Shown in pieces: positions 1-64,000 of a stretch of 64,000 nucleotides of DNA. Position numbers and translations under genes: made by a program. Each line of letters begins with the position of its first letter. Within the stretch, counting starts at the first letter, position 1. Source of the DNA: Paucidesulfovibrio longus DSM 6739 (GTDB taxonomy: Bacteria > Desulfobacterota > Desulfovibrionia > Desulfovibrionales > Desulfovibrionaceae); NCBI RefSeq assembly GCF_000420485.1, contig NZ_ATVA01000016.1, positions 64,501-128,500 on the forward strand, in the 5' to 3' direction. Below the pieces are notes generated by a model. The model saw only the letters and a program-made list of their open reading frames with translations, had not been told where the DNA came from and made no database searches.

Positions 1-58
1 TCGGCGCGCTGCCTTCGGGCAGGGCTTCTCCGCTGCGCATCAAATGGATTCTGATCAT
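1..58 (-). CDS. partial histidine-phosphatase-like protein (N-terminus only)
   Basis: Only the first 19 codons of a leftward gene lie in the window; the rest is beyond base 1. The start ATG (58-56) has a good ribosome site, AAGGAG at 72-67 with an 8-base spacer. The N-terminus reads MIRIHLMRSGEALPEGSAP, which looks like the first strand and loop of SixA-type phosphohistidine phosphatases, whose signature is RHGE. Here that loop reads RSGE, so the catalytic His would be replaced by Ser if the alignment is right. The gene is divergent from the exported-protein gene at 234. The family call is inference from very little sequence. Confidence 0.45.
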   Translation of the reverse strand, partial: MIRIHLMRSGEALPEGSAP

Positions 59-233
59 GTTCGACGCTCCTTCCGCCAGTACTAGCATTCGCGGACCGCA
101 GCGGCAACTCGCCCGGCAGCCCGTGCGGTTGTTCGGCGGGGCGGTACGGCTTGCCTATCTTTTCAGGGCGGGATACATCCATCACGCGGAAGCGATGAGT
201 TTTAGAAAAGAGAAACGCTCCAAGGAGTTCGGA

Positions 234-1298
234 ATGAAGTGCAGGCTTCTTGCGTTGTCGGCCCTGCTGGTCGCGTCCTGGGTTGCCGACGTGTCCGCGC
301 CGGCGGTCTGTCTGGCCCAGGATGCGGTCGCGCCCAAACAGGCGACGGCGGAACAGGCCGGCCCCCAGCCTCTGGGGCAGCCCAGCGCGTTGGATCAGGT
401 CGAGAATTGGATCAGCCGGAACGTGGATGCGGCCGACCAGAACGGAACCGTGGCGGTGCCTGAGCCGAGGCAGCAGTCCGGTCTGACCCGCGAGGCGGAT
501 CTGGCCCAGGTGGACTGGGGCGCGGGCAAAATCACGAGTTTCGGCGTTTCCGAAATTTCCGGCGCCGACCTGAATCCCGCAAGGGCGGAAGCGTTGGCCA
601 TTCGCAAGGCCACGCTCCAGGCGCGCAAGCAATTGCAGGACGCTGTTTTCGGGCTGGCCCTGGACGGGCGGCATCTGGTGGGCGAGGAACTCACGGCGCA
701 GCAGCGCACGGAACTTCTTGGAAAACTTCAGAATTCGCCCATCTCCAGGCAAACCGAGCCGGACGGCGCGGGCGGAGCCCGCATCGAGGTCCAGGCCGAG
801 GTGTCTCTGCGGGGGGCCATGGCCGAGGCGCTTATCCCGCCCTCCGTGGCGTTCCAGAGCCGCATTCCCCCGACCATCGATCTCACGACCGATGTCTCCG
901 GTGCCGGGGCCACGGACGTGGACCAGTTGGAATATCGCCAGTCCATGGCCGAGCTGGGAGCTTTCACGGGGCTGGTCGTGGATGCGCGCGGATTCGACGC
1001 CGCTCCGGCCTTGTTGCCCGTGGTGGCCGGACCGGACGGCAAGGCCGCCTTCGGGCCGTTTCTCGCGCCGAGGTCGCTGGTTTTGGAGCAGGGGCTCGCC
1101 GTGTACGCGCATTCGCCCCAGGACGCCGCAGCCAGGAGCCGGGCGGGAGGAACTCCGCTCGTGGTCAGGGTTTTGGCCGTTTCCGGTCCGCAGCGGGCCG
1201 ACCTGGTCATCTCCGCGGCGGACGCCGAGCTTGTGCGCATGTTGTTCCGCTCCGAGGGCATGGCCGACCGCTGTCCCGCGGTCATCGTCATGGACTGA
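234..1298 (+). CDS. exported protein with LPP20-like region
   Basis: The product is 354 residues. The start at 234 is chosen because AAGGAG (222-227) sits 6 bases upstream and the first ~29 residues form a signal peptide (MKCRLLALSALLVASW then a polar stretch with AQD). The open frame runs further upstream, but without a ribosome site. Residues ~105-200 contain an A-R-A-E-A-L-A-I-R-K-A-type helix followed by a long helix and a beta segment ending VSLRGAMAEAL, the arrangement of LPP20/FlgP-type lipoprotein domains. The C-terminal ~130 residues (TGLVVDARGF onward) are also typical of such surface proteins. There is no lipobox Cys at the cleavage site. It is 79 bases before another exported protein and probably co-transcribed with it. 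The role is unknown; outer-membrane or flagellum-associated is possible. Confidence 0.7.
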   Translation: MKCRLLALSALLVASWVADVSAPAVCLAQDAVAPKQATAEQAGPQPLGQPSALDQVENWISRNVDAADQNGTVAVPEPRQQSGLTREADLAQVDWGAGKITSFGVSEISGADLNPARAEALAIRKATLQARKQLQDAVFGLALDGRHLVGEELTAQQRTELLGKLQNSPISRQTEPDGAGGARIEVQAEVSLRGAMAEALIPPSVAFQSRIPPTIDLTTDVSGAGATDVDQLEYRQSMAELGAFTGLVVDARGFDAAPALLPVVAGPDGKAAFGPFLAPRSLVLEQGLAVYAHSPQDAAARSRAGGTPLVVRVLAVSGPQRADLVISAADAELVRMLFRSEGMADRCPAVIVMD

Positions 1299-1377
1299 GG
1301 CGCGACAGGGAATCTTGAGCAATACTGACGCCGTCCGTCGTTCACATCGGCGCGGGCGGTTCTGAAAAGGGATGCAC

Positions 1378-2340
1378 ATGTCCGATCGGATCGATATTTC
1401 GCCTTGCACGGGATCGGGGGCGATGCCCCGCCTGGGGGTGGCGCTTCTGCGCGCACTGCTGCTGACCCTGCTCCTGGTCGTCGCGGCCCAGGCTGCGGAG
1501 GTGCGGGTCTTCCACCCCAGAGAGGAGGGTCTGAATCCCAGCGAACAGCGCCAGAAAACGCTGGAACTCGGCTTTGAGGAAGGGGTTTTCCAGGCCGCGC
1601 TCAAGCTGCTGCCCGCGCCTCTTTCCGAGGAGCGTTCCGCGCTGCTTCGCGAACATCTCGCTCCCGACGCCGCCCGCTACGTGCTTGGCTACAAGGAAGT
1701 GGCCATCACTCCCGCCGCAGACGGGCTGAACATGGTCGTGAACGTTGACGTGGATCGGCGGACCCTGCGCGAGACCCTTGTAAAGATGGGGCTGTTCCGC
1801 ACGTTGAATTCTCCGGTGCAGGCGAACATCATCGCCGAGCCCAGCCTGACGCAGCAGGATCTCGAAACCCTTGGCAAGCTGAGGGTGCTGACGGGCGTCT
1901 CGCCGTCGGCGGCGCCGTATCCCGAGCTGCGCATCGGCCGCGAAGCGAGCGGACCCGTGCGGGGAGTGCTCCATTCCACGGTCGGGAGTTGGTCCGCCCT
2001 GGACACCGATATCCGTACGGTCTGGTTTCGGCTTTGGGAACGGTATTTCGCCAGCAGCGACATGGGCGTGACCGGAGGGCATTCCGAAGTCCTTTCCGTC
2101 GCGGGCTGGTTCACCCCGGACGGAGCCGCGGAATTCGACAATGTATTGCGGAGCTGGGACGGCGTGTTGCGCGACGTGCGCTTGATCGACATGGACATCG
2201 CCACGGAAGGCGTTTCCGCCCGCTGGGAGATCGGGGTGGCGGACGGCGCGTCGCTGAACGCCAAGCTGGAGGAGTATCTTCCCCCGCGCGGCTTGAGCTA
2301 CCGCTTGTCCGGCGGCGAGGCGCAAGCCCCGAAGCCGTAG
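1378..2340 (+). CDS. exported protein of unknown function
   Basis: The product is 320 residues. I chose ATG 1378 over ATG 1372 because AAAAGG (1365-1370) is 7 bases from the first and only 1 base from the second. A long hydrophobic stretch (LLRALLLTLLLVVAAQAAEV, about residues 22-41) ending AQA is a signal peptide. The mature part starts with a repeated-helix region (RQKTLELGFEEGVFQAALKL) followed by YVLGYKEV, which resembles the layout of DUF2066 proteins, but I would not assign it firmly. It has no Cys-rich or catalytic motif that I recognise. It follows the LPP20-like gene closely and is closed by a strong terminator, so the two look like one transcription unit with a shared envelope role. 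Confidence 0.72.
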   Translation: MSDRIDISPCTGSGAMPRLGVALLRALLLTLLLVVAAQAAEVRVFHPREEGLNPSEQRQKTLELGFEEGVFQAALKLLPAPLSEERSALLREHLAPDAARYVLGYKEVAITPAADGLNMVVNVDVDRRTLRETLVKMGLFRTLNSPVQANIIAEPSLTQQDLETLGKLRVLTGVSPSAAPYPELRIGREASGPVRGVLHSTVGSWSALDTDIRTVWFRLWERYFASSDMGVTGGHSEVLSVAGWFTPDGAAEFDNVLRSWDGVLRDVRLIDMDIATEGVSARWEIGVADGASLNAKLEEYLPPRGLSYRLSGGEAQAPKP

Positions 2341-2358
2341 AGGGAAATGGTTTTCCCG

Positions 2359-2398
2359 AAAAGCCCGGCCCGGTCCAGCGACTGGCGCCGGGCTTTTT
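2359..2398 (+). terminator. rho-independent terminator
   Basis: AAAAGCCCGGC (2359-2369) pairs with GCCGGGCTTTTT (2387-2398), with a 17-base loop and a T run. It ends the two-gene exported-protein unit. Confidence 0.85.
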
Positions 2399-2412
2399 CT
2401 TGCCGAATGCTG

Positions 2413-2440
2413 TGGACTTTTCGCCCTGCTGCTGTATTAT
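2413..2440 (+). promoter_or_regulatory. probable sigma-70 promoter for mop
   Basis: TGGACT (2413-2418) and TATTAT (2435-2440) are 16 bases apart, about 50 bases before the mop start and just after the preceding terminator. The -10 matches consensus in 5 of 6 positions. This is inference from sequence. Confidence 0.5.
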
Positions 2441-2490
2441 GAAGAAATGGGAATAATAAGCAGTATGAATCAGAGCAAAGGAGCAAGATC

Positions 2491-2700
2491 ATGAAGGTAA
2501 GCGCACGCAATCTTCTGCCCGGAACGGTCAAGAATATCGTCAAGGGCGCTGTCAATTGCGAGGTGGTCGTTGAAGTGGCTCCCGGAGTGGAGGTCGTTTC
2601 AGTCATTACGCTGTCGTCCGTGGAGCGGCTCGGACTCAAGCCCGGCTCCAAGGTCAACGCCATGGTCAAGGCCAGCAGCGTGATGTTGACCGTGGATTGA
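2491..2700 (+). CDS. mop: molybdopterin/molybdate-binding protein (Mop, single TOBE-like domain)
   Basis: The 69-residue product is one complete Mop domain: MKVSARNLLPGTVKNIVKG, then VNCEVVVEVAPGVEVVSVIT, then GLKPGSKVNAMVKASSVMLTVD. Family members (molbindins) form oligomers that bind molybdate or tungstate in the cytoplasm and buffer the metal for molybdopterin enzymes. The length equals a stand-alone molbindin. The ribosome site AAAGGAG lies about 9 bases before the ATG. It has its own promoter and terminator, so it is probably monocistronic. No mod transport genes are next to it. Metal choice between Mo and W cannot be told from sequence. Confidence 0.9.
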   Translation: MKVSARNLLPGTVKNIVKGAVNCEVVVEVAPGVEVVSVITLSSVERLGLKPGSKVNAMVKASSVMLTVD

Positions 2701-2763
2701 TCGGCTGACCCGACTTCTGCGGCGGAAGCCGTCTGGAGTCGGCGATTCGGCTCGAAAGAAAGC

Positions 2764-2795
2764 AAAAAGCCCGGACCATCAGGTTCGGGCTTTTT
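2764..2795. terminator. bidirectional terminator between mop and tatA
   Basis: AAAAAGCCCGGACC (2764-2777) pairs with GGTTCGGGCTTTTT (2782-2795) around an ATCA loop, with one G-T pair. Runs of A and T on the two sides let it stop both the rightward mop transcript and the leftward tatA transcript. Confidence 0.88.
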
Positions 2796-2815
2796 AATAT
2801 CGAGAATAGAAGAGA

Positions 2816-3013
2816 TCAGCTCTCTTTCTTCTTGTCCTCGACCTTGCTTTTGTCCGGGGTCACGTCGATTTCTTCGGGTTCGCCCGTGGCACGCTTGAAG
2901 TTTTGGATGGCCTTGCCGATGCCGGAACCAACTTCGGGGAGCTTGTTGGCACCGAAAATCAGCACCACAATGAGCAGAATCAGGACGAGTTCCCAAACAC
3001 CGAGTCCAAACAT
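2816..3013 (-). CDS. tatA: twin-arginine translocase subunit TatA
   Basis: The 65-residue product begins [20 protein letters not shown], a single membrane helix with the Phe-Gly hinge ([16 protein letters not shown]) and an amphipathic helix, then a Lys/Glu-rich tail. This is the standard TatA/E layout. TatA forms the pore-like assembly that moves folded proteins, such as periplasmic metalloenzymes, across the inner membrane. The start at 3013 is set by GGAGG 6-7 bases upstream; the open frame reaches 3223 but has no ribosome site there. tatB and tatC are not in the window, so this is a detached tatA. Confidence 0.95.
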
Positions 3014-3215
3014 GAGCGTCCTCCAGTTGTGAAGTGATTTCGGACAATACACGCGGCGATTTGCAAGGTCAAGGATGCCTGGCGGGCGGCGCGGAAAAAT
3101 GTGCGGGCGCGATTTTCCCTGTCGTCTCCCTGGGAAAGGAGCTTTCCATCTCTCGACGAGCGGGGTGGAAACGTGTAAAAAAGGTCCAAGGGCGAGACGC
3201 CCCCCTTGAAACACT

Positions 3216-3623
3216 ATGCCCAATGTCCGCAGAATGCCCGGCAGCGCTTGCCGCTACTACGCTGCCGGGCGATGCCTTTACACCGAGCGGCTCAATCCCG
3301 GCTACGACGAATCGTTGCGCTGTCGGTTCCTGGCCTTGTGGGAAAAGGAGTTCGACTCCTTTTTGGACAGGGCCGAGGCATTCGCTCTGGACCAACAGGA
3401 ACTGGCGGCCCTGTGGGACCGCCGTTTCGAGCGGTTGCAGCAAAGCGGAAAGGGCTGCGGGGATTACCACCCCTGCGAAAACGGGGGCGACCAGGGCTGC
3501 GTGAACGGCTGCGGCGACGTCTGTCTGCTGGCTCTGCCGTTTTGCTCCGGGCGGTGCCGGCATTTCGAGCTGCCCCGACCCGAACATGATCCCGAACAAC
3601 ACGATACCGACAAGGAGAGCTGA
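3216..3623 (+). CDS. Cys-rich small protein, function unknown
   Basis: The product is 135 residues and has about 13 Cys. The N-terminus carries [19 protein letters not shown] and the middle [23 protein letters not shown], patterns that suggest bound zinc or an iron-sulfur cluster. I do not recognise a named family. The exact start is uncertain: ATG 3216 has only a weak ribosome site, and ATG 3231 (MPGSACRYY) is an alternative. The stop is 4 bases before the start of the next gene and the following HAD gene is also close, so all three are probably co-transcribed. Transcribed away from tatA, with about 200 bases between them. Confidence 0.68.
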
Positions 3624-3627
3624 GGCC

Positions 3628-4434
3628 ATGCTGCTGCACTTTCCCAATTTGCATCCCGAATGCGTTCCCGGCGGGCCGCTGCCCGGCGTCCTGTTTCTGG
3701 ATCCCGGCCTGGAGGAGGCTTCCGGAGAGGAGCGCTTTCGTCCGGATGGATTGCCCCTTGATCCCTCGGACGCCCGCCACCTGCTCGACGACTGCATCCG
3801 CTTCGGCGAGCAGTTCGCCAATCCCAAGGAAATGGCATTTTTCGGCGCGCAGCCTGCGCAGGCGGACCGGGGCGAGAGTGTCTCCGTGCTCGAATCGGAA
3901 TTGAAGCGCCGACTCGGCCAGGGCGCTGCCGCGCAGCCGCAAAGCGGCGATCCGCAGGCGGCGCGCGCGCAGTTCCTGCTTTTGCTGGCCTGGAGCCTGG
4001 AAGAGCGCGTCATCGAGCTGCGCAAGCTCAGTCTCGGCATGGAACAGGCCTGGAACCGATTCGGCTCCACCCTCGGCGTGGAGGGCGACGACGCCCTGGA
4101 CGAGGCGGAGTTCAAGCTGGACAGCCTGATTTCGAACATGCAGGCCCCGGATTCGGCAGTGCCTTCCCTGCCCTGGCCGTTGCTTTTGGAGGCGGTTTGC
4201 GCTTTCGTCCCGAAGGGGGCGGTTTTGGTCGTCCGCGACCCGGAAATCGTGGCCGCTCTGGACGACGCCGGGCTTGAGTTCGCTCCGGCTCCGGCGGAAC
4301 TCGGACTGCCGGAAGGCGCGCGCGTGGCCGAAGCCCCAGCCTGGCGCATGGCCGGACTGGCCAAGGAACCCGAAAAACGCCCGCTCATGGCGCGGACGAT
4401 GCGGATGGCCGCCGCACCTGTGAAAACGGACTAA
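3628..4434 (+). CDS. unrecognised cytoplasmic protein
   Basis: The product is 268 residues and begins MLLHFPNLHPECVPGGPLPG. The start is ATG 3628, with AAGGAG at 3612-3617; the upstream part of the open frame overlaps the preceding gene and is not needed. I see no signal peptide, membrane helix or catalytic motif. The middle (residues ~85-150) is helical and rich in Leu and Glu (ARAQFLLLLAWSLEERVIEL), and a short Val-rich strand (KGAVLVVRDPEIVAALDDAG) follows. It lies between a Cys-rich protein and a HAD phosphatase and probably shares their transcript. The function is unknown. Confidence 0.75.
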   Translation: MLLHFPNLHPECVPGGPLPGVLFLDPGLEEASGEERFRPDGLPLDPSDARHLLDDCIRFGEQFANPKEMAFFGAQPAQADRGESVSVLESELKRRLGQGAAAQPQSGDPQAARAQFLLLLAWSLEERVIELRKLSLGMEQAWNRFGSTLGVEGDDALDEAEFKLDSLISNMQAPDSAVPSLPWPLLLEAVCAFVPKGAVLVVRDPEIVAALDDAGLEFAPAPAELGLPEGARVAEAPAWRMAGLAKEPEKRPLMARTMRMAAAPVKTD

Positions 4435-4447
4435 CGAGGAGCTGGTT

Positions 4448-5119
4448 TTGCTTTATCTGAACAGCCTGATCCGCGAAGACCTCTTCGACGGCGTCAGCGG
4501 CATCATTTTCGACTGCGACGGGGTCTTGATCGACTCCCTGGCCGCCAACACCTGGTACTACAATACGTTCCGCGCCCATTTCGGCTTGCCGGAGATGGAC
4601 GAGGAACTGCGGGACTACACCCACAGCCACAATATTTGGGAATCCATCCGCAGGCTCGTGCCGGAGGATCGATTCGACGAAGCCTGGCAGTACAAGCTCG
4701 ACTTCGACTATCGGCGCGTCCTGCCGCACATCGTCATGGAGAGCGGGCTGCGCGAGGTGCTCAACTGGATGCGGTCCGCCGGGCTGCGCCTGGGCATCAA
4801 CACCAGCCGGACGGACACCCTGGACCTCGTGCTGGAGCATTTCGGGCTGACCGAGTATTTCCATCCCGCGATCACCTCCTTCAAGGTGGCGCGGCCCAAG
4901 CCGCACCCCGAAGGCGTGCACGCGATCCTGGAGGCCTGGCGCATGCGCCCCGAGGACGTCGTCTACATCGGCGACTCCCGCGTGGACGAGGTCAACGCCC
5001 TGGCCGCGGACGTGCGTTTCTGGTCCTTCAAGAACCCCAACCTGCATGCGGAACTGATGATTCCCGACTACTGGACGCTCCTGGGATTTTTACGCCGCAA
5101 CTACGAATTCACGTGGTGA
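4448..5119 (+). CDS. HAD-superfamily phosphatase (phosphoglycolate phosphatase-like)
   Basis: The 223-residue product has the HAD motifs in order: I FDCDGVLIDS (nucleophile Asp22 and acid/base Asp24), II INTSRT near residue 119, III Lys in RPKPHPEGV, and IV YIGDSRVDEVNA. The helical cap between motifs I and II is type C1, as in Gph and beta-phosphoglucomutase. The start is TTG 4448, preceded by GAGGAG at a 6-base spacing; no better ATG exists. It would remove phosphate from a small cytoplasmic substrate, which cannot be named from sequence. It follows the unknown protein by 13 bases. Confidence 0.85.
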   Translation: MLYLNSLIREDLFDGVSGIIFDCDGVLIDSLAANTWYYNTFRAHFGLPEMDEELRDYTHSHNIWESIRRLVPEDRFDEAWQYKLDFDYRRVLPHIVMESGLREVLNWMRSAGLRLGINTSRTDTLDLVLEHFGLTEYFHPAITSFKVARPKPHPEGVHAILEAWRMRPEDVVYIGDSRVDEVNALAADVRFWSFKNPNLHAELMIPDYWTLLGFLRRNYEFTW

Positions 5120-5223
5120 GGGAGATGTTTCCTCGTCGTCGGGGCTTGATTTGTGATGTACAGTGTGCGAACCTTCATTTCGCAGTATTGACGGCATAAG
5201 ACGCCGTCCGAGGAGCAACTCCC

Positions 5224-5513
5224 ATGGACCTCGTCATTACCGGGCTGGCACAGCTCGTCCATTTCGTCCTCTTCGGATACCAGCTCGTGGTCATCGTGGC
5301 CGCGCTGATCACCTGGGTGAATCCCGATCCCTACAATCCCATCGTCCGGACTCTGCGGACTCTCACCGAACCGGTGTTCTACCGGGTGCGGCGCTGGCTT
5401 CCGTTCGTGAACATGGGCGGCATCGACCCTCTCCCGTGGTCGTCATTCTCGCCCTGGGCTTCCTGGACTTCGTGATTCCCGCCAACATCGCGCGACTGGC
5501 CATGTATTTCTAG
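5224..5513 (+). pseudogene. yggT: YggT-family membrane protein, reading frame broken
   Basis: The first frame gives 64-66 residues of YggT (MDLVITGLAQLVHFVLFGYQ ... TWVNPDPYNPIVRTLRTLTEP ... FVNMGGIDP), then continues as nonsense to 5475. The family's second membrane segment, SPVVVILALGFLDFVIPAN, is found in another frame and ends at 5513. One missing base near 5430-5438 (GACCCTCTCCCGTGG) explains it: CCTTCTCCC would restore GIDPSPVVV and a normal 96-residue protein. YggT proteins are small two-helix membrane proteins usually beside divIVA and yggU, exactly as here. No classic slippery site is visible, so this is a real mutation or an assembly error. Confidence 0.85.
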
Positions 5514-5532
5514 GCGCTGCCAAAGGGGCATC

Positions 5533-6036
5533 ATGAATCTGTCCAAGATCGACCTGCTCAACAAGAAGTTTTCCCGCACGGCTTTCGGCTACGCGCCGAA
5601 AGAGGTGGACCTGCTGCTCGTGGAAGTGGCCGAGGTGCTGGGCGAGGCCGCTGACCGCCAGCGCGAGCTGGCGCGCAAGGCCAAGCGGCTCGAGGCCCAG
5701 CTCCAGGAGTACATGCAGCGGGACGAAACCCTGCGCGACACGCTCATGAGCACCCAGCGCATGGTGGACGAGCTCAAGGTCGCGGCCGGGCGCGAGGCGG
5801 AGATCATCCTCGGCGAGGCCAATGCCAAGGCGAGGGAGATCGTGCAGCGCGGCCACGAGCGTCTCGCCCAGCTGCACGAGGAGATCGAGAGCATGAAGCG
5901 CCAGCGCAACCAGTTCAAGATCCAGCTCAAAGGGCTGGTGCAGGCCCATCTGGAACTCCTGGAGAGCAGCGATCCCCAGCAGAGCCGTCTGGAGGAGCTG
6001 GAGTCCAAGGTCAGTTTTTTGAAAAAGGCGGAGTAG
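5533..6036 (+). CDS. divIVA: DivIVA-domain coiled-coil protein
   Basis: The 167-residue product starts with the DivIVA N-terminal motif (IDLLNKKFSRTAFGYAPKEVD: the F-x-x-x-x-x-G-Y-x-x-x-E-V-D pattern), which binds curved membrane. The rest, about residues 30-160, is a long coiled coil rich in Arg, Glu and Leu. DivIVA family proteins mark cell poles and division sites; the job in Deltaproteobacteria is less clear. It sits 19 bases after the broken yggT and 3 bases before yggU, the usual order for this neighbourhood. Confidence 0.9.
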   Translation: MNLSKIDLLNKKFSRTAFGYAPKEVDLLLVEVAEVLGEAADRQRELARKAKRLEAQLQEYMQRDETLRDTLMSTQRMVDELKVAAGREAEIILGEANAKAREIVQRGHERLAQLHEEIESMKRQRNQFKIQLKGLVQAHLELLESSDPQQSRLEELESKVSFLKKAE

Positions 6037-6039
6037 GGC

Positions 6040-6354
6040 ATGGGGCTGCCTGAACCCGTGCGCCTTGCGGGCGATGGTTCCTGGCTGCTGAAGGTCTGGG
6101 CCCAGCCCGGCGCGAAGAAGAGCGAGGTGGCCGGCATCTACCAAGGCTGCCTGAAGATCCGGCTCGGCGCGCCCGCAGTGGACAACAAGGCCAACAAGGC
6201 GCTTTTGCGCTTCGTGGCCGCGTCCCTGGCCCTCAAGCAACGACAGGTGAGCCTCAAGGACGGGCACGCCAGCCGCCAGAAAACCCTGCTCATTGAATCG
6301 GAACATGAACCGCGTTGGGAGACCATGGTCCCCGCCGACGCGAGTAACCAATAA
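6040..6354 (+). CDS. yggU: DUF167/YggU-family protein
   Basis: The 104-residue product has the family core: VWAQPGAKKSEVAGIYQG, then LKIRLGAPAVDNKANKALLR, then VSLKDGHASRQKTLLI. This small alpha/beta fold is widely conserved, but its biochemical role is not established. It begins 3 bases after the divIVA stop, so translation is probably coupled. The C-terminal ~15 residues beyond the core are not conserved in the family pattern I know. Confidence 0.9.
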   Translation: MGLPEPVRLAGDGSWLLKVWAQPGAKKSEVAGIYQGCLKIRLGAPAVDNKANKALLRFVAASLALKQRQVSLKDGHASRQKTLLIESEHEPRWETMVPADASNQ

Positions 6355-6374
6355 CCTCAACCAAGGAGAGGCTC

Positions 6375-6605
6375 ATGGAACAGGCTGATCTCATTTTGAT
6401 CGAGCGTTACCAGGAGCAGGATTCCGAACTCAGGGCCCTTTGGGAACAACATCAGGAATTCGAGCGCATTCTGCTGAAGTATGAAGGGCGTCCGTACCTG
6501 AGCCCCACGCAGGGACAGGAAATCAAGCAGCTCAAGAAGAAGAAGCTCGCGGGCAAGACCAAGCTTCAGCAGGTTCTGCAAAAGTATCGAGGATCGGAGG
6601 ATTGA
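6375..6605 (+). CDS. DUF465/YdcH-like small coiled-coil protein
   Basis: The 76-residue product is a short helical hairpin ([18 protein letters not shown], then a [20 protein letters not shown] turn and second helix). This matches the DUF465 pattern of H-x-x-x-x-x-I ... L-S-P ... E-x-x-x-L-K-K-K-K-L. The ribosome site AAGGAG is at 6362-6367. The stop is 1 base before ilvB, so it is translated from the ilv transcript or feeds it. The function of this family is unknown. Confidence 0.85.
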
Positions 6606-6606
6606 T

Positions 6607-8301
6607 ATGGAGCTGACAGGGGCTCAGGCTTTGCTGAAATGCCTGGAAAAGGAAGGGGTCAAGACCATCTTCGGTTTTCCTGGCGGGGCAGTGATCGACA
6701 TTTATGACGAACTGCCCAATTTTCCCGTCGAGCACATTCTGGTGCGACATGAGCAGGGTGCGATTCATGCGGCGGACGGATATGCCCGCGCCACCGGCGA
6801 CGTGGGCGTATGCCTGCTGACGTCGGGACCGGGGGCGACCAACGCCGTCACCGGCATCGCCACCGCCTACATGGATTCCATCCCGGTGGTCATTTTCACC
6901 GGGCAGGTTCCCACCCCGCTCATCGGCAATGACGCCTTCCAGGAAGTGGACATCGTCGGGATTACCCGCCCCTGTACCAAGCACAATTATCTAGTCAAGG
7001 ATGTCAAGGACTTGGCCCGGGTCGTGAAGCAGGCCTTTTATCTGGCCCGCTCCGGCAGGCCCGGGCCGGTCCTTGTCGACCTGCCCAAGGATGTGCTCCA
7101 GGCCAAGTGCGATTTCGACTATCCCCGCAACGTGCGCCTGCGGAGCTACAATCCCAATCTCAAGCCCCATGTCGGCCAGACCCGCAAGGTGGCCAAGCTG
7201 CTGCGCGACGCCAAGCGCCCGCTGATCTATTCCGGCGGCGGAGTGATCAGCGCCCGCGCGCACCGCGAGCTGGTCTGGCTGGCCCGGCGGCTGAACGTGC
7301 CCGTGACCTCGACGCTCATGGGGCTCGGCGCTTTTCCCGGCGACGACGACCTCTGGCTCGGCATGCTCGGCATGCACGGCACCTACGCGGCCAACATGGC
7401 CGTGAACAACTGCGACCTGCTGCTGGCCATCGGCGCGCGCTTCGACGACCGCGTCACCGGCAAGGTCAACACCTTTGCGCCGAAGGCCACCATCGTGCAC
7501 GTGGACATCGATCCCACGTCGATCCAGAAGAACGTGGCCGTGCACGTGCCGCTTGTGGCCGACTGCAAAAGCGCGCTTGCCGCGCTCAAGGAAGAGCTGG
7601 AACCCGACCTGGACGTGCCCGCCTGGCAGGCCAAGCACGCGGACTGGGTCGGGCAGGTCCGCTCCTGGGCGAGCGAGCATCCCCTGACCTACAACGCCAG
7701 CACCACAGGGGCCATCAAGCCGCAGTACGTGGTTGAAAAGATTTACGAGATCACCAAGGGCGACGCGATCATCGCCACGGAGGTGGGCCAGAACCAGATG
7801 TGGGCGGCCCAGTTCTATCGTTTCAAGTCGCCGAATACCTTCCTCTCCTCCGGCGGCCTCGGCACCATGGGCTACGGGTTTCCCGCGGCCATGGGCGCGC
7901 AGAAGGCCTTTCCGGATAAGCTGGTCATCGACATCGCGGGCGACGGATCCATCCAGATGTGCATCCAGGAAATGGCCACCGTGGTCTGCAACAACCTGCC
8001 GGTCAAGATCGTTATCCTGAACAACGGCTATCTCGGAATGGTTCGGCAGTGGCAGGAGCTGTTCTACGGCAAGAACTACTGCCAGACCTGCATGGACGCC
8101 CAGCCCGACTTCGTGAAGCTGGCCGAGGCCTATGGCGCCGAAGGATACCGCATCACCGATTCGAAGGATGTGGAGTCGGTGCTGCGCGAGGCCTTTGCTT
8201 CCCCGAAGCCCGTCATCGTTGATGTGCGTGTGGAAAGGGAGGAGAACGTTTACCCCATGGTTCCGGCTGGGGCCTCCCTCGCCGAGATGCTGCTCGTCTA
8301 G
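6607..8301 (+). CDS. ilvB: acetolactate synthase, large (catalytic) subunit
   Basis: This enzyme joins two pyruvates (or pyruvate and 2-oxobutyrate) to give acetolactate or acetohydroxybutyrate, the first shared step for valine, leucine and isoleucine. The 564 residues show the three thiamine-diphosphate enzyme domains: an N-terminal Pyr domain with the catalytic Glu in [17 protein letters not shown] (near residue 48), a central FAD-type domain, and a C-terminal PP domain with the [11 protein letters not shown]...NN metal and cofactor motif. Length is normal. GGAGG lies before the ATG. It overlaps no neighbour but follows the DUF465 gene by 1 base and precedes ilvN by 11. Confidence 0.97.
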
Positions 8302-8312
8302 GAGATACGACC

Positions 8313-8792
8313 ATGAAACATACGCTTTCCGTCACGGTGGAAAACGAACCGGGCGTGCTCTCCAGGGTGGCCGGACTGTTCAGCGGGCGCGGGTTCAACA
8401 TCGAGTCCCTCAACGTCGGCCCCACGCTGGAGCCGGGCGTCTCCCGCATGACCATCACCACCGAGGGCGATGAACAGATTATCGAACAGATCGTCAAGCA
8501 ACTCAGAAAGCTCGTGACCGTGATCAAGGTCCGGGATCTGACCGAACTCAAGGCGGTTGCGCGCGAAATGGTCCTCGTGAAGGTGAATGCCGAAGAGGGC
8601 AAACGCGCAGAAATCCTACGAATCGTTGACATCTTTCGCTGCAAGGTCGTGGACGTCAGCCTGGACGAAGTGACCATCGAATGCACCGGCGACGCCGGGA
8701 AGATCGAGGCGATCATCGACCTGCTCACCCGCTTCGGCATCAAGGAAATCGCCCGTACCGGGGCCACCGCGCTCAAGCGCGCCAAACAATAG
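8313..8792 (+). CDS. ilvN: acetolactate synthase, small (regulatory) subunit
   Basis: The 159-residue product has an N-terminal ACT domain (KHTLSVTVENEPGVLSRVAG ... GFNIESLNVG) that binds valine for feedback control, and the C-terminal activation domain with REMVLVKVN. This is the full-length form that stimulates the catalytic subunit. It follows ilvB by 11 bases and is certainly in the same operon. The gene is also called ilvH in some species; the two names cannot be told apart by sequence alone. Confidence 0.96.
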   Translation: MKHTLSVTVENEPGVLSRVAGLFSGRGFNIESLNVGPTLEPGVSRMTITTEGDEQIIEQIVKQLRKLVTVIKVRDLTELKAVAREMVLVKVNAEEGKRAEILRIVDIFRCKVVDVSLDEVTIECTGDAGKIEAIIDLLTRFGIKEIARTGATALKRAKQ

Positions 8793-8809
8793 CGACAAGG
8801 TCCGGCGTG

Positions 8810-8841
8810 CCGGCAAGGATGTCTCGCGGCGTCCTTGCCGG
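8810..8841 (+). promoter_or_regulatory. inverted repeat in the ilvN-ilvC gap
   Basis: CCGGCAAGGA (8810-8819) and TCCTTGCCGG (8832-8841) are perfect 10-base arms around a 12-base loop. There is no T run, so it is not a standard terminator. It could be a processing site, an attenuator part or a transcript stabiliser that sets ilvC expression apart from ilvBN. The gap is 161 bases, unusually long for this operon. Confidence 0.4.
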
Positions 8842-8929
8842 AGCCTATCCCCTGGGAGGCAGGCGAGCCCACGGCGATCCGCCGTCGAGCCGTGCTTCCA
8901 GGGAGGGGTTTCCTTTTGGACGCCGATGA

Positions 8930-9943
<1,014 letters not shown>

Positions 9944-9968
9944 TTGGTCCGCACCGCTCGTTCATTCA

Positions 9969-9996
9969 GCCGCTCCCGAAAGGGGGCGGCTTTTTT
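9969..9996 (+). terminator. terminator after ilvC
   Basis: GCCGCTCCC (9969-9977), a GAAA-like loop and GGGGGCGGC form a 9-pair stem, followed by six T (9991-9996). Confidence 0.9.
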
Positions 9997-10075
9997 GTGC
10001 GCGGATGGTATCGATGCGCTGCGGCCTGGGCACCCGCCGATGCAAAGGGGTGAAACCATGCGCAAGAAAGTATTA

Positions 10076-10104
10076 TTGATCTTGTAACGGATGGTTGCTA
10101 TAGA
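10076..10104 (+). promoter_or_regulatory. probable sigma-70 promoter for the small Cys-rich gene
   Basis: TTGATC (10076-10081) and TATAGA (10099-10104) are separated by exactly 17 bases. They lie 39 bases before the small gene at 10143 and behind the ilvC terminator. Confidence 0.65.
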
Positions 10105-10142
10105 ATATTTGGAATAAGAAACCGACTTCACAGGGGAAGAGG

Positions 10143-10382
10143 ATGGAACACCTGGAAAAACTGCACCGCACGTGTTGGACCTGTGATTACGGAGTCACCA
10201 CGCTGCGGGCGCGGCAAAAGGGCTGGCTGGGCAATGTTCCCCACGGACACGCTGTGTTTTGCTGCCTCCTGCGGATTTCGCATTCCGATCCGTTGCAGGA
10301 CTGCGCACGCTGGAAGGCGAGCTACGACGGGTATGACGCCGTGGCCTCTGCGGAGTTGCCGAAGACCAACCAGGAACCGTAA
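10143..10382 (+). CDS. small Cys-rich protein, function unknown
   Basis: The 79-residue product has an N-terminal CWTC pair, a Gly-Trp-Leu-Gly turn, then CC and a later Cys before ARW (CWTCDYGVTTLRA, HAVFCCLL, LQDCARW). Five Cys and two nearby His suggest a bound metal or disulfides, but no named family comes to mind. AGGGGAAGAGG precedes the ATG directly. A promoter with good spacing lies upstream and the downstream gene is convergent, so it is transcribed alone. It is short, so its being a real gene rests mainly on the promoter and ribosome site. Confidence 0.6.
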   Translation: MEHLEKLHRTCWTCDYGVTTLRARQKGWLGNVPHGHAVFCCLLRISHSDPLQDCARWKASYDGYDAVASAELPKTNQEP

Positions 10383-10469
10383 GCGCGGTTTTCGCGGGGA
10401 GCCTGCCGGGCGGTCAGGCACGGAAGCCCCCGCATCGCAGAATTCCGCTTGGTCTGCGGGGTGGGCCGG

Positions 10470-11066
10470 TCAATCCTGTCCGAGCAGTTCGCGCTTGAAG
10501 CCTTTCCCCGGATCTGGGTCAGGGCCGATCCAGCAGCTCCAAAGCGCATCGGCGAAATCCTTGCCGGGAATCGTATCCCGGACTTCTCCACCAAACTGAA
10601 TCGTCGTGCCCTGCTGCGGCAGGTAGGTGAACGTCAAATCCTGGCCGTCCTTGATGTCGGACATCGCACCGCACAGCTTCTCGAAATCCTTCCTGAGCAT
10701 CTCGTCCGCATCAGGGACGTTCTTCTTCAGGCCTTTCCGCCACCCCTTGCAGAGGTCTTGCCTGTCCACATCCCGCACGAAATGCATGACCATGCGCCGT
10801 GGGGTGTCGGCTGCCAGGATTGCCTCGGCGTCCGAAGTGCGCTGCGGAAGATACAGACCCGCCACGTAGACGTCGAAGACGAAGACCGAGCGCAGCGCCG
10901 TTCCGTTGAGGACCAGCGGCGCGCCGTGCGCATCGGCGGCGTCGGGAAGCGTCACGCCGGCGCGTTCGGCTGCGAAGGCCGTGGAATGGGACATCGACAC
11001 CGAAAACAAGAGGGCGGTCGCGGCGACCAACAGGCGGGAAAGGCAGCGCCAACGATTTCTCGACAT
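10470..11066 (-). CDS. exported chalcone isomerase-like protein
   Basis: The 198-residue product has a signal peptide (WRCLSRLLVAATALLFSVSM ... AFAAERAGVTLPD). The mature part has the bacterial chalcone-isomerase-like pattern: GTALRSVFVFDVYVAGLYLPQ, then PRRMVMHFVRDVDRQDL, and a C-terminal IPGKDFADALWSCWIG. This family shares the plant enzyme fold, but in bacteria the substrate is unknown and flavonoid chemistry is not implied. It probably acts in the periplasm. It is the last gene of a leftward run and faces the small Cys-rich gene convergently. Confidence 0.82.
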   Translation of the reverse strand: MSRNRWRCLSRLLVAATALLFSVSMSHSTAFAAERAGVTLPDAADAHGAPLVLNGTALRSVFVFDVYVAGLYLPQRTSDAEAILAADTPRRMVMHFVRDVDRQDLCKGWRKGLKKNVPDADEMLRKDFEKLCGAMSDIKDGQDLTFTYLPQQGTTIQFGGEVRDTIPGKDFADALWSCWIGPDPDPGKGFKRELLGQD

Positions 11067-11125
11067 CTTGACCTCCAGGGGATCGGCTGAATTTCAAGAT
11101 GGATACGGCAACACGCGGGAGTTGT

Positions 11126-11144
11126 AAAGCGGGTGCCCGCTTTT
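11126..11144 (-). terminator. weak terminator-like hairpin after trmO
   Basis: AAAGCGG (11126-11132) and CCGCTTT (11137-11143) form a 7-pair stem with a short loop in the 175-base gap after trmO. On the minus strand it is followed only by a short T stretch, so its strength is doubtful. Nothing else stands out in this gap. Confidence 0.35.
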
Positions 11145-11241
11145 GTGGGGGCAAGGAATGCGGACACCCGTTTGCCGTCCCTGCGGGGGGCAGTGAAAAA
11201 AGGGGAAGAACGCGGAAGAGGAAGCAGGCGCGGTTGCGATG

Positions 11242-11631
11242 CTAGATCAGCGGCTTGATGTCGATGACCGGAGTGCCGTCGAGGGCTTCCAGCGGTTCCA
11301 CGCGAAGGCGCAGGCCATGAATGGAAACGAGCCTGACCTCATGCAGCCCCACGGGATTGGGGCGGTCGGGCGAGCGGGTGGCGAACACGCCGCGCCGGGC
11401 GCGGGTTTCGTCGCCGCGGGGATGTACCTGGAGCGCGGTCCGGTCGGAACGGTCAAGCCATGTCAGCAAGACCAGCTGCGCCCCGGCCTGAAGGCCGAGC
11501 AGCGCGTCCGCATATTCCGGCAGCATTTCGATGTCGGCGGCGGGAGCACCCTCGCTGCCTTGTTTCGGGGCCTGCTTCCTGTCCTTGAGTGGGGAGCGGA
11601 CGCTCCCGACAGGTTTCAGGATCATGTTCAT
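11242..11631 (-). CDS. trmO: tRNA (t6A37) N6-methyltransferase TrmO / TsaA-like protein
   Basis: The 129-residue product has the TsaA/TrmO beta-barrel signatures: ILKPVGSVRSP at the start, LVLLTWLDRSDR, then RRGVFATRSPDRPNPVGLHEVRL, which is the family's SAM-binding block. It would methylate the threonylcarbamoyl group on adenosine 37 of some tRNAs. ATG 11631 is chosen because AGGAGG is 5 bases upstream; the open frame starts 7 codons earlier, before that site. It is only 28 bases after thiL and likely on the same transcript. Confidence 0.88.
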   Translation of the reverse strand: MNMILKPVGSVRSPLKDRKQAPKQGSEGAPAADIEMLPEYADALLGLQAGAQLVLLTWLDRSDRTALQVHPRGDETRARRGVFATRSPDRPNPVGLHEVRLVSIHGLRLRVEPLEALDGTPVIDIKPLI

Positions 11632-11659
11632 CTTGGCCTCCTGCGCGGGCATTGACCCG

Positions 11660-12628
11660 TCAGCCGCTGAAGTGATCGAAGCCCTTTGCCGTCAGAGGTT
11701 CGTGGTCGAGCCGAATGCCGGGTTCCTCGGAAACCACGCCCACGATGGCCACGCCGGGCACGGCGTTCAGCAGCGCGTCCTTGCCTTCGGGGGCGCACGC
11801 GCCGAGCAGGCCGTAATCCTCGCCGCCGAGCAGCACGGTCATGGCCGGAATCTCGCCGAGTTGCAGCGCGAGCCGGAGCAGTTCCGGCTCATAGCGGTAC
11901 GCGTGGAGGTCGAGATCCGCTCCATATCCTTGGCTCAGGGCCAGGAACCGGGGCAGGTCGCGGGCAAGTCCGTCGGAAATGTCCATGCAGCCGCGAACTT
12001 CGGGCAGGTCCGCCAGGGCAAGACCCTCGGCGACCCGAGGCCGGGGGCGAAGATGCGCGCCCACCGATTGGGGCCACTCTTCGCGGGCGACGTGGCCAAG
12101 CGATTCCAGGACGCTCAGGCCCACGCGCGCCATGCCGATTTCCCCGACAACGAAAATCAGGTCGCCCGGCCGGGCATTGCCGCGCGTCAGCAGCCGTCCG
12201 CTGCGGCCTGGTTCGCCCCAGATGGTCATGCCGATGCCCAGGAACGGGGAACGGCTCAAATCTCCGCCGACCAGGGCTAGTTCGTGCTCGGCGGCCAGCT
12301 CGCTCATGCCGCTGAAAAAACGGGGCCAAAAATCTGCGGGAAGGCCGTCCGGGATCATCAATTCCAGGGTGAACCCCCTGGGGGCTGCGCCCATGCCGGC
12401 GATATCGCTGACGTTGACGGCCAGAGCCTTGTATCCGATTTCTTCGGGCTGGAAATAGCTGCGCCGGAAATGCACGGTGTCCAGAAAGAGGTCGGTGGAC
12501 AGGCAGATGTCCGAACCGCGCGGAATGATGCAGCAGTCATCGCCGCGTCCCAGCAGCACCGTGTCCGGAACATTGGGGAAATATCGGTCGATGAGTTCGA
12601 GGAAGTCTTCTTCGGAGTGCGGGGGCAC
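11660..12628 (-). CDS. thiL: thiamine-monophosphate kinase
   Basis: ThiL phosphorylates thiamine monophosphate with ATP to give the active coenzyme thiamine diphosphate. The 322-residue product has the PurM-like fold markers: LLGRGDDCCIIP (metal-binding Asp pair), then CLSTDLFLDTVHF, ALAVNVSDIAGMGA, LVGGDLSRSP and GGEDYGLLGACAPEG. The start is GTG 12628, behind AAGGAG with a 6-base spacer, giving VPPHSEEDFLEL. This coenzyme is used by IlvB in the same window, although the link is only metabolic. It is 10 bases downstream of the DUF3179 gene. Confidence 0.93.
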   Translation of the reverse strand: MPPHSEEDFLELIDRYFPNVPDTVLLGRGDDCCIIPRGSDICLSTDLFLDTVHFRRSYFQPEEIGYKALAVNVSDIAGMGAAPRGFTLELMIPDGLPADFWPRFFSGMSELAAEHELALVGGDLSRSPFLGIGMTIWGEPGRSGRLLTRGNARPGDLIFVVGEIGMARVGLSVLESLGHVAREEWPQSVGAHLRPRPRVAEGLALADLPEVRGCMDISDGLARDLPRFLALSQGYGADLDLHAYRYEPELLRLALQLGEIPAMTVLLGGEDYGLLGACAPEGKDALLNAVPGVAIVGVVSEEPGIRLDHEPLTAKGFDHFSG

Positions 12629-12638
12629 GTGAGTCTCC

Positions 12639-13559
12639 TTACATTTCAAGCCGTGTCTCCGGGTGCGCCGCATACCATGCGAACCAGAAAACCTCCATGC
12701 CCTGGGGGCCGCTTTGGGCCGCGACGGTTTTCAGGGCGGCGTCCCAGTGCAAGAGGAGCAGGGAGCCGCCGAGCCGAAGCGCGAGTTCCTGCGGATGGCG
12801 TTCCGCAAAGCCTTGCTTGGGAACGGCGAGAAATTCGCCTCCGCGCTCGAAGACGAGCACCACGGTCTTCGGTGCAAGGGCGTCGCTCCGGGCCGCGAGG
12901 GGGAAAGGGGACTCGTCGCCGACATTGAATTCGGCGTAGGGCGCTTGCGGCGATTCGCTGGAATAGTCGCGCGTATACCCGGTGTTGCGGGAAAGCGCCA
13001 GGGTCTTGGGGTGGGCGGCGCGCCAATCCGCCCAGGTGCAGGCGGTGAGCGGAAGGCGTTCCGCACGTTCGCCGCAAAGCGGACCGCTGATGAAAATCCC
13101 GGAAATCTGCGGCAGGAGCGAACCCGTGTCGCGATCGTAGGCCACGAGGTTGGAGTTCAGGAGCCTGCCGGAAACACCGAGACGAAGGCCGCGAAATGCA
13201 ACCCCGCTCCGGCTGAGAGAGCAATAGGTCACGGCGAGCGGCTCGCCGTCCAGATTCAGATTGACGATTTCGTGCCAGTCCAGAATGCAGCGCGGGAAGG
13301 CCGCCGTCAAACCGGGGAGATCCAAGCCGAGAACCCATTCCGAATCGGGCAGGGCGGCCTGGTCCGCCGGGACAAAGCGCGGGCTGTCGATGGCGGGGAT
13401 GCCGTCCTTGGGAAAGCCGCTGGAAACCATCCGGTCCTGGAGCTGTTCGTAGCGGTCCTGGCAGGGCGAATCCGGACTGTCCACGAAAACGCGCCAGGCG
13501 GCGAAGGAGATCAGCAGAAGCAGCAGAAAGGCCGCGCTCAACTTCCAGTTGGTGGGCAT
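12639..13559 (-). CDS. DUF3179-family protein, membrane-anchored or exported
   Basis: The 306-residue product begins with a hydrophobic segment (LSAAFLLLLLISFAAWRVFV), which is a signal anchor or uncleaved signal. The body matches DUF3179: GIPAIDSPRFVPADQA, then WVLGLDLPGL, VTYCSLSRSGVAF, GVSGRLLNSNLVAYDRDTG and a TLALSRNTGYTRDYSSES segment near residue 190-215. The role of the family is unknown, but it is usually extracytoplasmic. It sits in a leftward run between uvrD and thiL; co-transcription is likely from the 10-base gap to thiL. Confidence 0.87.
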   Translation of the reverse strand: MPTNWKLSAAFLLLLLISFAAWRVFVDSPDSPCQDRYEQLQDRMVSSGFPKDGIPAIDSPRFVPADQAALPDSEWVLGLDLPGLTAAFPRCILDWHEIVNLNLDGEPLAVTYCSLSRSGVAFRGLRLGVSGRLLNSNLVAYDRDTGSLLPQISGIFISGPLCGERAERLPLTACTWADWRAAHPKTLALSRNTGYTRDYSSESPQAPYAEFNVGDESPFPLAARSDALAPKTVVLVFERGGEFLAVPKQGFAERHPQELALRLGGSLLLLHWDAALKTVAAQSGPQGMEVFWFAWYAAHPETRLEM

Positions 13560-13615
13560 GGATTCATCCCCTCAATGCGGTTGATATTGCGGGGAGCATA
13601 GCGCGAAAAGCGTTC

Positions 13616-15760
13616 CTATAGCAATTCAAGGTAATCGGCCACGATGACCTTGAGACCGAAACCGGGGAAGTTGACCCGGTATTTGTTCGGCGGAATTTCG
13701 GCCACGATTTTTCCCTGCCCGAAGATCTTATGGCGGCAGAAGCCGAGCTGGGAGGGGTCGCGCAGCGGCGGCGCGGGCGTCGTGTCCTTTGTGGGCGCGT
13801 CGTCCGCAAAGGGGCGCGGGGCGCTGGCGGCGTTGCCGGTTCCGTCGCTCTTGAAGCGGCTCAGGCCGGAGGAGTAGCCCTCCCGCCAGATTTCGGCGCA
13901 GCTCGCGGGCAGCTCCGCGAGGAAGGGACTCGGAGTGGCCGGTTCGGAAACCGCGTTGTAGCGGTTGTAGATGGTGGCGGGCACGAAAAGCGTGAGGGAA
14001 TCGCGGGCGCGCGTGCAGGCCACGTAGAGCAGGCGGCGTTCCTCGTCCAGGTCTTCTGGCCGGGCCAGGGCTTTCTTGGAGGGGAAGCGGTCTTCCACGA
14101 GATCGATGATCAGCACCGCGCTCCATTCCAGGCCCTTGGAGGAATGGACCGTGGAGAGCACCAGCGCGTTTTCCTTGCGCTTGTCCTCCTCCTGGTCCCC
14201 GTCCAGGGTCAGGTCGCCGAGGAAATCGTCGATGCTCGCGTAGTTGGCTGCGATCTGGGCCAGCTGATCCAGCCCGGCCTGGCGCTTGGGGTAATCGTCC
14301 GGGTAGAGTTCCACCAGCAGGGGCTGGTAGAAGGTCGAGATCAATTCCAGAGCCTGGCCGGGACGCGTGGCCTGGCGCAGGGTGTCCAGATGGGCGAGCA
14401 GCTCCTTGAGCGCCGGGAAGCGCTTCAGGGCCTTGGCCATGTATTTGTCGTCGCCGGAGAGCCGCGCCTTGGCGATGCGGTCCGCGGTCTTGGCGCCCAC
14501 GCCCTTGAGCGGTTCCAGCGCGCGTCTCCAGGCTATGAGGTCCGCCGGGTTGCGGGTCAGGCGCAGGTAGGAGAGGGCGTCCTTGATGTGCGCGGCTTCC
14601 TGGAAGCGAAGTCCGCCGTATTTCTGGTAGCCGATGCCCACGCGGCTCAGGGCCACTTCCAGGGGATAGGACTGGTACCCGGCCCGGAAGAGGACGGCGA
14701 TGTCGTGCAGGGGATACTTCTTGGCCAGCTTGATGATTTCTTCCACGACCTGGTTGGCCTGCGTCTGGTCGCTGAGGGGATGCACGATGCGCGGCAGGGG
14801 ACCGTCCGTGCGGTCGGTGTAGAGCTTTTTGTCGAACTTGCTGCGCGCCCCGGCCAGGATGTGGTTGGTCATGTTCAGGATGGGCTGGGTGGAACGGTAG
14901 TTCTTTTCCAGCCGGATGAGCTTTGCGCCCGTGAAGATTTTCGGGAAGTCGAGGATGTTGGCCACGTCCGCACCCCGAAAGGCGTAGATGGACTGGGCGT
15001 CGTCGCCCACGGCGATGATGTCGCCGCGTTCGCCGGACAGCAGCCGGACCAGCCGGGCCTGGACCTTGTTGGTGTCCTGGTACTCGTCCACCATGATGTG
15101 GCGGTAGCGCCGGCGAAGCTCCTCCAGCAGGAGCGGGTCGGCCAGGAGCAGCTCCTCGAAGCGGAAGAGCAGGTCGTCGTAGTCCATGAGCGCGTGTTCC
15201 TGCTTGAACCGCGCATAGCCGTTGGACACCGCCTGGAAGTCCTCGGCGTAGGCCGAAAGGTGGAAGGCTTCGTTCTCGACGATGCTCGAAATGCCGAGTT
15301 CCTTGTTGCGGGACTTGGTGATCATGTCCAGCAGGGTGGCCTTCTTGGGGTAGGAACGGTCGCCCTTGCCCAGCTCCAGGCTGTCCTTGACCTCCTTGGC
15401 CACGTTTTCCGAGTCGGCCCGGTCGAGCAGGGTGAAGCCGTTTTCGAATCCGAGCACATGGGCGTGGCGGCGCAGCACTCCATAGGCGAAGGAATGGAAC
15501 GTGCCGCCGCTGGTGCCGGAAAGGTTGCGCCCGAGGATGCCGCCCGCGCGCTGGAGCATTTCCTGGGCGGCCTTGCGGGTGAAGGTCAGCAGGAGGATGT
15601 TTTCCGGGGCGACGCCTTCCTGCACGAGCCTGGCCAGGCGGTAGACGATGGTGCGGGTCTTGCCGGAACCTGCCCCTGCGATGACCAGGGCCGGGCTGCC
15701 CTGGTGCATGACGGCTTCCAGCTGGGCCGGGTTCAGTTCTTTCTGGAAATCGATGGACAT
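13616..15760 (-). CDS. ATP-dependent 3'-5' DNA helicase, UvrD/PcrA/Rep family
   Basis: The 714-residue product has all SF1A helicase motifs: Q-motif LNPAQLEAV, I GAGSGKTRTI (residues 29-36), Ia LLTFTRKAAQEM, II VDEYQDTN, III GDDAQSIYAFRGA, V STVHSSKGLEW and VI EERRLLYVACTRARDSL. The C-terminal ~45 residues (GKIVAEIPPNKYRVNFPGFG onward) look like the Tudor-like RNA-polymerase-binding tail of PcrA/UvrD. The family unwinds DNA in nucleotide excision repair and removes replication or transcription blocks. UvrD and PcrA are not separable by sequence here. Start ATG 15760 has only a weak ribosome site. Confidence 0.93.
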   Translation of the reverse strand: MSIDFQKELNPAQLEAVMHQGSPALVIAGAGSGKTRTIVYRLARLVQEGVAPENILLLTFTRKAAQEMLQRAGGILGRNLSGTSGGTFHSFAYGVLRRHAHVLGFENGFTLLDRADSENVAKEVKDSLELGKGDRSYPKKATLLDMITKSRNKELGISSIVENEAFHLSAYAEDFQAVSNGYARFKQEHALMDYDDLLFRFEELLLADPLLLEELRRRYRHIMVDEYQDTNKVQARLVRLLSGERGDIIAVGDDAQSIYAFRGADVANILDFPKIFTGAKLIRLEKNYRSTQPILNMTNHILAGARSKFDKKLYTDRTDGPLPRIVHPLSDQTQANQVVEEIIKLAKKYPLHDIAVLFRAGYQSYPLEVALSRVGIGYQKYGGLRFQEAAHIKDALSYLRLTRNPADLIAWRRALEPLKGVGAKTADRIAKARLSGDDKYMAKALKRFPALKELLAHLDTLRQATRPGQALELISTFYQPLLVELYPDDYPKRQAGLDQLAQIAANYASIDDFLGDLTLDGDQEEDKRKENALVLSTVHSSKGLEWSAVLIIDLVEDRFPSKKALARPEDLDEERRLLYVACTRARDSLTLFVPATIYNRYNAVSEPATPSPFLAELPASCAEIWREGYSSGLSRFKSDGTGNAASAPRPFADDAPTKDTTPAPPLRDPSQLGFCRHKIFGQGKIVAEIPPNKYRVNFPGFGLKVIVADYLELL

Positions 15761-15791
15761 GGGGATTTCGCGTTCATCCTGGTTGCGGCGT

Positions 15792-17102
15792 TCAGATCAA
15801 GAAGGCGTCGGGTCGCGTGCCGGGCCGGTCTGTATGCAGCCCGAAATGACGAAGTATTTCCGCTCCGGCGTCGCGCATGCGCGCGGGCCGGAAGCCTTCG
15901 CTGTCGAAAAAGATGGCTCCGTGCGCAGTGTGCGCTCCCGTGCGTCCGAAGGTTCCGAAGACGTCCTCGCGGTCGAACTTGGCCTTGCAGTCGAAACCGG
16001 GCCGGGCGAGGCAGACGAGATCCGGGGCGCGGTCGAGCCTTGGGCCGGGGTAAAGCTCCTCGCCGGTGAACACCCTTTCCATGACCCGCTCCCCCTTGAA
16101 GGTCAAGTTCTCGAGTCCGCTTCTGACGACGGGCAGCAGCTTTCGGGCCTGCTCGGAGCGCAGGGTGCCTCGCGGAAAGCGCTGCGCCGTGTTCAGGTAG
16201 ATGCGGCCCGGATCCAGGGCGAAGGCCGCGGAATCGGGGGTCACCACGGAAGCGTCCCATTCGTCGGCGGGCGCGCCTGCGAGCCGCAGCAGGCCCTGCT
16301 GCCGGAGCCAGGCGTTGAGGTCCACCTCGGTGCGCAGGGCGGTGAAGCCGTGGTCCGCCACGACCATGAGCCGCTTGGAACCGGGCAGCGCTTCCCAGCG
16401 GTCCAGCGTCTCGCCGATGAGCAGATCCCACTCGCGCAGCAGCTCGAGGCAGGGACCGCGCCAGGGGTGCGCGGGATCGGTCAGCGCCGGAAAGAGGAAG
16501 TGGAACAGCCGGTCCGTTTCCGTGAGCACGAAGACGAAGAGATCCCAGTCGAGGTCGGGCCAGAGCAGGGCCAGGGCGCGGCGCCGCGAGGCCAGGGTGG
16601 CCCGCAGCTCGTCCAGCAGGAAGGCCGGGTCCGCGCTGCCCCGGCTGGTGTCCGCCTCCAGCTTGTAGCCCTCGAGAGCCGAGGCCAGAAAAGGCGGGTA
16701 CACGGCCCGCTCCCATTGCTCGGCCACGAATCCCGCCACGAGCATGCCGCGCAGGGGCCGGGCCGGGTAGGTGTTGGGCAGGTTCACGACCCGGCTGACC
16801 AGTCCGCGCTCTCCCAGCCTGTCGAAGATGGTCGGGCAGGCCACGTCCGCGGCGCTGGCCACGCCGATGCGGAACGTCTGCGGGTCGAGTCTGGAAAAGC
16901 CGAATATCCCGTGTTCTTCCGGTCCCTTGCCTGTGGCAAGGGACGTCCAGTTCACGGGGGACAGCTCCGGCAGTTCGGCCTCGACCGTGACGGCGTCCGG
17001 AACGATGCGCCCCAGGTTCGGCAGTTCCGCCGCAAGACGCCGGGCAAGGTCCAGGGGCAGCCCGTCCAGGCCGAGAAGCAGCAGCCGGGGGCGTTCGGCC
17101 AT
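15792..17102 (-). CDS. alkaline-phosphatase-superfamily phosphodiesterase/pyrophosphatase
   Basis: The 436-residue product has the type I phosphodiesterase pattern: LLLGLDGLPLDLARR (first metal Asp), the nucleophile region LSPVNWTSLATGKGPEEHG, LTETDRLFHFLFPAL, the metal pair in LMVVADHGFTAL, and a final HTAHGAIFF. No signal peptide or membrane helix is seen, so it is cytoplasmic. The substrate cannot be named; relatives act on nucleotides or phospholipid-type diesters. The start ATG 17102 lies 2 bases past the stop of the DUF2156 gene, so translation of the two is coupled. The open frame extends upstream into that gene but without reason to use it. Confidence 0.86.
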   Translation of the reverse strand: MAERPRLLLLGLDGLPLDLARRLAAELPNLGRIVPDAVTVEAELPELSPVNWTSLATGKGPEEHGIFGFSRLDPQTFRIGVASAADVACPTIFDRLGERGLVSRVVNLPNTYPARPLRGMLVAGFVAEQWERAVYPPFLASALEGYKLEADTSRGSADPAFLLDELRATLASRRRALALLWPDLDWDLFVFVLTETDRLFHFLFPALTDPAHPWRGPCLELLREWDLLIGETLDRWEALPGSKRLMVVADHGFTALRTEVDLNAWLRQQGLLRLAGAPADEWDASVVTPDSAAFALDPGRIYLNTAQRFPRGTLRSEQARKLLPVVRSGLENLTFKGERVMERVFTGEELYPGPRLDRAPDLVCLARPGFDCKAKFDREDVFGTFGRTGAHTAHGAIFFDSEGFRPARMRDAGAEILRHFGLHTDRPGTRPDAFLI

Positions 17103-17104
17103 GC

Positions 17105-18001
17105 CTAGGCCGCCCCTCCCGCCGGGAACACCGCTTCGTACTTCTTGAGCATGAAGGCGGGGTTGTAGGAAAGCTTGGCCTTGCGCAGCCCCTCCTCGCC
17201 GAGATCCTGTTCCCGGTTGACGTAGAGATACCCGCTGGCCTGGGCTTCCAGGAACATCTGGTTGATGGCCTGATACACGCCCTTGTAGGCGGTGTTGCCC
17301 TTCTCGAAATGGATGACGATGGATTCGTCGGACACGGGCTCCGCCACGGTATAGGCCACGACCTTGCCGTCCACGCGGATGGCTCCGCCGGTGAGGCCCT
17401 TGATCTGGTCGAATTGCTGGAGCACGCGGGTGATGGCCACGTTTTCGGCCTTGAGCGCGTCCGAGGGATTGTGCTCCTCGAACCAGCGCAGCCATTCCTC
17501 CTGCATTTCCAGCACCTCCTCCACGCATTCCGGGCCGAGGGGGGAGTATTCGTAGTCGTAGAGCTTCACGAACTGCTTGAGCAAGTTCTTCTTTTTATGG
17601 AAGCGGTTGCCGCGCAGCTCGATGAGCTCCGGCACGTTGTAGATGTAATCCCAATGCTCGCGGCATTCTTTGGTTTCGATGGCTCCGGCGAACTTCTCTT
17701 CCCAGAGCAGGGCGAGGTATTCGGGCACGCGGGTGAAGCGGCCGAGTTCGGGCACGATGCAGCACTTGGTCCACTCGTAGTTTTCCCACGCGCCGAGCGG
17801 AGCCCAGTAGACGGTTTCGGGCAGGGTCTGGCGAATCCAGGCCAGCCCGTTGCTCATGGCCAGTTCCAGGCCGTATTTTTCCGCCCAGCCGAAGATGTTG
17901 GCGAAGGCGTAGTCCGAAGTCGGAATCTGGGGACAGGTCGCCAGAATCCGGTTGTACTCATCGGCTTGTTCAATGCGTGGTTTGTCGAAATGGAGTTCCA
18001 T
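17105..18001 (-). CDS. DUF2156-domain protein (lysyl-phosphatidylglycerol-synthase-like acyltransferase fold)
   Basis: The 298-residue product is a tandem GNAT-like protein of the DUF2156 family, the domain shared with the soluble half of MprF-type lysyl-phosphatidylglycerol synthases. Seen in the sequence: a first half with CREHWDYIYNVPELIELRGNRFHKKKN, and a second half with GGAIRVDGKVVAYTVAEPV and YVNREQDLGEEGLRKAKLSY. There is no membrane helix, so the flippase half of MprF is missing. Its last bases adjoin the phosphodiesterase gene (2-base gap), and its start overlaps the MATE gene by 32 bases. Aminoacyl transfer to a lipid or peptide is an inference. Confidence 0.85.
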   Translation of the reverse strand: MELHFDKPRIEQADEYNRILATCPQIPTSDYAFANIFGWAEKYGLELAMSNGLAWIRQTLPETVYWAPLGAWENYEWTKCCIVPELGRFTRVPEYLALLWEEKFAGAIETKECREHWDYIYNVPELIELRGNRFHKKKNLLKQFVKLYDYEYSPLGPECVEEVLEMQEEWLRWFEEHNPSDALKAENVAITRVLQQFDQIKGLTGGAIRVDGKVVAYTVAEPVSDESIVIHFEKGNTAYKGVYQAINQMFLEAQASGYLYVNREQDLGEEGLRKAKLSYNPAFMLKKYEAVFPAGGAA

Positions 18002-19397
18002 TGGGTACTCTGCGGGGTTGAGGTTTGATCATGCTGAAGCGCGGCCAGTCCTTGCGGGCGTAGACCCAGAGCACGGCCAGAGCGGCGGCGGCCTGGGACG
18101 CGAGCATGGCGATCCAGATGCCCGTCGGGCCTTCCAGCAGGTGGTGGCCGAGCAGCCAGGCCAGGGGCAGGCGGATCAGCCAGATGGAGCCGCCCATGAC
18201 CATGAAGGTGTACAGGGACGCTCCGGCTCCGTTCAGCGCTCCGGTCATGATCATGGCCACCAGCGTGAAGGGGATGGCGAGCATGTTCCACATCAGGTAA
18301 TTCACGGCTTCGGACTGCACGCCCGCGTCCGCTGCGAAATATTGCGTGACCGGGCCGATGAACTGCCAGAGCAGCAGGGTCACGAGAGACACGGAAATCA
18401 TGCCGATGGCCAGAACCCGGTAGCCGTAGCGCTTGGCTAGGTCGGCCCGTCCCGCGCCGAGGTAATGGCCCACGAGAATGCCCGCCGTCATGTTGAAGGC
18501 CATGGCGGGCATGAAGAGCAGCGCCTCGATGCGGTTGCCCACGGTCAGGCCGGCCAGGGCGTTGCGCGCGCCGTCGGACCCCACGGGCAGGCTCGAGGTC
18601 AGGGCGAAGAGGATCAGGTAGCCCGTGTTCCAGACCGCGGAGAGCATGCCGCTCGGCACGGCCACCTTGACGAGGTACGGAAAGGCGCGGCGCACCCAGC
18701 GCCAGGGCGCGAAGCTGCGGGCCTTGAGCAGGCCGAGACGGCCAAGCATGAAGAGGTTGAGCAGCGCGCCGAAGCTGACAGCGCCGAGCGTGGCCCAGGC
18801 CAGACCCCGGTAGCCCAGGGCCGGAAAGCCGAACATGCCCAGGCCGAAGGCCAGATCGCCCAGCGCGTTGAGCGCGGTGATCAGCATCATCGTATAGAGC
18901 GGGAACATGACCCGCTTTTGTGCGCGGAAGATGGCGTTGGTGATGGTCAACAGGTAGTAGCTCGGCACGGAGAGCAGGTAGACTTCGAGGAAGAAGCGCG
19001 TCGTGGCCTCCATGCCGGGGCGGACCTGAAGCACGTCCAGCAGCAGCCCGCGCAGGGGGAAGCTCGCCGCCAGCAGCGCCAACCCCAGGGCCAGGGCCGC
19101 CAGCACGCACAGGCCCGTGTAGCGCTGCACCCGCAGGGTCTTGCCCGCGCCGCCCGACTGGCTGATGGCCGCCACCGCTCCGTTGGACATGGCGATGGCC
19201 ACCACCAGGAAGAAGACCAGAAGCTGGGTCATCATGCCGAGGGCCGCCTGGACCTCGGCGTTGATCATGCCCGCCACCTTCACGTCCACCGCGCCGATCA
19301 GAAAATGGAACAGCATCATCAACACCTGGGGCCAGGCCAGGTGCCAGATCACACGGTAGGGGTGTCGTTCGAGTTCGTCGTCAATCTGCGGGGGCAT
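17970..19397 (-). CDS. MATE-family multidrug/toxin efflux transporter
   Basis: The 475-residue product has about 12 hydrophobic segments and MATE features: HPYRVIWHLAWPQVLMMLFH at the start, then GAVDVKVAGMI, the pseudo-repeat beginning ARNALAGLTVGNRIEALLFM, and GALNGAGASLYTFMVMGGSI. MATE proteins export organic cations or other small molecules against a sodium or proton gradient. ATG 19397 is preceded by GAGGAA; the frame opens 17 codons earlier without a site. It overlaps the DUF2156 gene, making a three-gene leftward unit with the phosphodiesterase. It is divergent from a ModE-like regulator. Confidence 0.92.
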   Translation of the reverse strand: MPPQIDDELERHPYRVIWHLAWPQVLMMLFHFLIGAVDVKVAGMINAEVQAALGMMTQLLVFFLVVAIAMSNGAVAAISQSGGAGKTLRVQRYTGLCVLAALALGLALLAASFPLRGLLLDVLQVRPGMEATTRFFLEVYLLSVPSYYLLTITNAIFRAQKRVMFPLYTMMLITALNALGDLAFGLGMFGFPALGYRGLAWATLGAVSFGALLNLFMLGRLGLLKARSFAPWRWVRRAFPYLVKVAVPSGMLSAVWNTGYLILFALTSSLPVGSDGARNALAGLTVGNRIEALLFMPAMAFNMTAGILVGHYLGAGRADLAKRYGYRVLAIGMISVSLVTLLLWQFIGPVTQYFAADAGVQSEAVNYLMWNMLAIPFTLVAMIMTGALNGAGASLYTFMVMGGSIWLIRLPLAWLLGHHLLEGPTGIWIAMLASQAAAALAVLWVYARKDWPRFSMIKPQPRRVPNGTPFRQTTH

Positions 19398-19464
19398 GGG
19401 CTTCCTCTGGCTTCCGGCTCCGGTGTTTTTCGGGCCGAAGCATATCATAGCAACTCATGGCGAT

Positions 19465-19492
19465 TTGCCAAGGGGCGAAGCCGTAATACAAT
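19465..19492 (+). promoter_or_regulatory. probable sigma-70 promoter for the ModE-like regulator
   Basis: TTGCCA (19465-19470) and TACAAT (19487-19492) are 16 bases apart in the 152-base divergent gap between the MATE gene and the regulator. Confidence 0.5.
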
Positions 19493-19549
19493 TCACATCG
19501 TTGCGCCAGTCCCGGTTTCGGGGTAGTCTGTGCGCTACCGGGAGGCGAA

Positions 19550-19909
19550 ATGAACGACGGAAAAACCTCATTGAAGATGCGCATGTGGCTGGAGCAGAAG
19601 GGAGAAGGCGCCCTGTTCGGCCCCGGAACCATGCATATGTTGCAGCTCATCGACGAACTCGGCTCGCTGAACAAGGCTGCCGCGGAATTGGGCATGTCCT
19701 ACCGCCGGGCCTGGGGCAGGCTGCGCGAGGCCGAGGAACGCATCGGCAGAAGCCTCGTGGAGCATGTCCGAGGGCGAAAAGGCTACAGTCTGACTCCGTT
19801 CGGCAGACAGATTCTGGAGTCCTGGCAACGCTGGCAAAAGGAGGTCGAGGACTTCGCCCGCAGGCGGGCAGCCGAGCTGTTCCCCGAAGAGCTGCGTCCG
19901 AAGATCTGA
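19550..19909 (+). CDS. ModE N-terminal-type winged-helix regulator
   Basis: The 119-residue product is a single winged helix-turn-helix domain of the LysR/ModE type: MHMLQLIDELGSLNKAAAEL, then MSYRRAWGRLREAEERIG and GYSLTPFGRQILES. ModE uses such a domain to bind molybdenum-gene operators, but its molybdate-binding TOBE domains are missing here. Stand-alone forms occur near molybdate or redox genes. GGGAGG lies before the ATG. It is divergent from the MATE operon and convergent with cbiO (20-base gap). Whether it controls the MATE unit, mop or distant genes is open. Confidence 0.85.
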   Translation: MNDGKTSLKMRMWLEQKGEGALFGPGTMHMLQLIDELGSLNKAAAELGMSYRRAWGRLREAEERIGRSLVEHVRGRKGYSLTPFGRQILESWQRWQKEVEDFARRRAAELFPEELRPKI

Positions 19910-19929
19910 TCGCGGGGGCGCGCTTCGAC

Positions 19930-20646
19930 TCAGTCGTGCCGATGCGGCTCTTCGCCGCCCAGATGCACGTGCACATGCACGTGCGGGGTCGCGTCGACGG
20001 CATGCACCTTGCCGTCCCGCAGGTTGACCAGCGTATCCGTGACCTCGGTCAGGAAATCCGGTTCGTGGGAAACCACGAGAAAGGCGATTTCCAGGCTCTT
20101 GAGTATCTCCAGGATCCTGCTTTTGGTCCGTTTGTCCAGCCCTGTCGTGGGTTCGTCCAGCAGCAGGGCTTCCGGCTTCATGGCCAGGATCGTGGCCAGG
20201 GCCGCCAGTTTTTTTTCTCCGCCGGAAAGCTTGTAGGGCACGCGGTCTTCGAATCCGCGCAGCCCCAGTTCGTCCAGGGTCGTCTGGGCCACGGCCAGAG
20301 CTTCCTCGCGGGGCAGGCCCTGGTTCAGCGGTCCGAAGGCCACGTCTTCGAGCACGCTGGGGCTGAAGAGCTGGTCGTCGGCGTGCTGGAAGAGAAAGCC
20401 AAGCCGCAGCCGGGCTTTGTGAAATTCCGCTTCCGTGGCTGTCCGCTCGCCGAATAGGCGCACCTCGCCCCCGCGCAGGGGGACCAGCCCCATGATCGTG
20501 TGCAGCAGGGTGCTTTTCCCGCAGCCGTTGGGGCCGATGAGCCCCACGCGCTCGCCCCGCCCCAGGCGGAAGTCCAGGCCGTCGAGAATGGATTCCCGGC
20601 CGGGATGGCCGCTGGTCACGTTCTTCAGCTCGATGATCGGGTTCAT
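19930..20646 (-). CDS. cbiO: ECF-type cobalt/nickel transporter ATPase with His-rich tail
   Basis: The 238-residue product has Walker A GPNGCGKST (residues 38-46), a Q-loop in FQHADDQLF, signature LSGGEKK (140-146) and Walker B LLLDEPTTGLD (162-170), the typical energy-coupling-factor ATPase. The last residues (PHVHVHVHLGGEEPHRHD) hold six His and form a probable Ni/Co/Zn-binding tail. GGGAGG lies before ATG 20646. The start overlaps the cbiQ stop by 4 bases (ATGA), so translation is coupled. The substrate-binding membrane part (CbiM/NikM or other S component) is not in the window. A metal substrate is likely but not certain. Confidence 0.9.
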   Translation of the reverse strand: MNPIIELKNVTSGHPGRESILDGLDFRLGRGERVGLIGPNGCGKSTLLHTIMGLVPLRGGEVRLFGERTATEAEFHKARLRLGFLFQHADDQLFSPSVLEDVAFGPLNQGLPREEALAVAQTTLDELGLRGFEDRVPYKLSGGEKKLAALATILAMKPEALLLDEPTTGLDKRTKSRILEILKSLEIAFLVVSHEPDFLTEVTDTLVNLRDGKVHAVDATPHVHVHVHLGGEEPHRHD

Positions 20647-21449
20647 ATTCCTCCCCGGCGGGATGCGATGTCGAGAGCGAGAAGCCCCGCTCCGGCGCAG
20701 AGGCTGGAGATCAGGAGCCACCAGTCCGCGCTGCTGCGCGAAAAGCGGACGATGCTGTGGAAGCGGCCGGAAAATCCGCGGCAGCGCATGGCCTGGTGCA
20801 CCCGCTCGGCCCGGTCCCAGCTGCGCACCAGAAGCATGCCCACCAGCCAGGCGTAGGTCCGGTAGGTGTGCAGGCTGGTCCGGGGCTTGAAGCCGCGCGC
20901 CCGCACGCAGCGGTGCTGGCGCAGGTATTCCTGCCGGATGACCGCGATGTAGCGCCAGGTGAAGAGCAGCAGGAGGCAGAATTTTTCCGGCAGGCCGAGC
21001 CGTTGCAGCGCCTGGCCCAGGGCGGTGATGGGCATGGTCGCCAGGAGGGCCGTGAGCGCGAGCACTATTCCGAAGCTTTTGCCCGTGAGCAGCAGGCAGA
21101 GCCGGAGGCCCTCGCGCGTGGCCGTGAGCGGTCCCAGGCTGAAGACCGCCTCGCCCGGCAGGGAAAAGGGCAGGAAAAGCCAGAGAAACCCTACGAAAAG
21201 CCCGACCACGCAGAGCCGCCGCAGCAGCGGAAGGAGCGGCAGCCGCGCCAGCAGCGCCAGCAGTGCGCCCAGGGCAAGGCAGGCGCCGGAAGCCGGCAGC
21301 CCCTGGACCATGGCCGCCGGAAGACTGAAAGCCACTGCGGAGAGGATCTTCAGGCCGGGATCGCGGCGGTGCAGGGCGGAATCGCCCTGGGCAAAAGGTT
21401 CTTCAATGGCGCTCAAGTGTTTGTCCCGGCTGAGGTTGCGCGCGGCCAT
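20643..21449 (-). CDS. cbiQ: ECF transporter T component (CbiQ-type transmembrane protein)
   Basis: The 268-residue product has about six hydrophobic segments in the N-terminal two thirds and the EcfT motif pair: the first in LLLFTWRYIAVIRQEYLRQ, then AMRCRGFSGRF. T components couple the ATPase pair to a substrate-binding S component. The start is taken at ATG 21449 (MAARNLSRDK), because the first conserved CbiQ segment (HRRDPGLKIL) falls at a normal distance; no clear ribosome site distinguishes it from an upstream TTG at 21500. The ATGA overlap with cbiO shows one operon. The upstream neighbour is an HD-domain gene, not cbiM or cbiN. Confidence 0.87.
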   Translation of the reverse strand: MAARNLSRDKHLSAIEEPFAQGDSALHRRDPGLKILSAVAFSLPAAMVQGLPASGACLALGALLALLARLPLLPLLRRLCVVGLFVGFLWLFLPFSLPGEAVFSLGPLTATREGLRLCLLLTGKSFGIVLALTALLATMPITALGQALQRLGLPEKFCLLLLFTWRYIAVIRQEYLRQHRCVRARGFKPRTSLHTYRTYAWLVGMLLVRSWDRAERVHQAMRCRGFSGRFHSIVRFSRSSADWWLLISSLCAGAGLLALDIASRRGGI

Positions 21450-21521
21450 GCCTGGAAGCCGCGTCCGGCGGACTGTGCCACATCGCACGAATTCGTGCAA
21501 CCGGACGATCCGCGCGGGGCG

Positions 21522-22079
21522 CTACTTCACGAGGCCCACTTCCGGGGCCAAAGGCGCGATGGCGTCGATGGCGATTTGAAAGAACTCTCCCTGGTCCAGG
21601 CCGATCTTTTCGCACTCGCGGATGTTGTCGCGGTTGATGTTCGCGGCGAACGCCTTTTCCTTCATCTTCTTCTTCAGGCTTTTCGGCTTCATGCCGTCCA
21701 TGCCTTCGGGCCGCACCAGGGCGTTGGCGTGGATCAGCCCGGTGACGGTTTCCCCGCAGCGCAAGGCGTAGTCGAACAGGGATTCCGGCGCGGTGCCGGT
21801 GCACTCTCCGTTGTGGGCGCGGATGGCCTTCAGCGCTTCTTCGGGCAACCGGTCCGCGAGCATCTCGCAAGTGACGAGGCCGTGCTTTTCCGGGGTGTCC
21901 TTGGTCGCCGAGTAGTCCAGGTCGTGGAGCAGTCCGGTCAGGCTCCAGAGCTGCGGATCCTGGTCCAGGCGAACCGCCAGGGCGCGGAGAACCGCCTCGG
22001 TTTCAAGGGCGTGGGGAACGAGGTGCGGGTCGGCGCTGTGGGTCGTGACCAGTTCGAGGGCTTCTTCGCGGGAAATCAT
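21522..22079 (-). CDS. HD-domain hydrolase-like protein
   Basis: The 185-residue product has the HD metal-phosphohydrolase pattern: HALETEAVLRALA, then GLLHDLDYSATKDTPEKHG, with His-Asp ligands. It then has EEALKAIRAHNGE and CGETVTGLIHANALVRP. Such proteins hydrolyse phosphate monoesters or nucleotides in the cytoplasm; the substrate is unknown. ATG 22079 follows AAAGGAG at a 5-base spacing, while the next upstream start would lie inside that site. It is 27 bases after dppF and upstream of cbiQ, so it is part of the same leftward transcript. Confidence 0.85.
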   Translation of the reverse strand: MISREEALELVTTHSADPHLVPHALETEAVLRALAVRLDQDPQLWSLTGLLHDLDYSATKDTPEKHGLVTCEMLADRLPEEALKAIRAHNGECTGTAPESLFDYALRCGETVTGLIHANALVRPEGMDGMKPKSLKKKMKEKAFAANINRDNIRECEKIGLDQGEFFQIAIDAIAPLAPEVGLVK

Positions 22080-22106
22080 GCGCACTCCTTTGGTGATGCT
22101 GAGGTG

Positions 22107-23067
22107 TCAGTAGAGCCAGCAGGCCGCGTGCCGTCCGGGTTCGATTTCCCGGAATTCGGGTTCCTTCCGGGAGCAGACGTCCATGGCGCGGGGGCAGCGC
22201 GGATGGAACGGGCAGCCGGACGGCGGGTTCAGCGGGCTCGGCAGGTCGCCGGTGAGGCTCGCGGCGCGTCGTTCGGCTGCGGGGTCGGGCACGGGAACCG
22301 CCGTGAGCAGTGCCTGGGCGTAGGGGTGCAGGGGCTGCGCGAAAAATGCGCCGCGCGGGGCCTGCTCCACGATGCGGCCCAGATACATGACCGCCACCCG
22401 GTCGCAGAGGTGGCCGATCACGGAAAGATCATGGGAGATGAACAGGTAGGTCAGTCCGAATTCCTGTTGCAGGTCCGCCAGCAGGTTGAGCACCTGGGCG
22501 CGGATGGACACGTCCAGGGCGGAAACCGGCTCGTCGCAGACCACGAGATCGGGCTCCAGGGGCAGGGCGCGGGCGATGGCCACGCGCTGGCGCTGGCCTC
22601 CGGAGAACTCGTGCGGGTAGCGTCCCGCATCGTCCTCGTTCAGTCCCACGCGGCGCAGGGTCTCGGCGACCTTGGCGCGGCGCTCCCCGGCATCGCCGAT
22701 TCCGTGGATGTCCAGTGGCTCGCGCACGATGGACCCCACCTTCCAGCGGGGATTCAGCGAGGAGTAGGGATCCTGGAAGATCATCTGCACCGTGCGGCGC
22801 AGTTCCTTGCGGTCCCATTCGTCCAGGGGCCTGTCCTTGAGCAGGATATCCCCGGACGTTGGCCGTTCCAGGCCGAGGATCAGGCGCGCCAGAGTGGACT
22901 TGCCGCAGCCGGATTCGCCGACGAGGCCGACGGTCTCGCCCGCGTGCAGGGTCAGGTTCACGCCGTCCACGGCGCGCACCAGGCCCTGGCGGGTGCCGAG
23001 CAGGCCCCCGCGCACCGGGTAATGCTTCTTCAGGTCGCGGACATCGAGCAGCAAGCCGTCCTCCGGG

Positions 23068-23075
<8 letters not shown>
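22107..23075 (-). CDS. dppF: oligo/dipeptide ABC transporter ATPase, DppF/OppF type
   Basis: The 322-residue product has Walker [11 protein letters not shown] (residues 52-61), signature [16 protein letters not shown], Walker [13 protein letters not shown], and the C-terminal oligopeptide-transporter domain ending [21 protein letters not shown] with its paired Cys. These ATPases work as a heterodimer with DppD under a pair of membrane permeases. It overlaps the end of dppD by 8 bases. No dpp permease or binding-protein gene adjoins, so partners lie elsewhere. Peptide or nickel cannot be told apart as the cargo. Confidence 0.9.
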
Positions 23076-24048
<973 letters not shown>

Positions 24049-24099
24049 TGGTGCTGTCCTGCATTTGCGGGTATATACGGAAAAAAGCCGGAGACGACA

Positions 24100-25422
24100 A
24101 TGCACGAACGTTGGGTGGCGGTGATCGGCGGGGGGCTTGCCGGGTGCGAATGCGCCCATGCCCTGGCCCAGGCCGGAGAAAAGGTCCGCCTGTACGAAAT
24201 GAAGCCGAAGCGTTTTTCCGAAGCGCATGAGAATCCCGGACTGGCCGAGCTGGTCTGTTCCAACTCCCTGCGGTCCGAGGAGCCCGCCACGGGCGTGGGC
24301 CTGCTCAAGCAGGAAATGCGCGCCCTGGGCAGCCTGGTCATGGACGTGGCCGAGGCGGCGCGGGTCGCTGCCGGAAAGGCCCTGGCCGTGGACCGGGCGG
24401 TGTTTTCCGCGCGCATGACGGAGATCATCGAAAACCATCCGAACATAGAGCTGGTGCGCGAGGAGATCGAGCGCCTGGACGACGGGCGGCTCGCCGGAGC
24501 GGCCGCCGTGGTCGTGGCCGCCGGACCGCTGGCCTCGAAGCCCCTCGCCGACGACCTCCTTGCCCTCGTGGGCGGGCAGAAGCTGTATTTCTACGATGCG
24601 ATCGCTCCCATCGTGTCCTTTGATTCCATCGATATGGACAAGGCCTTCTGGGGCTCGCGCTATCGGCTGGAAGATTCGGACTACCTGAACTGCCCCCTGA
24701 CCGAGGACGAGTACAAGGCTTTGGTGGCGGCCATGGTCGCCGGAGAAAAGGTCAAGCCGCACGAATTCGAGCAGCATATTCATTTCGAGGGCTGCCTGCC
24801 CGTGGAGGAAATGGCCGAGCGCGGGGAGATGACCCTGGCCTTCGGTCCGCTCAAGCCCGTGGGCCTGACCGACCCGCGCACTGGGGAACAGCCCTTTGCC
24901 GTGGTCCAGCTGCGCGCGGAGAACCGCGAGAAAACCGCCTTCAACCTCGTCGGTTTCCAGACCAAGCTGACCTATCCGGAGCAGAAGCGCGTCTTCCGCA
25001 TGATCCCCGGCCTGGAGCAGGCCGAATTCCTGCGGCTCGGCTCCATCCACCGCAATACGTACGTGGATGCTCCCGAAGTCCTCGACGGCCTGGAACTCAA
25101 GGCGCGGCGCGGCGTCTGGCTCGCCGGGCAGATCACGGGCGTGGAGGGCTATGTGGAATCCGCGGCCTGCGGCCTCTGGCTGGGACTCAAGCTGGCCGCG
25201 AAGCTGAACGGAACGGAGCTTCCCGCCCCGCCGCCGGAGACCGCGCTCGGCGGCCTGCTGGCGCATCTGGCCGCTCCTCCGGCCAAGCGGTTTCAGCCCT
25301 CCAACGTGCATTTCGGCCTGATGCCCGCCCTGAACAAGAAAGCGCCCAAGAAGATGCGCAAGGAGCTGTACGCCAAGCGGGGCCAGGAGGCTTTCGCGGA
25401 TTGGCGTCTGCGGACCGCTTGA
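24100..25422 (+). CDS. trmFO: tRNA (uracil-5-)-methyltransferase, folate/FAD-dependent
   Basis: TrmFO makes 5-methyluridine at position 54 of tRNA, using methylenetetrahydrofolate and FADH2. The 440-residue product has the N-terminal FAD-binding GGGLAGCECAHALAQAG, a conserved Cys in ELVCSNSLRSE (Cys53), and a second conserved Cys in GCLPVEEMAERG, the two catalytic Cys of the family. It also has FGPLKPVGLTDPRTG and LNKKAPKKMRKELYAKRG. The length is normal. ATG 24100 is chosen because GGAG lies 7 bases upstream and the family N-terminus begins there; a far longer frame upstream reads through dppD and is rejected. Confidence 0.96.
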   Translation: MHERWVAVIGGGLAGCECAHALAQAGEKVRLYEMKPKRFSEAHENPGLAELVCSNSLRSEEPATGVGLLKQEMRALGSLVMDVAEAARVAAGKALAVDRAVFSARMTEIIENHPNIELVREEIERLDDGRLAGAAAVVVAAGPLASKPLADDLLALVGGQKLYFYDAIAPIVSFDSIDMDKAFWGSRYRLEDSDYLNCPLTEDEYKALVAAMVAGEKVKPHEFEQHIHFEGCLPVEEMAERGEMTLAFGPLKPVGLTDPRTGEQPFAVVQLRAENREKTAFNLVGFQTKLTYPEQKRVFRMIPGLEQAEFLRLGSIHRNTYVDAPEVLDGLELKARRGVWLAGQITGVEGYVESAACGLWLGLKLAAKLNGTELPAPPPETALGGLLAHLAAPPAKRFQPSNVHFGLMPALNKKAPKKMRKELYAKRGQEAFADWRLRTA

Positions 25423-25507
25423 TTGCGGAAATGTGAAAGTTCTGTTGATCCCGCCGGTTGCGGATTTTGCCCTGAGGGTGCGAGATATTTTTTGCGCCTT
25501 TTTGCGG

Positions 25508-25535
25508 CCCGCGGCTTCCGGCGGGGTTTTCTTTT
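25508..25535 (+). terminator. possible terminator after trmFO
   Basis: CCCGC (25508-25512) and GCGGG (25521-25525) make a short 5-pair stem followed by a T-rich stretch GTTTTCTTTTA. It lies between trmFO and potA; the short stem makes it weak. Confidence 0.4.
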
Positions 25536-25616
25536 ATGCCGATAGATTGTAGACGAAACCCCGACGCCATCGATTGCGCACGCGCACGGGCGGACTTCAT
25601 CGCGAGGGGAGGGGCC

Positions 25617-26706
<1,090 letters not shown>

Positions 26707-26729
<23 letters not shown>

Positions 26730-27585
26730 GCGCATCTCCATCGGCGGAGCCGCCCTCTGGCTGGGCGTCTTTGCGGTGCTGCCCTTTCTGCTGATCTTCG
26801 CGACCAGCTTTCTGACGCGGGACGAGGCATCCTTCGTGGCGCTCCAGCCGTCCCTGGACGGCTACGCGGGCATCGCCGGGCCGGTCTTCCTGGACGTGCT
26901 CTGGCAGTCGGTCTATCTCGCCTCCGGCGCGACCCTGCTCTGCCTCCTGGTGGGCTATCCGTTCGCCTACGCCCTGGCGCGGATGCGCTCGCGCGCCAAG
27001 AATTTCCTGCTGCTGCTCGTGATCATTCCCTTCTGGACCAACTCGCTGCTGCGCACCTACGCCCTGGTCTTCATGCTCAAGGCCAACGGGCTGGTGTCCA
27101 TGACGCTCATGGCTCTGGGGCTGTCGAGCGAGCCCGTGTCGCTGCTCTACACCGAAGCCGCCATCTTCATCGGCCTTGTCTACACCCTGCTGCCGTTCAT
27201 GATCCTGCCGCTCTACGCCTCCATGGAGAAGCTGGACAACAGCCTGCTGGAGGCGGCCAGGGATCTCGGCGCGAACAGGTTCCAGGGATTCATCCGGGTG
27301 ACCGTGCCCCTGACCACGCCGGGCATCATCGCCGGGTCCATGATGGTCTTCCTGCCCGCCCTGGGCATGTTCTACATTCCGGACCTGCTCGGCGGCGGCA
27401 AGCACGTCATCGCGGGCAACTTCATCAAGGACCAGTTCCTCGTGGCGCGCGACTGGCCCGTGGGCGCGGCGGCCAGCGTGGTGCTGACCCTGCTCATGGC
27501 CGCGCTGCTGCTGGCCTACCATCTCAGCGCGAAGCGCATCCGCCGCAACGGCAGGAGCAACGGGTTCGAGGGGGGCGAGGCATGA
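26707..27585 (+). CDS. potB: spermidine/putrescine ABC transporter permease
   Basis: The 292-residue product has about six membrane segments and the permease EAA-like loop (SLLEAARDLGANRFQGFIRV), which contacts the ATPase. N-terminal LGVFAVLPFLLIFATSFL is the first helix, with the periplasmic loop next. It is the inner-membrane PotB subunit, pairing with PotC. The start overlaps potA by 23 bases and the stop overlaps potC by 4 (ATGA), so all are translated in step. Confidence 0.93.
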
Positions 27586-28349
27586 GCGCGCTCTGGAGAC
27601 TTGTGCGGCTGCTGCCCGTCTACGTCTTTCTCTACCTGCCCATCGTGGTGCTGGTGGTCTTCGCGTTCAACGATTCCAAGTATTCGGTGACCTGGAAGGG
27701 CTTCACCTGGAAGTGGTTCGGCAAGCTCCTGGCCAACGGCCAGCTCATGGACGCCGCGGTCCATACCTTCACCGTGGCCTTCCTTTCGGCCACCGCAGCC
27801 ACGGCCCTGGGCCTGCTCGCCGCCGTGGCCCTCTATCGCTACCGCTTCCAGGGCAAGCGCCTGCTCCAGTCCGCGCTCTTCGTGGTCATGGTCTCCCCGG
27901 ACATCGTCATGGGCGTTGCCTTTCTCGTGCTGTTCATGTGCATGGGGCTGAAGCCCGGCTTTCTGACGCTCTTCCTCGCGCATACCACCTTTTGCCTGCC
28001 CTTCGTCACCGTGACCGTGCATTCGCGGCTGGCGGGCTTCGACAACCATCTCATCGAGGCGGCCCAGGATCTGGGCGCGGGCGAGTTCCGGGCCTTCCGG
28101 CACGTGCTGCTGCCCATGCTCGCTCCGGCCGTGCTCGCGGGCTGGCTGCTCTCCTTCACCCTGTCCATGGATGACGTGATCATCAGCTTTTTCGTCACCG
28201 GACCGGATTTCGACATTCTGCCCCTGCGCGTCTATTCCATGGTGCGCCTGGGCGTGAAGCCGGACGTGAACGCCTTGTCCGCGATCATGTTCGGCCTGAC
28301 GGTCGTGGTCGTTTTCACCTCGCAACTGCTCTTGAGGAGAAAGAAATGA
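27582..28349 (+). CDS. potC: spermidine/putrescine ABC transporter permease
   Basis: The 255-residue product has six membrane helices and the ATPase-contacting loop LIEAAQDLGAGEFRAFRHV. It is the second channel subunit beside PotB. It overlaps potB and potD by 4 bases each, the classic ATGA coupling. Lengths and order (A, B, C, D) are those of the complete enteric polyamine importer. Confidence 0.93.
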   Translation: MSALWRLVRLLPVYVFLYLPIVVLVVFAFNDSKYSVTWKGFTWKWFGKLLANGQLMDAAVHTFTVAFLSATAATALGLLAAVALYRYRFQGKRLLQSALFVVMVSPDIVMGVAFLVLFMCMGLKPGFLTLFLAHTTFCLPFVTVTVHSRLAGFDNHLIEAAQDLGAGEFRAFRHVLLPMLAPAVLAGWLLSFTLSMDDVIISFFVTGPDFDILPLRVYSMVRLGVKPDVNALSAIMFGLTVVVVFTSQLLLRRKK

Positions 28350-29374
28350 AGAAACTGCTTTTGGCGCTTTGCCTGGCCCTGCTGCCCGGCCTCGCCTCGG
28401 CCGGAGGAGAGGTCTACGTCTACAACTGGACCGAATACGTGCCCGAGGCGGTTCTGAACCAGTTCACCGAAGAGACGGGCATCAAGGTCATATACACCAC
28501 CTACGACAGCAACGAGGCCATGTACGCCAAGGTCAAGCTCCTGGGCGGCGAAGGCTACGACGTGGTCGTGCCCTCCACATATTTCGTGAACAAGATGCGC
28601 CGCGAAGGACTGCTCCTGCCGCTGGACCGCTCCAAGCTCCCGAGTTTCGCGAACCTGGACACGAAGTTCCTGAACAAGCCGTATGACCCGGACAACGAGT
28701 ATTCCGTCCCGTATCTTTGGGGCGGCTCCGGCATCATCGCCAACACCGAGATGGTTTCCGCCGAGGGCATGGACTCCTGGCGCTGGCTCTGGAGCCCCCA
28801 GCTCAAGGGCAAGCTGCTGCTCCAGGACGACCTGCGCGACGTGCTGGGCATCGGCCTGCTGCTCAAGGGATACTCCGTCAACGAAACCGATCCGGAGCAC
28901 ATCCGCGAGGCCTACGAGGTCATCAAGACCCTGGCTCCGAACGTGCTGGTCTACAATTCGGACAACCCCAAGTCCGCCTACCTGGGCGGCGAGGTGGCCG
29001 GAGGCATGATCTGGAACGGCGAAGCCTACCAGGCCCTGGGCGAGATGGACACGCTCAAGTTCGTCTGGGCCAAGGAGGGCGGCCTGCTTTGGATGGACAA
29101 CTTCGTCATTCCCAAGAACGCCAAGAACGTGGACAACGCTCACGCCTTCATCAACTTCATGCTGCGCCCGGACATCGCGGCCCAGTGCTGCGTGGAATAC
29201 GGCTACGCCACGCCGAACAAGGCGGCCGTCAAGCTGCTGTCTGCGGAGCTGCGCGAAAGCCCGCTGATTTTCCCGCCGGACGAGGTCGTGGCCCGGTCCG
29301 AGTTCCAGAACGACGTGGGCGAGGCCATTCTCGTCTACGAGAAGTATTGGCACATGCTCAAGGCCGGGCAATAG
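28346..29374 (+). CDS. potD: spermidine/putrescine periplasmic binding protein
   Basis: The 342-residue product has a Sec signal peptide (KKLLLALCLALLPGLASAGG). The mature part starts with VYVYNWTEYVPEAVLNQF, the PotD/PotF N-terminal pattern, and later has VPYLWGGSGI and the polyamine-site region. It captures spermidine or putrescine in the periplasm and hands it to PotBC. Which polyamine is preferred cannot be read from sequence alone. It is the last gene of the operon; a terminator follows at 29410. Confidence 0.93.
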   Translation: MKKLLLALCLALLPGLASAGGEVYVYNWTEYVPEAVLNQFTEETGIKVIYTTYDSNEAMYAKVKLLGGEGYDVVVPSTYFVNKMRREGLLLPLDRSKLPSFANLDTKFLNKPYDPDNEYSVPYLWGGSGIIANTEMVSAEGMDSWRWLWSPQLKGKLLLQDDLRDVLGIGLLLKGYSVNETDPEHIREAYEVIKTLAPNVLVYNSDNPKSAYLGGEVAGGMIWNGEAYQALGEMDTLKFVWAKEGGLLWMDNFVIPKNAKNVDNAHAFINFMLRPDIAAQCCVEYGYATPNKAAVKLLSAELRESPLIFPPDEVVARSEFQNDVGEAILVYEKYWHMLKAGQ

Positions 29375-29409
29375 AGCCGGACCAACGGCGTCCGCCATCG
29401 TGTCGTTTC

Positions 29410-29446
29410 CGGCGGGAGCGGTTTTCGGACCCTCCCGCCGTTTCTT
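29410..29446 (+). terminator. terminator after potD
   Basis: CGGCGGGAG (29410-29418) pairs with CTCCCGCCG (29432-29440) around a 13-base loop, followed by TTTCTT. Confidence 0.75.
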
Positions 29447-29512
29447 GTCCGGCCGGCAGCCGGAGATTGCTTTTGAACGCGACCTGGGCCATGTTCTGGC
29501 CCGGAGGACAGA

Positions 29513-30373
29513 GTGCAGATTCAAGTCTTGTTCAGCGAGTGGGACCAGTACGAATTGCTGGATTCCGGGGACCAGCGCAAGCTGGAGCGTTTCGGCGACG
29601 TGCTGCTGGTGCGCGGGGAACCCCGCGCCTGGTGGAAGCCGGAACTGCCGGAACGGGAGTGGGCGAAGGCCGTGGCCGTGCACGATGATCGGTCCTGGAG
29701 CTTCAAGCCCGGCGCACCCAGAGAGTGGACTCTGGATTTGGACGGGATGGAGATCCTCTGCCGCTTCTCGGAAACGTCCAAGCATGTGGGCGTGTTTCCG
29801 GAGCAGTGGCCCCATTGGCGGAGCCTGCGCGAGTTCGGACAGCCGGAAAAGGACGGCAAGCCCAAGCTGCTGAACCTGTTCGGCTATACGGGCGTGGCCA
29901 CGCTCTGCGCCGCGCGGGCCGGGTTCGACGCCACGCATGTGGACGCCTCCAAGCCCACCGTGGCCTGGGCGCGCCGCAACCATGAGATTTCCGGGCTGGG
30001 AGACGTGAATATCCGCTATCTGCTCGACGATGCGCTCAAGTTCGTCAAACGCGAGGTGCGTCGGGGCAACCGCTACGAGGCCATCCTGCTGGATCCGCCC
30101 GCTTTCGGGCGCGGCCCGCGCAAGGAGCTTTGGAAGGTGGAGGCCCAGGTGGCCGAGCTGCTGGCCGATTGCGCGCAGCTGCTCTCGGACCGTGCCCGGC
30201 TGTTGATCCTGACCATGTACAACACGGACGCCTCGGCCCTGATGCTCAACAACCTGCTCACCGACGCCCTGGAAGGCAAGGGCGGGCGGCTGAGCATCGG
30301 CGAACTGGCCCTGCGCCACACTTCCGGTCCCAAGATTCTGCCGCGCTCGCTTTGGGCACGCTGGCAGGCCTGA
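29513..30373 (+). CDS. class I SAM-dependent rRNA methyltransferase (RlmI/RlmK-like)
   Basis: The 286-residue product has an N-terminal PUA-less region (QIQVLFSEWDQYELLDSGDQ), then SAM-binding LNLFGYTGVATLCAARAG with the acidic residue in HVDASKPTVAWA, and catalytic LLDPPAFGRGP. These are the signatures of 23S-rRNA cytosine methyltransferases of the RlmI group. It would methylate rRNA cytosine, but the exact base is unknown. The start is GTG 29513 behind GGAGG with a 5-base spacer. It is transcribed behind pot but separated from it by a terminator, so it is probably independent. Confidence 0.83.
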   Translation: MQIQVLFSEWDQYELLDSGDQRKLERFGDVLLVRGEPRAWWKPELPEREWAKAVAVHDDRSWSFKPGAPREWTLDLDGMEILCRFSETSKHVGVFPEQWPHWRSLREFGQPEKDGKPKLLNLFGYTGVATLCAARAGFDATHVDASKPTVAWARRNHEISGLGDVNIRYLLDDALKFVKREVRRGNRYEAILLDPPAFGRGPRKELWKVEAQVAELLADCAQLLSDRARLLILTMYNTDASALMLNNLLTDALEGKGGRLSIGELALRHTSGPKILPRSLWARWQA

Positions 30374-30390
30374 GGCTTTCCAGGTTTCCC

Positions 30391-30438
30391 GACGCGAAAA
30401 AGGGCCGCTCCCGAACGGGAGCGGCCCTTTTTCGCGTC
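30391..30438. terminator. long bidirectional terminator
   Basis: The two 23-base arms (30391-30413 and 30416-30438) are perfect inverted copies, each including CGAAAAAGGGCCGCTCCC or its complement, around an AA loop. It serves the rightward methyltransferase and the leftward FTR gene, and is unusually long for a terminator. Confidence 0.88.
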
Positions 30439-30452
30439 GATGCGCGGCTCGG

Positions 30453-30785
30453 CTACCACTTGATCTTTTCGGGCGGCCTGCGTTCGGGCACGACCTTCCG
30501 TTCGATCTTTCCTTCGTTCCAGTCCTTGGAGACGTACAGGCCGCAGAAGCAGGCTCCGAATTCCTCCACGTCCGGCTCGCGGTAGACGCAGGGACAGACG
30601 ATGTCCTTGTCGTCCTCGAACTCGCCGTTGGCCAGTCGGCAGGGGCAGGCCATGTAGCCGTACCGCTGCTTGTTGGCCAACAGGCTCTCCATGAGCGGCA
30701 TGGTCATGCTCATGTCTTCGTTGAAGTAATAGCCCTTGGGTTCCTGAATCTTTTTCAGGGCTTCGTAAAGTTGCCTGGCGTCCAT
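30453..30785 (-). CDS. ftrB: ferredoxin-thioredoxin reductase catalytic-type protein
   Basis: The 110-residue product has the FTR catalytic-subunit pattern: an N-terminal helix (LYEALKKIQEPKGYYFNEDM), then GYMACPCRLANGEFEDDKDI, VCPCVYREPDVEEFGA and CFCGLY. The Cys pairs bind a 4Fe-4S cluster next to a disulfide, which accepts electrons from ferredoxin and reduces a thioredoxin-like partner. In plant-type enzymes the last pair is CHC; here it is CFC. No variable (alpha) subunit gene is near. It follows the glutaredoxin gene by 14 bases, which makes that protein its likely partner. Ribosome site GAGGAG is clear. Confidence 0.88.
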   Translation of the reverse strand: MDARQLYEALKKIQEPKGYYFNEDMSMTMPLMESLLANKQRYGYMACPCRLANGEFEDDKDIVCPCVYREPDVEEFGACFCGLYVSKDWNEGKIERKVVPERRPPEKIKW

Positions 30786-30799
30786 GAGTCTCCTCGCGG

Positions 30800-31051
30800 C
30801 TATTTTTCGAGAGCGTCGTCGATCTTGTCCTTGTTGAAGCCCACCACGACCTTGCCGTTGATGACCAGGGTGGGGAAGGACACGGAAGGATTGTGTTCCT
30901 TGACCTTGGCGATGGTTTCCTTGCGTTCCTCGCCTTCGAGCTTGTCCACGAACACGGGGTCACAGGCAACATTGCATTCTTCCAGGTATTGCAGGGCCTT
31001 CTTGCAGTGGATGCAAGTGGAGAGGCCGTAGAATTCGATTTTGTTCGGCAT
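30800..31051 (-). CDS. glutaredoxin/NrdH-like small redox protein
   Basis: The 83-residue product is a glutaredoxin fold: KIEFYGLSTCIHCKKALQYL with a CIHC active site, then the cis-Pro loop SFPTLVINGKVVVGFNKDKI. GGAGG precedes the ATG. It reduces disulfides or carries electrons in the cytoplasm. Its partner is probably the FTR protein encoded just downstream on the same strand. It is 54 bases after the amino-acid permease stop, so it may share that transcript or have its own promoter. Confidence 0.87.
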   Translation of the reverse strand: MPNKIEFYGLSTCIHCKKALQYLEECNVACDPVFVDKLEGEERKETIAKVKEHNPSVSFPTLVINGKVVVGFNKDKIDDALEK

Positions 31052-31105
31052 GGAACCTCCGATTGTTCTCGCTTTTTTACAGCATGGATATTTTGTTGAA
31101 AAAAG

Positions 31106-31996
31106 TCAAAGCCCGTTTCTGAATTTGTTCATGCGTCCTTCCAGGGCGCGCACTCCCAGGGAAAGCGGGAAGGTCATGGCGAAGTAGAGGGCGAGCACCA
31201 GGGTCCAGATTTCGAAGGTCCGGTAGGTGGCGGCCATGAGTTCCTGGCCCGCGAACGTCAGTTCCTGGATGGAAATGATGGAGACGATGGCCGAGTCCTT
31301 GATGGTGGAGATGAACTGCCCGGCCAGGGCCGGAATCATGCGCACCAGGGCCTGGGGCAGGATCACGTGGCGCAGCCTTCCCCAGCGGCTGAACCCCAGC
31401 GCGGCGGAGGCTTCCCACTGCCCTTTTTCCACGGATTCCACTCCGGCCCGGACGATTTCCGTGATGTAGGCACCTTCGAAGAGCGCCAGCGTCAGCACGG
31501 CGGAGAGAAACGCGGGAATCTGCTCCACAGGGCCGAGCGCGAATTCGAGTGCGCTCTGGACGTGTTTCGGCAGGGTGTAGACGAGGTCGTTCACGCCCAG
31601 GGCCGCCATGATCTGGTCGCCGAGGAAGTAATAGAAGACGAAGACCAGGACCAGGGGCGGGGTGTTGCGGACGAGTCCCACGTAGGCCCCGCCGATCATC
31701 TGCCGCAGCGGGCTGCGGCTGGTCCGGAACAGCCCCATGACCATGCCGAAGAGCGTCGCCAGCAGTCCGGAAAGCACGCTCAGGCGCAGGGTCACGAACA
31801 GGCCCTGGAGCAGCAGTCCCGCGCGCCAGGTTTGCTCCTTGGCGTCCCAGCGCAGCAGGTAGTGCGGCATGGACGACCAGTCCCAGCGGTAGTTCAGGTC
31901 TCCGGCCACGCGATAGCCGAAAGCGAGGGCCGCCCCCGTCAGCAGCAGCAGGACCGCCGCATCCAGGGGCGTCACCCTGAGTTTGCGATTGCGCAA
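31106..31996 (-). CDS. polar amino-acid ABC transporter permease
   Basis: The 296-residue product has the HisM/GlnP-type membrane domain: VTLRLSVLSGLLATLFGMVM, GGAYVGLVRNTPPLVLVFVF, the ATPase-contacting loop GQWEASAALGFSRWGRLRHV and QALVRMIPALAGQFISTIKD. A longer N-terminal hydrophobic and periplasmic part (~70 residues) precedes it. The start is TTG 31996 with only a weak ribosome site and is uncertain. It lies 13 bases after the binding-protein gene, in one operon with the second permease. No ATPase gene is present in the cluster. Confidence 0.88.
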   Translation of the reverse strand: MRNRKLRVTPLDAAVLLLLTGAALAFGYRVAGDLNYRWDWSSMPHYLLRWDAKEQTWRAGLLLQGLFVTLRLSVLSGLLATLFGMVMGLFRTSRSPLRQMIGGAYVGLVRNTPPLVLVFVFYYFLGDQIMAALGVNDLVYTLPKHVQSALEFALGPVEQIPAFLSAVLTLALFEGAYITEIVRAGVESVEKGQWEASAALGFSRWGRLRHVILPQALVRMIPALAGQFISTIKDSAIVSIISIQELTFAGQELMAATYRTFEIWTLVLALYFAMTFPLSLGVRALEGRMNKFRNGL

Positions 31997-32009
31997 TGCG
32001 GGACCGTCC

Positions 32010-32843
32010 CTATTCCACCAGGGACTTCCACTCTTCCCCGTTGAACCAGTAGGTGAAGCGGGCGTCGAGCCAGCCTTCGGCGTTGGCGACGCGAATCCAG
32101 TTGTTCAGATAGTTGAGGAAGTCGGGATCGCCCTTGCGGACGGCGAAGCCGATGGGCTCGCGGGTGAAGTCCTCCTGCATGGGCAGGTAGAGCTGGTCCG
32201 GATACTTGGCGGCCAGGTTGCGGGGCAGGGGATTGGAAGCCACCAGGCACTGGGCCTTGCCGTTGAGGAGTTCCTGGATGGAGGCCGCCTCGTCGCTGAA
32301 CTGGCGGAGCTGGGCCTTGGGCAGGAAGTTCTTGGCCGCCTTTTCCGCCGTGGTGCCCAGGCGGACGGCCACCGTCACGTCGGGCGAGTTGAAGTCGGCC
32401 AGGGAGCTCTTGCCGGGGGCCGCCTGTCGGCTGGCCACGACGGACATGCCCGTGAATTCATACGGGCTGGAAAAATTGACCTTCAGATTGCGGCTGGGAG
32501 TGATGCCCATGCCGCCGATGATGATGTCGAACTTGCCGGAAAGCAGGGCGGGGATGATGCCGTCCCACTTGGTGGGCACGAACTGGACCTTGACGCCCAT
32601 GTCGTCCGCGAGGCGGCGGGCCACGTCGATTTCGAAGCCGACGAAATCGCCGTTTTTATCCTTCATGGCCCAGGGCACGAAGGTGGAGAAGCCGACCTTG
32701 AGCACGCCGCGCTGCATGACCTGCTCAAGGGTGCTGGTCTTTGCCAGTTCCTGCCGGGCATCTCCGGCCCACACGGCGCTGGCGAGTCCCAGAATGACGA
32801 TCAGGGCCGTAAGGCCCATTCGGGTGGTCTGCCACAGTGTCAT
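32010..32843 (-). CDS. polar amino-acid ABC transporter periplasmic binding protein
   Basis: The 277-residue product has a signal peptide (LTALIVILGLASAVWAGDAR), then the SBP family 3 pattern: LKVGFSTFVPWAMKDKNGDF, GFEIDVARRLADDMGVKVQF, VPTKWDGIIPALLSGKFDII and GGMGITPSRNLKVNFSSPY. These bind a polar or acidic amino acid in the periplasm. ATG 32843 is preferred to ATG 32849, because AAGGAGG abuts the latter and is 6 bases from the former. The gene sits between the two permease genes, an unusual order. The cargo is not clear. Confidence 0.9.
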   Translation of the reverse strand: MTLWQTTRMGLTALIVILGLASAVWAGDARQELAKTSTLEQVMQRGVLKVGFSTFVPWAMKDKNGDFVGFEIDVARRLADDMGVKVQFVPTKWDGIIPALLSGKFDIIIGGMGITPSRNLKVNFSSPYEFTGMSVVASRQAAPGKSSLADFNSPDVTVAVRLGTTAEKAAKNFLPKAQLRQFSDEAASIQELLNGKAQCLVASNPLPRNLAAKYPDQLYLPMQEDFTREPIGFAVRKGDPDFLNYLNNWIRVANAEGWLDARFTYWFNGEEWKSLVE

Positions 32844-32871
32844 GTTCATCCTCCTTGGATTTGTTGGACGT

Positions 32872-33693
32872 TCAGACGGAATGGTTCCAATCGCCTTTGA
32901 GGCGTTTGTCGATGAGGGAGATCAGGCCGCTCAATCCGAGGGTCAGGACGAGGTAGATGGCCGCGACGGTGAACCAGACCTCGAAAGTGAGAAAGGTGTC
33001 CGAGACGATGGACTGGCCCTGCATGGTCAGGTCGTAGACGGCGACGGTGCTGACCAGGGCGGAGTCCTTGACCAGCGACACGGCCTGGCTCGCCAGGGGG
33101 GGGACGATGCGCGGCACGGCCTGGGGCAGGATGACTTCCCGGTAGGTGAACCAGGTGCCGCCGCCGAGGCTTTCGGCCGCTTCCCATTGCCCGTCGTCGA
33201 TGGAGGCGATGCCCGCCCGGAAGATCTCCGAGGCGTAGGCTCCCTCGAACAGCGAAAGCGCCAGGACCGAGGCCCAGAAGCCGCTCATGCCGAGGATGGG
33301 GCCGACGACGAAATAGGCGAAGAAGAGCTGGATCAACAGGGGGGTGTTGCGGATGGTCTCCAGGTAGAAGCGGGCCAGGACATTGGCCATGAACGAGGAG
33401 GAGAGCCGGAACATGGCCGTGACCAGCCCGAAGACGAAGGCGAGGACAAAGGCGGCCCCGGTGATGCGCAGCGTGACTTCCAGCCCCTGGAGCAGCAGGC
33501 CCGCATGGAGCGAGCCGTTTTCGAAATAATACAGGAAGCGGGGAATACGGTACCATTGCCAGTTGTAGCCGAGCTGTTCGGTTCCGCGCGCCACGAACCA
33601 AGCCAGCAGCGCGACGAGGACAAGAAACTTGCCCAGGTCGACGAGGGCGGCTCGCTTGCCGCGCTGCATCAATCTGGAGGTGGCGTTGTTCAT
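32872..33693 (-). CDS. polar amino-acid ABC transporter permease
   Basis: The 273-residue product has the HisM/GlnP-type domain: LEVTLRITGAAFVLAFVFGL, LETIRNTPLLIQLFFAYFVV, the contact loop QWEAAESLGGGTWFTYREVI and LASQAVSLVKDSALVSTVAV. N-terminal GKFLVLVALLAWFVARG is the first helix. It is the first gene of the unit (permease, binding protein, permease), 28 bases ahead of the binding-protein gene. Two permeases may form a heterodimer with a shared ATPase from elsewhere. ATG 33693 has no strong ribosome site, so the start is moderately sure. Confidence 0.88.
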   Translation of the reverse strand: MNNATSRLMQRGKRAALVDLGKFLVLVALLAWFVARGTEQLGYNWQWYRIPRFLYYFENGSLHAGLLLQGLEVTLRITGAAFVLAFVFGLVTAMFRLSSSFMANVLARFYLETIRNTPLLIQLFFAYFVVGPILGMSGFWASVLALSLFEGAYASEIFRAGIASIDDGQWEAAESLGGGTWFTYREVILPQAVPRIVPPLASQAVSLVKDSALVSTVAVYDLTMQGQSIVSDTFLTFEVWFTVAAIYLVLTLGLSGLISLIDKRLKGDWNHSV

Positions 33694-33704
33694 AGATGTC
33701 GGGT

Positions 33705-33738
33705 GGGCGGCGGATTGAGCCGATATCGGCTGCCGCCC
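33705..33738 (-). promoter_or_regulatory. nested palindrome upstream of the amino-acid transporter
   Basis: A perfect 14-base palindrome AGCCGATATCGGCT (33718-33731) is flanked by GGGCGGC (33705-33711) and GCCGCCC (33732-33738). It starts 12 bases ahead of the first permease start codon. Such a dyad is a candidate repressor operator or transcript leader hairpin. No regulator gene adjoins it. Confidence 0.5.
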
Positions 33739-33781
33739 TACGAACAGCCAATAGCATAGCGGCAGGAAAAAACCAAAGAAT

Positions 33782-33818
33782 AAAAAGAAAAAGGCAGTTA
33801 CTGAAAGGTAACTGCCTT
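33782..33818 (-). terminator. terminator after tmk
   Basis: AAGGCAGTTAC (33791-33801) pairs with GTAACTGCCTT (33808-33818) around a 6-base loop; on the minus strand a T-rich run follows (33790 downward). It ends the leftward tmk transcript. Confidence 0.85.
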
Positions 33819-33835
33819 CATGCGGTTCGGCTTTC

Positions 33836-34474
33836 CTAGGGGCGGGCCAGGAGGCGGTCCACTATAGTTCGGATGGATTCGAAGACTTCGTCCGGTCCCG
33901 GAGCCGCGTCCACCACGTGGATGCGCTGCTGGTGCAGCGAGGCCCATGTCAGATATCCTTCGCGCACGCGGCGGTGAAATTCCAGGCTTTCCGCCTCGAA
34001 CCGGCCTTCTTCCACGGCCTTGCCCTCGCGCAGGTTGCGGGCCATGGCGCGGTTCAGGCCGCTTTCCGGTTCGATGTCCAGGAGAATGGTGGCGTGGGGC
34101 CAGCAACCGGCCACGGCCACCTCGTTGAGCTGGTGCAGGAGCCGGGGTTCCAGGCCGCGACCGTAGCCCTGGTAGACCACGGTGGAGTCCGCGAAGCGGT
34201 CCGAGATGACCACCTTGCCGCGCGCCAGGGCCGGGCGGATGACCTGGGCCACGTGTTGGGCCCTGTCCGCCAGGTAGAGGAACAGTTCCGTCTCCGGGGT
34301 GATGTCCCGGCTCTCCAGGTGCAGGAGCATGCGCCGCAGCTCCCGCCCGATGCGGCTGCCGCCCGGTTCCAGCGTCACGAGGTGTTCCTTGCCGCGTTGC
34401 TCCAGGTAGTTGACGAGCATGCGGATCTGGGTGGACTTGCCGGTGCCTTCTATCCCTTCAAAGGTAAGAAACAT
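33836..34474 (-). CDS. tmk: thymidylate kinase
   Basis: Tmk phosphorylates dTMP to dTDP with ATP. The 212-residue product has the P-loop [16 protein letters not shown], the [17 protein letters not shown] segment, the DR(F/Y) motif in [20 protein letters not shown] and the lid region near residue 145. GGAG precedes ATG 34474. It overlaps the end of the OB/HD gene by 25 bases, so the two are one unit. An upstream continuation of the frame overlaps that gene and is not used. Confidence 0.95.
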
Positions 34475-35475
34475 TGGTTCTCCGGGCTGTCGCTCTTGCG
34501 CTGGTTGTTGGTGTCCGGCGTGGGCACGGGGAGGAACACGGCGCGTTCGAGGAAACGCTGGTACGGGGTCCAGGCCGGGCCTTCGGTCTGTTCGAGCTGG
34601 TCCACGGCCCCGCTGATGATGTTCAGTTTCGAGTCCATCATGTCCGCGAGGTGCAGGACGAAGGCTTCGGCGCTTTTGGGCCGGACCGGAGCGCCGTACT
34701 CGTGCTCGCCGTGGTGGCTGAGAATGAGATGCTTGAGGTGCAGGATCAGTTCCGGCTCCAGGTCGCGGGCCTTGGCGAAGAACGGGCCCAGGATTTCCAG
34801 GCCGAGTTCGATGTGTCCCAGGAGCTGTCCCGCATCGGTATAGCCGTTTTCCGGTCCGCCCGTCATTTCCCAGGCCTTGCCGAGATCGTGGAAAATGGCC
34901 CCTGCGAGCAGTATCTGCCGGTCGAGCCGGGGATAGAGGTCGCAGGAGGACATGCACAGCCGGGCCACGCCCAGGGTATGCTCCAGAAGGCCGCCCACGT
35001 AGGCGTGGTGGACCACTTTGGCGCCCATGCCGTTCAGCAGCCTGGGGCGGATTTCGTCGTCCTTGAGCACTCGGCGCACAAAGGCCTTGAGCGGCTTGTG
35101 CGTGATGTGCTCGAGCACGAGGTCTTCAAGCGCCTCCAGCAGTTCGTCCGGCGGGGTCTGGCTGCGCGGCAGGAAGTCGCCCAGGTCCGGTGATTCTCCG
35201 TTGAGCAGGGCCAGGGCCTCCACCTTGACCTGGAGCTTGTCCTTGAAGCTGCCGACCTGCCCCCCGACCTCGGCGAACATGCCGGGCTCAAGGCGATCGT
35301 AGTGTTCGCTCAAGGGACTCCAGATCATGGCGTCCACGCGGCCGCTCGAATCCTGAAGAACCAGTCGCCAGTAAGGCCCGTTGCGTGCCTGGGCGCGCTG
35401 CGCCTCGGCCAGAAGAAAAACGTCCCGGATCGTGTCTCCGGGGCAAAGGTCGCGGACATATATGTTCTTTTCCAT
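34450..35475 (-). CDS. OB-fold/HD-domain 3'-5' exoribonuclease, YhaM-like
   Basis: The 341-residue product has an N-terminal OB nucleic-acid-binding domain (residues ~1-95, [20 protein letters not shown]), then an HD phosphohydrolase domain with [37 protein letters not shown] and [15 protein letters not shown]. This is the YhaM layout, a manganese-dependent exonuclease that trims RNA or DNA ends in the cytoplasm. The 30-residue C-terminal tail is not conserved. ATG 35475 has GAGAG upstream; an alternative at 35490 lacks a site. The divergent neighbour is surE, 158 bases away. Confidence 0.87.
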
Positions 35476-35633
35476 GCTCTCTCTTGCCATTGGAACGGTG
35501 ATGCAGTACGCCGCTGGTGCGGGGCGGCGTTTCGCCGCCAGGATGATGTACGCGATTTCCCCGCAGGGTGCAAACCATGCCGGGATCAATGAGGGTTTCG
35601 GCCGGACCGGACCCGAAAGCCGAAGAGGTGCGC

Positions 35634-36401
35634 ATGCGGATTTTGCTGACCAACGACGACGGCATTCAGGCTCACGGGCTGCGCGCCCTGTATGCGGCTC
35701 TTGTCGAGGCGGGCCACGAGGTTCGGGTGGTGGCTCCCGTGGCGGAGCAATCCGCGGTGGGCCACGCCATCACCTTCCACACCCCGCTGCGGGTGCACGA
35801 ATTTCGCGAGGACGGCTTTTCAGGGCTGGGCGTGCACGGCACCCCGGCGGACTGCGTCAAGCTGGGCCTGACCACCCTGGTCCGGGAGCCGGTGGACCTC
35901 GTGCTTTCCGGCATCAACAAGGGGGCCAACGTAGGCGTGGACATCGTCTACTCCGGAACGGTCTCGGCCGCAACCGAGGCGGCGCTGATGTCGTTGCCCG
36001 CCATGGCAGTGTCCATGGACGATTTCAAGGTCAGGGATTTGCGCGAGCAGGCCCGCTTCGCCGTGGGACTGCTTCCGGAAGTCCCCTGGAGCGAGATTCC
36101 CGCCAAGACGCTCCTGAACCTGAACTTCCCGGCTTGCCCCTTTGCCGAGCACAAGGGCCTGCGCCTTTGCCTGCACACCCGCGCCGCCTACAACGACTGG
36201 TACGTGGAGCGCACGGACCCTCGCGGCAATCCCTACTACTGGCTGGAGGGGGAGATTCCGCAGGATTCCATCAGCCCGGACAGAGACCGCGCGCTGCTCA
36301 GCGAGGGGTATGTGACCCTGACGCCGCTGCATTTCGATTTCAACGACAGGGACACCCTGGCTTTGCTCGGCGAGCGCATGCACGGACGCTCAGGGCGTTG
36401 A
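35634..36401 (+). CDS. surE: 5'-nucleotidase/polyphosphatase SurE
   Basis: SurE removes phosphate from nucleoside monophosphates and is linked to stationary-phase survival. The 255-residue product has the metal-site LLTNDDGIQAHG (Asp8 and Asp9), then VVAPVAEQSAVGHAIT with its Ser, and DLVLSGINKGANVG with its Asn. ATG 35634 follows AAGAGG; the frame opens 22 codons earlier. It is transcribed alone or with gap, since the gap promoter overlaps its stop codon. Confidence 0.95.
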   Translation: MRILLTNDDGIQAHGLRALYAALVEAGHEVRVVAPVAEQSAVGHAITFHTPLRVHEFREDGFSGLGVHGTPADCVKLGLTTLVREPVDLVLSGINKGANVGVDIVYSGTVSAATEAALMSLPAMAVSMDDFKVRDLREQARFAVGLLPEVPWSEIPAKTLLNLNFPACPFAEHKGLRLCLHTRAAYNDWYVERTDPRGNPYYWLEGEIPQDSISPDRDRALLSEGYVTLTPLHFDFNDRDTLALLGERMHGRSGR

Positions 36402-36426
36402 CGCGGCGCCGGGGGCGGCATATAGA
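36398..36426 (+). promoter_or_regulatory. strong sigma-70 promoter for gap
   Basis: TTGACG (36398-36403) and TATAGA (36421-36426) are exactly 17 bases apart. The -35 box includes the surE stop codon. The expected start of transcription near 36433 leaves a leader of about 110 bases before gap. Confidence 0.8.
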
Positions 36427-36546
36427 TATGATCGGACAGGATTCCTGGTCGCGAGCGGCGCAGGAACATGCAATACAAAGCGGGAATGTCGCGCGGGCGA
36501 TGTTCCGCTATCAGCGTATGATCCCATAGGGTAAAGGAGAGTGGAA

Positions 36547-37530
36547 ATGGCTGTTAAGGTTGGATTGAACGGCTTTGGCCGCATCGGGCGCTACCTGACC
36601 CGCCTTATGGCTGAGGAGACCGGCCTGGAACTGGTGGCCGTCAACGCCCGCGCGAGCAACGAGCAGCTCGCCCATCTTCTCAAATATGATTCCGTGCACG
36701 GCCGCTTCATGGACGTGGAGCCCACGGAGGCCGGTTTCAAGGTCAAGGGACGCGAGATCAAGGTCACCCGGAACGCTCCGGGCGAATGGGCCTGGGGCGA
36801 CCTCGGCTGCGACCTCGTGGTGGAGAGCACCGGCAAGTTCACCGACCGCGAGAGCTGCGAGAAGCATCTCGCCTGCGGGGCCAAGAAGGTCGTCATTTCC
36901 GCACCCGGCAAGAACGCCGACCAGACCATCGTCATGGGCGTGAACGACGCGGACCTCAAGGCCGAGCACAAGATCGTCTCCAACGCTTCCTGCACGACCA
37001 ACTGCCTGGCTCCGGTGGCCAAGGTCATCAACGACACCTTCGGCATCCGCCACGGCCAGATGACCACGGTCCATTCCTACACCATGAGCCAGCGCATTCT
37101 GGACGGCTCGCACAAGGACATCCGTCGCGCCCGCGCCTGCGCCGTGAACATGGTCCCCACCAGCACCGGCGCGGCCAAGGCCGTGGGCCTGGTCATCCCG
37201 GAGCTGAACGGCAAGCTTGGCGGCCTCTCCGTGCGCGTGCCCACGCCCAACGTCTCCCTGGTGGACCTCGTTGTCGAGCTGGAGCGGCCGACCACCGTCG
37301 AAGAGGTCAACGCCGTGCTCAAGGCCGCGGCCAACGAACACATGGGCTACACCGAGGAAGCCCTCGTCTCAATGGACTTCATGGGCTCCACCTACGGCGG
37401 CGTCGTGGACGCTCCGCTGACCGCCGTGTTCGGCGGCACGCAGCTCAAACTCATTGTCTGGTACGACAACGAGGCGGGCTTTACGAACCAGCTTCTGCGC
37501 CTGATGCGCAAGGTCGGGGGCATGATCTAA
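36547..37530 (+). CDS. gap: glyceraldehyde-3-phosphate dehydrogenase, type I
   Basis: The enzyme oxidises glyceraldehyde 3-phosphate to 1,3-bisphosphoglycerate. The 327-residue product has the coenzyme motif VGLNGFGRIGR, catalytic SNASCTTNCLAP (Cys149), and catalytic His in TTVHSYTMSQRIL. The position that in NAD-specific forms is an Asp (NDLTD-type) reads VAVNARAS, so NADP may be accepted. ATG 36547 is 7 bases from AAGGAG; an in-frame GTG at 36541 overlaps that site. It has its own strong promoter and a clear terminator, hence it is monocistronic. Confidence 0.96.
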   Translation: MAVKVGLNGFGRIGRYLTRLMAEETGLELVAVNARASNEQLAHLLKYDSVHGRFMDVEPTEAGFKVKGREIKVTRNAPGEWAWGDLGCDLVVESTGKFTDRESCEKHLACGAKKVVISAPGKNADQTIVMGVNDADLKAEHKIVSNASCTTNCLAPVAKVINDTFGIRHGQMTTVHSYTMSQRILDGSHKDIRRARACAVNMVPTSTGAAKAVGLVIPELNGKLGGLSVRVPTPNVSLVDLVVELERPTTVEEVNAVLKAAANEHMGYTEEALVSMDFMGSTYGGVVDAPLTAVFGGTQLKLIVWYDNEAGFTNQLLRLMRKVGGMI

Positions 37531-37557
37531 ACTTTTTTATCCGTAAAAAAGTCATAC

Positions 37558-37589
37558 AACCCGCCGGAGTGGTTCCGGCGGGTTTTTTT
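37558..37589 (+). terminator. terminator after gap
   Basis: AACCCGCCGGA (37558-37568) pairs with TCCGGCGGGTT (37574-37584) and is followed by T's. A second A/T-only hairpin, ACTTTTTTA (37531-37539) with TAAAAAAGT (37544-37552), starts directly after the gap stop codon. Confidence 0.9.
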
Positions 37590-37614
37590 ATGACCTAAAA
37601 AAGATCCGATCTTG

Positions 37615-37642
37615 TTGACGCAGAAACGCAATCTCTGATAAT
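37615..37642 (+). promoter_or_regulatory. sigma-70 promoter for the CII-like regulator
   Basis: TTGACG (37615-37620) and GATAAT (37637-37642) are 16 bases apart, about 40 bases before the start at 37682 and behind the gap terminator. Confidence 0.7.
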
Positions 37643-37681
37643 TTCTCACCTAGAACCGTAAACCCTAGGGGGGAAGACCAG

Positions 37682-37975
37682 ATGTATCCCAAGGATGTGA
37701 CCAAGGTCGTGCAGGACACGGTGCTGGGCGGCGAAATGCAAGCCAAGGAAATCGCCGAGCGTCTCGGCAAACCTTATTCCACGCTGCTCAGGGAGCTCAA
37801 TCCCTTTGACATGCGCGCCAAGCTGGGGGTCGAGACCCTCATGGAGATCATGCGCGTGACCAGGGATCCGAGGCCGTTGGCCTTCATCGCCAAGCAATTG
37901 GGATATCGGCTCGTTCCCGAAAGCTCCTCTGCGGAGAGGGCGGTCAAGATCTTCCGGCCGGGTGCCAGCGTTTGA
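37682..37975 (+). CDS. phage CII (CP76)-type DNA-binding regulator
   Basis: The 97-residue product has a helix-turn-helix in GGEMQAKEIAERLGKPYST, then LNPFDMRAKLGVETLMEIMR, LAFIAKQLGYRLVPE. This matches the Phage_CP76 regulatory family, named from P2-type phage regulators. It is the only phage-linked gene seen and has no phage neighbour, so it may be a domesticated regulator. It has its own promoter and probably a terminator. GGGGGAAG precedes the ATG. What it controls is unknown. Confidence 0.82.
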   Translation: MYPKDVTKVVQDTVLGGEMQAKEIAERLGKPYSTLLRELNPFDMRAKLGVETLMEIMRVTRDPRPLAFIAKQLGYRLVPESSSAERAVKIFRPGASV

Positions 37976-38093
37976 GCGTCGTCTGATTCTCGGCTCGCAA
38001 GGGCGTTCCCGGCTTCGCGGGACGTTTCCGAGTCTTTGACTTCGGCTCCGCCGTCGTAATCGATTCGTTGTCCCGAGGTGCCGGGATTCATTC

Positions 38094-38133
38094 AGCCCGG
38101 TCATGGCTTCGGCCATGGCCGGGCTTGCATTTT
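38094..38133 (+). terminator. probable terminator after the CII-like gene
   Basis: AGCCCGGTCATGGC (38094-38107) pairs with GCCATGGCCGGGCT (38112-38125) around a TTCG loop, with one T-G pair, then a short T-rich stretch. The rest of 37976-38213 shows no gene; a GGAG site precedes the next ATG. Confidence 0.55.
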
Positions 38134-38213
38134 GCCGGAGGGAGTGGACTTGCCGAGAGCTTTGAGGCAGATTTCAGACAGCCTCGACGCCAACCCCGCA
38201 ACCGGAGACCTGC

Positions 38214-40466
38214 ATGAGCGGACTTCTTTGCATTCATGGTCATTTTTATCAGCCGCCCCGTGAAGACCCCTGGTTGCAGTGCATTTTACCGGAAGGAACC
38301 GCAGCGCCCGCCGTGAACTGGAACCGGCGCATACTCGACGAGTCCTACGCGCCGCTGGCCTTTGCGAGACGGCTGGACGATCAGGGCCGGATCATGGAAA
38401 TCGTCAACTGTTACGAGTGGATGAATTTCAATGTCGGCCCCACGCTGCTCTCCTGGCTTGAACGCCGGGCTCCCCAGGTCTATGCGCGCATGCTGGAAGC
38501 GGACCGCCGTTCGCTGGAGCGTTGGGGCCACGGCAACGCCATGGCCCAGGTGTATCACCACGCCATTCTCCCTCTGGCTTCGAATCAGGACCGTCGATTG
38601 GAAATCGCCTGGGCTCTCGATGACTTCGAGGCGCGATTCCGCCGGAGGGCCGAAGGCCTGTGGCTGTCCGAAGCCGCCGTCGATACCTCCACTTTGGAAA
38701 TCATGGCCGAGATGGGCCTGCGCTTCACGATTCTCGCTCCGCACCAGGCCGAGGCCGTTGCCGAGCCGGGAGGGGAGTGGCGCGCCGTGAACGAGGGCGG
38801 CGTGGACGTGCGGCGGCCGTACAGGGTCGAGCTTCCTTCTGGCCGGGATATTTCGGTTTTCTTCTACAACGGTCCGCTGTCGCAGGCCGTGGCCTTCGAA
38901 GGTCTGCTCGCGGACGGCGAGCGTTTCTGGAACCGCCTCTCCAGCCAGGGGGCGGGCGGGCTGCTCAGCCTGGGCACGGACGGCGAAACGTACGGCCATC
39001 ATTTCCGCTTCGGGGAAATGGCCCTGGCCTATGTTCTGGAACAAGCCCGCAACGGGCGGGAGGGCTGGAGCCTGACCAACTATTCGGCCTATCTCGCGGC
39101 GAATCCTCCGGCGCAGCGCGTGCGCCTGCGCGAGGCCACCTCCTGGAGCTGCGCTCACGGCGTTGAGCGCTGGCGATCGGATTGCGGGTGCACGGACGGC
39201 GGCCACCCCGGCTACAACCAGCGCTGGCGGGGACCGTTGCGGGACGGCTTGAACGCGATCAAGTCCGAGCTGGACCGTCACTATTACGAGGCGGGCGCGG
39301 CACTGTTTCGAGAACCGGAAAAGGCCCTGCTGGCCTATGGCCTTTTTTTGGCTCACGGCGTGGAATCACAAGAGTTTCAGCGCCAGCAGTTCAATGCGGG
39401 ACTTTCTCTGGAGAAAGTTGAAATATGCTGGAACTTGCTGGAAATGCAGCGGTTCGGCCTTGCCATGTTCGCGAGCTGCGCCTGGTTCTTCGACGATCTC
39501 GCACGCGTGGAGCCGCGCAATGCCCTGGCGTTTTGTTTGCGTGCGATGGAATGTTGCCGCAACGCCGGCGGGCCGGACCTTGAGCCGTTGTTGCTGGAAC
39601 ATTTGCGCCAGGCCAGACCCAACGACGAACGGTACGTGGATGGGGTGGATCTGTACGGACGCGAGGTGCGTTCCCGGCGTCAGACTCCTGCCCGGCTCGT
39701 GGCCTTGGGACTGATGCAGCTGCGGGCCAAGGGGGAGTTGCCGGAGCCGGGCGGCGAGGCCGTGACCCAATGGATCGGCGCGCAGGTGTCCGTGGCCCGA
39801 TCCGGCAGGGGCAGGGAGGAGCCGAACGCGGAATTGGCCGGAACCGCGCTGGTGCGCTTCCGCCATGCAGGAATGGTTCCGGGCGAGGCCAGGCGTTGCC
39901 TTTGGCGATGGCGCGACGCAGACATGCAGGACTTCTTCGCGGGGGAATTGGCCGTGGACTGCGGTCAGGGCGAGGAAACCGTGCGGCCGCGCGAACTGCA
40001 CTGGAAGATGCGCCAGGAAACCGTTCTCGAGGCCTTGGAGCGCATGGGCAGGAAGGATCGCGCCCTTTTGGAGAGCCAGACCCGGGAGGCGCGCCTCTTT
40101 TTGGAATATCGCGCGCACCAGAACACGCCGCAACTCGCGCCCTTGTGGGCGGCGCGCTGGCCCGCGCTCGTCGTTGCCCTGGCCTGGCAGGGGATCGGCG
40201 CGGATATCCCCGACTTCGTGAACTATCTGAGAGAGGTGGGAGCGCATCATCCCGCGCGGACCTGGCTGGAGCAGCGCTTCGGACGGGAAATGTTCGACCG
40301 GCTGTCCAGCGGGAGCATGGACAAGGGAGAATTGCTGGAGATGCTTGCCCGCTGCAAAAAGGCGGGGCTTCAGCTCGACCTTTGGGGCGTGCAGAACTAC
40401 GTCTGGGAGCAGGGGCTGCACCGGGTCGATGCGGCTCTGGCCGAGGCCGTGAGCATTCGGCGTTGA
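38214..40466 (+). CDS. GH57-like glycoside hydrolase with DUF3536 domain
   Basis: The 750-residue product begins with the GH57 first strand LLCIHGHFYQPPREDPW and has NFNVGPTLLSWLE, GHGNAMAQVYHHAILPLA and LGTDGETYGHHFRFGEMAL (near residue 251). The C-terminal half is the DUF3536 helical domain. GH57 enzymes act on alpha-glucans, often glycogen branching or debranching, but this subtype has no proven substrate. No signal peptide is present, so it is cytoplasmic. GGAG precedes the ATG. It is convergent with the MBL gene and has no glycogen gene beside it. Confidence 0.86.
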   Translation: MSGLLCIHGHFYQPPREDPWLQCILPEGTAAPAVNWNRRILDESYAPLAFARRLDDQGRIMEIVNCYEWMNFNVGPTLLSWLERRAPQVYARMLEADRRSLERWGHGNAMAQVYHHAILPLASNQDRRLEIAWALDDFEARFRRRAEGLWLSEAAVDTSTLEIMAEMGLRFTILAPHQAEAVAEPGGEWRAVNEGGVDVRRPYRVELPSGRDISVFFYNGPLSQAVAFEGLLADGERFWNRLSSQGAGGLLSLGTDGETYGHHFRFGEMALAYVLEQARNGREGWSLTNYSAYLAANPPAQRVRLREATSWSCAHGVERWRSDCGCTDGGHPGYNQRWRGPLRDGLNAIKSELDRHYYEAGAALFREPEKALLAYGLFLAHGVESQEFQRQQFNAGLSLEKVEICWNLLEMQRFGLAMFASCAWFFDDLARVEPRNALAFCLRAMECCRNAGGPDLEPLLLEHLRQARPNDERYVDGVDLYGREVRSRRQTPARLVALGLMQLRAKGELPEPGGEAVTQWIGAQVSVARSGRGREEPNAELAGTALVRFRHAGMVPGEARRCLWRWRDADMQDFFAGELAVDCGQGEETVRPRELHWKMRQETVLEALERMGRKDRALLESQTREARLFLEYRAHQNTPQLAPLWAARWPALVVALAWQGIGADIPDFVNYLREVGAHHPARTWLEQRFGREMFDRLSSGSMDKGELLEMLARCKKAGLQLDLWGVQNYVWEQGLHRVDAALAEAVSIRR

Positions 40467-40482
40467 ATGGCCGATCCGGGGT

Positions 40483-41286
40483 TCAGTCGAATTCGATTCG
40501 CAATCCCGCACGGGTGCGCAGCACTTCGCAATCAAGCCTTTCTTCGAGGTAGTCGGCGGCCTTGCTCCCGGTGCAATGGCCCACGGCCAGCCGCCGCACT
40601 CCGAAATCCTCAAGCGTTGCAGCGACACGCTCCCACTCCGCCGAGTCCGCGTTGAAGAGATGCAGTCCGCCTACAACGGCGTGCAGCCTGTCCAGCCCGA
40701 GCATGTCCCGCAGGTGCAGAAGGCTGTTTTCCAGCCCGGAATGGCAGCAGCCCAGCAGCAGCACCGGACCGGAACGCGTTTCCAAAAGCAGGAACGCATC
40801 GTCCGGCACCGGGTCCGGCAGTTTTCCTTCCGGGTCGTAGCTGAACCCCCGTACCGCCTGAAAGAGGTCCGGCCTTCGCGGAATGTTCGTGAACATGCGC
40901 AGCCCGGGCGAAAGCTCACGCGTGTCGGCCACGGCTTCGAAGTCGGGCAGGGGCGCGGGCGGGCCGATGTCCCTGACGGACTTGCCGTGGTTGTAGCGCG
41001 GTCTTCCCGCTTCGGGATGGGCCAGGATGCGGCCCTTGAATCCGGCGGCAAGCAGTGCGCGAAGCCCTCCCGTGTGGTCGTAATGGCCGTGGGAAAGGGC
41101 GAGTCCCGTCGCCAGGGCCGGGTCCACTCCGAGAGCTTGCGCATTGCGCAGAAAAAGATCGCTCTGGCCCGTGTCCCAGAGCCAGAGCGATCCGTCTATC
41201 GTTTTCACCGCGACGCTCAGGCCCCATTCGGAGCCCAGGCCCGGCGCGGCCTCGTTGTCGCAAAGAAAGGTCAACCGCGTGCGCAT
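40483..41286 (-). CDS. MBL-fold metallohydrolase
   Basis: The 267-residue product has the metallo-beta-lactamase metal site SHGHYDHTGGLR, preceded by LWLWDTGQSDLFLRNA and followed by later His/Asp ligands (GCCHSGLEN, GGLHLF, VGHCTGSKA). It resembles the family of dihydropterin-type and related hydrolases, but no substrate is proved. It lies 22 bases after cimA and is the last gene of the leftward amino-acid operon. Convergent with the GH57 gene (16-base gap). No signal peptide. Confidence 0.87.
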   Translation of the reverse strand: MRTRLTFLCDNEAAPGLGSEWGLSVAVKTIDGSLWLWDTGQSDLFLRNAQALGVDPALATGLALSHGHYDHTGGLRALLAAGFKGRILAHPEAGRPRYNHGKSVRDIGPPAPLPDFEAVADTRELSPGLRMFTNIPRRPDLFQAVRGFSYDPEGKLPDPVPDDAFLLLETRSGPVLLLGCCHSGLENSLLHLRDMLGLDRLHAVVGGLHLFNADSAEWERVAATLEDFGVRRLAVGHCTGSKAADYLEERLDCEVLRTRAGLRIEFD

Positions 41287-41308
41287 GCCGTTCCGCTTCT
41301 CTTTTCGG

Positions 41309-42924
<1,616 letters not shown>

Positions 42925-42928
<4 letters not shown>

Positions 42929-44166
42929 GCGCTCTTGCAGCTTTGCGCATTGGTTTCGGAGTCCAGGCCAAAGGCTTTGTGCATGGTGCGCACGGCGAGT
43001 TCCGTGTATTTCTCCTCGATCAGGCAGGTGACCTTGATCTCGGAGGTGGAGATCATCAGGATGTTGATGCCTTCCTCGGCCAAGGCGCGGAAAGCCTTGG
43101 ACGCGACGCCCGAATGGTTGCGCATGCCCACGCCGATGGCGGAAACCTTGGCGGCGTGCTTGTCGTAGCGCAGTTCCTTGAATCCGACCTCGTATTTGAG
43201 CCCTTCCAGCACGCGCAGCGTCTGGTCCAGGTCGGCGCGGGGAACGGTGAAGGTCAGGTCGGTCTTGCCGTCCTTGCTCGGATTCTGGACGATCATGTCC
43301 ACGAGGATCTTCTTTTCGGCGATGGCGGAAAAGACCTCGGCCGAGACGCCGGGACGGTCCTCGACGTGCACGAGCGTGATGCGGGCCTGATCCTTGTCGT
43401 AGGCGATACCGGATACGAGCACGGCTTCCATTTGATCCTCCTGACAGACGATGGTGCCCGGCTCGTCACAGAACGTGGACCGGACGTGTACGACGACGTT
43501 GTATTTCTTGGCGAACTCCACGGACCGGATCTGGAGCACCTTGGCTCCCATGCTGGCCATTTCCAGCATCTCGTCGTAGGCGACGCGGTCGATCTTGCGG
43601 GCGGTGGAGCAGATGTTCGGGTCCGTGGTGAACACGCCCGGAACATCAGTATAGATTTCGCAGACATCAGCCTTGAGCGCGGCGGCCAGGGCCACCGCCG
43701 AGGTGTCCGAGCCTCCCCGTCCCAGGGTGGTGATGCGGTTTTGTTCGTCGCAGCCCTGGAAGCCGGCCACCACGAGCACGTCCAGATCCTCAAGCATTTC
43801 GTGCAGCTTGTCGCCGTCGATGTCCACGATGCGGGCTTTGCCGAATGCGCAGTTGGTGCGGATGGGAACCTGGAAGCCGAGCACGGAGCGGGCGCGGATG
43901 CCCTGTGATTTGAGGAGAATGGAGAAAAGCGCCACCGAGACCTGTTCGCCGGTGGAAACCAGGCTGTCCATTTCGGCGGGATCCGGATTGGAGGCCCACT
44001 CCTTGGCCAGGGCGAGCAGGCGGTTGGTCTCGCCGGACATGGCCGAGAGCACCACGACGACCTTGTCGCCCTGGGAGAGCGGACGTTTGACCTTGGCCAG
44101 AACCTGCCGCATGCACTCCAGGTTGGCCACGGAGGTTCCGCCGAACTTCTGTACCACTAAGCTCAT
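42925..44166 (-). CDS. lysC: aspartate kinase
   Basis: LysC phosphorylates aspartate, the first step to lysine, threonine and methionine. The 413-residue product begins with the kinase motif VVQKFGGTSVANLECM, has a catalytic GRGGSDTSAVALAAALKADV block, and two C-terminal ACT domains (residues ~265-410; RPGVSAEVFSAIAEKKI and VGMRNHSGVASKAFRALAEE). The ACT pair binds a feedback amino acid. It starts 3 bases after tsaE and its stop overlaps the cimA start by 4, so it shares the leftward operon. Confidence 0.96.
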
Positions 44167-44169
44167 GAT

Positions 44170-44670
44170 CTACCCTTCTTTTACTTCGAGGATGGAGCGG
44201 AGGGTTGCCTCGTCCGCTTTTTCCTTTGCCTTTATTTGGGCCGTTCGTCCAGTGCCCGAAGGCCGGAGCGCAATGTGCACGGCGCGTTGCGGCTCGTCTT
44301 GCGGGGCGAGCCGATCTGCCCATTCCACCACGTTCCAGGTCGTTTCCGATTCCAAAAGCTCGAATATGTCGTCGTCGGAGCAGCCATCCGCCAGTCTGTA
44401 AAGGTCGAAATGCGCAACCGGCGGATTGGTGGGATAGATGTTTACGATATTGAAGCTGGGGCTGGTGACTTCGGCCTGGTCCGCTCCGGGCAGCGACTCG
44501 ACCAGGGCGCGGATCAGCGTGGTCTTGCCCGCTCCGAGGCCCCCCGTGAGCAGCAGCGCGGGAGGCCGGGACCGGCCGGCGAAGGCCGAGGCCAGCTTCC
44601 TGCCGAAGGCCAGGGTCGAGGCGAGATCCTCCAGTTCGACGTGCAGCGTCATGGGACCGGATCGCGTCAT
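44170..44670 (-). CDS. tsaE: tRNA threonylcarbamoyladenosine biosynthesis ATPase TsaE
   Basis: The 166-residue product has the P-loop LLLTGGLGAGKTTLIRAL, then VTSPSFNIVNIYP, FDLYRLADGCS and VVEWADRLAPQ, the TsaE set. It works with TsaB and TsaD to make t6A37 on tRNAs. The C-terminal ~35 residues (GTGRTAQIKAKEKADEATLR) extend past the core. A later start at 44652 (MTLHVELEDL) is possible. It starts 3 bases after the CBS-domain gene and 3 bases before lysC. Confidence 0.93.
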   Translation of the reverse strand: MTRSGPMTLHVELEDLASTLAFGRKLASAFAGRSRPPALLLTGGLGAGKTTLIRALVESLPGADQAEVTSPSFNIVNIYPTNPPVAHFDLYRLADGCSDDDIFELLESETTWNVVEWADRLAPQDEPQRAVHIALRPSGTGRTAQIKAKEKADEATLRSILEVKEG

Positions 44671-44673
44671 GTT

Positions 44674-45120
44674 CTAGAAAAGCGTGCGGAGCACGTCTTC
44701 CTTGCCCACGACGCCCACGACTCGCCCATTTTCAAGCACGGGCAGGGTATAGAGCTTCTTCTCGACCATGAGCGTGGCGATCTCATCCAGGGGAGTGGAC
44801 GCTTCCACGGAAACAGGGTCGCTGGTCATGGCCTTTTCCACGGTCAGGGCGGTCATCTTGCTGACTTCCTTGTCCAGCTGCTCCGTGGCCGAGATGGGAA
44901 AAAGGCCGTCGAGCAGGGTGAAGAAGGAGGGCAGCGCGATCTTCTTCTGCTGGGCAATGAGGTCGCTCTGGCAGATGACGCCCACGAGGCGTCCGTCCGC
45001 GTCCACCACGGGCAGGCCGTTGATCTTGTTTTCCAGCATCAGTCGGACGGCTTCGCTCACGTCCGATTCAGGCCGGAGCGTCACGGCGTTGGTGGTCATG
45101 ATATCCTTGGCGGTCAGCAT
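44674..45120 (-). CDS. protein with tandem CBS domains
   Basis: The 148-residue product is a pair of CBS motifs only (LTAKDIMTTNAVTLRPESDV, NGLPVVDADGRLVGVICQSD, then VEKAMTSDPVSVEASTPLDE and YTLPVLENGRVVGVVGKEDV). Such pairs bind adenine nucleotides and act as energy or ligand sensors, here as a free-standing protein. There is no membrane or enzyme domain. It overlaps nnr by 7 bases and sits 3 bases before tsaE. What it regulates is unknown. Confidence 0.93.
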   Translation of the reverse strand: MLTAKDIMTTNAVTLRPESDVSEAVRLMLENKINGLPVVDADGRLVGVICQSDLIAQQKKIALPSFFTLLDGLFPISATEQLDKEVSKMTALTVEKAMTSDPVSVEASTPLDEIATLMVEKKLYTLPVLENGRVVGVVGKEDVLRTLF

Positions 45121-46679
45121 GGGTACTCCTTGTCGTCATGGTGAAGGGAACGGGGCAGGGCGTCGGCGATTTCGCCCGCAAGGCAGCCGCGCCCTGGAAA
45201 TGTGTCGCCGAGCAGAATGCCCGCCAGTCCATGCCAGTATACACCCAGGCAGGCGGCGCGCAACGGGGAAAGGCCGCGGGCGAGCAGGGAACCGATCAGC
45301 CCCGTGAGCACGTCGCCGGAACCGGCCACGGCCAGGGCCGGAGCGGAAAGCGGGCAAAGGTGCGCGCGGCCTTCCGGGTCGGCCACGATGCTGCCCGCGC
45401 CCTTGAGAACCGTCACGGCCTCGTGGCGGCGGGCCAGGGTCCGGGCCGAGGCGATGCGGGAGGACTGGATTTCCGCAGTGGATTTGCCGAGCAGGCGCGC
45501 GGCTTCACCGGGGTGGGGGGTGATCACCGCGCCTTCGGGCAGAAACTCCGGCGAGCCGGAGAGGTGGAAGAGCGCGTCCGCATCGCAGACCAGAGGCAAA
45601 AGCAGGTTCGGTCCCAGCACACGCAGGAAGTCGCGGGCGCCGTCGTCGCGTCCGAGGCCGGGACCGAGGGCCACGGCGTCGAAGCGGCGCGGGGAGGCGG
45701 CGAGGAGAGCGGCCAGTTCGTCGGCCAGGGCCGGGGTCCAGCCCTCGCCGTGCCCCAGGGGCAGCGTCATGATTTCCGGTCGGCCCGCCTTGGCCTCGGC
45801 GCAGAGGGCCGCCGGGGCCGCCAGGGTGACGAGCCCGCAGCCGCCGCGCAGCGCGCCCAGGGCCGCGAGATGCGGCGCGCCCGTAAGGCCCGGGCTGCCG
45901 CCGACCACGAGCAGATGGCCCGCCTGCCCCTTGTGCATGTCCGGACCGGGGAGCGGTACGAGTTCCATGATTTCCGGGGCGATGCGGTAGTGGGAAGGAA
46001 TGGCGGCCTGGATGCAGGAGCTGGGGATGCCGATGTCGCAGGGGGCGACGATTCCGGTGAAGGCCGCGGCCGGAGGCAGGGCCAGGCCGAGCTTGACCGC
46101 GCCGAAGGTCGCGGTGGCGTCGGCGCGGATCGCCAGGGGTTGCGGTTCGCCGGTTTCGCCGTTGAGGCCGGAGGGAATGTCCAGGGCCAGCACGAAGGCG
46201 GATTCGCCGATGCGGTTGGCGCCCTCGACGAACTGGTGAAAATCGGATCGCAGCTCGCCCTGGAAGCCGGTGCCGAGCAGCCCGTCCACCAGGATGTCCG
46301 GCTGGCGGTCCGGCTCCGCGAACCGGGCCAGGGAGAGGCGGGTCAGGCGTTTCAGGGGCACGCCCGTGCGTGCGGCCAGCCGCAGGTGGTACCCGGCGTG
46401 GCCGCGGTATTCGCGGCGCGGCTTGGCGTGCAGCGTCAGCACCTCGGCGCCGAGATCGTGAAGATGCCGCGCGAGAACGAAGGCGTCGCCGCCGTTGTTG
46501 CCCGGCCCGGCCAGCACCAGCACGCGGGCCTCCGCCAGCGGGCCGCAGGCCTCGCGGAGAACGTTCAGGGCCTCGCGCCCGGCGTTCTCCATCAGGATTT
46601 CGCCACGGATGCCCACGCCTTCGATGGCGGCGCGGTCCCATTGGGCCATTTCCACGGGGGTGGGCAGCGGCTCGAACAT
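45114..46679 (-). CDS. nnr: bifunctional NAD(P)H-hydrate repair enzyme (epimerase and dehydratase)
   Basis: The 521-residue product is a fusion. Residues ~1-225 are the YjeF N-type epimerase (ILMENAGREALNVL ... LVLAGPGNNGGDAFVLARHL ... LDIPSGLNGETGEP). Residues ~235-515 are the ribokinase-like ADP-dependent dehydratase (GHLLVVGGSPGLTGAPHLAA ... LGPGLGRDDG ... VITPHPGEAARLLG ... VAGSGDVLTGLIGSLLARG). Together they repair hydrated NADH and NADPH. AAGGAG lies before the ATG. It lies 30 bases after acpS in the leftward operon. Confidence 0.95.
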   Translation of the reverse strand: MFEPLPTPVEMAQWDRAAIEGVGIRGEILMENAGREALNVLREACGPLAEARVLVLAGPGNNGGDAFVLARHLHDLGAEVLTLHAKPRREYRGHAGYHLRLAARTGVPLKRLTRLSLARFAEPDRQPDILVDGLLGTGFQGELRSDFHQFVEGANRIGESAFVLALDIPSGLNGETGEPQPLAIRADATATFGAVKLGLALPPAAAFTGIVAPCDIGIPSSCIQAAIPSHYRIAPEIMELVPLPGPDMHKGQAGHLLVVGGSPGLTGAPHLAALGALRGGCGLVTLAAPAALCAEAKAGRPEIMTLPLGHGEGWTPALADELAALLAASPRRFDAVALGPGLGRDDGARDFLRVLGPNLLLPLVCDADALFHLSGSPEFLPEGAVITPHPGEAARLLGKSTAEIQSSRIASARTLARRHEAVTVLKGAGSIVADPEGRAHLCPLSAPALAVAGSGDVLTGLIGSLLARGLSPLRAACLGVYWHGLAGILLGDTFPGRGCLAGEIADALPRSLHHDDKEYPC

Positions 46680-46709
46680 GGCGGGCTCCTTGGTTCGGGT
46701 GGGGCGAAA

Positions 46710-47087
46710 TCAGCCTTCGAGGACGACCACGGCTCCGGCGGTATCGCGCGCATGCGTGAGGGAGACGTGCATGGAGCTTACCCCAAGAGCTTTGGCCACT
46801 TCAAGGGCTCGTCCGCTCAGGTGCAGCTCCGGCTTTCCGGAAGGCAGGTGCAGGATTTCCACGTTGTGCAGGGTCACCCCCTGGGCGAATCCCGTTCCGA
46901 GCGCCTTGACCGCCGCTTCCTTGCCCGCGAACAGGGCCGCGAGGTAGGGCGCGGGATCGCTCCTGCCTTCCAGGCGAACGGCCTCGCGTTTCGTGAGGAT
47001 GCGCTTCACGAAGCGTTCGCCGAATCGGGCGTGGGACGCGCGGATGCGGTCGAGTTCCACGAGGTCGATGCCGAGTCCGCGCACCAT
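46710..47087 (-). CDS. acpS: holo-[acyl-carrier-protein] synthase
   Basis: AcpS moves the phosphopantetheine arm from CoA to acyl carrier protein. The 125-residue product has the family motifs GLGIDLVELDRIRAS (metal Asp), then LAALFAGKEAAVKALGTG with its Glu, and VSLTHARDTAGAVVV. The length is normal. It lies 10 bases after pdxJ in the same direction. Confidence 0.94.
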   Translation of the reverse strand: MVRGLGIDLVELDRIRASHARFGERFVKRILTKREAVRLEGRSDPAPYLAALFAGKEAAVKALGTGFAQGVTLHNVEILHLPSGKPELHLSGRALEVAKALGVSSMHVSLTHARDTAGAVVVLEG

Positions 47088-47097
47088 GCCGGGTTCC

Positions 47098-47823
47098 TCA
47101 GTCGTCGAAGGAGGCCACGACCGCGGCCATGTCCCGGACGGCGGTGTCCAGACCCACGAAGATGGCCCGCGCCATGATGGCGTGGCCGATGGAATATTCG
47201 TAGATGCCTGGCACGCAGGCGAAGGCCAGGGTGTTGGTGTAGTTCAGCCCGTGGCCGAGGTTGACCTTGAGCCCCAGATCCTGGGCCATTTCAATGCCCA
47301 TGAGGATCTTGTCCAGCTCGGCCTGGCGTTCGGCGTGTTTTTTCGCGTCGGCATAGTGGCCGGTGTGGATTTCGATGAATTCCGTTCCGGCGGCATGGGC
47401 CGCGGCGATCTGGGCGGGGTCGGCGTCCACGAACAGGCTGGAGCGGATGCCCGCCGCATGCAGAGGAGCGAGATAGTCGGCCAGTTCCTTTTCGCGGCCG
47501 ATGCAATTGAGCCCGCCTTCCGTGGTCAGCTCCTGGCGCTTTTCCGGAACGAGGCAGACCATGTCCGGTTCGGTTTCCAGGGCAATGGCCTGCATTTCGG
47601 CGGTGGCGGCCATTTCCAGGTGCAGCCGGGTGTTCAGCGTCTCGCGCAGCACGCGCACGTCGCGGTCGCGGATGTGGCGGCGGTCCTCGCGCAGGTGGAC
47701 GATGATGCCGTCGGCTCCGGCGAGCTCGCAGATGGCCGCGGCGGTGACGGGTTCGGGCTCGATGCCCATGCGGGCGTTGCGAAGCGTGGCGACGTGGTCG
47801 ATATTGACGCAGAGTACGGGCAT
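47098..47823 (-). CDS. pdxJ: pyridoxine 5'-phosphate synthase
   Basis: PdxJ closes the ring of pyridoxine phosphate from deoxyxylulose phosphate and aminoacetone phosphate, the last ring step of vitamin B6 synthesis. The 241-residue product has the family start [18 protein letters not shown], then [38 protein letters not shown] and [13 protein letters not shown] lies before ATG 47823. It is the first gene of the long leftward operon ending at 40483 and is divergent from ugd; the 218-base gap between them holds their promoters, which I cannot place with confidence. Confidence 0.95.
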
Positions 47824-48041
47824 TGCGGTCCTCCGGAGGTGGATTTCGAAGAGGAGTTTTCTACGCTTGTTCGCGGTGCATTGCAAGGCGGGCTCTGCGC
47901 GTCGGGGCGGAAGGCGGGGTTTGCCCGGAGCGTTTCGGAGCCGCGGAGAATCGCTCCCGGCCTTGACTTTTTTCCCGAACCGTATTTTTTCTATGCGTTG
48001 GCATGCAAGCAGCAACCCGAAGAGATGGAGAATCCAATCAG

Positions 48042-49382
48042 ATGAATGTCTGTATCGTAGGCACCGGATACGTGGGCCTTGTCAGCGCGGCCTGTTTCGC
48101 GGAAATGGGCAACGATGTGATCTGCGTGGACGTGAATCCCCAGGTCGTGGAAACGCTGCGGGCCGGGAAAGTCCATATTTTCGAGCCCGGCCTGGAGGAA
48201 CTCGTCCGGCGCAACGTGGCCGAGGGCAGGCTGTCCTTCACCACGGACCTCGGCGAGGGACTTGAGAACGCGCTTTTCGTGTTCATCACGGTCGGCACGC
48301 CCTCCCGTCCGGACGGTTCCTGCGATCTCTGCTACGTGGACGCCGTGGCCGAGGAGATCGGCCGGAGGATGACCGACTACAAGATCGTCGTGGACAAATC
48401 CACGGTTCCCGTGGGCACGGCGGACCGCGTACGCGGAATCATCCGCAAGGCCCTGGACGAGCGGGGCGTGGGGCTGGAGTTCGACGTGGTCTCCAACCCC
48501 GAATTCCTCAAGGAGGGCGACGCGGTCACGGACTTCATGAAACCCGACCGGGTCATCGTGGGCACGGAGAACGTGCGCACCGCCGAACTGCTCAAGGCCC
48601 TCTACTCGCCGTTCGCCCGCTCCCGCGAGAAGCTCATCGTCATGAAGACGCGCAGCGCGGAAATGACCAAGTATGCGGCCAACTGCATGCTGGCCACCAA
48701 GATCAGCTTCATCAACGAGATGTCCGGCATCTGCGAGCGCGTCGGCGCGGACGTCAGCGAAGTGCGCCTGGGCATTGGCTCGGACCACCGCATCGGCTAC
48801 CATTTCATCTATCCCGGCGTGGGCTACGGCGGCTCCTGCTTTCCCAAGGACGTCAAGGCGCTCATCGACACGGCGCGCGACAACGGCTACGAGCCGAGCC
48901 TGATCGCGGCCGTGGACGAGGTCAACAACCGCCAGAAGCTGGTGCTCGCCGAAAAGATCGAGGCGTATTTCGCGCCGCAGGGCGGAGTCAACGGCAAGAC
49001 CCTGGCCATGTGGGGCATCGCCTTCAAGGCCAATACCGACGACATCCGCGAGGCGCCCGCCCTGGAGCTGATCCGGGTGCTCACGGCCAGGGGCATGCGC
49101 GTGCGCGCCTTCGACCCCGTGGCCGGCGCGCGCGCGCGCGAGGTGCTCAAGGGGAACGAGCTGGTGGAAATCGTGGAGAGCCAGTACCAGGCGCTGGACG
49201 GCGCGGACGCCCTGGCCGTGGTCACGGACTGGAACCAGTTCCGCAACCCGGACTTCGAACGCATCCGCAAGTCCCTCTCCGCGCCCCTGCTGTTCGACGG
49301 CCGCAACCTCTACTCCCCGCAGTTCATGGGGCAGAACGGGTTCGCCTACTTCAGCATCGGGCGGACGCCCGTGAACGCCTGA
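48042..49382 (+). CDS. ugd: UDP-glucose 6-dehydrogenase
   Basis: Ugd oxidises UDP-glucose to UDP-glucuronate, a precursor of surface polysaccharide. The 446-residue product has the NAD motif [20 protein letters not shown], the central [20 protein letters not shown] and the catalytic-Cys region [17 protein letters not shown]. The C-terminal UDP-binding domain follows. The start ATG 48042 is fixed by the family N-terminus; a GGAG lies 11 bases upstream. No polysaccharide genes adjoin it. A strong terminator follows. Confidence 0.95.
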
Positions 49383-49407
49383 GCGGCGCGAGCTTCGGAT
49401 CGGCAAT

Positions 49408-49445
49408 GAAAAAGGCCCCGCGATGCACAATCGCGGGGCCTTTTC
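49408..49445. terminator. terminator between ugd and the small leftward gene
   Basis: GAAAAAGGCCCCGCGAT (49408-49424) pairs with ATCGCGGGGCCTTTTC (49430-49445) around GCACA, except for one extra A in the A run. With runs of A and T on the two sides it can stop transcription in both directions. Confidence 0.88.
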
Positions 49446-49464
49446 CGTTGCAGGGGCGTCGCAG

Positions 49465-49689
49465 CTACTTGGGGACTCCGACGCGTCGGCAGGAACGCAT
49501 TTGCAGTTCCAGAAGAATGAGGCGTTCGAATTCCGGACCGTATTCCATGCTCTCCGGCGGTTCCTCGCTCCCGGAGAGGCGTCCCAGCTGCTGCGTCTCT
49601 TCCCAGAAATCCAGCAGCTCGTCGTCGGCCAGGGTCTTGATTTGTTCTTCGAGCGAGATGTCGTCAGGCAAGAGAGTATAGCGCGCCAT
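49465..49689 (-). CDS. small protein of unknown function
   Basis: The 74-residue product (MARYTLLPDDISLEEQIKTL ... LDFWEETQQL ... YGPEFERLILLELQMRSC) is mostly helical and acidic in the middle. I do not recognise a family. GAGGAG precedes the ATG and a terminator follows on its strand, which support it as a real gene. It is divergent from the chemoreceptor gene. Confidence 0.65.
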   Translation of the reverse strand: MARYTLLPDDISLEEQIKTLADDELLDFWEETQQLGRLSGSEEPPESMEYGPEFERLILLELQMRSCRRVGVPK

Positions 49690-49906
49690 GGCTCCTCGCG
49701 GAGATAAAGGGTGGTGAGAAGGGGGCCTTCAATGCGAAATTTCGACGCACCGTAGACGTTTTGCCCTGTTGCGTCAATTTGTGGGCCGGAGCGGCGTGGG
49801 GGCCGAGGTTGTTGTCATCCTTTACGATTTGTAATAACGCCAAACCCGTGTCGTTATTTATTCGAGCCGCTCCCCGCGGGGGAACGGCGCGAGCCAAGGG
49901 GGAGTC

Positions 49907-52378
49907 ATGTTCGGGCGGTCCTTTTTTTCGCTGTTCCGGGGGTTGAGCATCACCGCCAAGCTGACGATTTCCAGCCTGGTGTTCGTGCTGCCCATAGCCC
50001 TGTTGTCCTATTTCGTCTTCAGCGCGAGCTACGAGAACATCAGCCTGGCCCGCCTGGAGATGCGCGGCAATGCCTACATCCGTCCGTTGTCTTCGCTGCT
50101 TCAGCAGGTGACGGAGCACGAGCGGCTGGTGGTCCAGTCTTTTTCGGGCGACGTGGACGAGGCCAAGCTGCTCGCCCTGGAAAAAGGCATGGACGCCCGT
50201 TTCGAAGAACTGGAAGCGCTGCATGCGGCCTCGGCCCATGCCTTGGAGGTCGATTCCGCAGGACTGGAACGGCGGGGCAGACAGCGTCTGGCCGTGGACC
50301 AGCTCAAAAAGCGCTGGGACGAACTCAAGCAGTGGAAGGGAGCCTCGCCCGGCAAATTCATGGGCAAGCACGCGGCCCTGGTCAGCGATCTGCTCGGCCT
50401 CATCGAGCTGGTGGGCGGCACGTCCAGCCTCGGCCTGGATCCGGACCAGGATTCCACGGCCCTGGTGCGCGCGGTGATCGAACTGCTGCCCCGGACCCAG
50501 GCGCTCATCTCGGACGTGATTTCCTATTACGAAACGGCCCAGGACGCGGGCGAGATTTCCGAGATGGCGCGTCAGGAATTCCTGCTGCTCGGCGCGGAGC
50601 TGCGCCGCGTTGGGTATGCGGACGTGATCGCGGCCGGGCGCAACGCCCTGGAAGAGGATGAATTCTATTACGGGGTCAGCCCCAGCCTCCAGGAGAATCT
50701 GTCCCCTCTGCTGCGACGCTATGAAGCCTCTGCCCGCGATTTTCTCGAATATGTGAACATGCTTGCGGATTCCGCCCGCTGGACCCTCGTCAAGCCGCCG
50801 GTCTTTCTCCAGTCCGCGCTCCAGCTTCGCCGCACGGCGCGGGAACTGTCCGAAACATCGTCGGCCGAGCTGGACGCGCTGCTCCAGCGTCGCCTGGACC
50901 ACTACCGGACGACCCTTTGGATCATCGTGGGCACGTGCGGCGGAACGCTCGTCCTCGCCTTCGCGATGGTGGCCCTGATCGGCCGCAGCGTGGTCCGTCC
51001 CATTGCGAAGATTCGCGGATTCACGCGCAGCATCGCGCAGGAGGACTTCGGCGCGACGCTGGACTCCCGCTTCAGCGGCGAGCTTGCCGAGCTTGCCCAT
51101 GACATCCGGGCCATGCTCGCGACCCTGAAGCGATTCGGGTTCGCGCAGGGGCTGCTCGACGGCATGACCTCTCCCTGCTTCGTGGTCGATACGAATCTTA
51201 GCCTGACCTTCGTGAACCAGGCCATGCTCGATCTGCTGGAACGCGAGGGAGAGCCCGCCGGCTGTCTGGGCCAGCGCATCGAGGAATTTTTCTATAAATG
51301 CGTGGACGGCGAAATTCTGGCCGAGCGCGTCCAGGCCGAACGCACCGCGCTGGTCAACGTCGAGCGCGAGATGCGGACCGACAAAGGCTCCCATCGTTTC
51401 GTGCGGCTCGACGGCGCGCCCTTGTACGATCTGGAGGGGGCTTTGATGGGCTCCTTCACCCTGGTTACCGACCTGACGAGCGTGAAGGAGAACGAGAGAC
51501 AGGTGCGCCGCCAGGTCGAGACCATGAGCGAGGTGGCCGCCAGGGCCGAAGGCATCGCCGACGACGTGGCCGAGGCGGCCTCCCGCCTGGAGGCCCAGAT
51601 CGAGGACGTGGCCAGCGGTTCCTCGAACCAGAAGAGCCGGACCGTGGAATCCGTCACCGCCATGGAGCAGATGAACGCCTCGGTGTCCGAGGTCGCGCGG
51701 AATGCGGGGCAGGCGGCGCGCGAAGCCCAGGACGCCATCGTCAAGGCCGAGCAGGGCGAGCGGACCGTGGAAAGCGTGATCGAATCCATCCGCGCGGTGC
51801 AGGGACACGCCGAAACGCTGCGCACGGCCATGCGCGCGCTGAATTCCGAGGCCGCCGGCATCGGCACCGTCATGAACGTCATCGAGGACATCGCGGACCA
51901 GACCAACCTCCTGGCCCTGAACGCGGCCATCGAGGCGGCGCGCGCAGGCGACGCCGGGCGAGGATTCGCCGTGGTCGCGGACGAGGTGCGCAAGCTGGCC
52001 GAGAAGACGATGGACGCCACCAAGCAGGTGGGCCGGGCCATCGTGAGCATCCAGAAAGGCGCCGAGCAGAGCGTGGCCGCCACGGACGCCGCCGTCACCG
52101 CCGTGCATTCGTCCACGGAGCAGGCGTCCCTTGCGGGAACGGCCTTGCAGGAAATCGTCCGGGTCATCGACAGCAACTCCGGCCAGATCCGCGCCATCGC
52201 CACCGCCGCGGAGCAGCAGGCGGCCACCAGCGAGGAGATCAGCCGGTCCGTGAACGGCATCGACAACGTCTGCGACGAGACGGCCCTGCATGTCCAGGAC
52301 TCGCGCCAGGCCATCGAGCGGCTCGCGCGGCTGGCCGAGGATCTGCGCCGCGTCATCCAGGGCATGCGCGGCAACTGA
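49907..52378 (+). CDS. methyl-accepting chemotaxis protein with PAS domain
   Basis: The 823-residue product has a first membrane helix (~15-38, [20 protein letters not shown]), a large periplasmic domain of mostly helices (~40-335), a second helix (~336-358, [20 protein letters not shown]), a HAMP-like linker, a PAS domain (~415-525, [20 protein letters not shown]) and the signalling coiled coil. Its tip (~655-700) is [20 protein letters not shown] then [17 protein letters not shown]. It senses an unknown ligand or redox cue and passes it to CheW/CheA. There is no C-terminal tether peptide. AAGGGGGAG precedes the ATG. cheW is 94 bases downstream. Confidence 0.92.
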
Positions 52379-52472
52379 TTCACTCGCGGTTGACAAACTG
52401 GCGGCATATTGCCATTGATCGAACTCTGGCGAAGCCACGGTTCGGAAACGGTTTTTCAAGGAACGACGGGGC

Positions 52473-52952
52473 ATGGAAGACTATCAGGTCCGACAGGACG
52501 ACGAACTCATCCAGCTTGTGACTTTCCGCATCGGGGAAGAGGAGTTCGGCGTGGACATCCTCGCCGTACAGGAAATCATACGGACCATGGCCATCACCAA
52601 GGTGCCCAAGGCGCCGGATTTCGTCGAAGGGGTCATCAACCTGCGCGGCAAGGTCATCCCCATCGTGGACCTGCGCAGACGGTTCGGCATGGCCGCGCGC
52701 GACAGCGACAAGCACAGCAGGATCATCGTCATCGAAACCGGCATGGTCATCGTCGGGTTCATGGTCGATTCGGTTTCCGAAGTGCTCCGCATTCCAGCGG
52801 GGACCATCGAGGCTCCTCCGGCCGTGGTGTCCGGGCTCGAATCGGATTATATCGACGGCGTCGGCAAGCTTGATGATCGGCTGCTGATCATGCTCGACCT
52901 GGACCGACTGCTTTCCGGCCAGGAAAAGGACGCCCTGACCAAGGTCGGTTGA
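52473..52952 (+). CDS. cheW: chemotaxis coupling protein CheW
   Basis: CheW bridges chemoreceptors and the CheA kinase. The 159-residue product is a single CheW domain: LVTFRIGEEEFGVDILAVQE, then IRTMAITKVPKAPDFVEGVI, NLRGKVIPIVDLRRRFG and VGFMVDSVSEVLRIP. A perfect TTGACA lies at 52390-52395, but a good -10 is not evident. Paired with the receptor at 49907, this suggests a small receptor-CheW cassette serving a CheA elsewhere. The 52953-53183 gap after it shows no gene. Confidence 0.93.
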   Translation: MEDYQVRQDDELIQLVTFRIGEEEFGVDILAVQEIIRTMAITKVPKAPDFVEGVINLRGKVIPIVDLRRRFGMAARDSDKHSRIIVIETGMVIVGFMVDSVSEVLRIPAGTIEAPPAVVSGLESDYIDGVGKLDDRLLIMLDLDRLLSGQEKDALTKVG

Positions 52953-53183
52953 GCGCGTGTCGCCGGATGCGGCGCCGTTCTCCGTCGTTGCCGACGGCGG
53001 GCGGCTTTTTGACGTGGTCGAGCTGCTTTTCCCCCGCTGAACGTCGCGGGATTCCCCGCTTCTTCCCGGCGTCGTCCTTTACGCCGCAATCGCCGCGAGC
53101 CGGATTCTCTCCTGGAAATGGCGTCCGGTCGGCTTTTTTGAGCAGGAACATTTCACCGCCTCCGCATTGCTGGACGGAAATTC

Positions 53184-56100
53184 ATGAGCAGATACACCCT
53201 CCCGCCGCTTCTGGAGAGCTTCATACAGGACCGGGGCGAGCACCTGCGGGTCTTCAAGAGCGGTCCCGCGAGCCAGGCCGTGGCTGCGGACGCGCTCCTG
53301 CGCGCCGGGCGCAACGTGGCCCTGATCGCGCCCGGAGCCGCGGAGTTCCGGGAAATCGCGGCTCTGCTGCGGCTGCTTTCCGGCATGGACGACGGGCTTC
53401 CGGTCTGGGACCGGCCCTGGGTCGAGCTGGGCACGCAGCGGCCGGGTCTGCCCGACGCCGCGGCCTGGAGCGGTCGCATGGCCGCGTTGCACGGCCTCGT
53501 CCACGGGGCCAAGCCCAAGGGGCTGCTGCTCACGGCGGACAATCTCGTGCCGTTCTGGCCCTCGGTGGAAACCGTTCGCAGCAGTTTTCTGACGCTGACG
53601 CAGGGGGATGAACTTTCTCCGGAAATGCTCCTGGATCAGGCCGTGGAGTGGGGCTACAAAAGGCGCAAGGTGGTGGCCGAACCGGGCGAGGTGGCCATGC
53701 GCGGCGACATCTTCGACATCTGCGCCCCCGGCTACGCGCAACCCCTGCGCCTGGAATTCTTCGGCGACAATCTGGAACAGATCCGGCTTTTCGACCTCGC
53801 CTCGCAGCGTTCCCGGCAGGAGCTGAAGGAAATCACCCTGCTGCCCGTGACCCCCGCGCCCCTCAGCGGCGATCGGCCCGAGAGGGCCAGAGCGCGCTGG
53901 GACGAGCTGCGCCGCACGGGCGAGATCTCCGCCGACACCGAGCTGCATCTCGGTATGCAGCTGGAAAGCGCCGAGCCCTGGATTTTGCCGGGCGTCTACG
54001 ACCGCGAGGCCGCGCCCCTGGAAGCCTTTTTCCCGCCGGACATGGTCTGCGTGCTCAGTTCCGCCGAAAACCTGCGCCAGCGCGTCGAGGACGCGGCCGA
54101 AGCCTGGCGTGACTTCGTGGATCGGCAGAAGCGCGAAGAAGGGCGCCGCTGGCCCCTGGACGCGCTTTGCAGGGGGACCGACGCGGCCCGCAACGCCTGG
54201 ATCGGGCGGCGTCAGCTCGTTTTCGAGGACTTGACCCTCGGCGTGGAGAAGAGCGGTCTGGACCTCGTCGAAACCCGTTATTCCGAATTTTCCGACCTCT
54301 TCTGGCGACCGGATCAGGCGCAGCGGCCCTGGGCGGCCCTGGTTGCGGCCCTGCGCGAATGGAACCGCCAGGACGGCCAGACCCTGCTCTGCTTTCGGAC
54401 CGAGCGTTCCCGCGGCAAGTTCCTGAGCCTGCTCGAAGGGGAAAACCTCACCATTGCGACGGAATATGCCCCGGACCGCCGGGGGCTTTTCGCGCTGGTG
54501 TCCCCGCTGTCCAAGGGCTTCGAGCTGGCCTGGCTGGGCATGCGCGTGCTGGGCGAGGACGTGCTCCAGCCCCGCTCCGAGACGCGCACGCGCGAGCCGG
54601 GCAAGAAGTTCCAAGGCCTGGACCGTTACGACGACCTGCTCGAGGGCGACCTGCTCGTGCACCGGGACTACGGCCTTGCGCGCTTCGGCGGTCTGCTGCA
54701 CATGCGCACCGGGGATGTGGAAAACGATTACTTGCTGCTGCATTTCGACGCCGACGACAAGCTCTACCTCCCTGTGGACCGCATCAAGCTGGTGCAGCGC
54801 TTCAAGGGACCGGAAGGGGGCGTGCACGCCCTGGACCGGCTCGGCGGCTCCCGCTGGTCCAAGACCACGGCGCGGGTGCGCAAGGTTTTGGAGAAGATCG
54901 CCCAGGATCTCGTGGAGATGTATGCCATCCGCCGCGTGACCAAAGGCTACGACTACGGCGAGTTGGGCGAGATGTATCACGAATTCGAATCCGGCTTCGG
55001 CTTCGACGCCACGCCGGACCAGGACAAGGCCGTGCGCGAGGTCTTCGCGGACATGGAGCGCCCGGAGCCGATGGACCGCCTCGTCTGCGGCGACGTGGGC
55101 TTCGGCAAGACCGAGGTGGCCCTGCGCGCCGCGTTCCGCACGGTGCTCGAAGGGCGACAGGTGGCGCTGCTCTGTCCCACGACAGTCCTCGCGGAGCAGC
55201 ACTACCAGACCTTCATCAGCCGCATGGAACCGTTCGGGGTGCATGTGGGGCTGCTCTCCCGCTTCGTGCCGCCCAAACGCCAGAAGACCGTGGTCGCGGC
55301 AGCGGCCCGCGGCGAGGTGGACGTGCTCATCGGCACGCACCGGATGCTCTCCAAGGACGTGGAGCTGCCCAATCTGGGGCTGATGATCCTGGACGAGGAG
55401 CAGCGTTTCGGCGTCAAGCACAAGGAACGCCTCAAGCATTACCGCAAGCACATCGACGTGCTGACCCTCACGGCGACGCCCATTCCGCGCACGCTGCAAT
55501 TGTCTCTCTCCGGACTGCGCGGCCTCTCGGTCATCGAGACTCCGCCCCAGGACCGCAAGCCTGTGGAAACCGCGCTCGTGGAGCGCGACGAGGCCATGCT
55601 CGCGGCGGCCCTGAAGCGGGAAATGGATCGTGGCGGTCAGGTCTTCTGGGTCCACAACCGGGTCCAGGGGTTGGAACAGGTGGTGGACTTTGTCCAAAAG
55701 CTCGCGCCGGAGGCGAAGATCGGCATGGCCCACGGCCAGATGCCGGAGCGCACGCTCGAAGAAACCATGCACCGTTTCTGGCACAAGGAACTGGACGTGC
55801 TCGTGGCCACGGCCATCATCGAATCCGGCCTGGATTTTCCCAACGTGAACACGCTGATCGTGGATCAGGCCCAGATGTTCGGCCTGGGACAGCTCTACCA
55901 GCTGCGGGGCCGGGTCGGGCGCAGCGAGCGGCAGGCATACGCCTATTTCGTGGTCTCCTCCCTGGAATCGCTGCCCGAGACCTCCCGCAGGCGGTTGCGC
56001 ATCATCCTGGATATGGATTATCTGGGTGCGGGTTTCAAAGTGGCCATGGAAGACTTGCGCTTGCGCGGAGCCGGGAATATCCTCGGCGAGGTCCAATCCG

Positions 56101-56654
56101 GGAACATCGCCAAGGTCGGCCTGGACCTTTTTCTCGAAATGCTTGAGGAAGAGGTTCGCAAGGTGCGCGGCGAGGCCTTGCCCGCCCGGACCGAGCCGGA
56201 ACTCAGCTTCGTCTTCCGGGCGCACATCCCCGGCGAATACGTCCCGGACTCCAAGGAGCGGCTCGGTTATTACCGGGCCTTGTCCTCGGCCAGCGGGGAG
56301 ATGGCCCGGAAGGAAATCGAGGCCGAATTGCGCGACCGTTTCGGGCCGTTGCCGCCGGAGCTGGTCAACTTCCTGGCCGTGCTGTCGTTGAAGGAAGTGC
56401 TGGCGCGGCTCCAGGTGGAACGAGCCGAGCTGTATGCGGGCCGGGCCGTGCTCACATGGGGAGGAACCGTCAGCGCGGTTTCCCCGGAACGGCTCATCGA
56501 CTGGGTCGCGGACCGGACCGGAACTGCGCGGCTGCTCCCGCCGGGGAGGCTGGAACTGCGCTGGCCCGATACGCTCGATACGGCGCGCGGGCTTGAATAT
56601 CTTGGCAATGAACTGGAATCCCTGGCGGCGGAGTCGCCGGGGGCGGAAGCATAA
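53184..56654 (+). CDS. mfd: transcription-repair coupling factor
   Basis: Mfd removes stalled RNA polymerase and recruits UvrA to the lesion. The 1156-residue product has the UvrB-like N-terminal domain (GEVAMRGDIFDICAPGYAQP), the RNA-polymerase-interacting domain (DLLVHRDYGLARFGGLL ... YLPVDRIKLVQRF), the SF2 helicase with Walker A CGDVGFGKTEVALRAAF (near 633) and LDEEQRFGVKHKE (near 735), GTHRMLSKDV, and the C-terminal TRCF domain. The length is normal. It opens a rightward run to glyS; the next gene begins 14 bases later. Confidence 0.97.
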   Translation: MSRYTLPPLLESFIQDRGEHLRVFKSGPASQAVAADALLRAGRNVALIAPGAAEFREIAALLRLLSGMDDGLPVWDRPWVELGTQRPGLPDAAAWSGRMAALHGLVHGAKPKGLLLTADNLVPFWPSVETVRSSFLTLTQGDELSPEMLLDQAVEWGYKRRKVVAEPGEVAMRGDIFDICAPGYAQPLRLEFFGDNLEQIRLFDLASQRSRQELKEITLLPVTPAPLSGDRPERARARWDELRRTGEISADTELHLGMQLESAEPWILPGVYDREAAPLEAFFPPDMVCVLSSAENLRQRVEDAAEAWRDFVDRQKREEGRRWPLDALCRGTDAARNAWIGRRQLVFEDLTLGVEKSGLDLVETRYSEFSDLFWRPDQAQRPWAALVAALREWNRQDGQTLLCFRTERSRGKFLSLLEGENLTIATEYAPDRRGLFALVSPLSKGFELAWLGMRVLGEDVLQPRSETRTREPGKKFQGLDRYDDLLEGDLLVHRDYGLARFGGLLHMRTGDVENDYLLLHFDADDKLYLPVDRIKLVQRFKGPEGGVHALDRLGGSRWSKTTARVRKVLEKIAQDLVEMYAIRRVTKGYDYGELGEMYHEFESGFGFDATPDQDKAVREVFADMERPEPMDRLVCGDVGFGKTEVALRAAFRTVLEGRQVALLCPTTVLAEQHYQTFISRMEPFGVHVGLLSRFVPPKRQKTVVAAAARGEVDVLIGTHRMLSKDVELPNLGLMILDEEQRFGVKHKERLKHYRKHIDVLTLTATPIPRTLQLSLSGLRGLSVIETPPQDRKPVETALVERDEAMLAAALKREMDRGGQVFWVHNRVQGLEQVVDFVQKLAPEAKIGMAHGQMPERTLEETMHRFWHKELDVLVATAIIESGLDFPNVNTLIVDQAQMFGLGQLYQLRGRVGRSERQAYAYFVVSSLESLPETSRRRLRIILDMDYLGAGFKVAMEDLRLRGAGNILGEVQSGNIAKVGLDLFLEMLEEEVRKVRGEALPARTEPELSFVFRAHIPGEYVPDSKERLGYYRALSSASGEMARKEIEAELRDRFGPLPPELVNFLAVLSLKEVLARLQVERAELYAGRAVLTWGGTVSAVSPERLIDWVADRTGTARLLPPGRLELRWPDTLDTARGLEYLGNELESLAAESPGAEA

Positions 56655-56668
56655 CGGACGGAAGCTGA

Positions 56669-57787
56669 ATGAGAATCTCCTGCCTGCTCTTGTGGACCTG
56701 TCTTGCCGCCCTGGCTCTTGCCGCCTGCTCCACGGAGGCCGACGACATGGGCATTGTCGCCCGTGTGAACGGAAAGCCCATCTATCTTTCGCAACTGGAG
56801 TTTCAGCACGACCTGCTGCACATGGACGGAACCGGGGCCTTCGTGCCGACGGTGGAAGTCCTGCGCGGCGAATACGGCCAGATCCTCGGCGACCTCATCG
56901 TCATGGAGATGGTTTCGCAGGAGCTGGACGCGCGCGGCCTCGGCGTGACGGACGAAGAAGTGGCCGAGGAGGAGCGCAAGGTCAGGGCGGACTATCCGGA
57001 CGACTCGTTTGACCAGGTGCTCGTCGAAGAGTACATCGACCTGGCCTCCTGGCGCGAGCGCCTTCGCTACAACAAGGCTCTGGAAAAATTCCAGCGGCTC
57101 GTGCTGCGTCCTCAGATCAAGATCGACTACCGCGAGGCGGAAGACTACTACAAGCAGCACATCAAGGATTTCCGGATTCCTGAAACGCTGCGGATCCTCG
57201 TGGTCCGCTCGTCGGACAAGGCTCCCCTGGCCGAGGCGCTCAAGGTCTACCGCGACACGAGGGATCCCGAAGCCATGCGGGCCGACGAGAAGGTGGCCGT
57301 GCACGAGATCACGGTCCGGCAGGGACAGCTTTCCTCTTCCTGGCTGGAGGCGCTCCAGGAGCTGCCTCCCGGAGAATCCAGCCCGATCATGGAAGAAAAG
57401 TTCGGCTATGAGGCCTTGGTCCTGCTGGAGCGTCTGCCGGCGAAGCAGCTCGACCCCACCCAGGCGTATCCGCTGGTGGAGCAGGCCTTGCTGGAGCACA
57501 AGATGCGGGACGCCTTCGAAACCTGGCTCTCGAACGCATGGAACTCCGCAGACGTGCAGGTGAGCGAGCATTTGTTGCCGCGCCCTGAGGGAGAAGCCGC
57601 CGCGGAAGCGGGCGATCCCGCCGCCCAGGAAGACCAGGCGAACCTTGAGAGCCGGATGGGCCAGGAAGATGCCGGGAAGAATGCCCTTCAGGAAGGCATG
57701 GCTCCTCTCGGCCCGGACGACACCCCCCTGGAACAGGAGGGCGACAACTCCGAAAACGCGGTCCCTGCGGAGGGCCAAGCCCAATAG
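56669..57787 (+). CDS. SurA/parvulin-like periplasmic lipoprotein
   Basis: The 372-residue product has a lipoprotein signal with lipobox LAAC at about residues 17-20 (CLAALALAACSTEADD), so it is membrane-anchored in the periplasm. An N-terminal SurA-like chaperone part follows (VNGKPIYLSQLEFQHDLLHM). A degenerate parvulin (PpiC) region is near residues 165-270, lacking the clear catalytic pattern. The last ~75 residues are acidic and low in complexity. It lies 14 bases after mfd and just before surA, forming a pair of chaperones with differing peptidyl-prolyl domains. Whether it has isomerase activity is doubtful. Confidence 0.82.
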   Translation: MRISCLLLWTCLAALALAACSTEADDMGIVARVNGKPIYLSQLEFQHDLLHMDGTGAFVPTVEVLRGEYGQILGDLIVMEMVSQELDARGLGVTDEEVAEEERKVRADYPDDSFDQVLVEEYIDLASWRERLRYNKALEKFQRLVLRPQIKIDYREAEDYYKQHIKDFRIPETLRILVVRSSDKAPLAEALKVYRDTRDPEAMRADEKVAVHEITVRQGQLSSSWLEALQELPPGESSPIMEEKFGYEALVLLERLPAKQLDPTQAYPLVEQALLEHKMRDAFETWLSNAWNSADVQVSEHLLPRPEGEAAAEAGDPAAQEDQANLESRMGQEDAGKNALQEGMAPLGPDDTPLEQEGDNSENAVPAEGQAQ

Positions 57788-57871
57788 ATAGGGAACTCCG
57801 CCGGGGAGTTCCGCTTGACCAACGCCGCCGAGCGCGGCAAGCCCCGCCCAGCCAAGGGAGGCGAAAAAGCG

Positions 57872-58819
57872 ATGAAGAATATCCGGCCGCTGCTGGCCCT
57901 GCTCCTGTTGCTGATGCCCCTGGCCGCCCATGCCGCGGAAGTCCAATCCATCAAGGCCGTGGTCAACGGCGAGGTCATCACGAGCTATGATTACGATCAG
58001 CGCTGGGCCTCGATTTATCAACGGCTCAAGAGCCAGTACGGCGAGCAGCTCAAACACCCCGAAATGCAGGAGCAGGTGGCCGCGCTGAAAGAGAAGCTCC
58101 TCGGACAGATGGTGGACGAGGTCATCGTCAGCCAGGAGGCCCAGCGCATGGGCATCAATATCAGCGACAAGGAAGTGGACGCGTTCCTGGAAAACATCAA
58201 GCGCCAGCAGAACATGGACGCCGAGAAATTCCAGCAGTTTCTGGCCAAGAACAACATGACCGAGGATGAGCTGCGCGAGACGATCAAGGAAGACCTGACC
58301 AAGCGCCGCATGGTGCAGAGCAACGTTTCCAACCGCATCGTGATCACCGACAAGGAGATCATGGACGAGTTCAAGAAACGCAATGGCGCCAAGGCCGGGG
58401 ATACGCTTCGCCAGATCGTCCTCAGCGTGATCATGGCTCCGGACAAGGAATCCATGGACAAGATCGTGGACGCGATCCACGATGGGATGTCCTTCGCCGA
58501 GGCTGCGGACACCTATTCGGTGGGACCGGCCGTCGGCGCCGGAGGCGACCTCGGCAGATTCTCCTTCAACGACCTGGCCGAAGCCTGGCGCAACGCCCTG
58601 GACGGCGTGGAAAAGGGGGAAATGAGCGACCCCTTCCAGGCGGACGGAAAGTATGTGCTGCTCAAGATCACCGACGAGGGCGAAGGCGAAGCCGTGGCGG
58701 ACATGGACCAGGCCACGCATGACGCCATTTACGAGGAATTGCGCAAGCAGAAGTTCGACGAGCTGTTCGAAGACTTTATGGGATTGTTACGCGAGCGGGC
58801 CGTCATTGAGTACAAGTGA
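57872..58819 (+). CDS. surA: periplasmic chaperone SurA (SurA_N plus one parvulin domain)
   Basis: The 315-residue product has a Sec signal (LLALLLLLMPLAAHAAEVQS), the SurA_N chaperone region (SIKAVVNGEVITSYDYDQRW ... EVDAFLENIKRQQNMDAEKF ... MTEDELRETIKEDLTKRRMV) and a parvulin domain near residues 190-280 (FAEAADTYSVGPAVGAGGDL). It helps outer-membrane proteins fold. E. coli SurA has two parvulin domains; here there is one, as in several Deltaproteobacteria. ATG 57872 is chosen from the signal peptide and AGGGAGG upstream. It precedes the rodZ-like gene by 31 bases. Confidence 0.9.
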   Translation: MKNIRPLLALLLLLMPLAAHAAEVQSIKAVVNGEVITSYDYDQRWASIYQRLKSQYGEQLKHPEMQEQVAALKEKLLGQMVDEVIVSQEAQRMGINISDKEVDAFLENIKRQQNMDAEKFQQFLAKNNMTEDELRETIKEDLTKRRMVQSNVSNRIVITDKEIMDEFKKRNGAKAGDTLRQIVLSVIMAPDKESMDKIVDAIHDGMSFAEAADTYSVGPAVGAGGDLGRFSFNDLAEAWRNALDGVEKGEMSDPFQADGKYVLLKITDEGEGEAVADMDQATHDAIYEELRKQKFDELFEDFMGLLRERAVIEYK

Positions 58820-58850
58820 ACCCGTTTCAGACTGGAGAAAGGGAGCACGC

Positions 58851-59720
58851 ATGGATCTGATTCAGCTCGGAGCGCAGATGCGTCAGGAGCGGGAAGCTCG
58901 GAAGCTTTCCCTCGCCGACGTTACGGAAGCTACGAAGATCAGCCGCCGGATTCTGGTGGCATTTGAGAACGGGGAAATGGAACATTTCCCTCACCCTGTA
59001 TACGCCAAGGGCTTTGTCAGGAATTACGCCAAGCTGCTCGGACTCGACCCCCTGGAGTGCGTCCGCGTCCTGGAGCGCGAATATTGCCCGGACGAATTGC
59101 CCGAGGACAAGCGCGACAACGTGGGCATCAGCCTCAAGGATCTCAAGGATCCTTCGGGAAAGGCTCTTTCCACCGGGACGAGGCCCTGGGGAGCCATGAT
59201 CATCGTGCTCCTGCTTGTGGGCGTGCTGGCCGGGCTGATCTGGTACATGGCCCAATCCGGGCATGAGCAGAAAGCCCGCATGGAGGAAGCGGTCGCTCCG
59301 ACCGAGGCGGCTGAACCCGCCGAAGCGCCTGCCGTCGTGGAGCAGGCTCCGGAGGAAGCCGTTGCCGAAGTCCCCGCAGGCAATGTGGAGGCTTCCGCCG
59401 GAGTCGTGGACACGCCCGCGGAAAGCGCCGGGGCCGAGGACGCGGCCGCCCAGGTGCAGCCCGCGACCAAGGAGCACGTGCTCGTGGTCACGGTTACCGA
59501 CAAGGATGGTTGTTGGATGGGCGTTTTCCGCAAGGAGCAGGAGTCCGGGGACACCCCTTGGCTCGACGAGTTCACGGTTCGACCCGGGCAGAGCCTGCGC
59601 TACGAATTTACGGGCTCGCGCACATTCCGTTTCGGCCGCCTGGAGACCGTCAGCCTTGAGCTGGACGGCAAGCCCCGGCCCGCCAGCGGTTCGGGCGTGG
59701 TGGACGTGGTCCTGCCCTGA
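58851..59720 (+). CDS. RodZ-like protein: HTH, single membrane helix, DUF4115 domain
   Basis: The 289-residue product has an N-terminal helix-turn-helix (residues ~1-70, GAQMRQEREARKLSLADVTE ... YAKGFVRNYAKLLGLDP) that in RodZ binds MreB. A single membrane helix follows (~113-133, WGAMIIVLLLVGVLAGLIWY), then an Ala/Glu/Pro-rich linker (~135-200) and a C-terminal DUF4115 domain (~205-289, HVLVVTVTDKDGCWMGVF). This is the RodZ layout, linking the cytoskeleton to the periplasm for rod shape. mreB is not in the window. It is 31 bases after surA. Confidence 0.87.
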   Translation: MDLIQLGAQMRQEREARKLSLADVTEATKISRRILVAFENGEMEHFPHPVYAKGFVRNYAKLLGLDPLECVRVLEREYCPDELPEDKRDNVGISLKDLKDPSGKALSTGTRPWGAMIIVLLLVGVLAGLIWYMAQSGHEQKARMEEAVAPTEAAEPAEAPAVVEQAPEEAVAEVPAGNVEASAGVVDTPAESAGAEDAAAQVQPATKEHVLVVTVTDKDGCWMGVFRKEQESGDTPWLDEFTVRPGQSLRYEFTGSRTFRFGRLETVSLELDGKPRPASGSGVVDVVLP

Positions 59721-59791
59721 CCCCGTTCCCTTGAGGGCTTCCGTTTCGGTTGCCCTCTTGCGGCCGAGGCCGGGGCGGCGGAGGTGCTGCA

Positions 59792-60547
59792 TTGTTGGAT
59801 TTTACCGAAAAGGCCCTGGTGCTCCGGGTGGGCCGGTTTCGGGAGACGGACGCCTGGGTGCGCATGCTCACCCCCACCCGAGGGGTGTTGACTGCGTTCG
59901 CTTTCGGAGGCATGAAAAGCCGCCGTCGTTTTCCTGGCTGTCTTGATCCGCTGAACCTCGTGCTTTTCAAATTCGGTTCGGATCGCCGTGGGCGGTACCT
60001 GAACCTTGACGAGGGGACGCTGCTGCACGGCCACCCCGTTCTGCGCCGCAATCAACGCAACCTGGGCGTGGCCGTGAACTGTCTCAAGTTCGTGGAAGCG
60101 GTTCAGGTGGCTTCGGAAGGGGCGGAGGAGAGCTACGAACTTCTGCTCTCCCTGCTCTCCCTGCTTGAGCGGGAAGTGCCCCAGCCTGAAAGCCTGCCGC
60201 TTCTGTTCCGAGCCCGGTTGGGATTTTCCCAAGGGTATCGGCCTGATTTCCTCTCCTGCGGAGAGTGCGGGAGCCTTGTGGGAGACTTTGACAGTCCTCG
60301 ATTTTTCGTGGAAAAAGGGCAGGTTCTGTGCCCGTCGTGTCTTGTCGATAACGGCGCGGAATCGGGGCTGCCCATGTCGTCCGGATCGCTGCGCGCCCTG
60401 GACTGGATAATGACCCACCCGCCTGGCGAGTGGCCGCGCCTGACCGTTCCGCCCACGGTCCGGCAGGAATTTTCCCTGGCCGTGGAACGCTTCATGGCCT
60501 ACCACCTCGGCCTGGAGTGGGAGGGCGGTTTTTTTCGGAACGTCTAG
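59792..60547 (+). CDS. recO: DNA repair protein RecO
   Basis: RecO loads RecA with RecR and anneals single strands. The 251-residue product has an N-terminal OB fold ([20 protein letters not shown] ... [20 protein letters not shown]) and a zinc-finger-like CGECG...CPSC set near residues 165-190. The start is a TTG: 59792 is 7 bases from GGAGG, and the adjacent TTG 59795 is the alternative; no ATG fits. It lies 71 bases after the rodZ-like gene and 13 bases before glyQ. Confidence 0.92.
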
Positions 60548-60560
60548 TGTGGAGAAGTCG

Positions 60561-61442
60561 ATGAACTTTCAAGACGTGATCTTGACCTTGCAGAAATACT
60601 GGTCCGAGTACGGCTGCGTGCTCGTGCAGCCCATGGACGTGGAATGCGGGGCGGGCACCTTCAACCCCTCGACGTTTTTCCGCGTCATCGGGCCGGAACC
60701 CTGGAACACGGCCTATGTCGAGCCTTCGCGGCGGCCCACGGACGGCCGCTACGGCGAGAACCCCAACCGCCTGCAACACTATTACCAGTTCCAGGTCATC
60801 CTCAAGCCGTCGCCGGACGACGTGCAGGATCTTTACCTGAAGAGCCTCAAGGCCCTCGGCATCGACCCCGCCGCCCACGACATCCGTTTCGTGGAGGACG
60901 ACTGGGAATCGCCGACCCTGGGCGCCTGGGGTCTGGGCTGGGAAGTCTGGCTCAACGGCATGGAAGTGACCCAGTTCACCTATTTCCAGCAGGTGGGCGG
61001 CATCGATCTGAGGCCCGTGAGCGTGGAGATCACCTACGGCCTGGAGCGCCTGTGCATGTATCTCCAGGAAAAGGAATCGGTCTACGATCTTTCCTGGAAC
61101 GGCAAGGTCAGCTACGGCCAGATCTACCACCGCAACGAGGTGGAGCAGTCCAAGTACAATTTCGAGCTGTCGGACGCGGCCATGCTTCTCGATCTTTTCA
61201 ACAAGTTCGAGGCCGAGTGCCTGCGTCTCTGCGGCGAGGGGCTGCCCTGGCCCGCCTACGACTACTGTTTGAAATGCTCGCACACGTTCAACCTGCTGGA
61301 CGCGCGGGGAGCCATTTCCATCACCGAGCGCACCGGATACATCGGCCGGGTGCGCAATCTGGCCTCCTCCATCGCCGCGCTCTACGCGGCGCAGCGCGAG
61401 GAGATGGGCTACCCCATGCTCACGACCCCGACCAACGTCTAG
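60561..61442 (+). CDS. glyQ: glycyl-tRNA synthetase, alpha subunit
   Basis: This is the catalytic half of the two-part (alpha2beta2) glycyl-tRNA synthetase. The 293-residue product begins [20 protein letters not shown] and has [56 protein letters not shown] and [18 protein letters not shown], the class II core. ATG 60561 is chosen; an upstream GTG at 60549 overlaps the ribosome site. glyS follows after 15 bases. Confidence 0.96.
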
Positions 61443-61457
61443 CGAGGATGCATTACG

Positions 61458-63563
61458 ATGGCTGACTTCATATTGGAAATCGGCACCGAGGAGATGCCCG
61501 CGCGCTTCGTGCCCAAACTGGCCGAGGAGCTTCGGGAGAATCTGGCCGCTCTGCTGGATCAGGGCATGGTCGAGCGCGGCGAAATCCGCACGTTCGCCAC
61601 TCCGCGCCGCGTGGCGGCGCTGGTCGAAGGGATCGCTGCGGAGCAGCGCCGTCAGGAGGAGGAGGTCACCGGGCCTCCGGCGAGCATCGCCTACAAGGAC
61701 GGCGAGCTGACCAAGGCCGGCCTGGGCTTCGCCAAGACCCAGGGCGTCGAGCCCGCCGACCTCTACACCGTGAGCACTCCCAAGGGCGACTACCTCGCGG
61801 CGCGGAAGTCCCTGGGCGGCGGCAAGGCCATGGACGTGCTGCCCGGAATCTGTCTCGACGCCGTGAAAAGACTCACGTTCCCGAAGAAGATGCACTGGGG
61901 AGACTACGATTTCACGTTCGGGCGTCCCGTGCGCTGGCTTCTGGCCCTGCTGGGCGAGCAGGTGGTGGAATTCGGCGTCAACGACCTTGTTTCCGGCCGT
62001 ACGACCCACGGCCATCGCGTCATGGGCCCCGGCCCGTTCGAGGTCGCCGCTGCTGCGGACTATGTCCGCGTGGCCGAGGAGCAGGGCAGGGTCATGCTTG
62101 ATCCGGCCCGGCGCATGCAGGTCGTGCGCGAGCGCGGCGCGGCCCTGGCCGAGGCGAAGGGCGGAGAGGTCGTCTGGAACGACGGGCTGCTTCAGGAGGT
62201 GTCCAACCTCGTGGAACTTCCCGTGCCCGTGCTCGGCGACATCGATCCGATCTATCTCGAACTGCCCGCCGAGGTGCTGCTGACCTCCATGCAGAGCCAT
62301 CAGAAGAGCTTCGGCGTGCGCGGCAAGGACGGCACGCTTCTGCCCCATTTCCTGACCACCCTGAACATCGAGCCTTCGGATCCGGCTCTGGTCAAGAAGG
62401 GCTGGGAGCGCGTACTCAAGGCCCGGCTGGAGGACGCCCGCTTCTTCTGGGAGGCGGATACCGGCACGGATTTCCAGGTCTGGCTGGACAAGCTGGAAAG
62501 CGTCGTCTTTCTCGGCCCTCTGGGCAGCATGGGCGACAAGTCCCGCCGTCTGGAACGTCTTTGCCGCCGGATCGGCGAGGCGCTCAGCGTCTCCAGGAAC
62601 ATCCTGCCCGGCGAGATCGCGGATTTCGCCAAAGCCGGGCGCATGGCCAAGGCGGACCTCGTGTCCGAGATGGTCAACGAGTTCGACACGCTTCAGGGCG
62701 TCATGGGCGGCATCTACGCCGAGCGGGCCGGAATGGGCTCCCTCGTGTCCGAGGCCCTCAAGGAGCAGTATCTGCCCGCCGGTCCGGATTCTCCGGTCCC
62801 GTCGAGTCTCGCGGGCGCGGTGCTGTCCATGGCGGACAAGGCCGACACCCTGGCGGGCTGCTTCGGCCTGGGCAAGATTCCCACCGGAGCCAACGATCCG
62901 TATGCGCTTCGGCGTTGCGCCCTCGGCATCTGCCGGATCATCATGGAACATGGCCTGGCCCTGGACGTGCGCGAGCTGCTGGGCTGGGCCCTGGAAGGCT
63001 ACACCGACGTGAAGTGGAAGCTTCCCGTCGGCGAGGCCCTGGACAAGCTGGTGGACTTCTTCGGCCAGCGTCTGCGCGCGCTGTTCGCGGGGCGCGGCAT
63101 GAGCGTGCTCGTTGTGGACGCGGCCCTGGGCGCTGGATTCGACGACATCCGGACCCTGGAACTGCGCGTCGCCGCCCTGGAAGCCTTCAGCAAGGAGCCG
63201 GATTTCGAGCAGGCCGTGCTGACCTTCAAGCGTGCGGCCAACATCATCCGCAAGCAGGGCGAGGAAGCCGGGCAGGAGCTGACGGGACGCTACGATGCCG
63301 CGCTCTTTGCCGAGGAGCAGGAAAAAGCCCTGGCCGAACGGCTGGAAAAATCCGAAAGCCGTTTCGAGGAACTGTGGGCCGCCGATGATTTCGCGGGACT
63401 GCTCGGATTGCTGCGGGAGCTGCGTCCCTCTGTGGACGCTTTCTTCGACGGCGTCATGGTCATCTGCGACGACCAGGCCGTGCGGCGCAATCGTCTGAAC
63501 CTGCTCAAGTCCCTGGTGGATCGTCTCGGCAGGCTGGCGGATTTCAGCGCCTTGCAAGTCTAG
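61458..63563 (+). CDS. glyS: glycyl-tRNA synthetase, beta subunit
   Basis: The beta half binds tRNA and completes the enzyme with GlyQ. The 701-residue product begins ADFILEIGTEEMPARFVPKL, the conserved family start, with VTGPPASIAYKDGELTKAGL and an HD-like metal region, DARFFWEADTGTDFQ and the anticodon-binding C-terminus. The length is normal. It ends 28 bases before the rpsT promoter; no clear terminator is seen between. Confidence 0.96.
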   Translation: MADFILEIGTEEMPARFVPKLAEELRENLAALLDQGMVERGEIRTFATPRRVAALVEGIAAEQRRQEEEVTGPPASIAYKDGELTKAGLGFAKTQGVEPADLYTVSTPKGDYLAARKSLGGGKAMDVLPGICLDAVKRLTFPKKMHWGDYDFTFGRPVRWLLALLGEQVVEFGVNDLVSGRTTHGHRVMGPGPFEVAAAADYVRVAEEQGRVMLDPARRMQVVRERGAALAEAKGGEVVWNDGLLQEVSNLVELPVPVLGDIDPIYLELPAEVLLTSMQSHQKSFGVRGKDGTLLPHFLTTLNIEPSDPALVKKGWERVLKARLEDARFFWEADTGTDFQVWLDKLESVVFLGPLGSMGDKSRRLERLCRRIGEALSVSRNILPGEIADFAKAGRMAKADLVSEMVNEFDTLQGVMGGIYAERAGMGSLVSEALKEQYLPAGPDSPVPSSLAGAVLSMADKADTLAGCFGLGKIPTGANDPYALRRCALGICRIIMEHGLALDVRELLGWALEGYTDVKWKLPVGEALDKLVDFFGQRLRALFAGRGMSVLVVDAALGAGFDDIRTLELRVAALEAFSKEPDFEQAVLTFKRAANIIRKQGEEAGQELTGRYDAALFAEEQEKALAERLEKSESRFEELWAADDFAGLLGLLRELRPSVDAFFDGVMVICDDQAVRRNRLNLLKSLVDRLGRLADFSALQV

Positions 63564-63591
63564 AAAATCATGCGAAGGTCCGGCTCGCGGG

Positions 63592-63618
63592 TTGACACCG
63601 CTGAAAAGAGCGTATAAA
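63592..63618 (+). promoter_or_regulatory. near-consensus sigma-70 promoter for rpsT
   Basis: A perfect TTGACA (63592-63597) and TATAAA (63613-63618) are separated by 15 bases, a little short of optimum. They lie about 90 bases before the rpsT start. Confidence 0.75.
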
Positions 63619-63706
63619 GGACCACTTTCAGTTCAGCGAGTAGCAGTGTGCGCACGTCGCACGTAACATAAGATTTACAGCAACGAAAAAGCAGGAGAGA
63701 ATACTC

Positions 63707-63970
63707 TTGGCCAACCACAAGTCCGCCATCAAGAGGCATCGCCAGAGCCTGAAGCGCCGCGATCGCAACCGCGCCACCAAGACCCGCATCAAGAACGTGG
63801 TCAAGGCCGTGCGCCAGGCCCTCGAACAGAACGACAAGGAGCAGGCTGCCGCCGCTCTGCAGAACGCCGCGTCCATGCTGGACAAGGCTTCCACCAAGAA
63901 GGTCGTTCACTGGCGCAATGCTTCCCGTCGCATCGCCCGCCTTCAGCAGGCCGTGAACAAGCTCGACTAG
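63707..63970 (+). CDS. rpsT: 30S ribosomal protein S20
   Basis: S20 binds 16S rRNA early in assembly. The 87-residue product begins [20 protein letters not shown] and has [20 protein letters not shown], the canonical S20 layout, and ends near the window edge. The start is TTG 63707, with AGGAG 9 bases upstream and the family N-terminus exactly there. A TTG start is common for rpsT in several bacteria and is linked to its self-regulation, which is inference here. It has its own strong promoter. Confidence 0.97.
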
Positions 63971-64000
63971 TTCGGGTTCTGTTCTGCGGAATTCAGTTCG

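Follow-up and report, generated by a model that had tools for sequence, protein, structure and literature searches.

Overall, we find that the only copy of yggT found in the genome of Paucidesulfovibrio longus DSM 6739 (G000; 3.70 Mb in 19 contigs, 99.99% complete) is split at positions 5224-5513 of the window, with its head and its tail in different reading frames. The break is an indel private to this genome among those compared, either very recent or an artefact, and does not amount to a novel type of gene. By the window we mean the whole 64,000-nucleotide stretch analysed here, positions 64,501 to 128,500 of contig C16. Judged from its sequence, the locus is an otherwise normal, single-copy yggT with a net loss of one base. 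We consider it slightly likelier that the assembly lacks this base than that the organism does, and give the former about an even chance.

The evidence for the break comes from several comparisons that agree with one another. Codons 1-68 (5224-5427, codon 68 being the GAC at 5425-5427) read as YggT sequence, but immediately after the motif GGID the 83-residue frame departs from the family, and its last 15 residues are foreign to YggT. The missing remainder, PVVVILALGFLDFVIPANIARLAMYF, lies in another frame as 26 codons (5433-5510) followed by a stop at 5511-5513. The Pfam profile YGGT (PF02325) recognizes the head with a score of 43 bits (cut-off 27), over profile positions 2-53 of 70; the 26-residue tail, searched by itself, gave no match in the Pfam profile search. 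When the full YggT of the congener G001 is used as a tblastn query, its residues 1-71 align in one frame (87% identity) and residues 70-94 in another (80%). At the nucleotide level, blastn aligns yggT to G001 with a single gap, one base missing from the window at the break; the alignment to the second congener, G002, has this gap too, along with two one-base gaps that compensate each other close to where the gene starts. Identity of the head to those of the two congeners is 90% and 87%, and each congener encodes an intact YggT of 96 residues, the length that the initial annotation had given for the normal protein. A whole YggT domain carries two hydrophobic stretches in one frame, at residues 11-29 and 72-90 in G001, and the 83-residue frame as written carries only that at 11-29. 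Because the two halves line up in register with a single family protein, chance is not a serious option. The initial annotation had described intact YggT halves in different frames, and this observation is confirmed; it had placed the break at 5430-5438, an interval that overlaps the site listed in Table 1 but lies slightly off it.

Table 1. Coordinates (window numbering) of yggT, its parts and the adjoining genes
Feature	Position	Strand	Details
HAD-family hydrolase gene, intact, upstream of yggT	4448-5119	+	Pfam HAD_2, 95 bits
yggT frame as written	5224-5475	+	83 codons; start ATG 5224, stop 5473-5475
Break site	5428-5432	+	5 bases, against 6 in both congeners (G001, G002)
YggT tail and stop	5433-5513	+	other frame; contains the second hydrophobic stretch
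divIVA, intact	5533-6036	+	Pfam DivIVA, 111 bits, profile positions 1-131 of 131
yggU (DUF167), intact	6040-6354	+	Pfam, 76 bits, profile positions 2-76 of 76
DUF465 gene, intact	6375-6605	+	Pfam, 30.5 bits, cut-off 25

The genes around the broken gene are whole, all four neighbours scoring above their Pfam cut-offs. On the plus strand the order is HAD hydrolase, yggT, divIVA, yggU and DUF465, and divIVA is preceded by its own ribosome-binding-like AGGGG, identified by eye. Among 110 yggT loci, the window included, a divIVA match lies directly downstream of yggT in at least 56 and a yggU match lies nearby in at least 50, both counts being lower bounds on account of short flanks and contig ends. 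Plasmid records yielded three distant DivIVA matches. A search of the window for tRNA genes found none, and an Rfam search of the window returned no match at the gathering threshold.

We next consider how private the break is. Within the family, 270 of 288 genomes have a yggT match, as do all 205 of good quality, G000 included. Among the matches listed, the best-matching named relatives of this yggT include Pseudodesulfovibrio, Nitratidesulfovibrio, Desulfovibrio and Desulfonatronospira, which suggests a bacterium of Desulfovibrionales type. The 110 loci examined comprise 30 from the 270 matching family genomes and 80 from at least 570 confirmed matches. One is the window's own locus (L002), and two of the others, L016 and L038, are the same in sequence, which leaves 108 distinct sequences in the remaining 109 loci. 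Each of these 109 reads without interruption in one frame for 91 residues or more (YggT numbering), including the two congeners (L003 and L004), the only two other genomes of the genus available here. On this comparison, the break is private to G000 among the loci examined. The flanking divIVA and yggU are intact, as the initial annotation had them; the comparison of the same locus in relatives that it proposed gives unbroken frames in the loci examined, and the two explanations it offered, a recent loss or an indel error, both fit 109 unbroken loci and an undecayed tail.

The tail also bears on the age of the break. It differs from that of G001 at 5, 4 and 15 of the 26 first, second and third codon positions, and from that of G002 at 5, 4 and 10; the two intact congeners differ from each other at 6, 2 and 18. 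A long-dead gene loses the preference for third-position changes. Past this break the changes are mostly at third positions, and no relaxed constraint is seen in the tail, which offers only 26 codons, few enough that a recent loss would be compatible with this pattern. At the protein level the tail departs from G001 at 7 residues and from G002 at 8, and the two congeners from each other at 6; this slight excess is far too small to call relaxation. Decay of the tail is not visible in this small sample. Since the tail is undecayed and the other 109 loci are unbroken, the break is either recent or not real.

To place a single break in context, 328.5 kb of contig C16 was compared with two stretches of the G001 genome, a MutS anchor serving to extend the comparison; a first anchor was dropped, having only lesser G001 matches, with 53% identity over part of its length. 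An ORF was counted as lying in one frame when at least 80% of its length aligned with at least 45% identity. By this measure, 241 of the 275 non-overlapping G001 ORFs that match the contig are in one frame (79,615 residues), 3 were flagged as split, 11 are partial and 20 have low identity or cover; inspection one by one covered the flagged ORFs, so a nonsense or truncated gene among the last 31 would have escaped. The comparison with G002 covered 68 ORFs, of which 63 are in one frame, 2 were flagged and 3 are low. Among the three flagged G001 ORFs, yggT is the only true frame split. One of the others, flagged with both congeners, lies over the tRNA-Leu gene at C16:12492-12576 and is not a gene split, and the other is an antisense extension, its upstream half running antisense to the well-conserved gene G001:C4:129569-130336. 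We therefore reject a generally frame-broken assembly, given the 241 one-frame ORFs. The contig begins with 2,500 bases that read as non-ACGT, and the rest of the 328.5 kb contains no ambiguous bases.

Some further observations came out of these comparisons. The window is largely collinear with the G001 contig compared, apart from four stretches, each about 1 kb long or longer, in which blastn finds no match (9944-11250, 12617-13615, 29364-30453 and 39584-40709), two of which contain ORFs, of 286 and 306 amino acids. Outside the window, the gene at C16:12627-13904 (L118) adjoins tRNA-Leu; it aligns with its 539-residue G001 counterpart over residues 1-426 only (83% identity), the C-terminal part being different or absent. 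On the minus strand of the window, at 22110-24048, two adjoining related genes look like tandem paralogues, because one G001 protein matches both, at 72% and 39% identity.

Regarding the cause, we infer a base-call or assembly error, with yggT whole in the organism; the odds of this seem to us roughly balanced. The YggT made by the cell would then be an ordinary one of 96 residues, with both hydrophobic helices. The near-universal presence of yggT in the family, the unbroken state of all the other loci and a tail whose differences still favour third positions, as in a coding frame, all argue for this reading. One break beside 241 one-frame genes is, we suggest, the level that occasional assembly error could give, and in our judgement a single indel set against roughly 240 kb of sound coding sequence is not strange for a draft. 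At the same time, no homopolymer of four or more bases occurs within yggT, so the break does not lie in one, which takes some weight from an error; the same 241 genes show that indels are not widespread in the assembly, and a genuine recent mutation would leave the identical sequence. The sequence alone does not separate the two, and a recent mutation explains the break nearly as well.

We put the chance that the strain itself lost one base very recently at a little short of even. Such a deletion would give an 83-residue product without the second membrane helix, probably non-functional, with divIVA and yggU predicted to be expressed still. The break is, after all, written in the sequence, and the remaining neighbourhood and contig are sound. 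Loss of the gene may also be tolerable: PMC2923531 states that cell division in Streptococcus pneumoniae was not apparently affected when ylmG was inactivated, and reports an effect of the homologue on nucleoid distribution in Synechococcus and Arabidopsis. Set against a deletion are the retention of a yggT match in every good-quality family genome and a count of zero broken copies among the other 109 loci; the mutation would also have to be young, because the tail shows no decay. Nor does G000 have a second copy: among five candidates scored there is one YGGT match and no other in the genome, and a loss made harmless by another copy is accordingly rejected.

Two further readings would preserve the protein despite the break. 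In the first, the ribosome would slip back by one base (-1) from the CCT codon (5428-5430) to the CCC that overlaps it; the tail would again be read in frame, and the product would have 96 residues, with proline where leucine or phenylalanine is usual. The overlapping codon permits a single-tRNA slip in principle, and the tail is undecayed. Programmed -1 frameshifting is nonetheless rejected: there is no in-frame X XXY YYZ heptamer in 5224-5475, the 90 bases at 5426-5515 fold in an ordinary way (z of 0.51, with 138 of 200 shuffles at least as stable), and conservation is absent, the congeners and other relatives (109 of 109 loci) being in one frame with no need of a slip. The residue at the slip position in those 109 relatives is leucine (73), phenylalanine (35) or isoleucine (1), and proline in none. 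Bypass of the break is thus unlikely, and we assign it very little probability. Less probable still, and in our view very unlikely, is a split YggT in which the head acts together with a tail peptide started separately at the GTG at 5436: this codon is in the tail frame and the tail alone includes the whole of a hydrophobic stretch, of mean hydropathy 2.3, but no ribosome-binding site is evident by eye before 5436 and none of the other 109 loci holds a split copy. There is accordingly only a slim chance that full-length YggT is made by an unrecognised slip on one proline codon, or that YggT works as two one-helix pieces.

If the base is absent from the assembly only, as we slightly prefer, there is one gene model to correct; a genuine mutation would make the strain a natural mutant of a conserved membrane gene adjoining divIVA. 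The finding is an ordinary one, and either outcome leaves general understanding unchanged. A search of titles and abstract openings found no paper on the role of yggT in this bacterial group.

In comparison with known systems, the locus belongs with the YggT/YlmG family (PF02325), which its head matches, and it adjoins divIVA, much as ylmG is described beside divIVA in the division clusters of Gram-positive bacteria (PMC2923531). Unlike members of that family, it loses its frame close to position 53 of the 70-position profile, which places the last hydrophobic stretch out of frame. It occupies the same position before divIVA as the yggT genes of the two congeners, with DNA identity of 75% and 77% over about 560 bases, whereas theirs are single unbroken frames of 96 residues. 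Its closest likeness in kind is to recent frameshift pseudogenes and to the indel errors of draft genomes: its frame is broken where those of its relatives are intact, and the break is single-base, private and undecayed.
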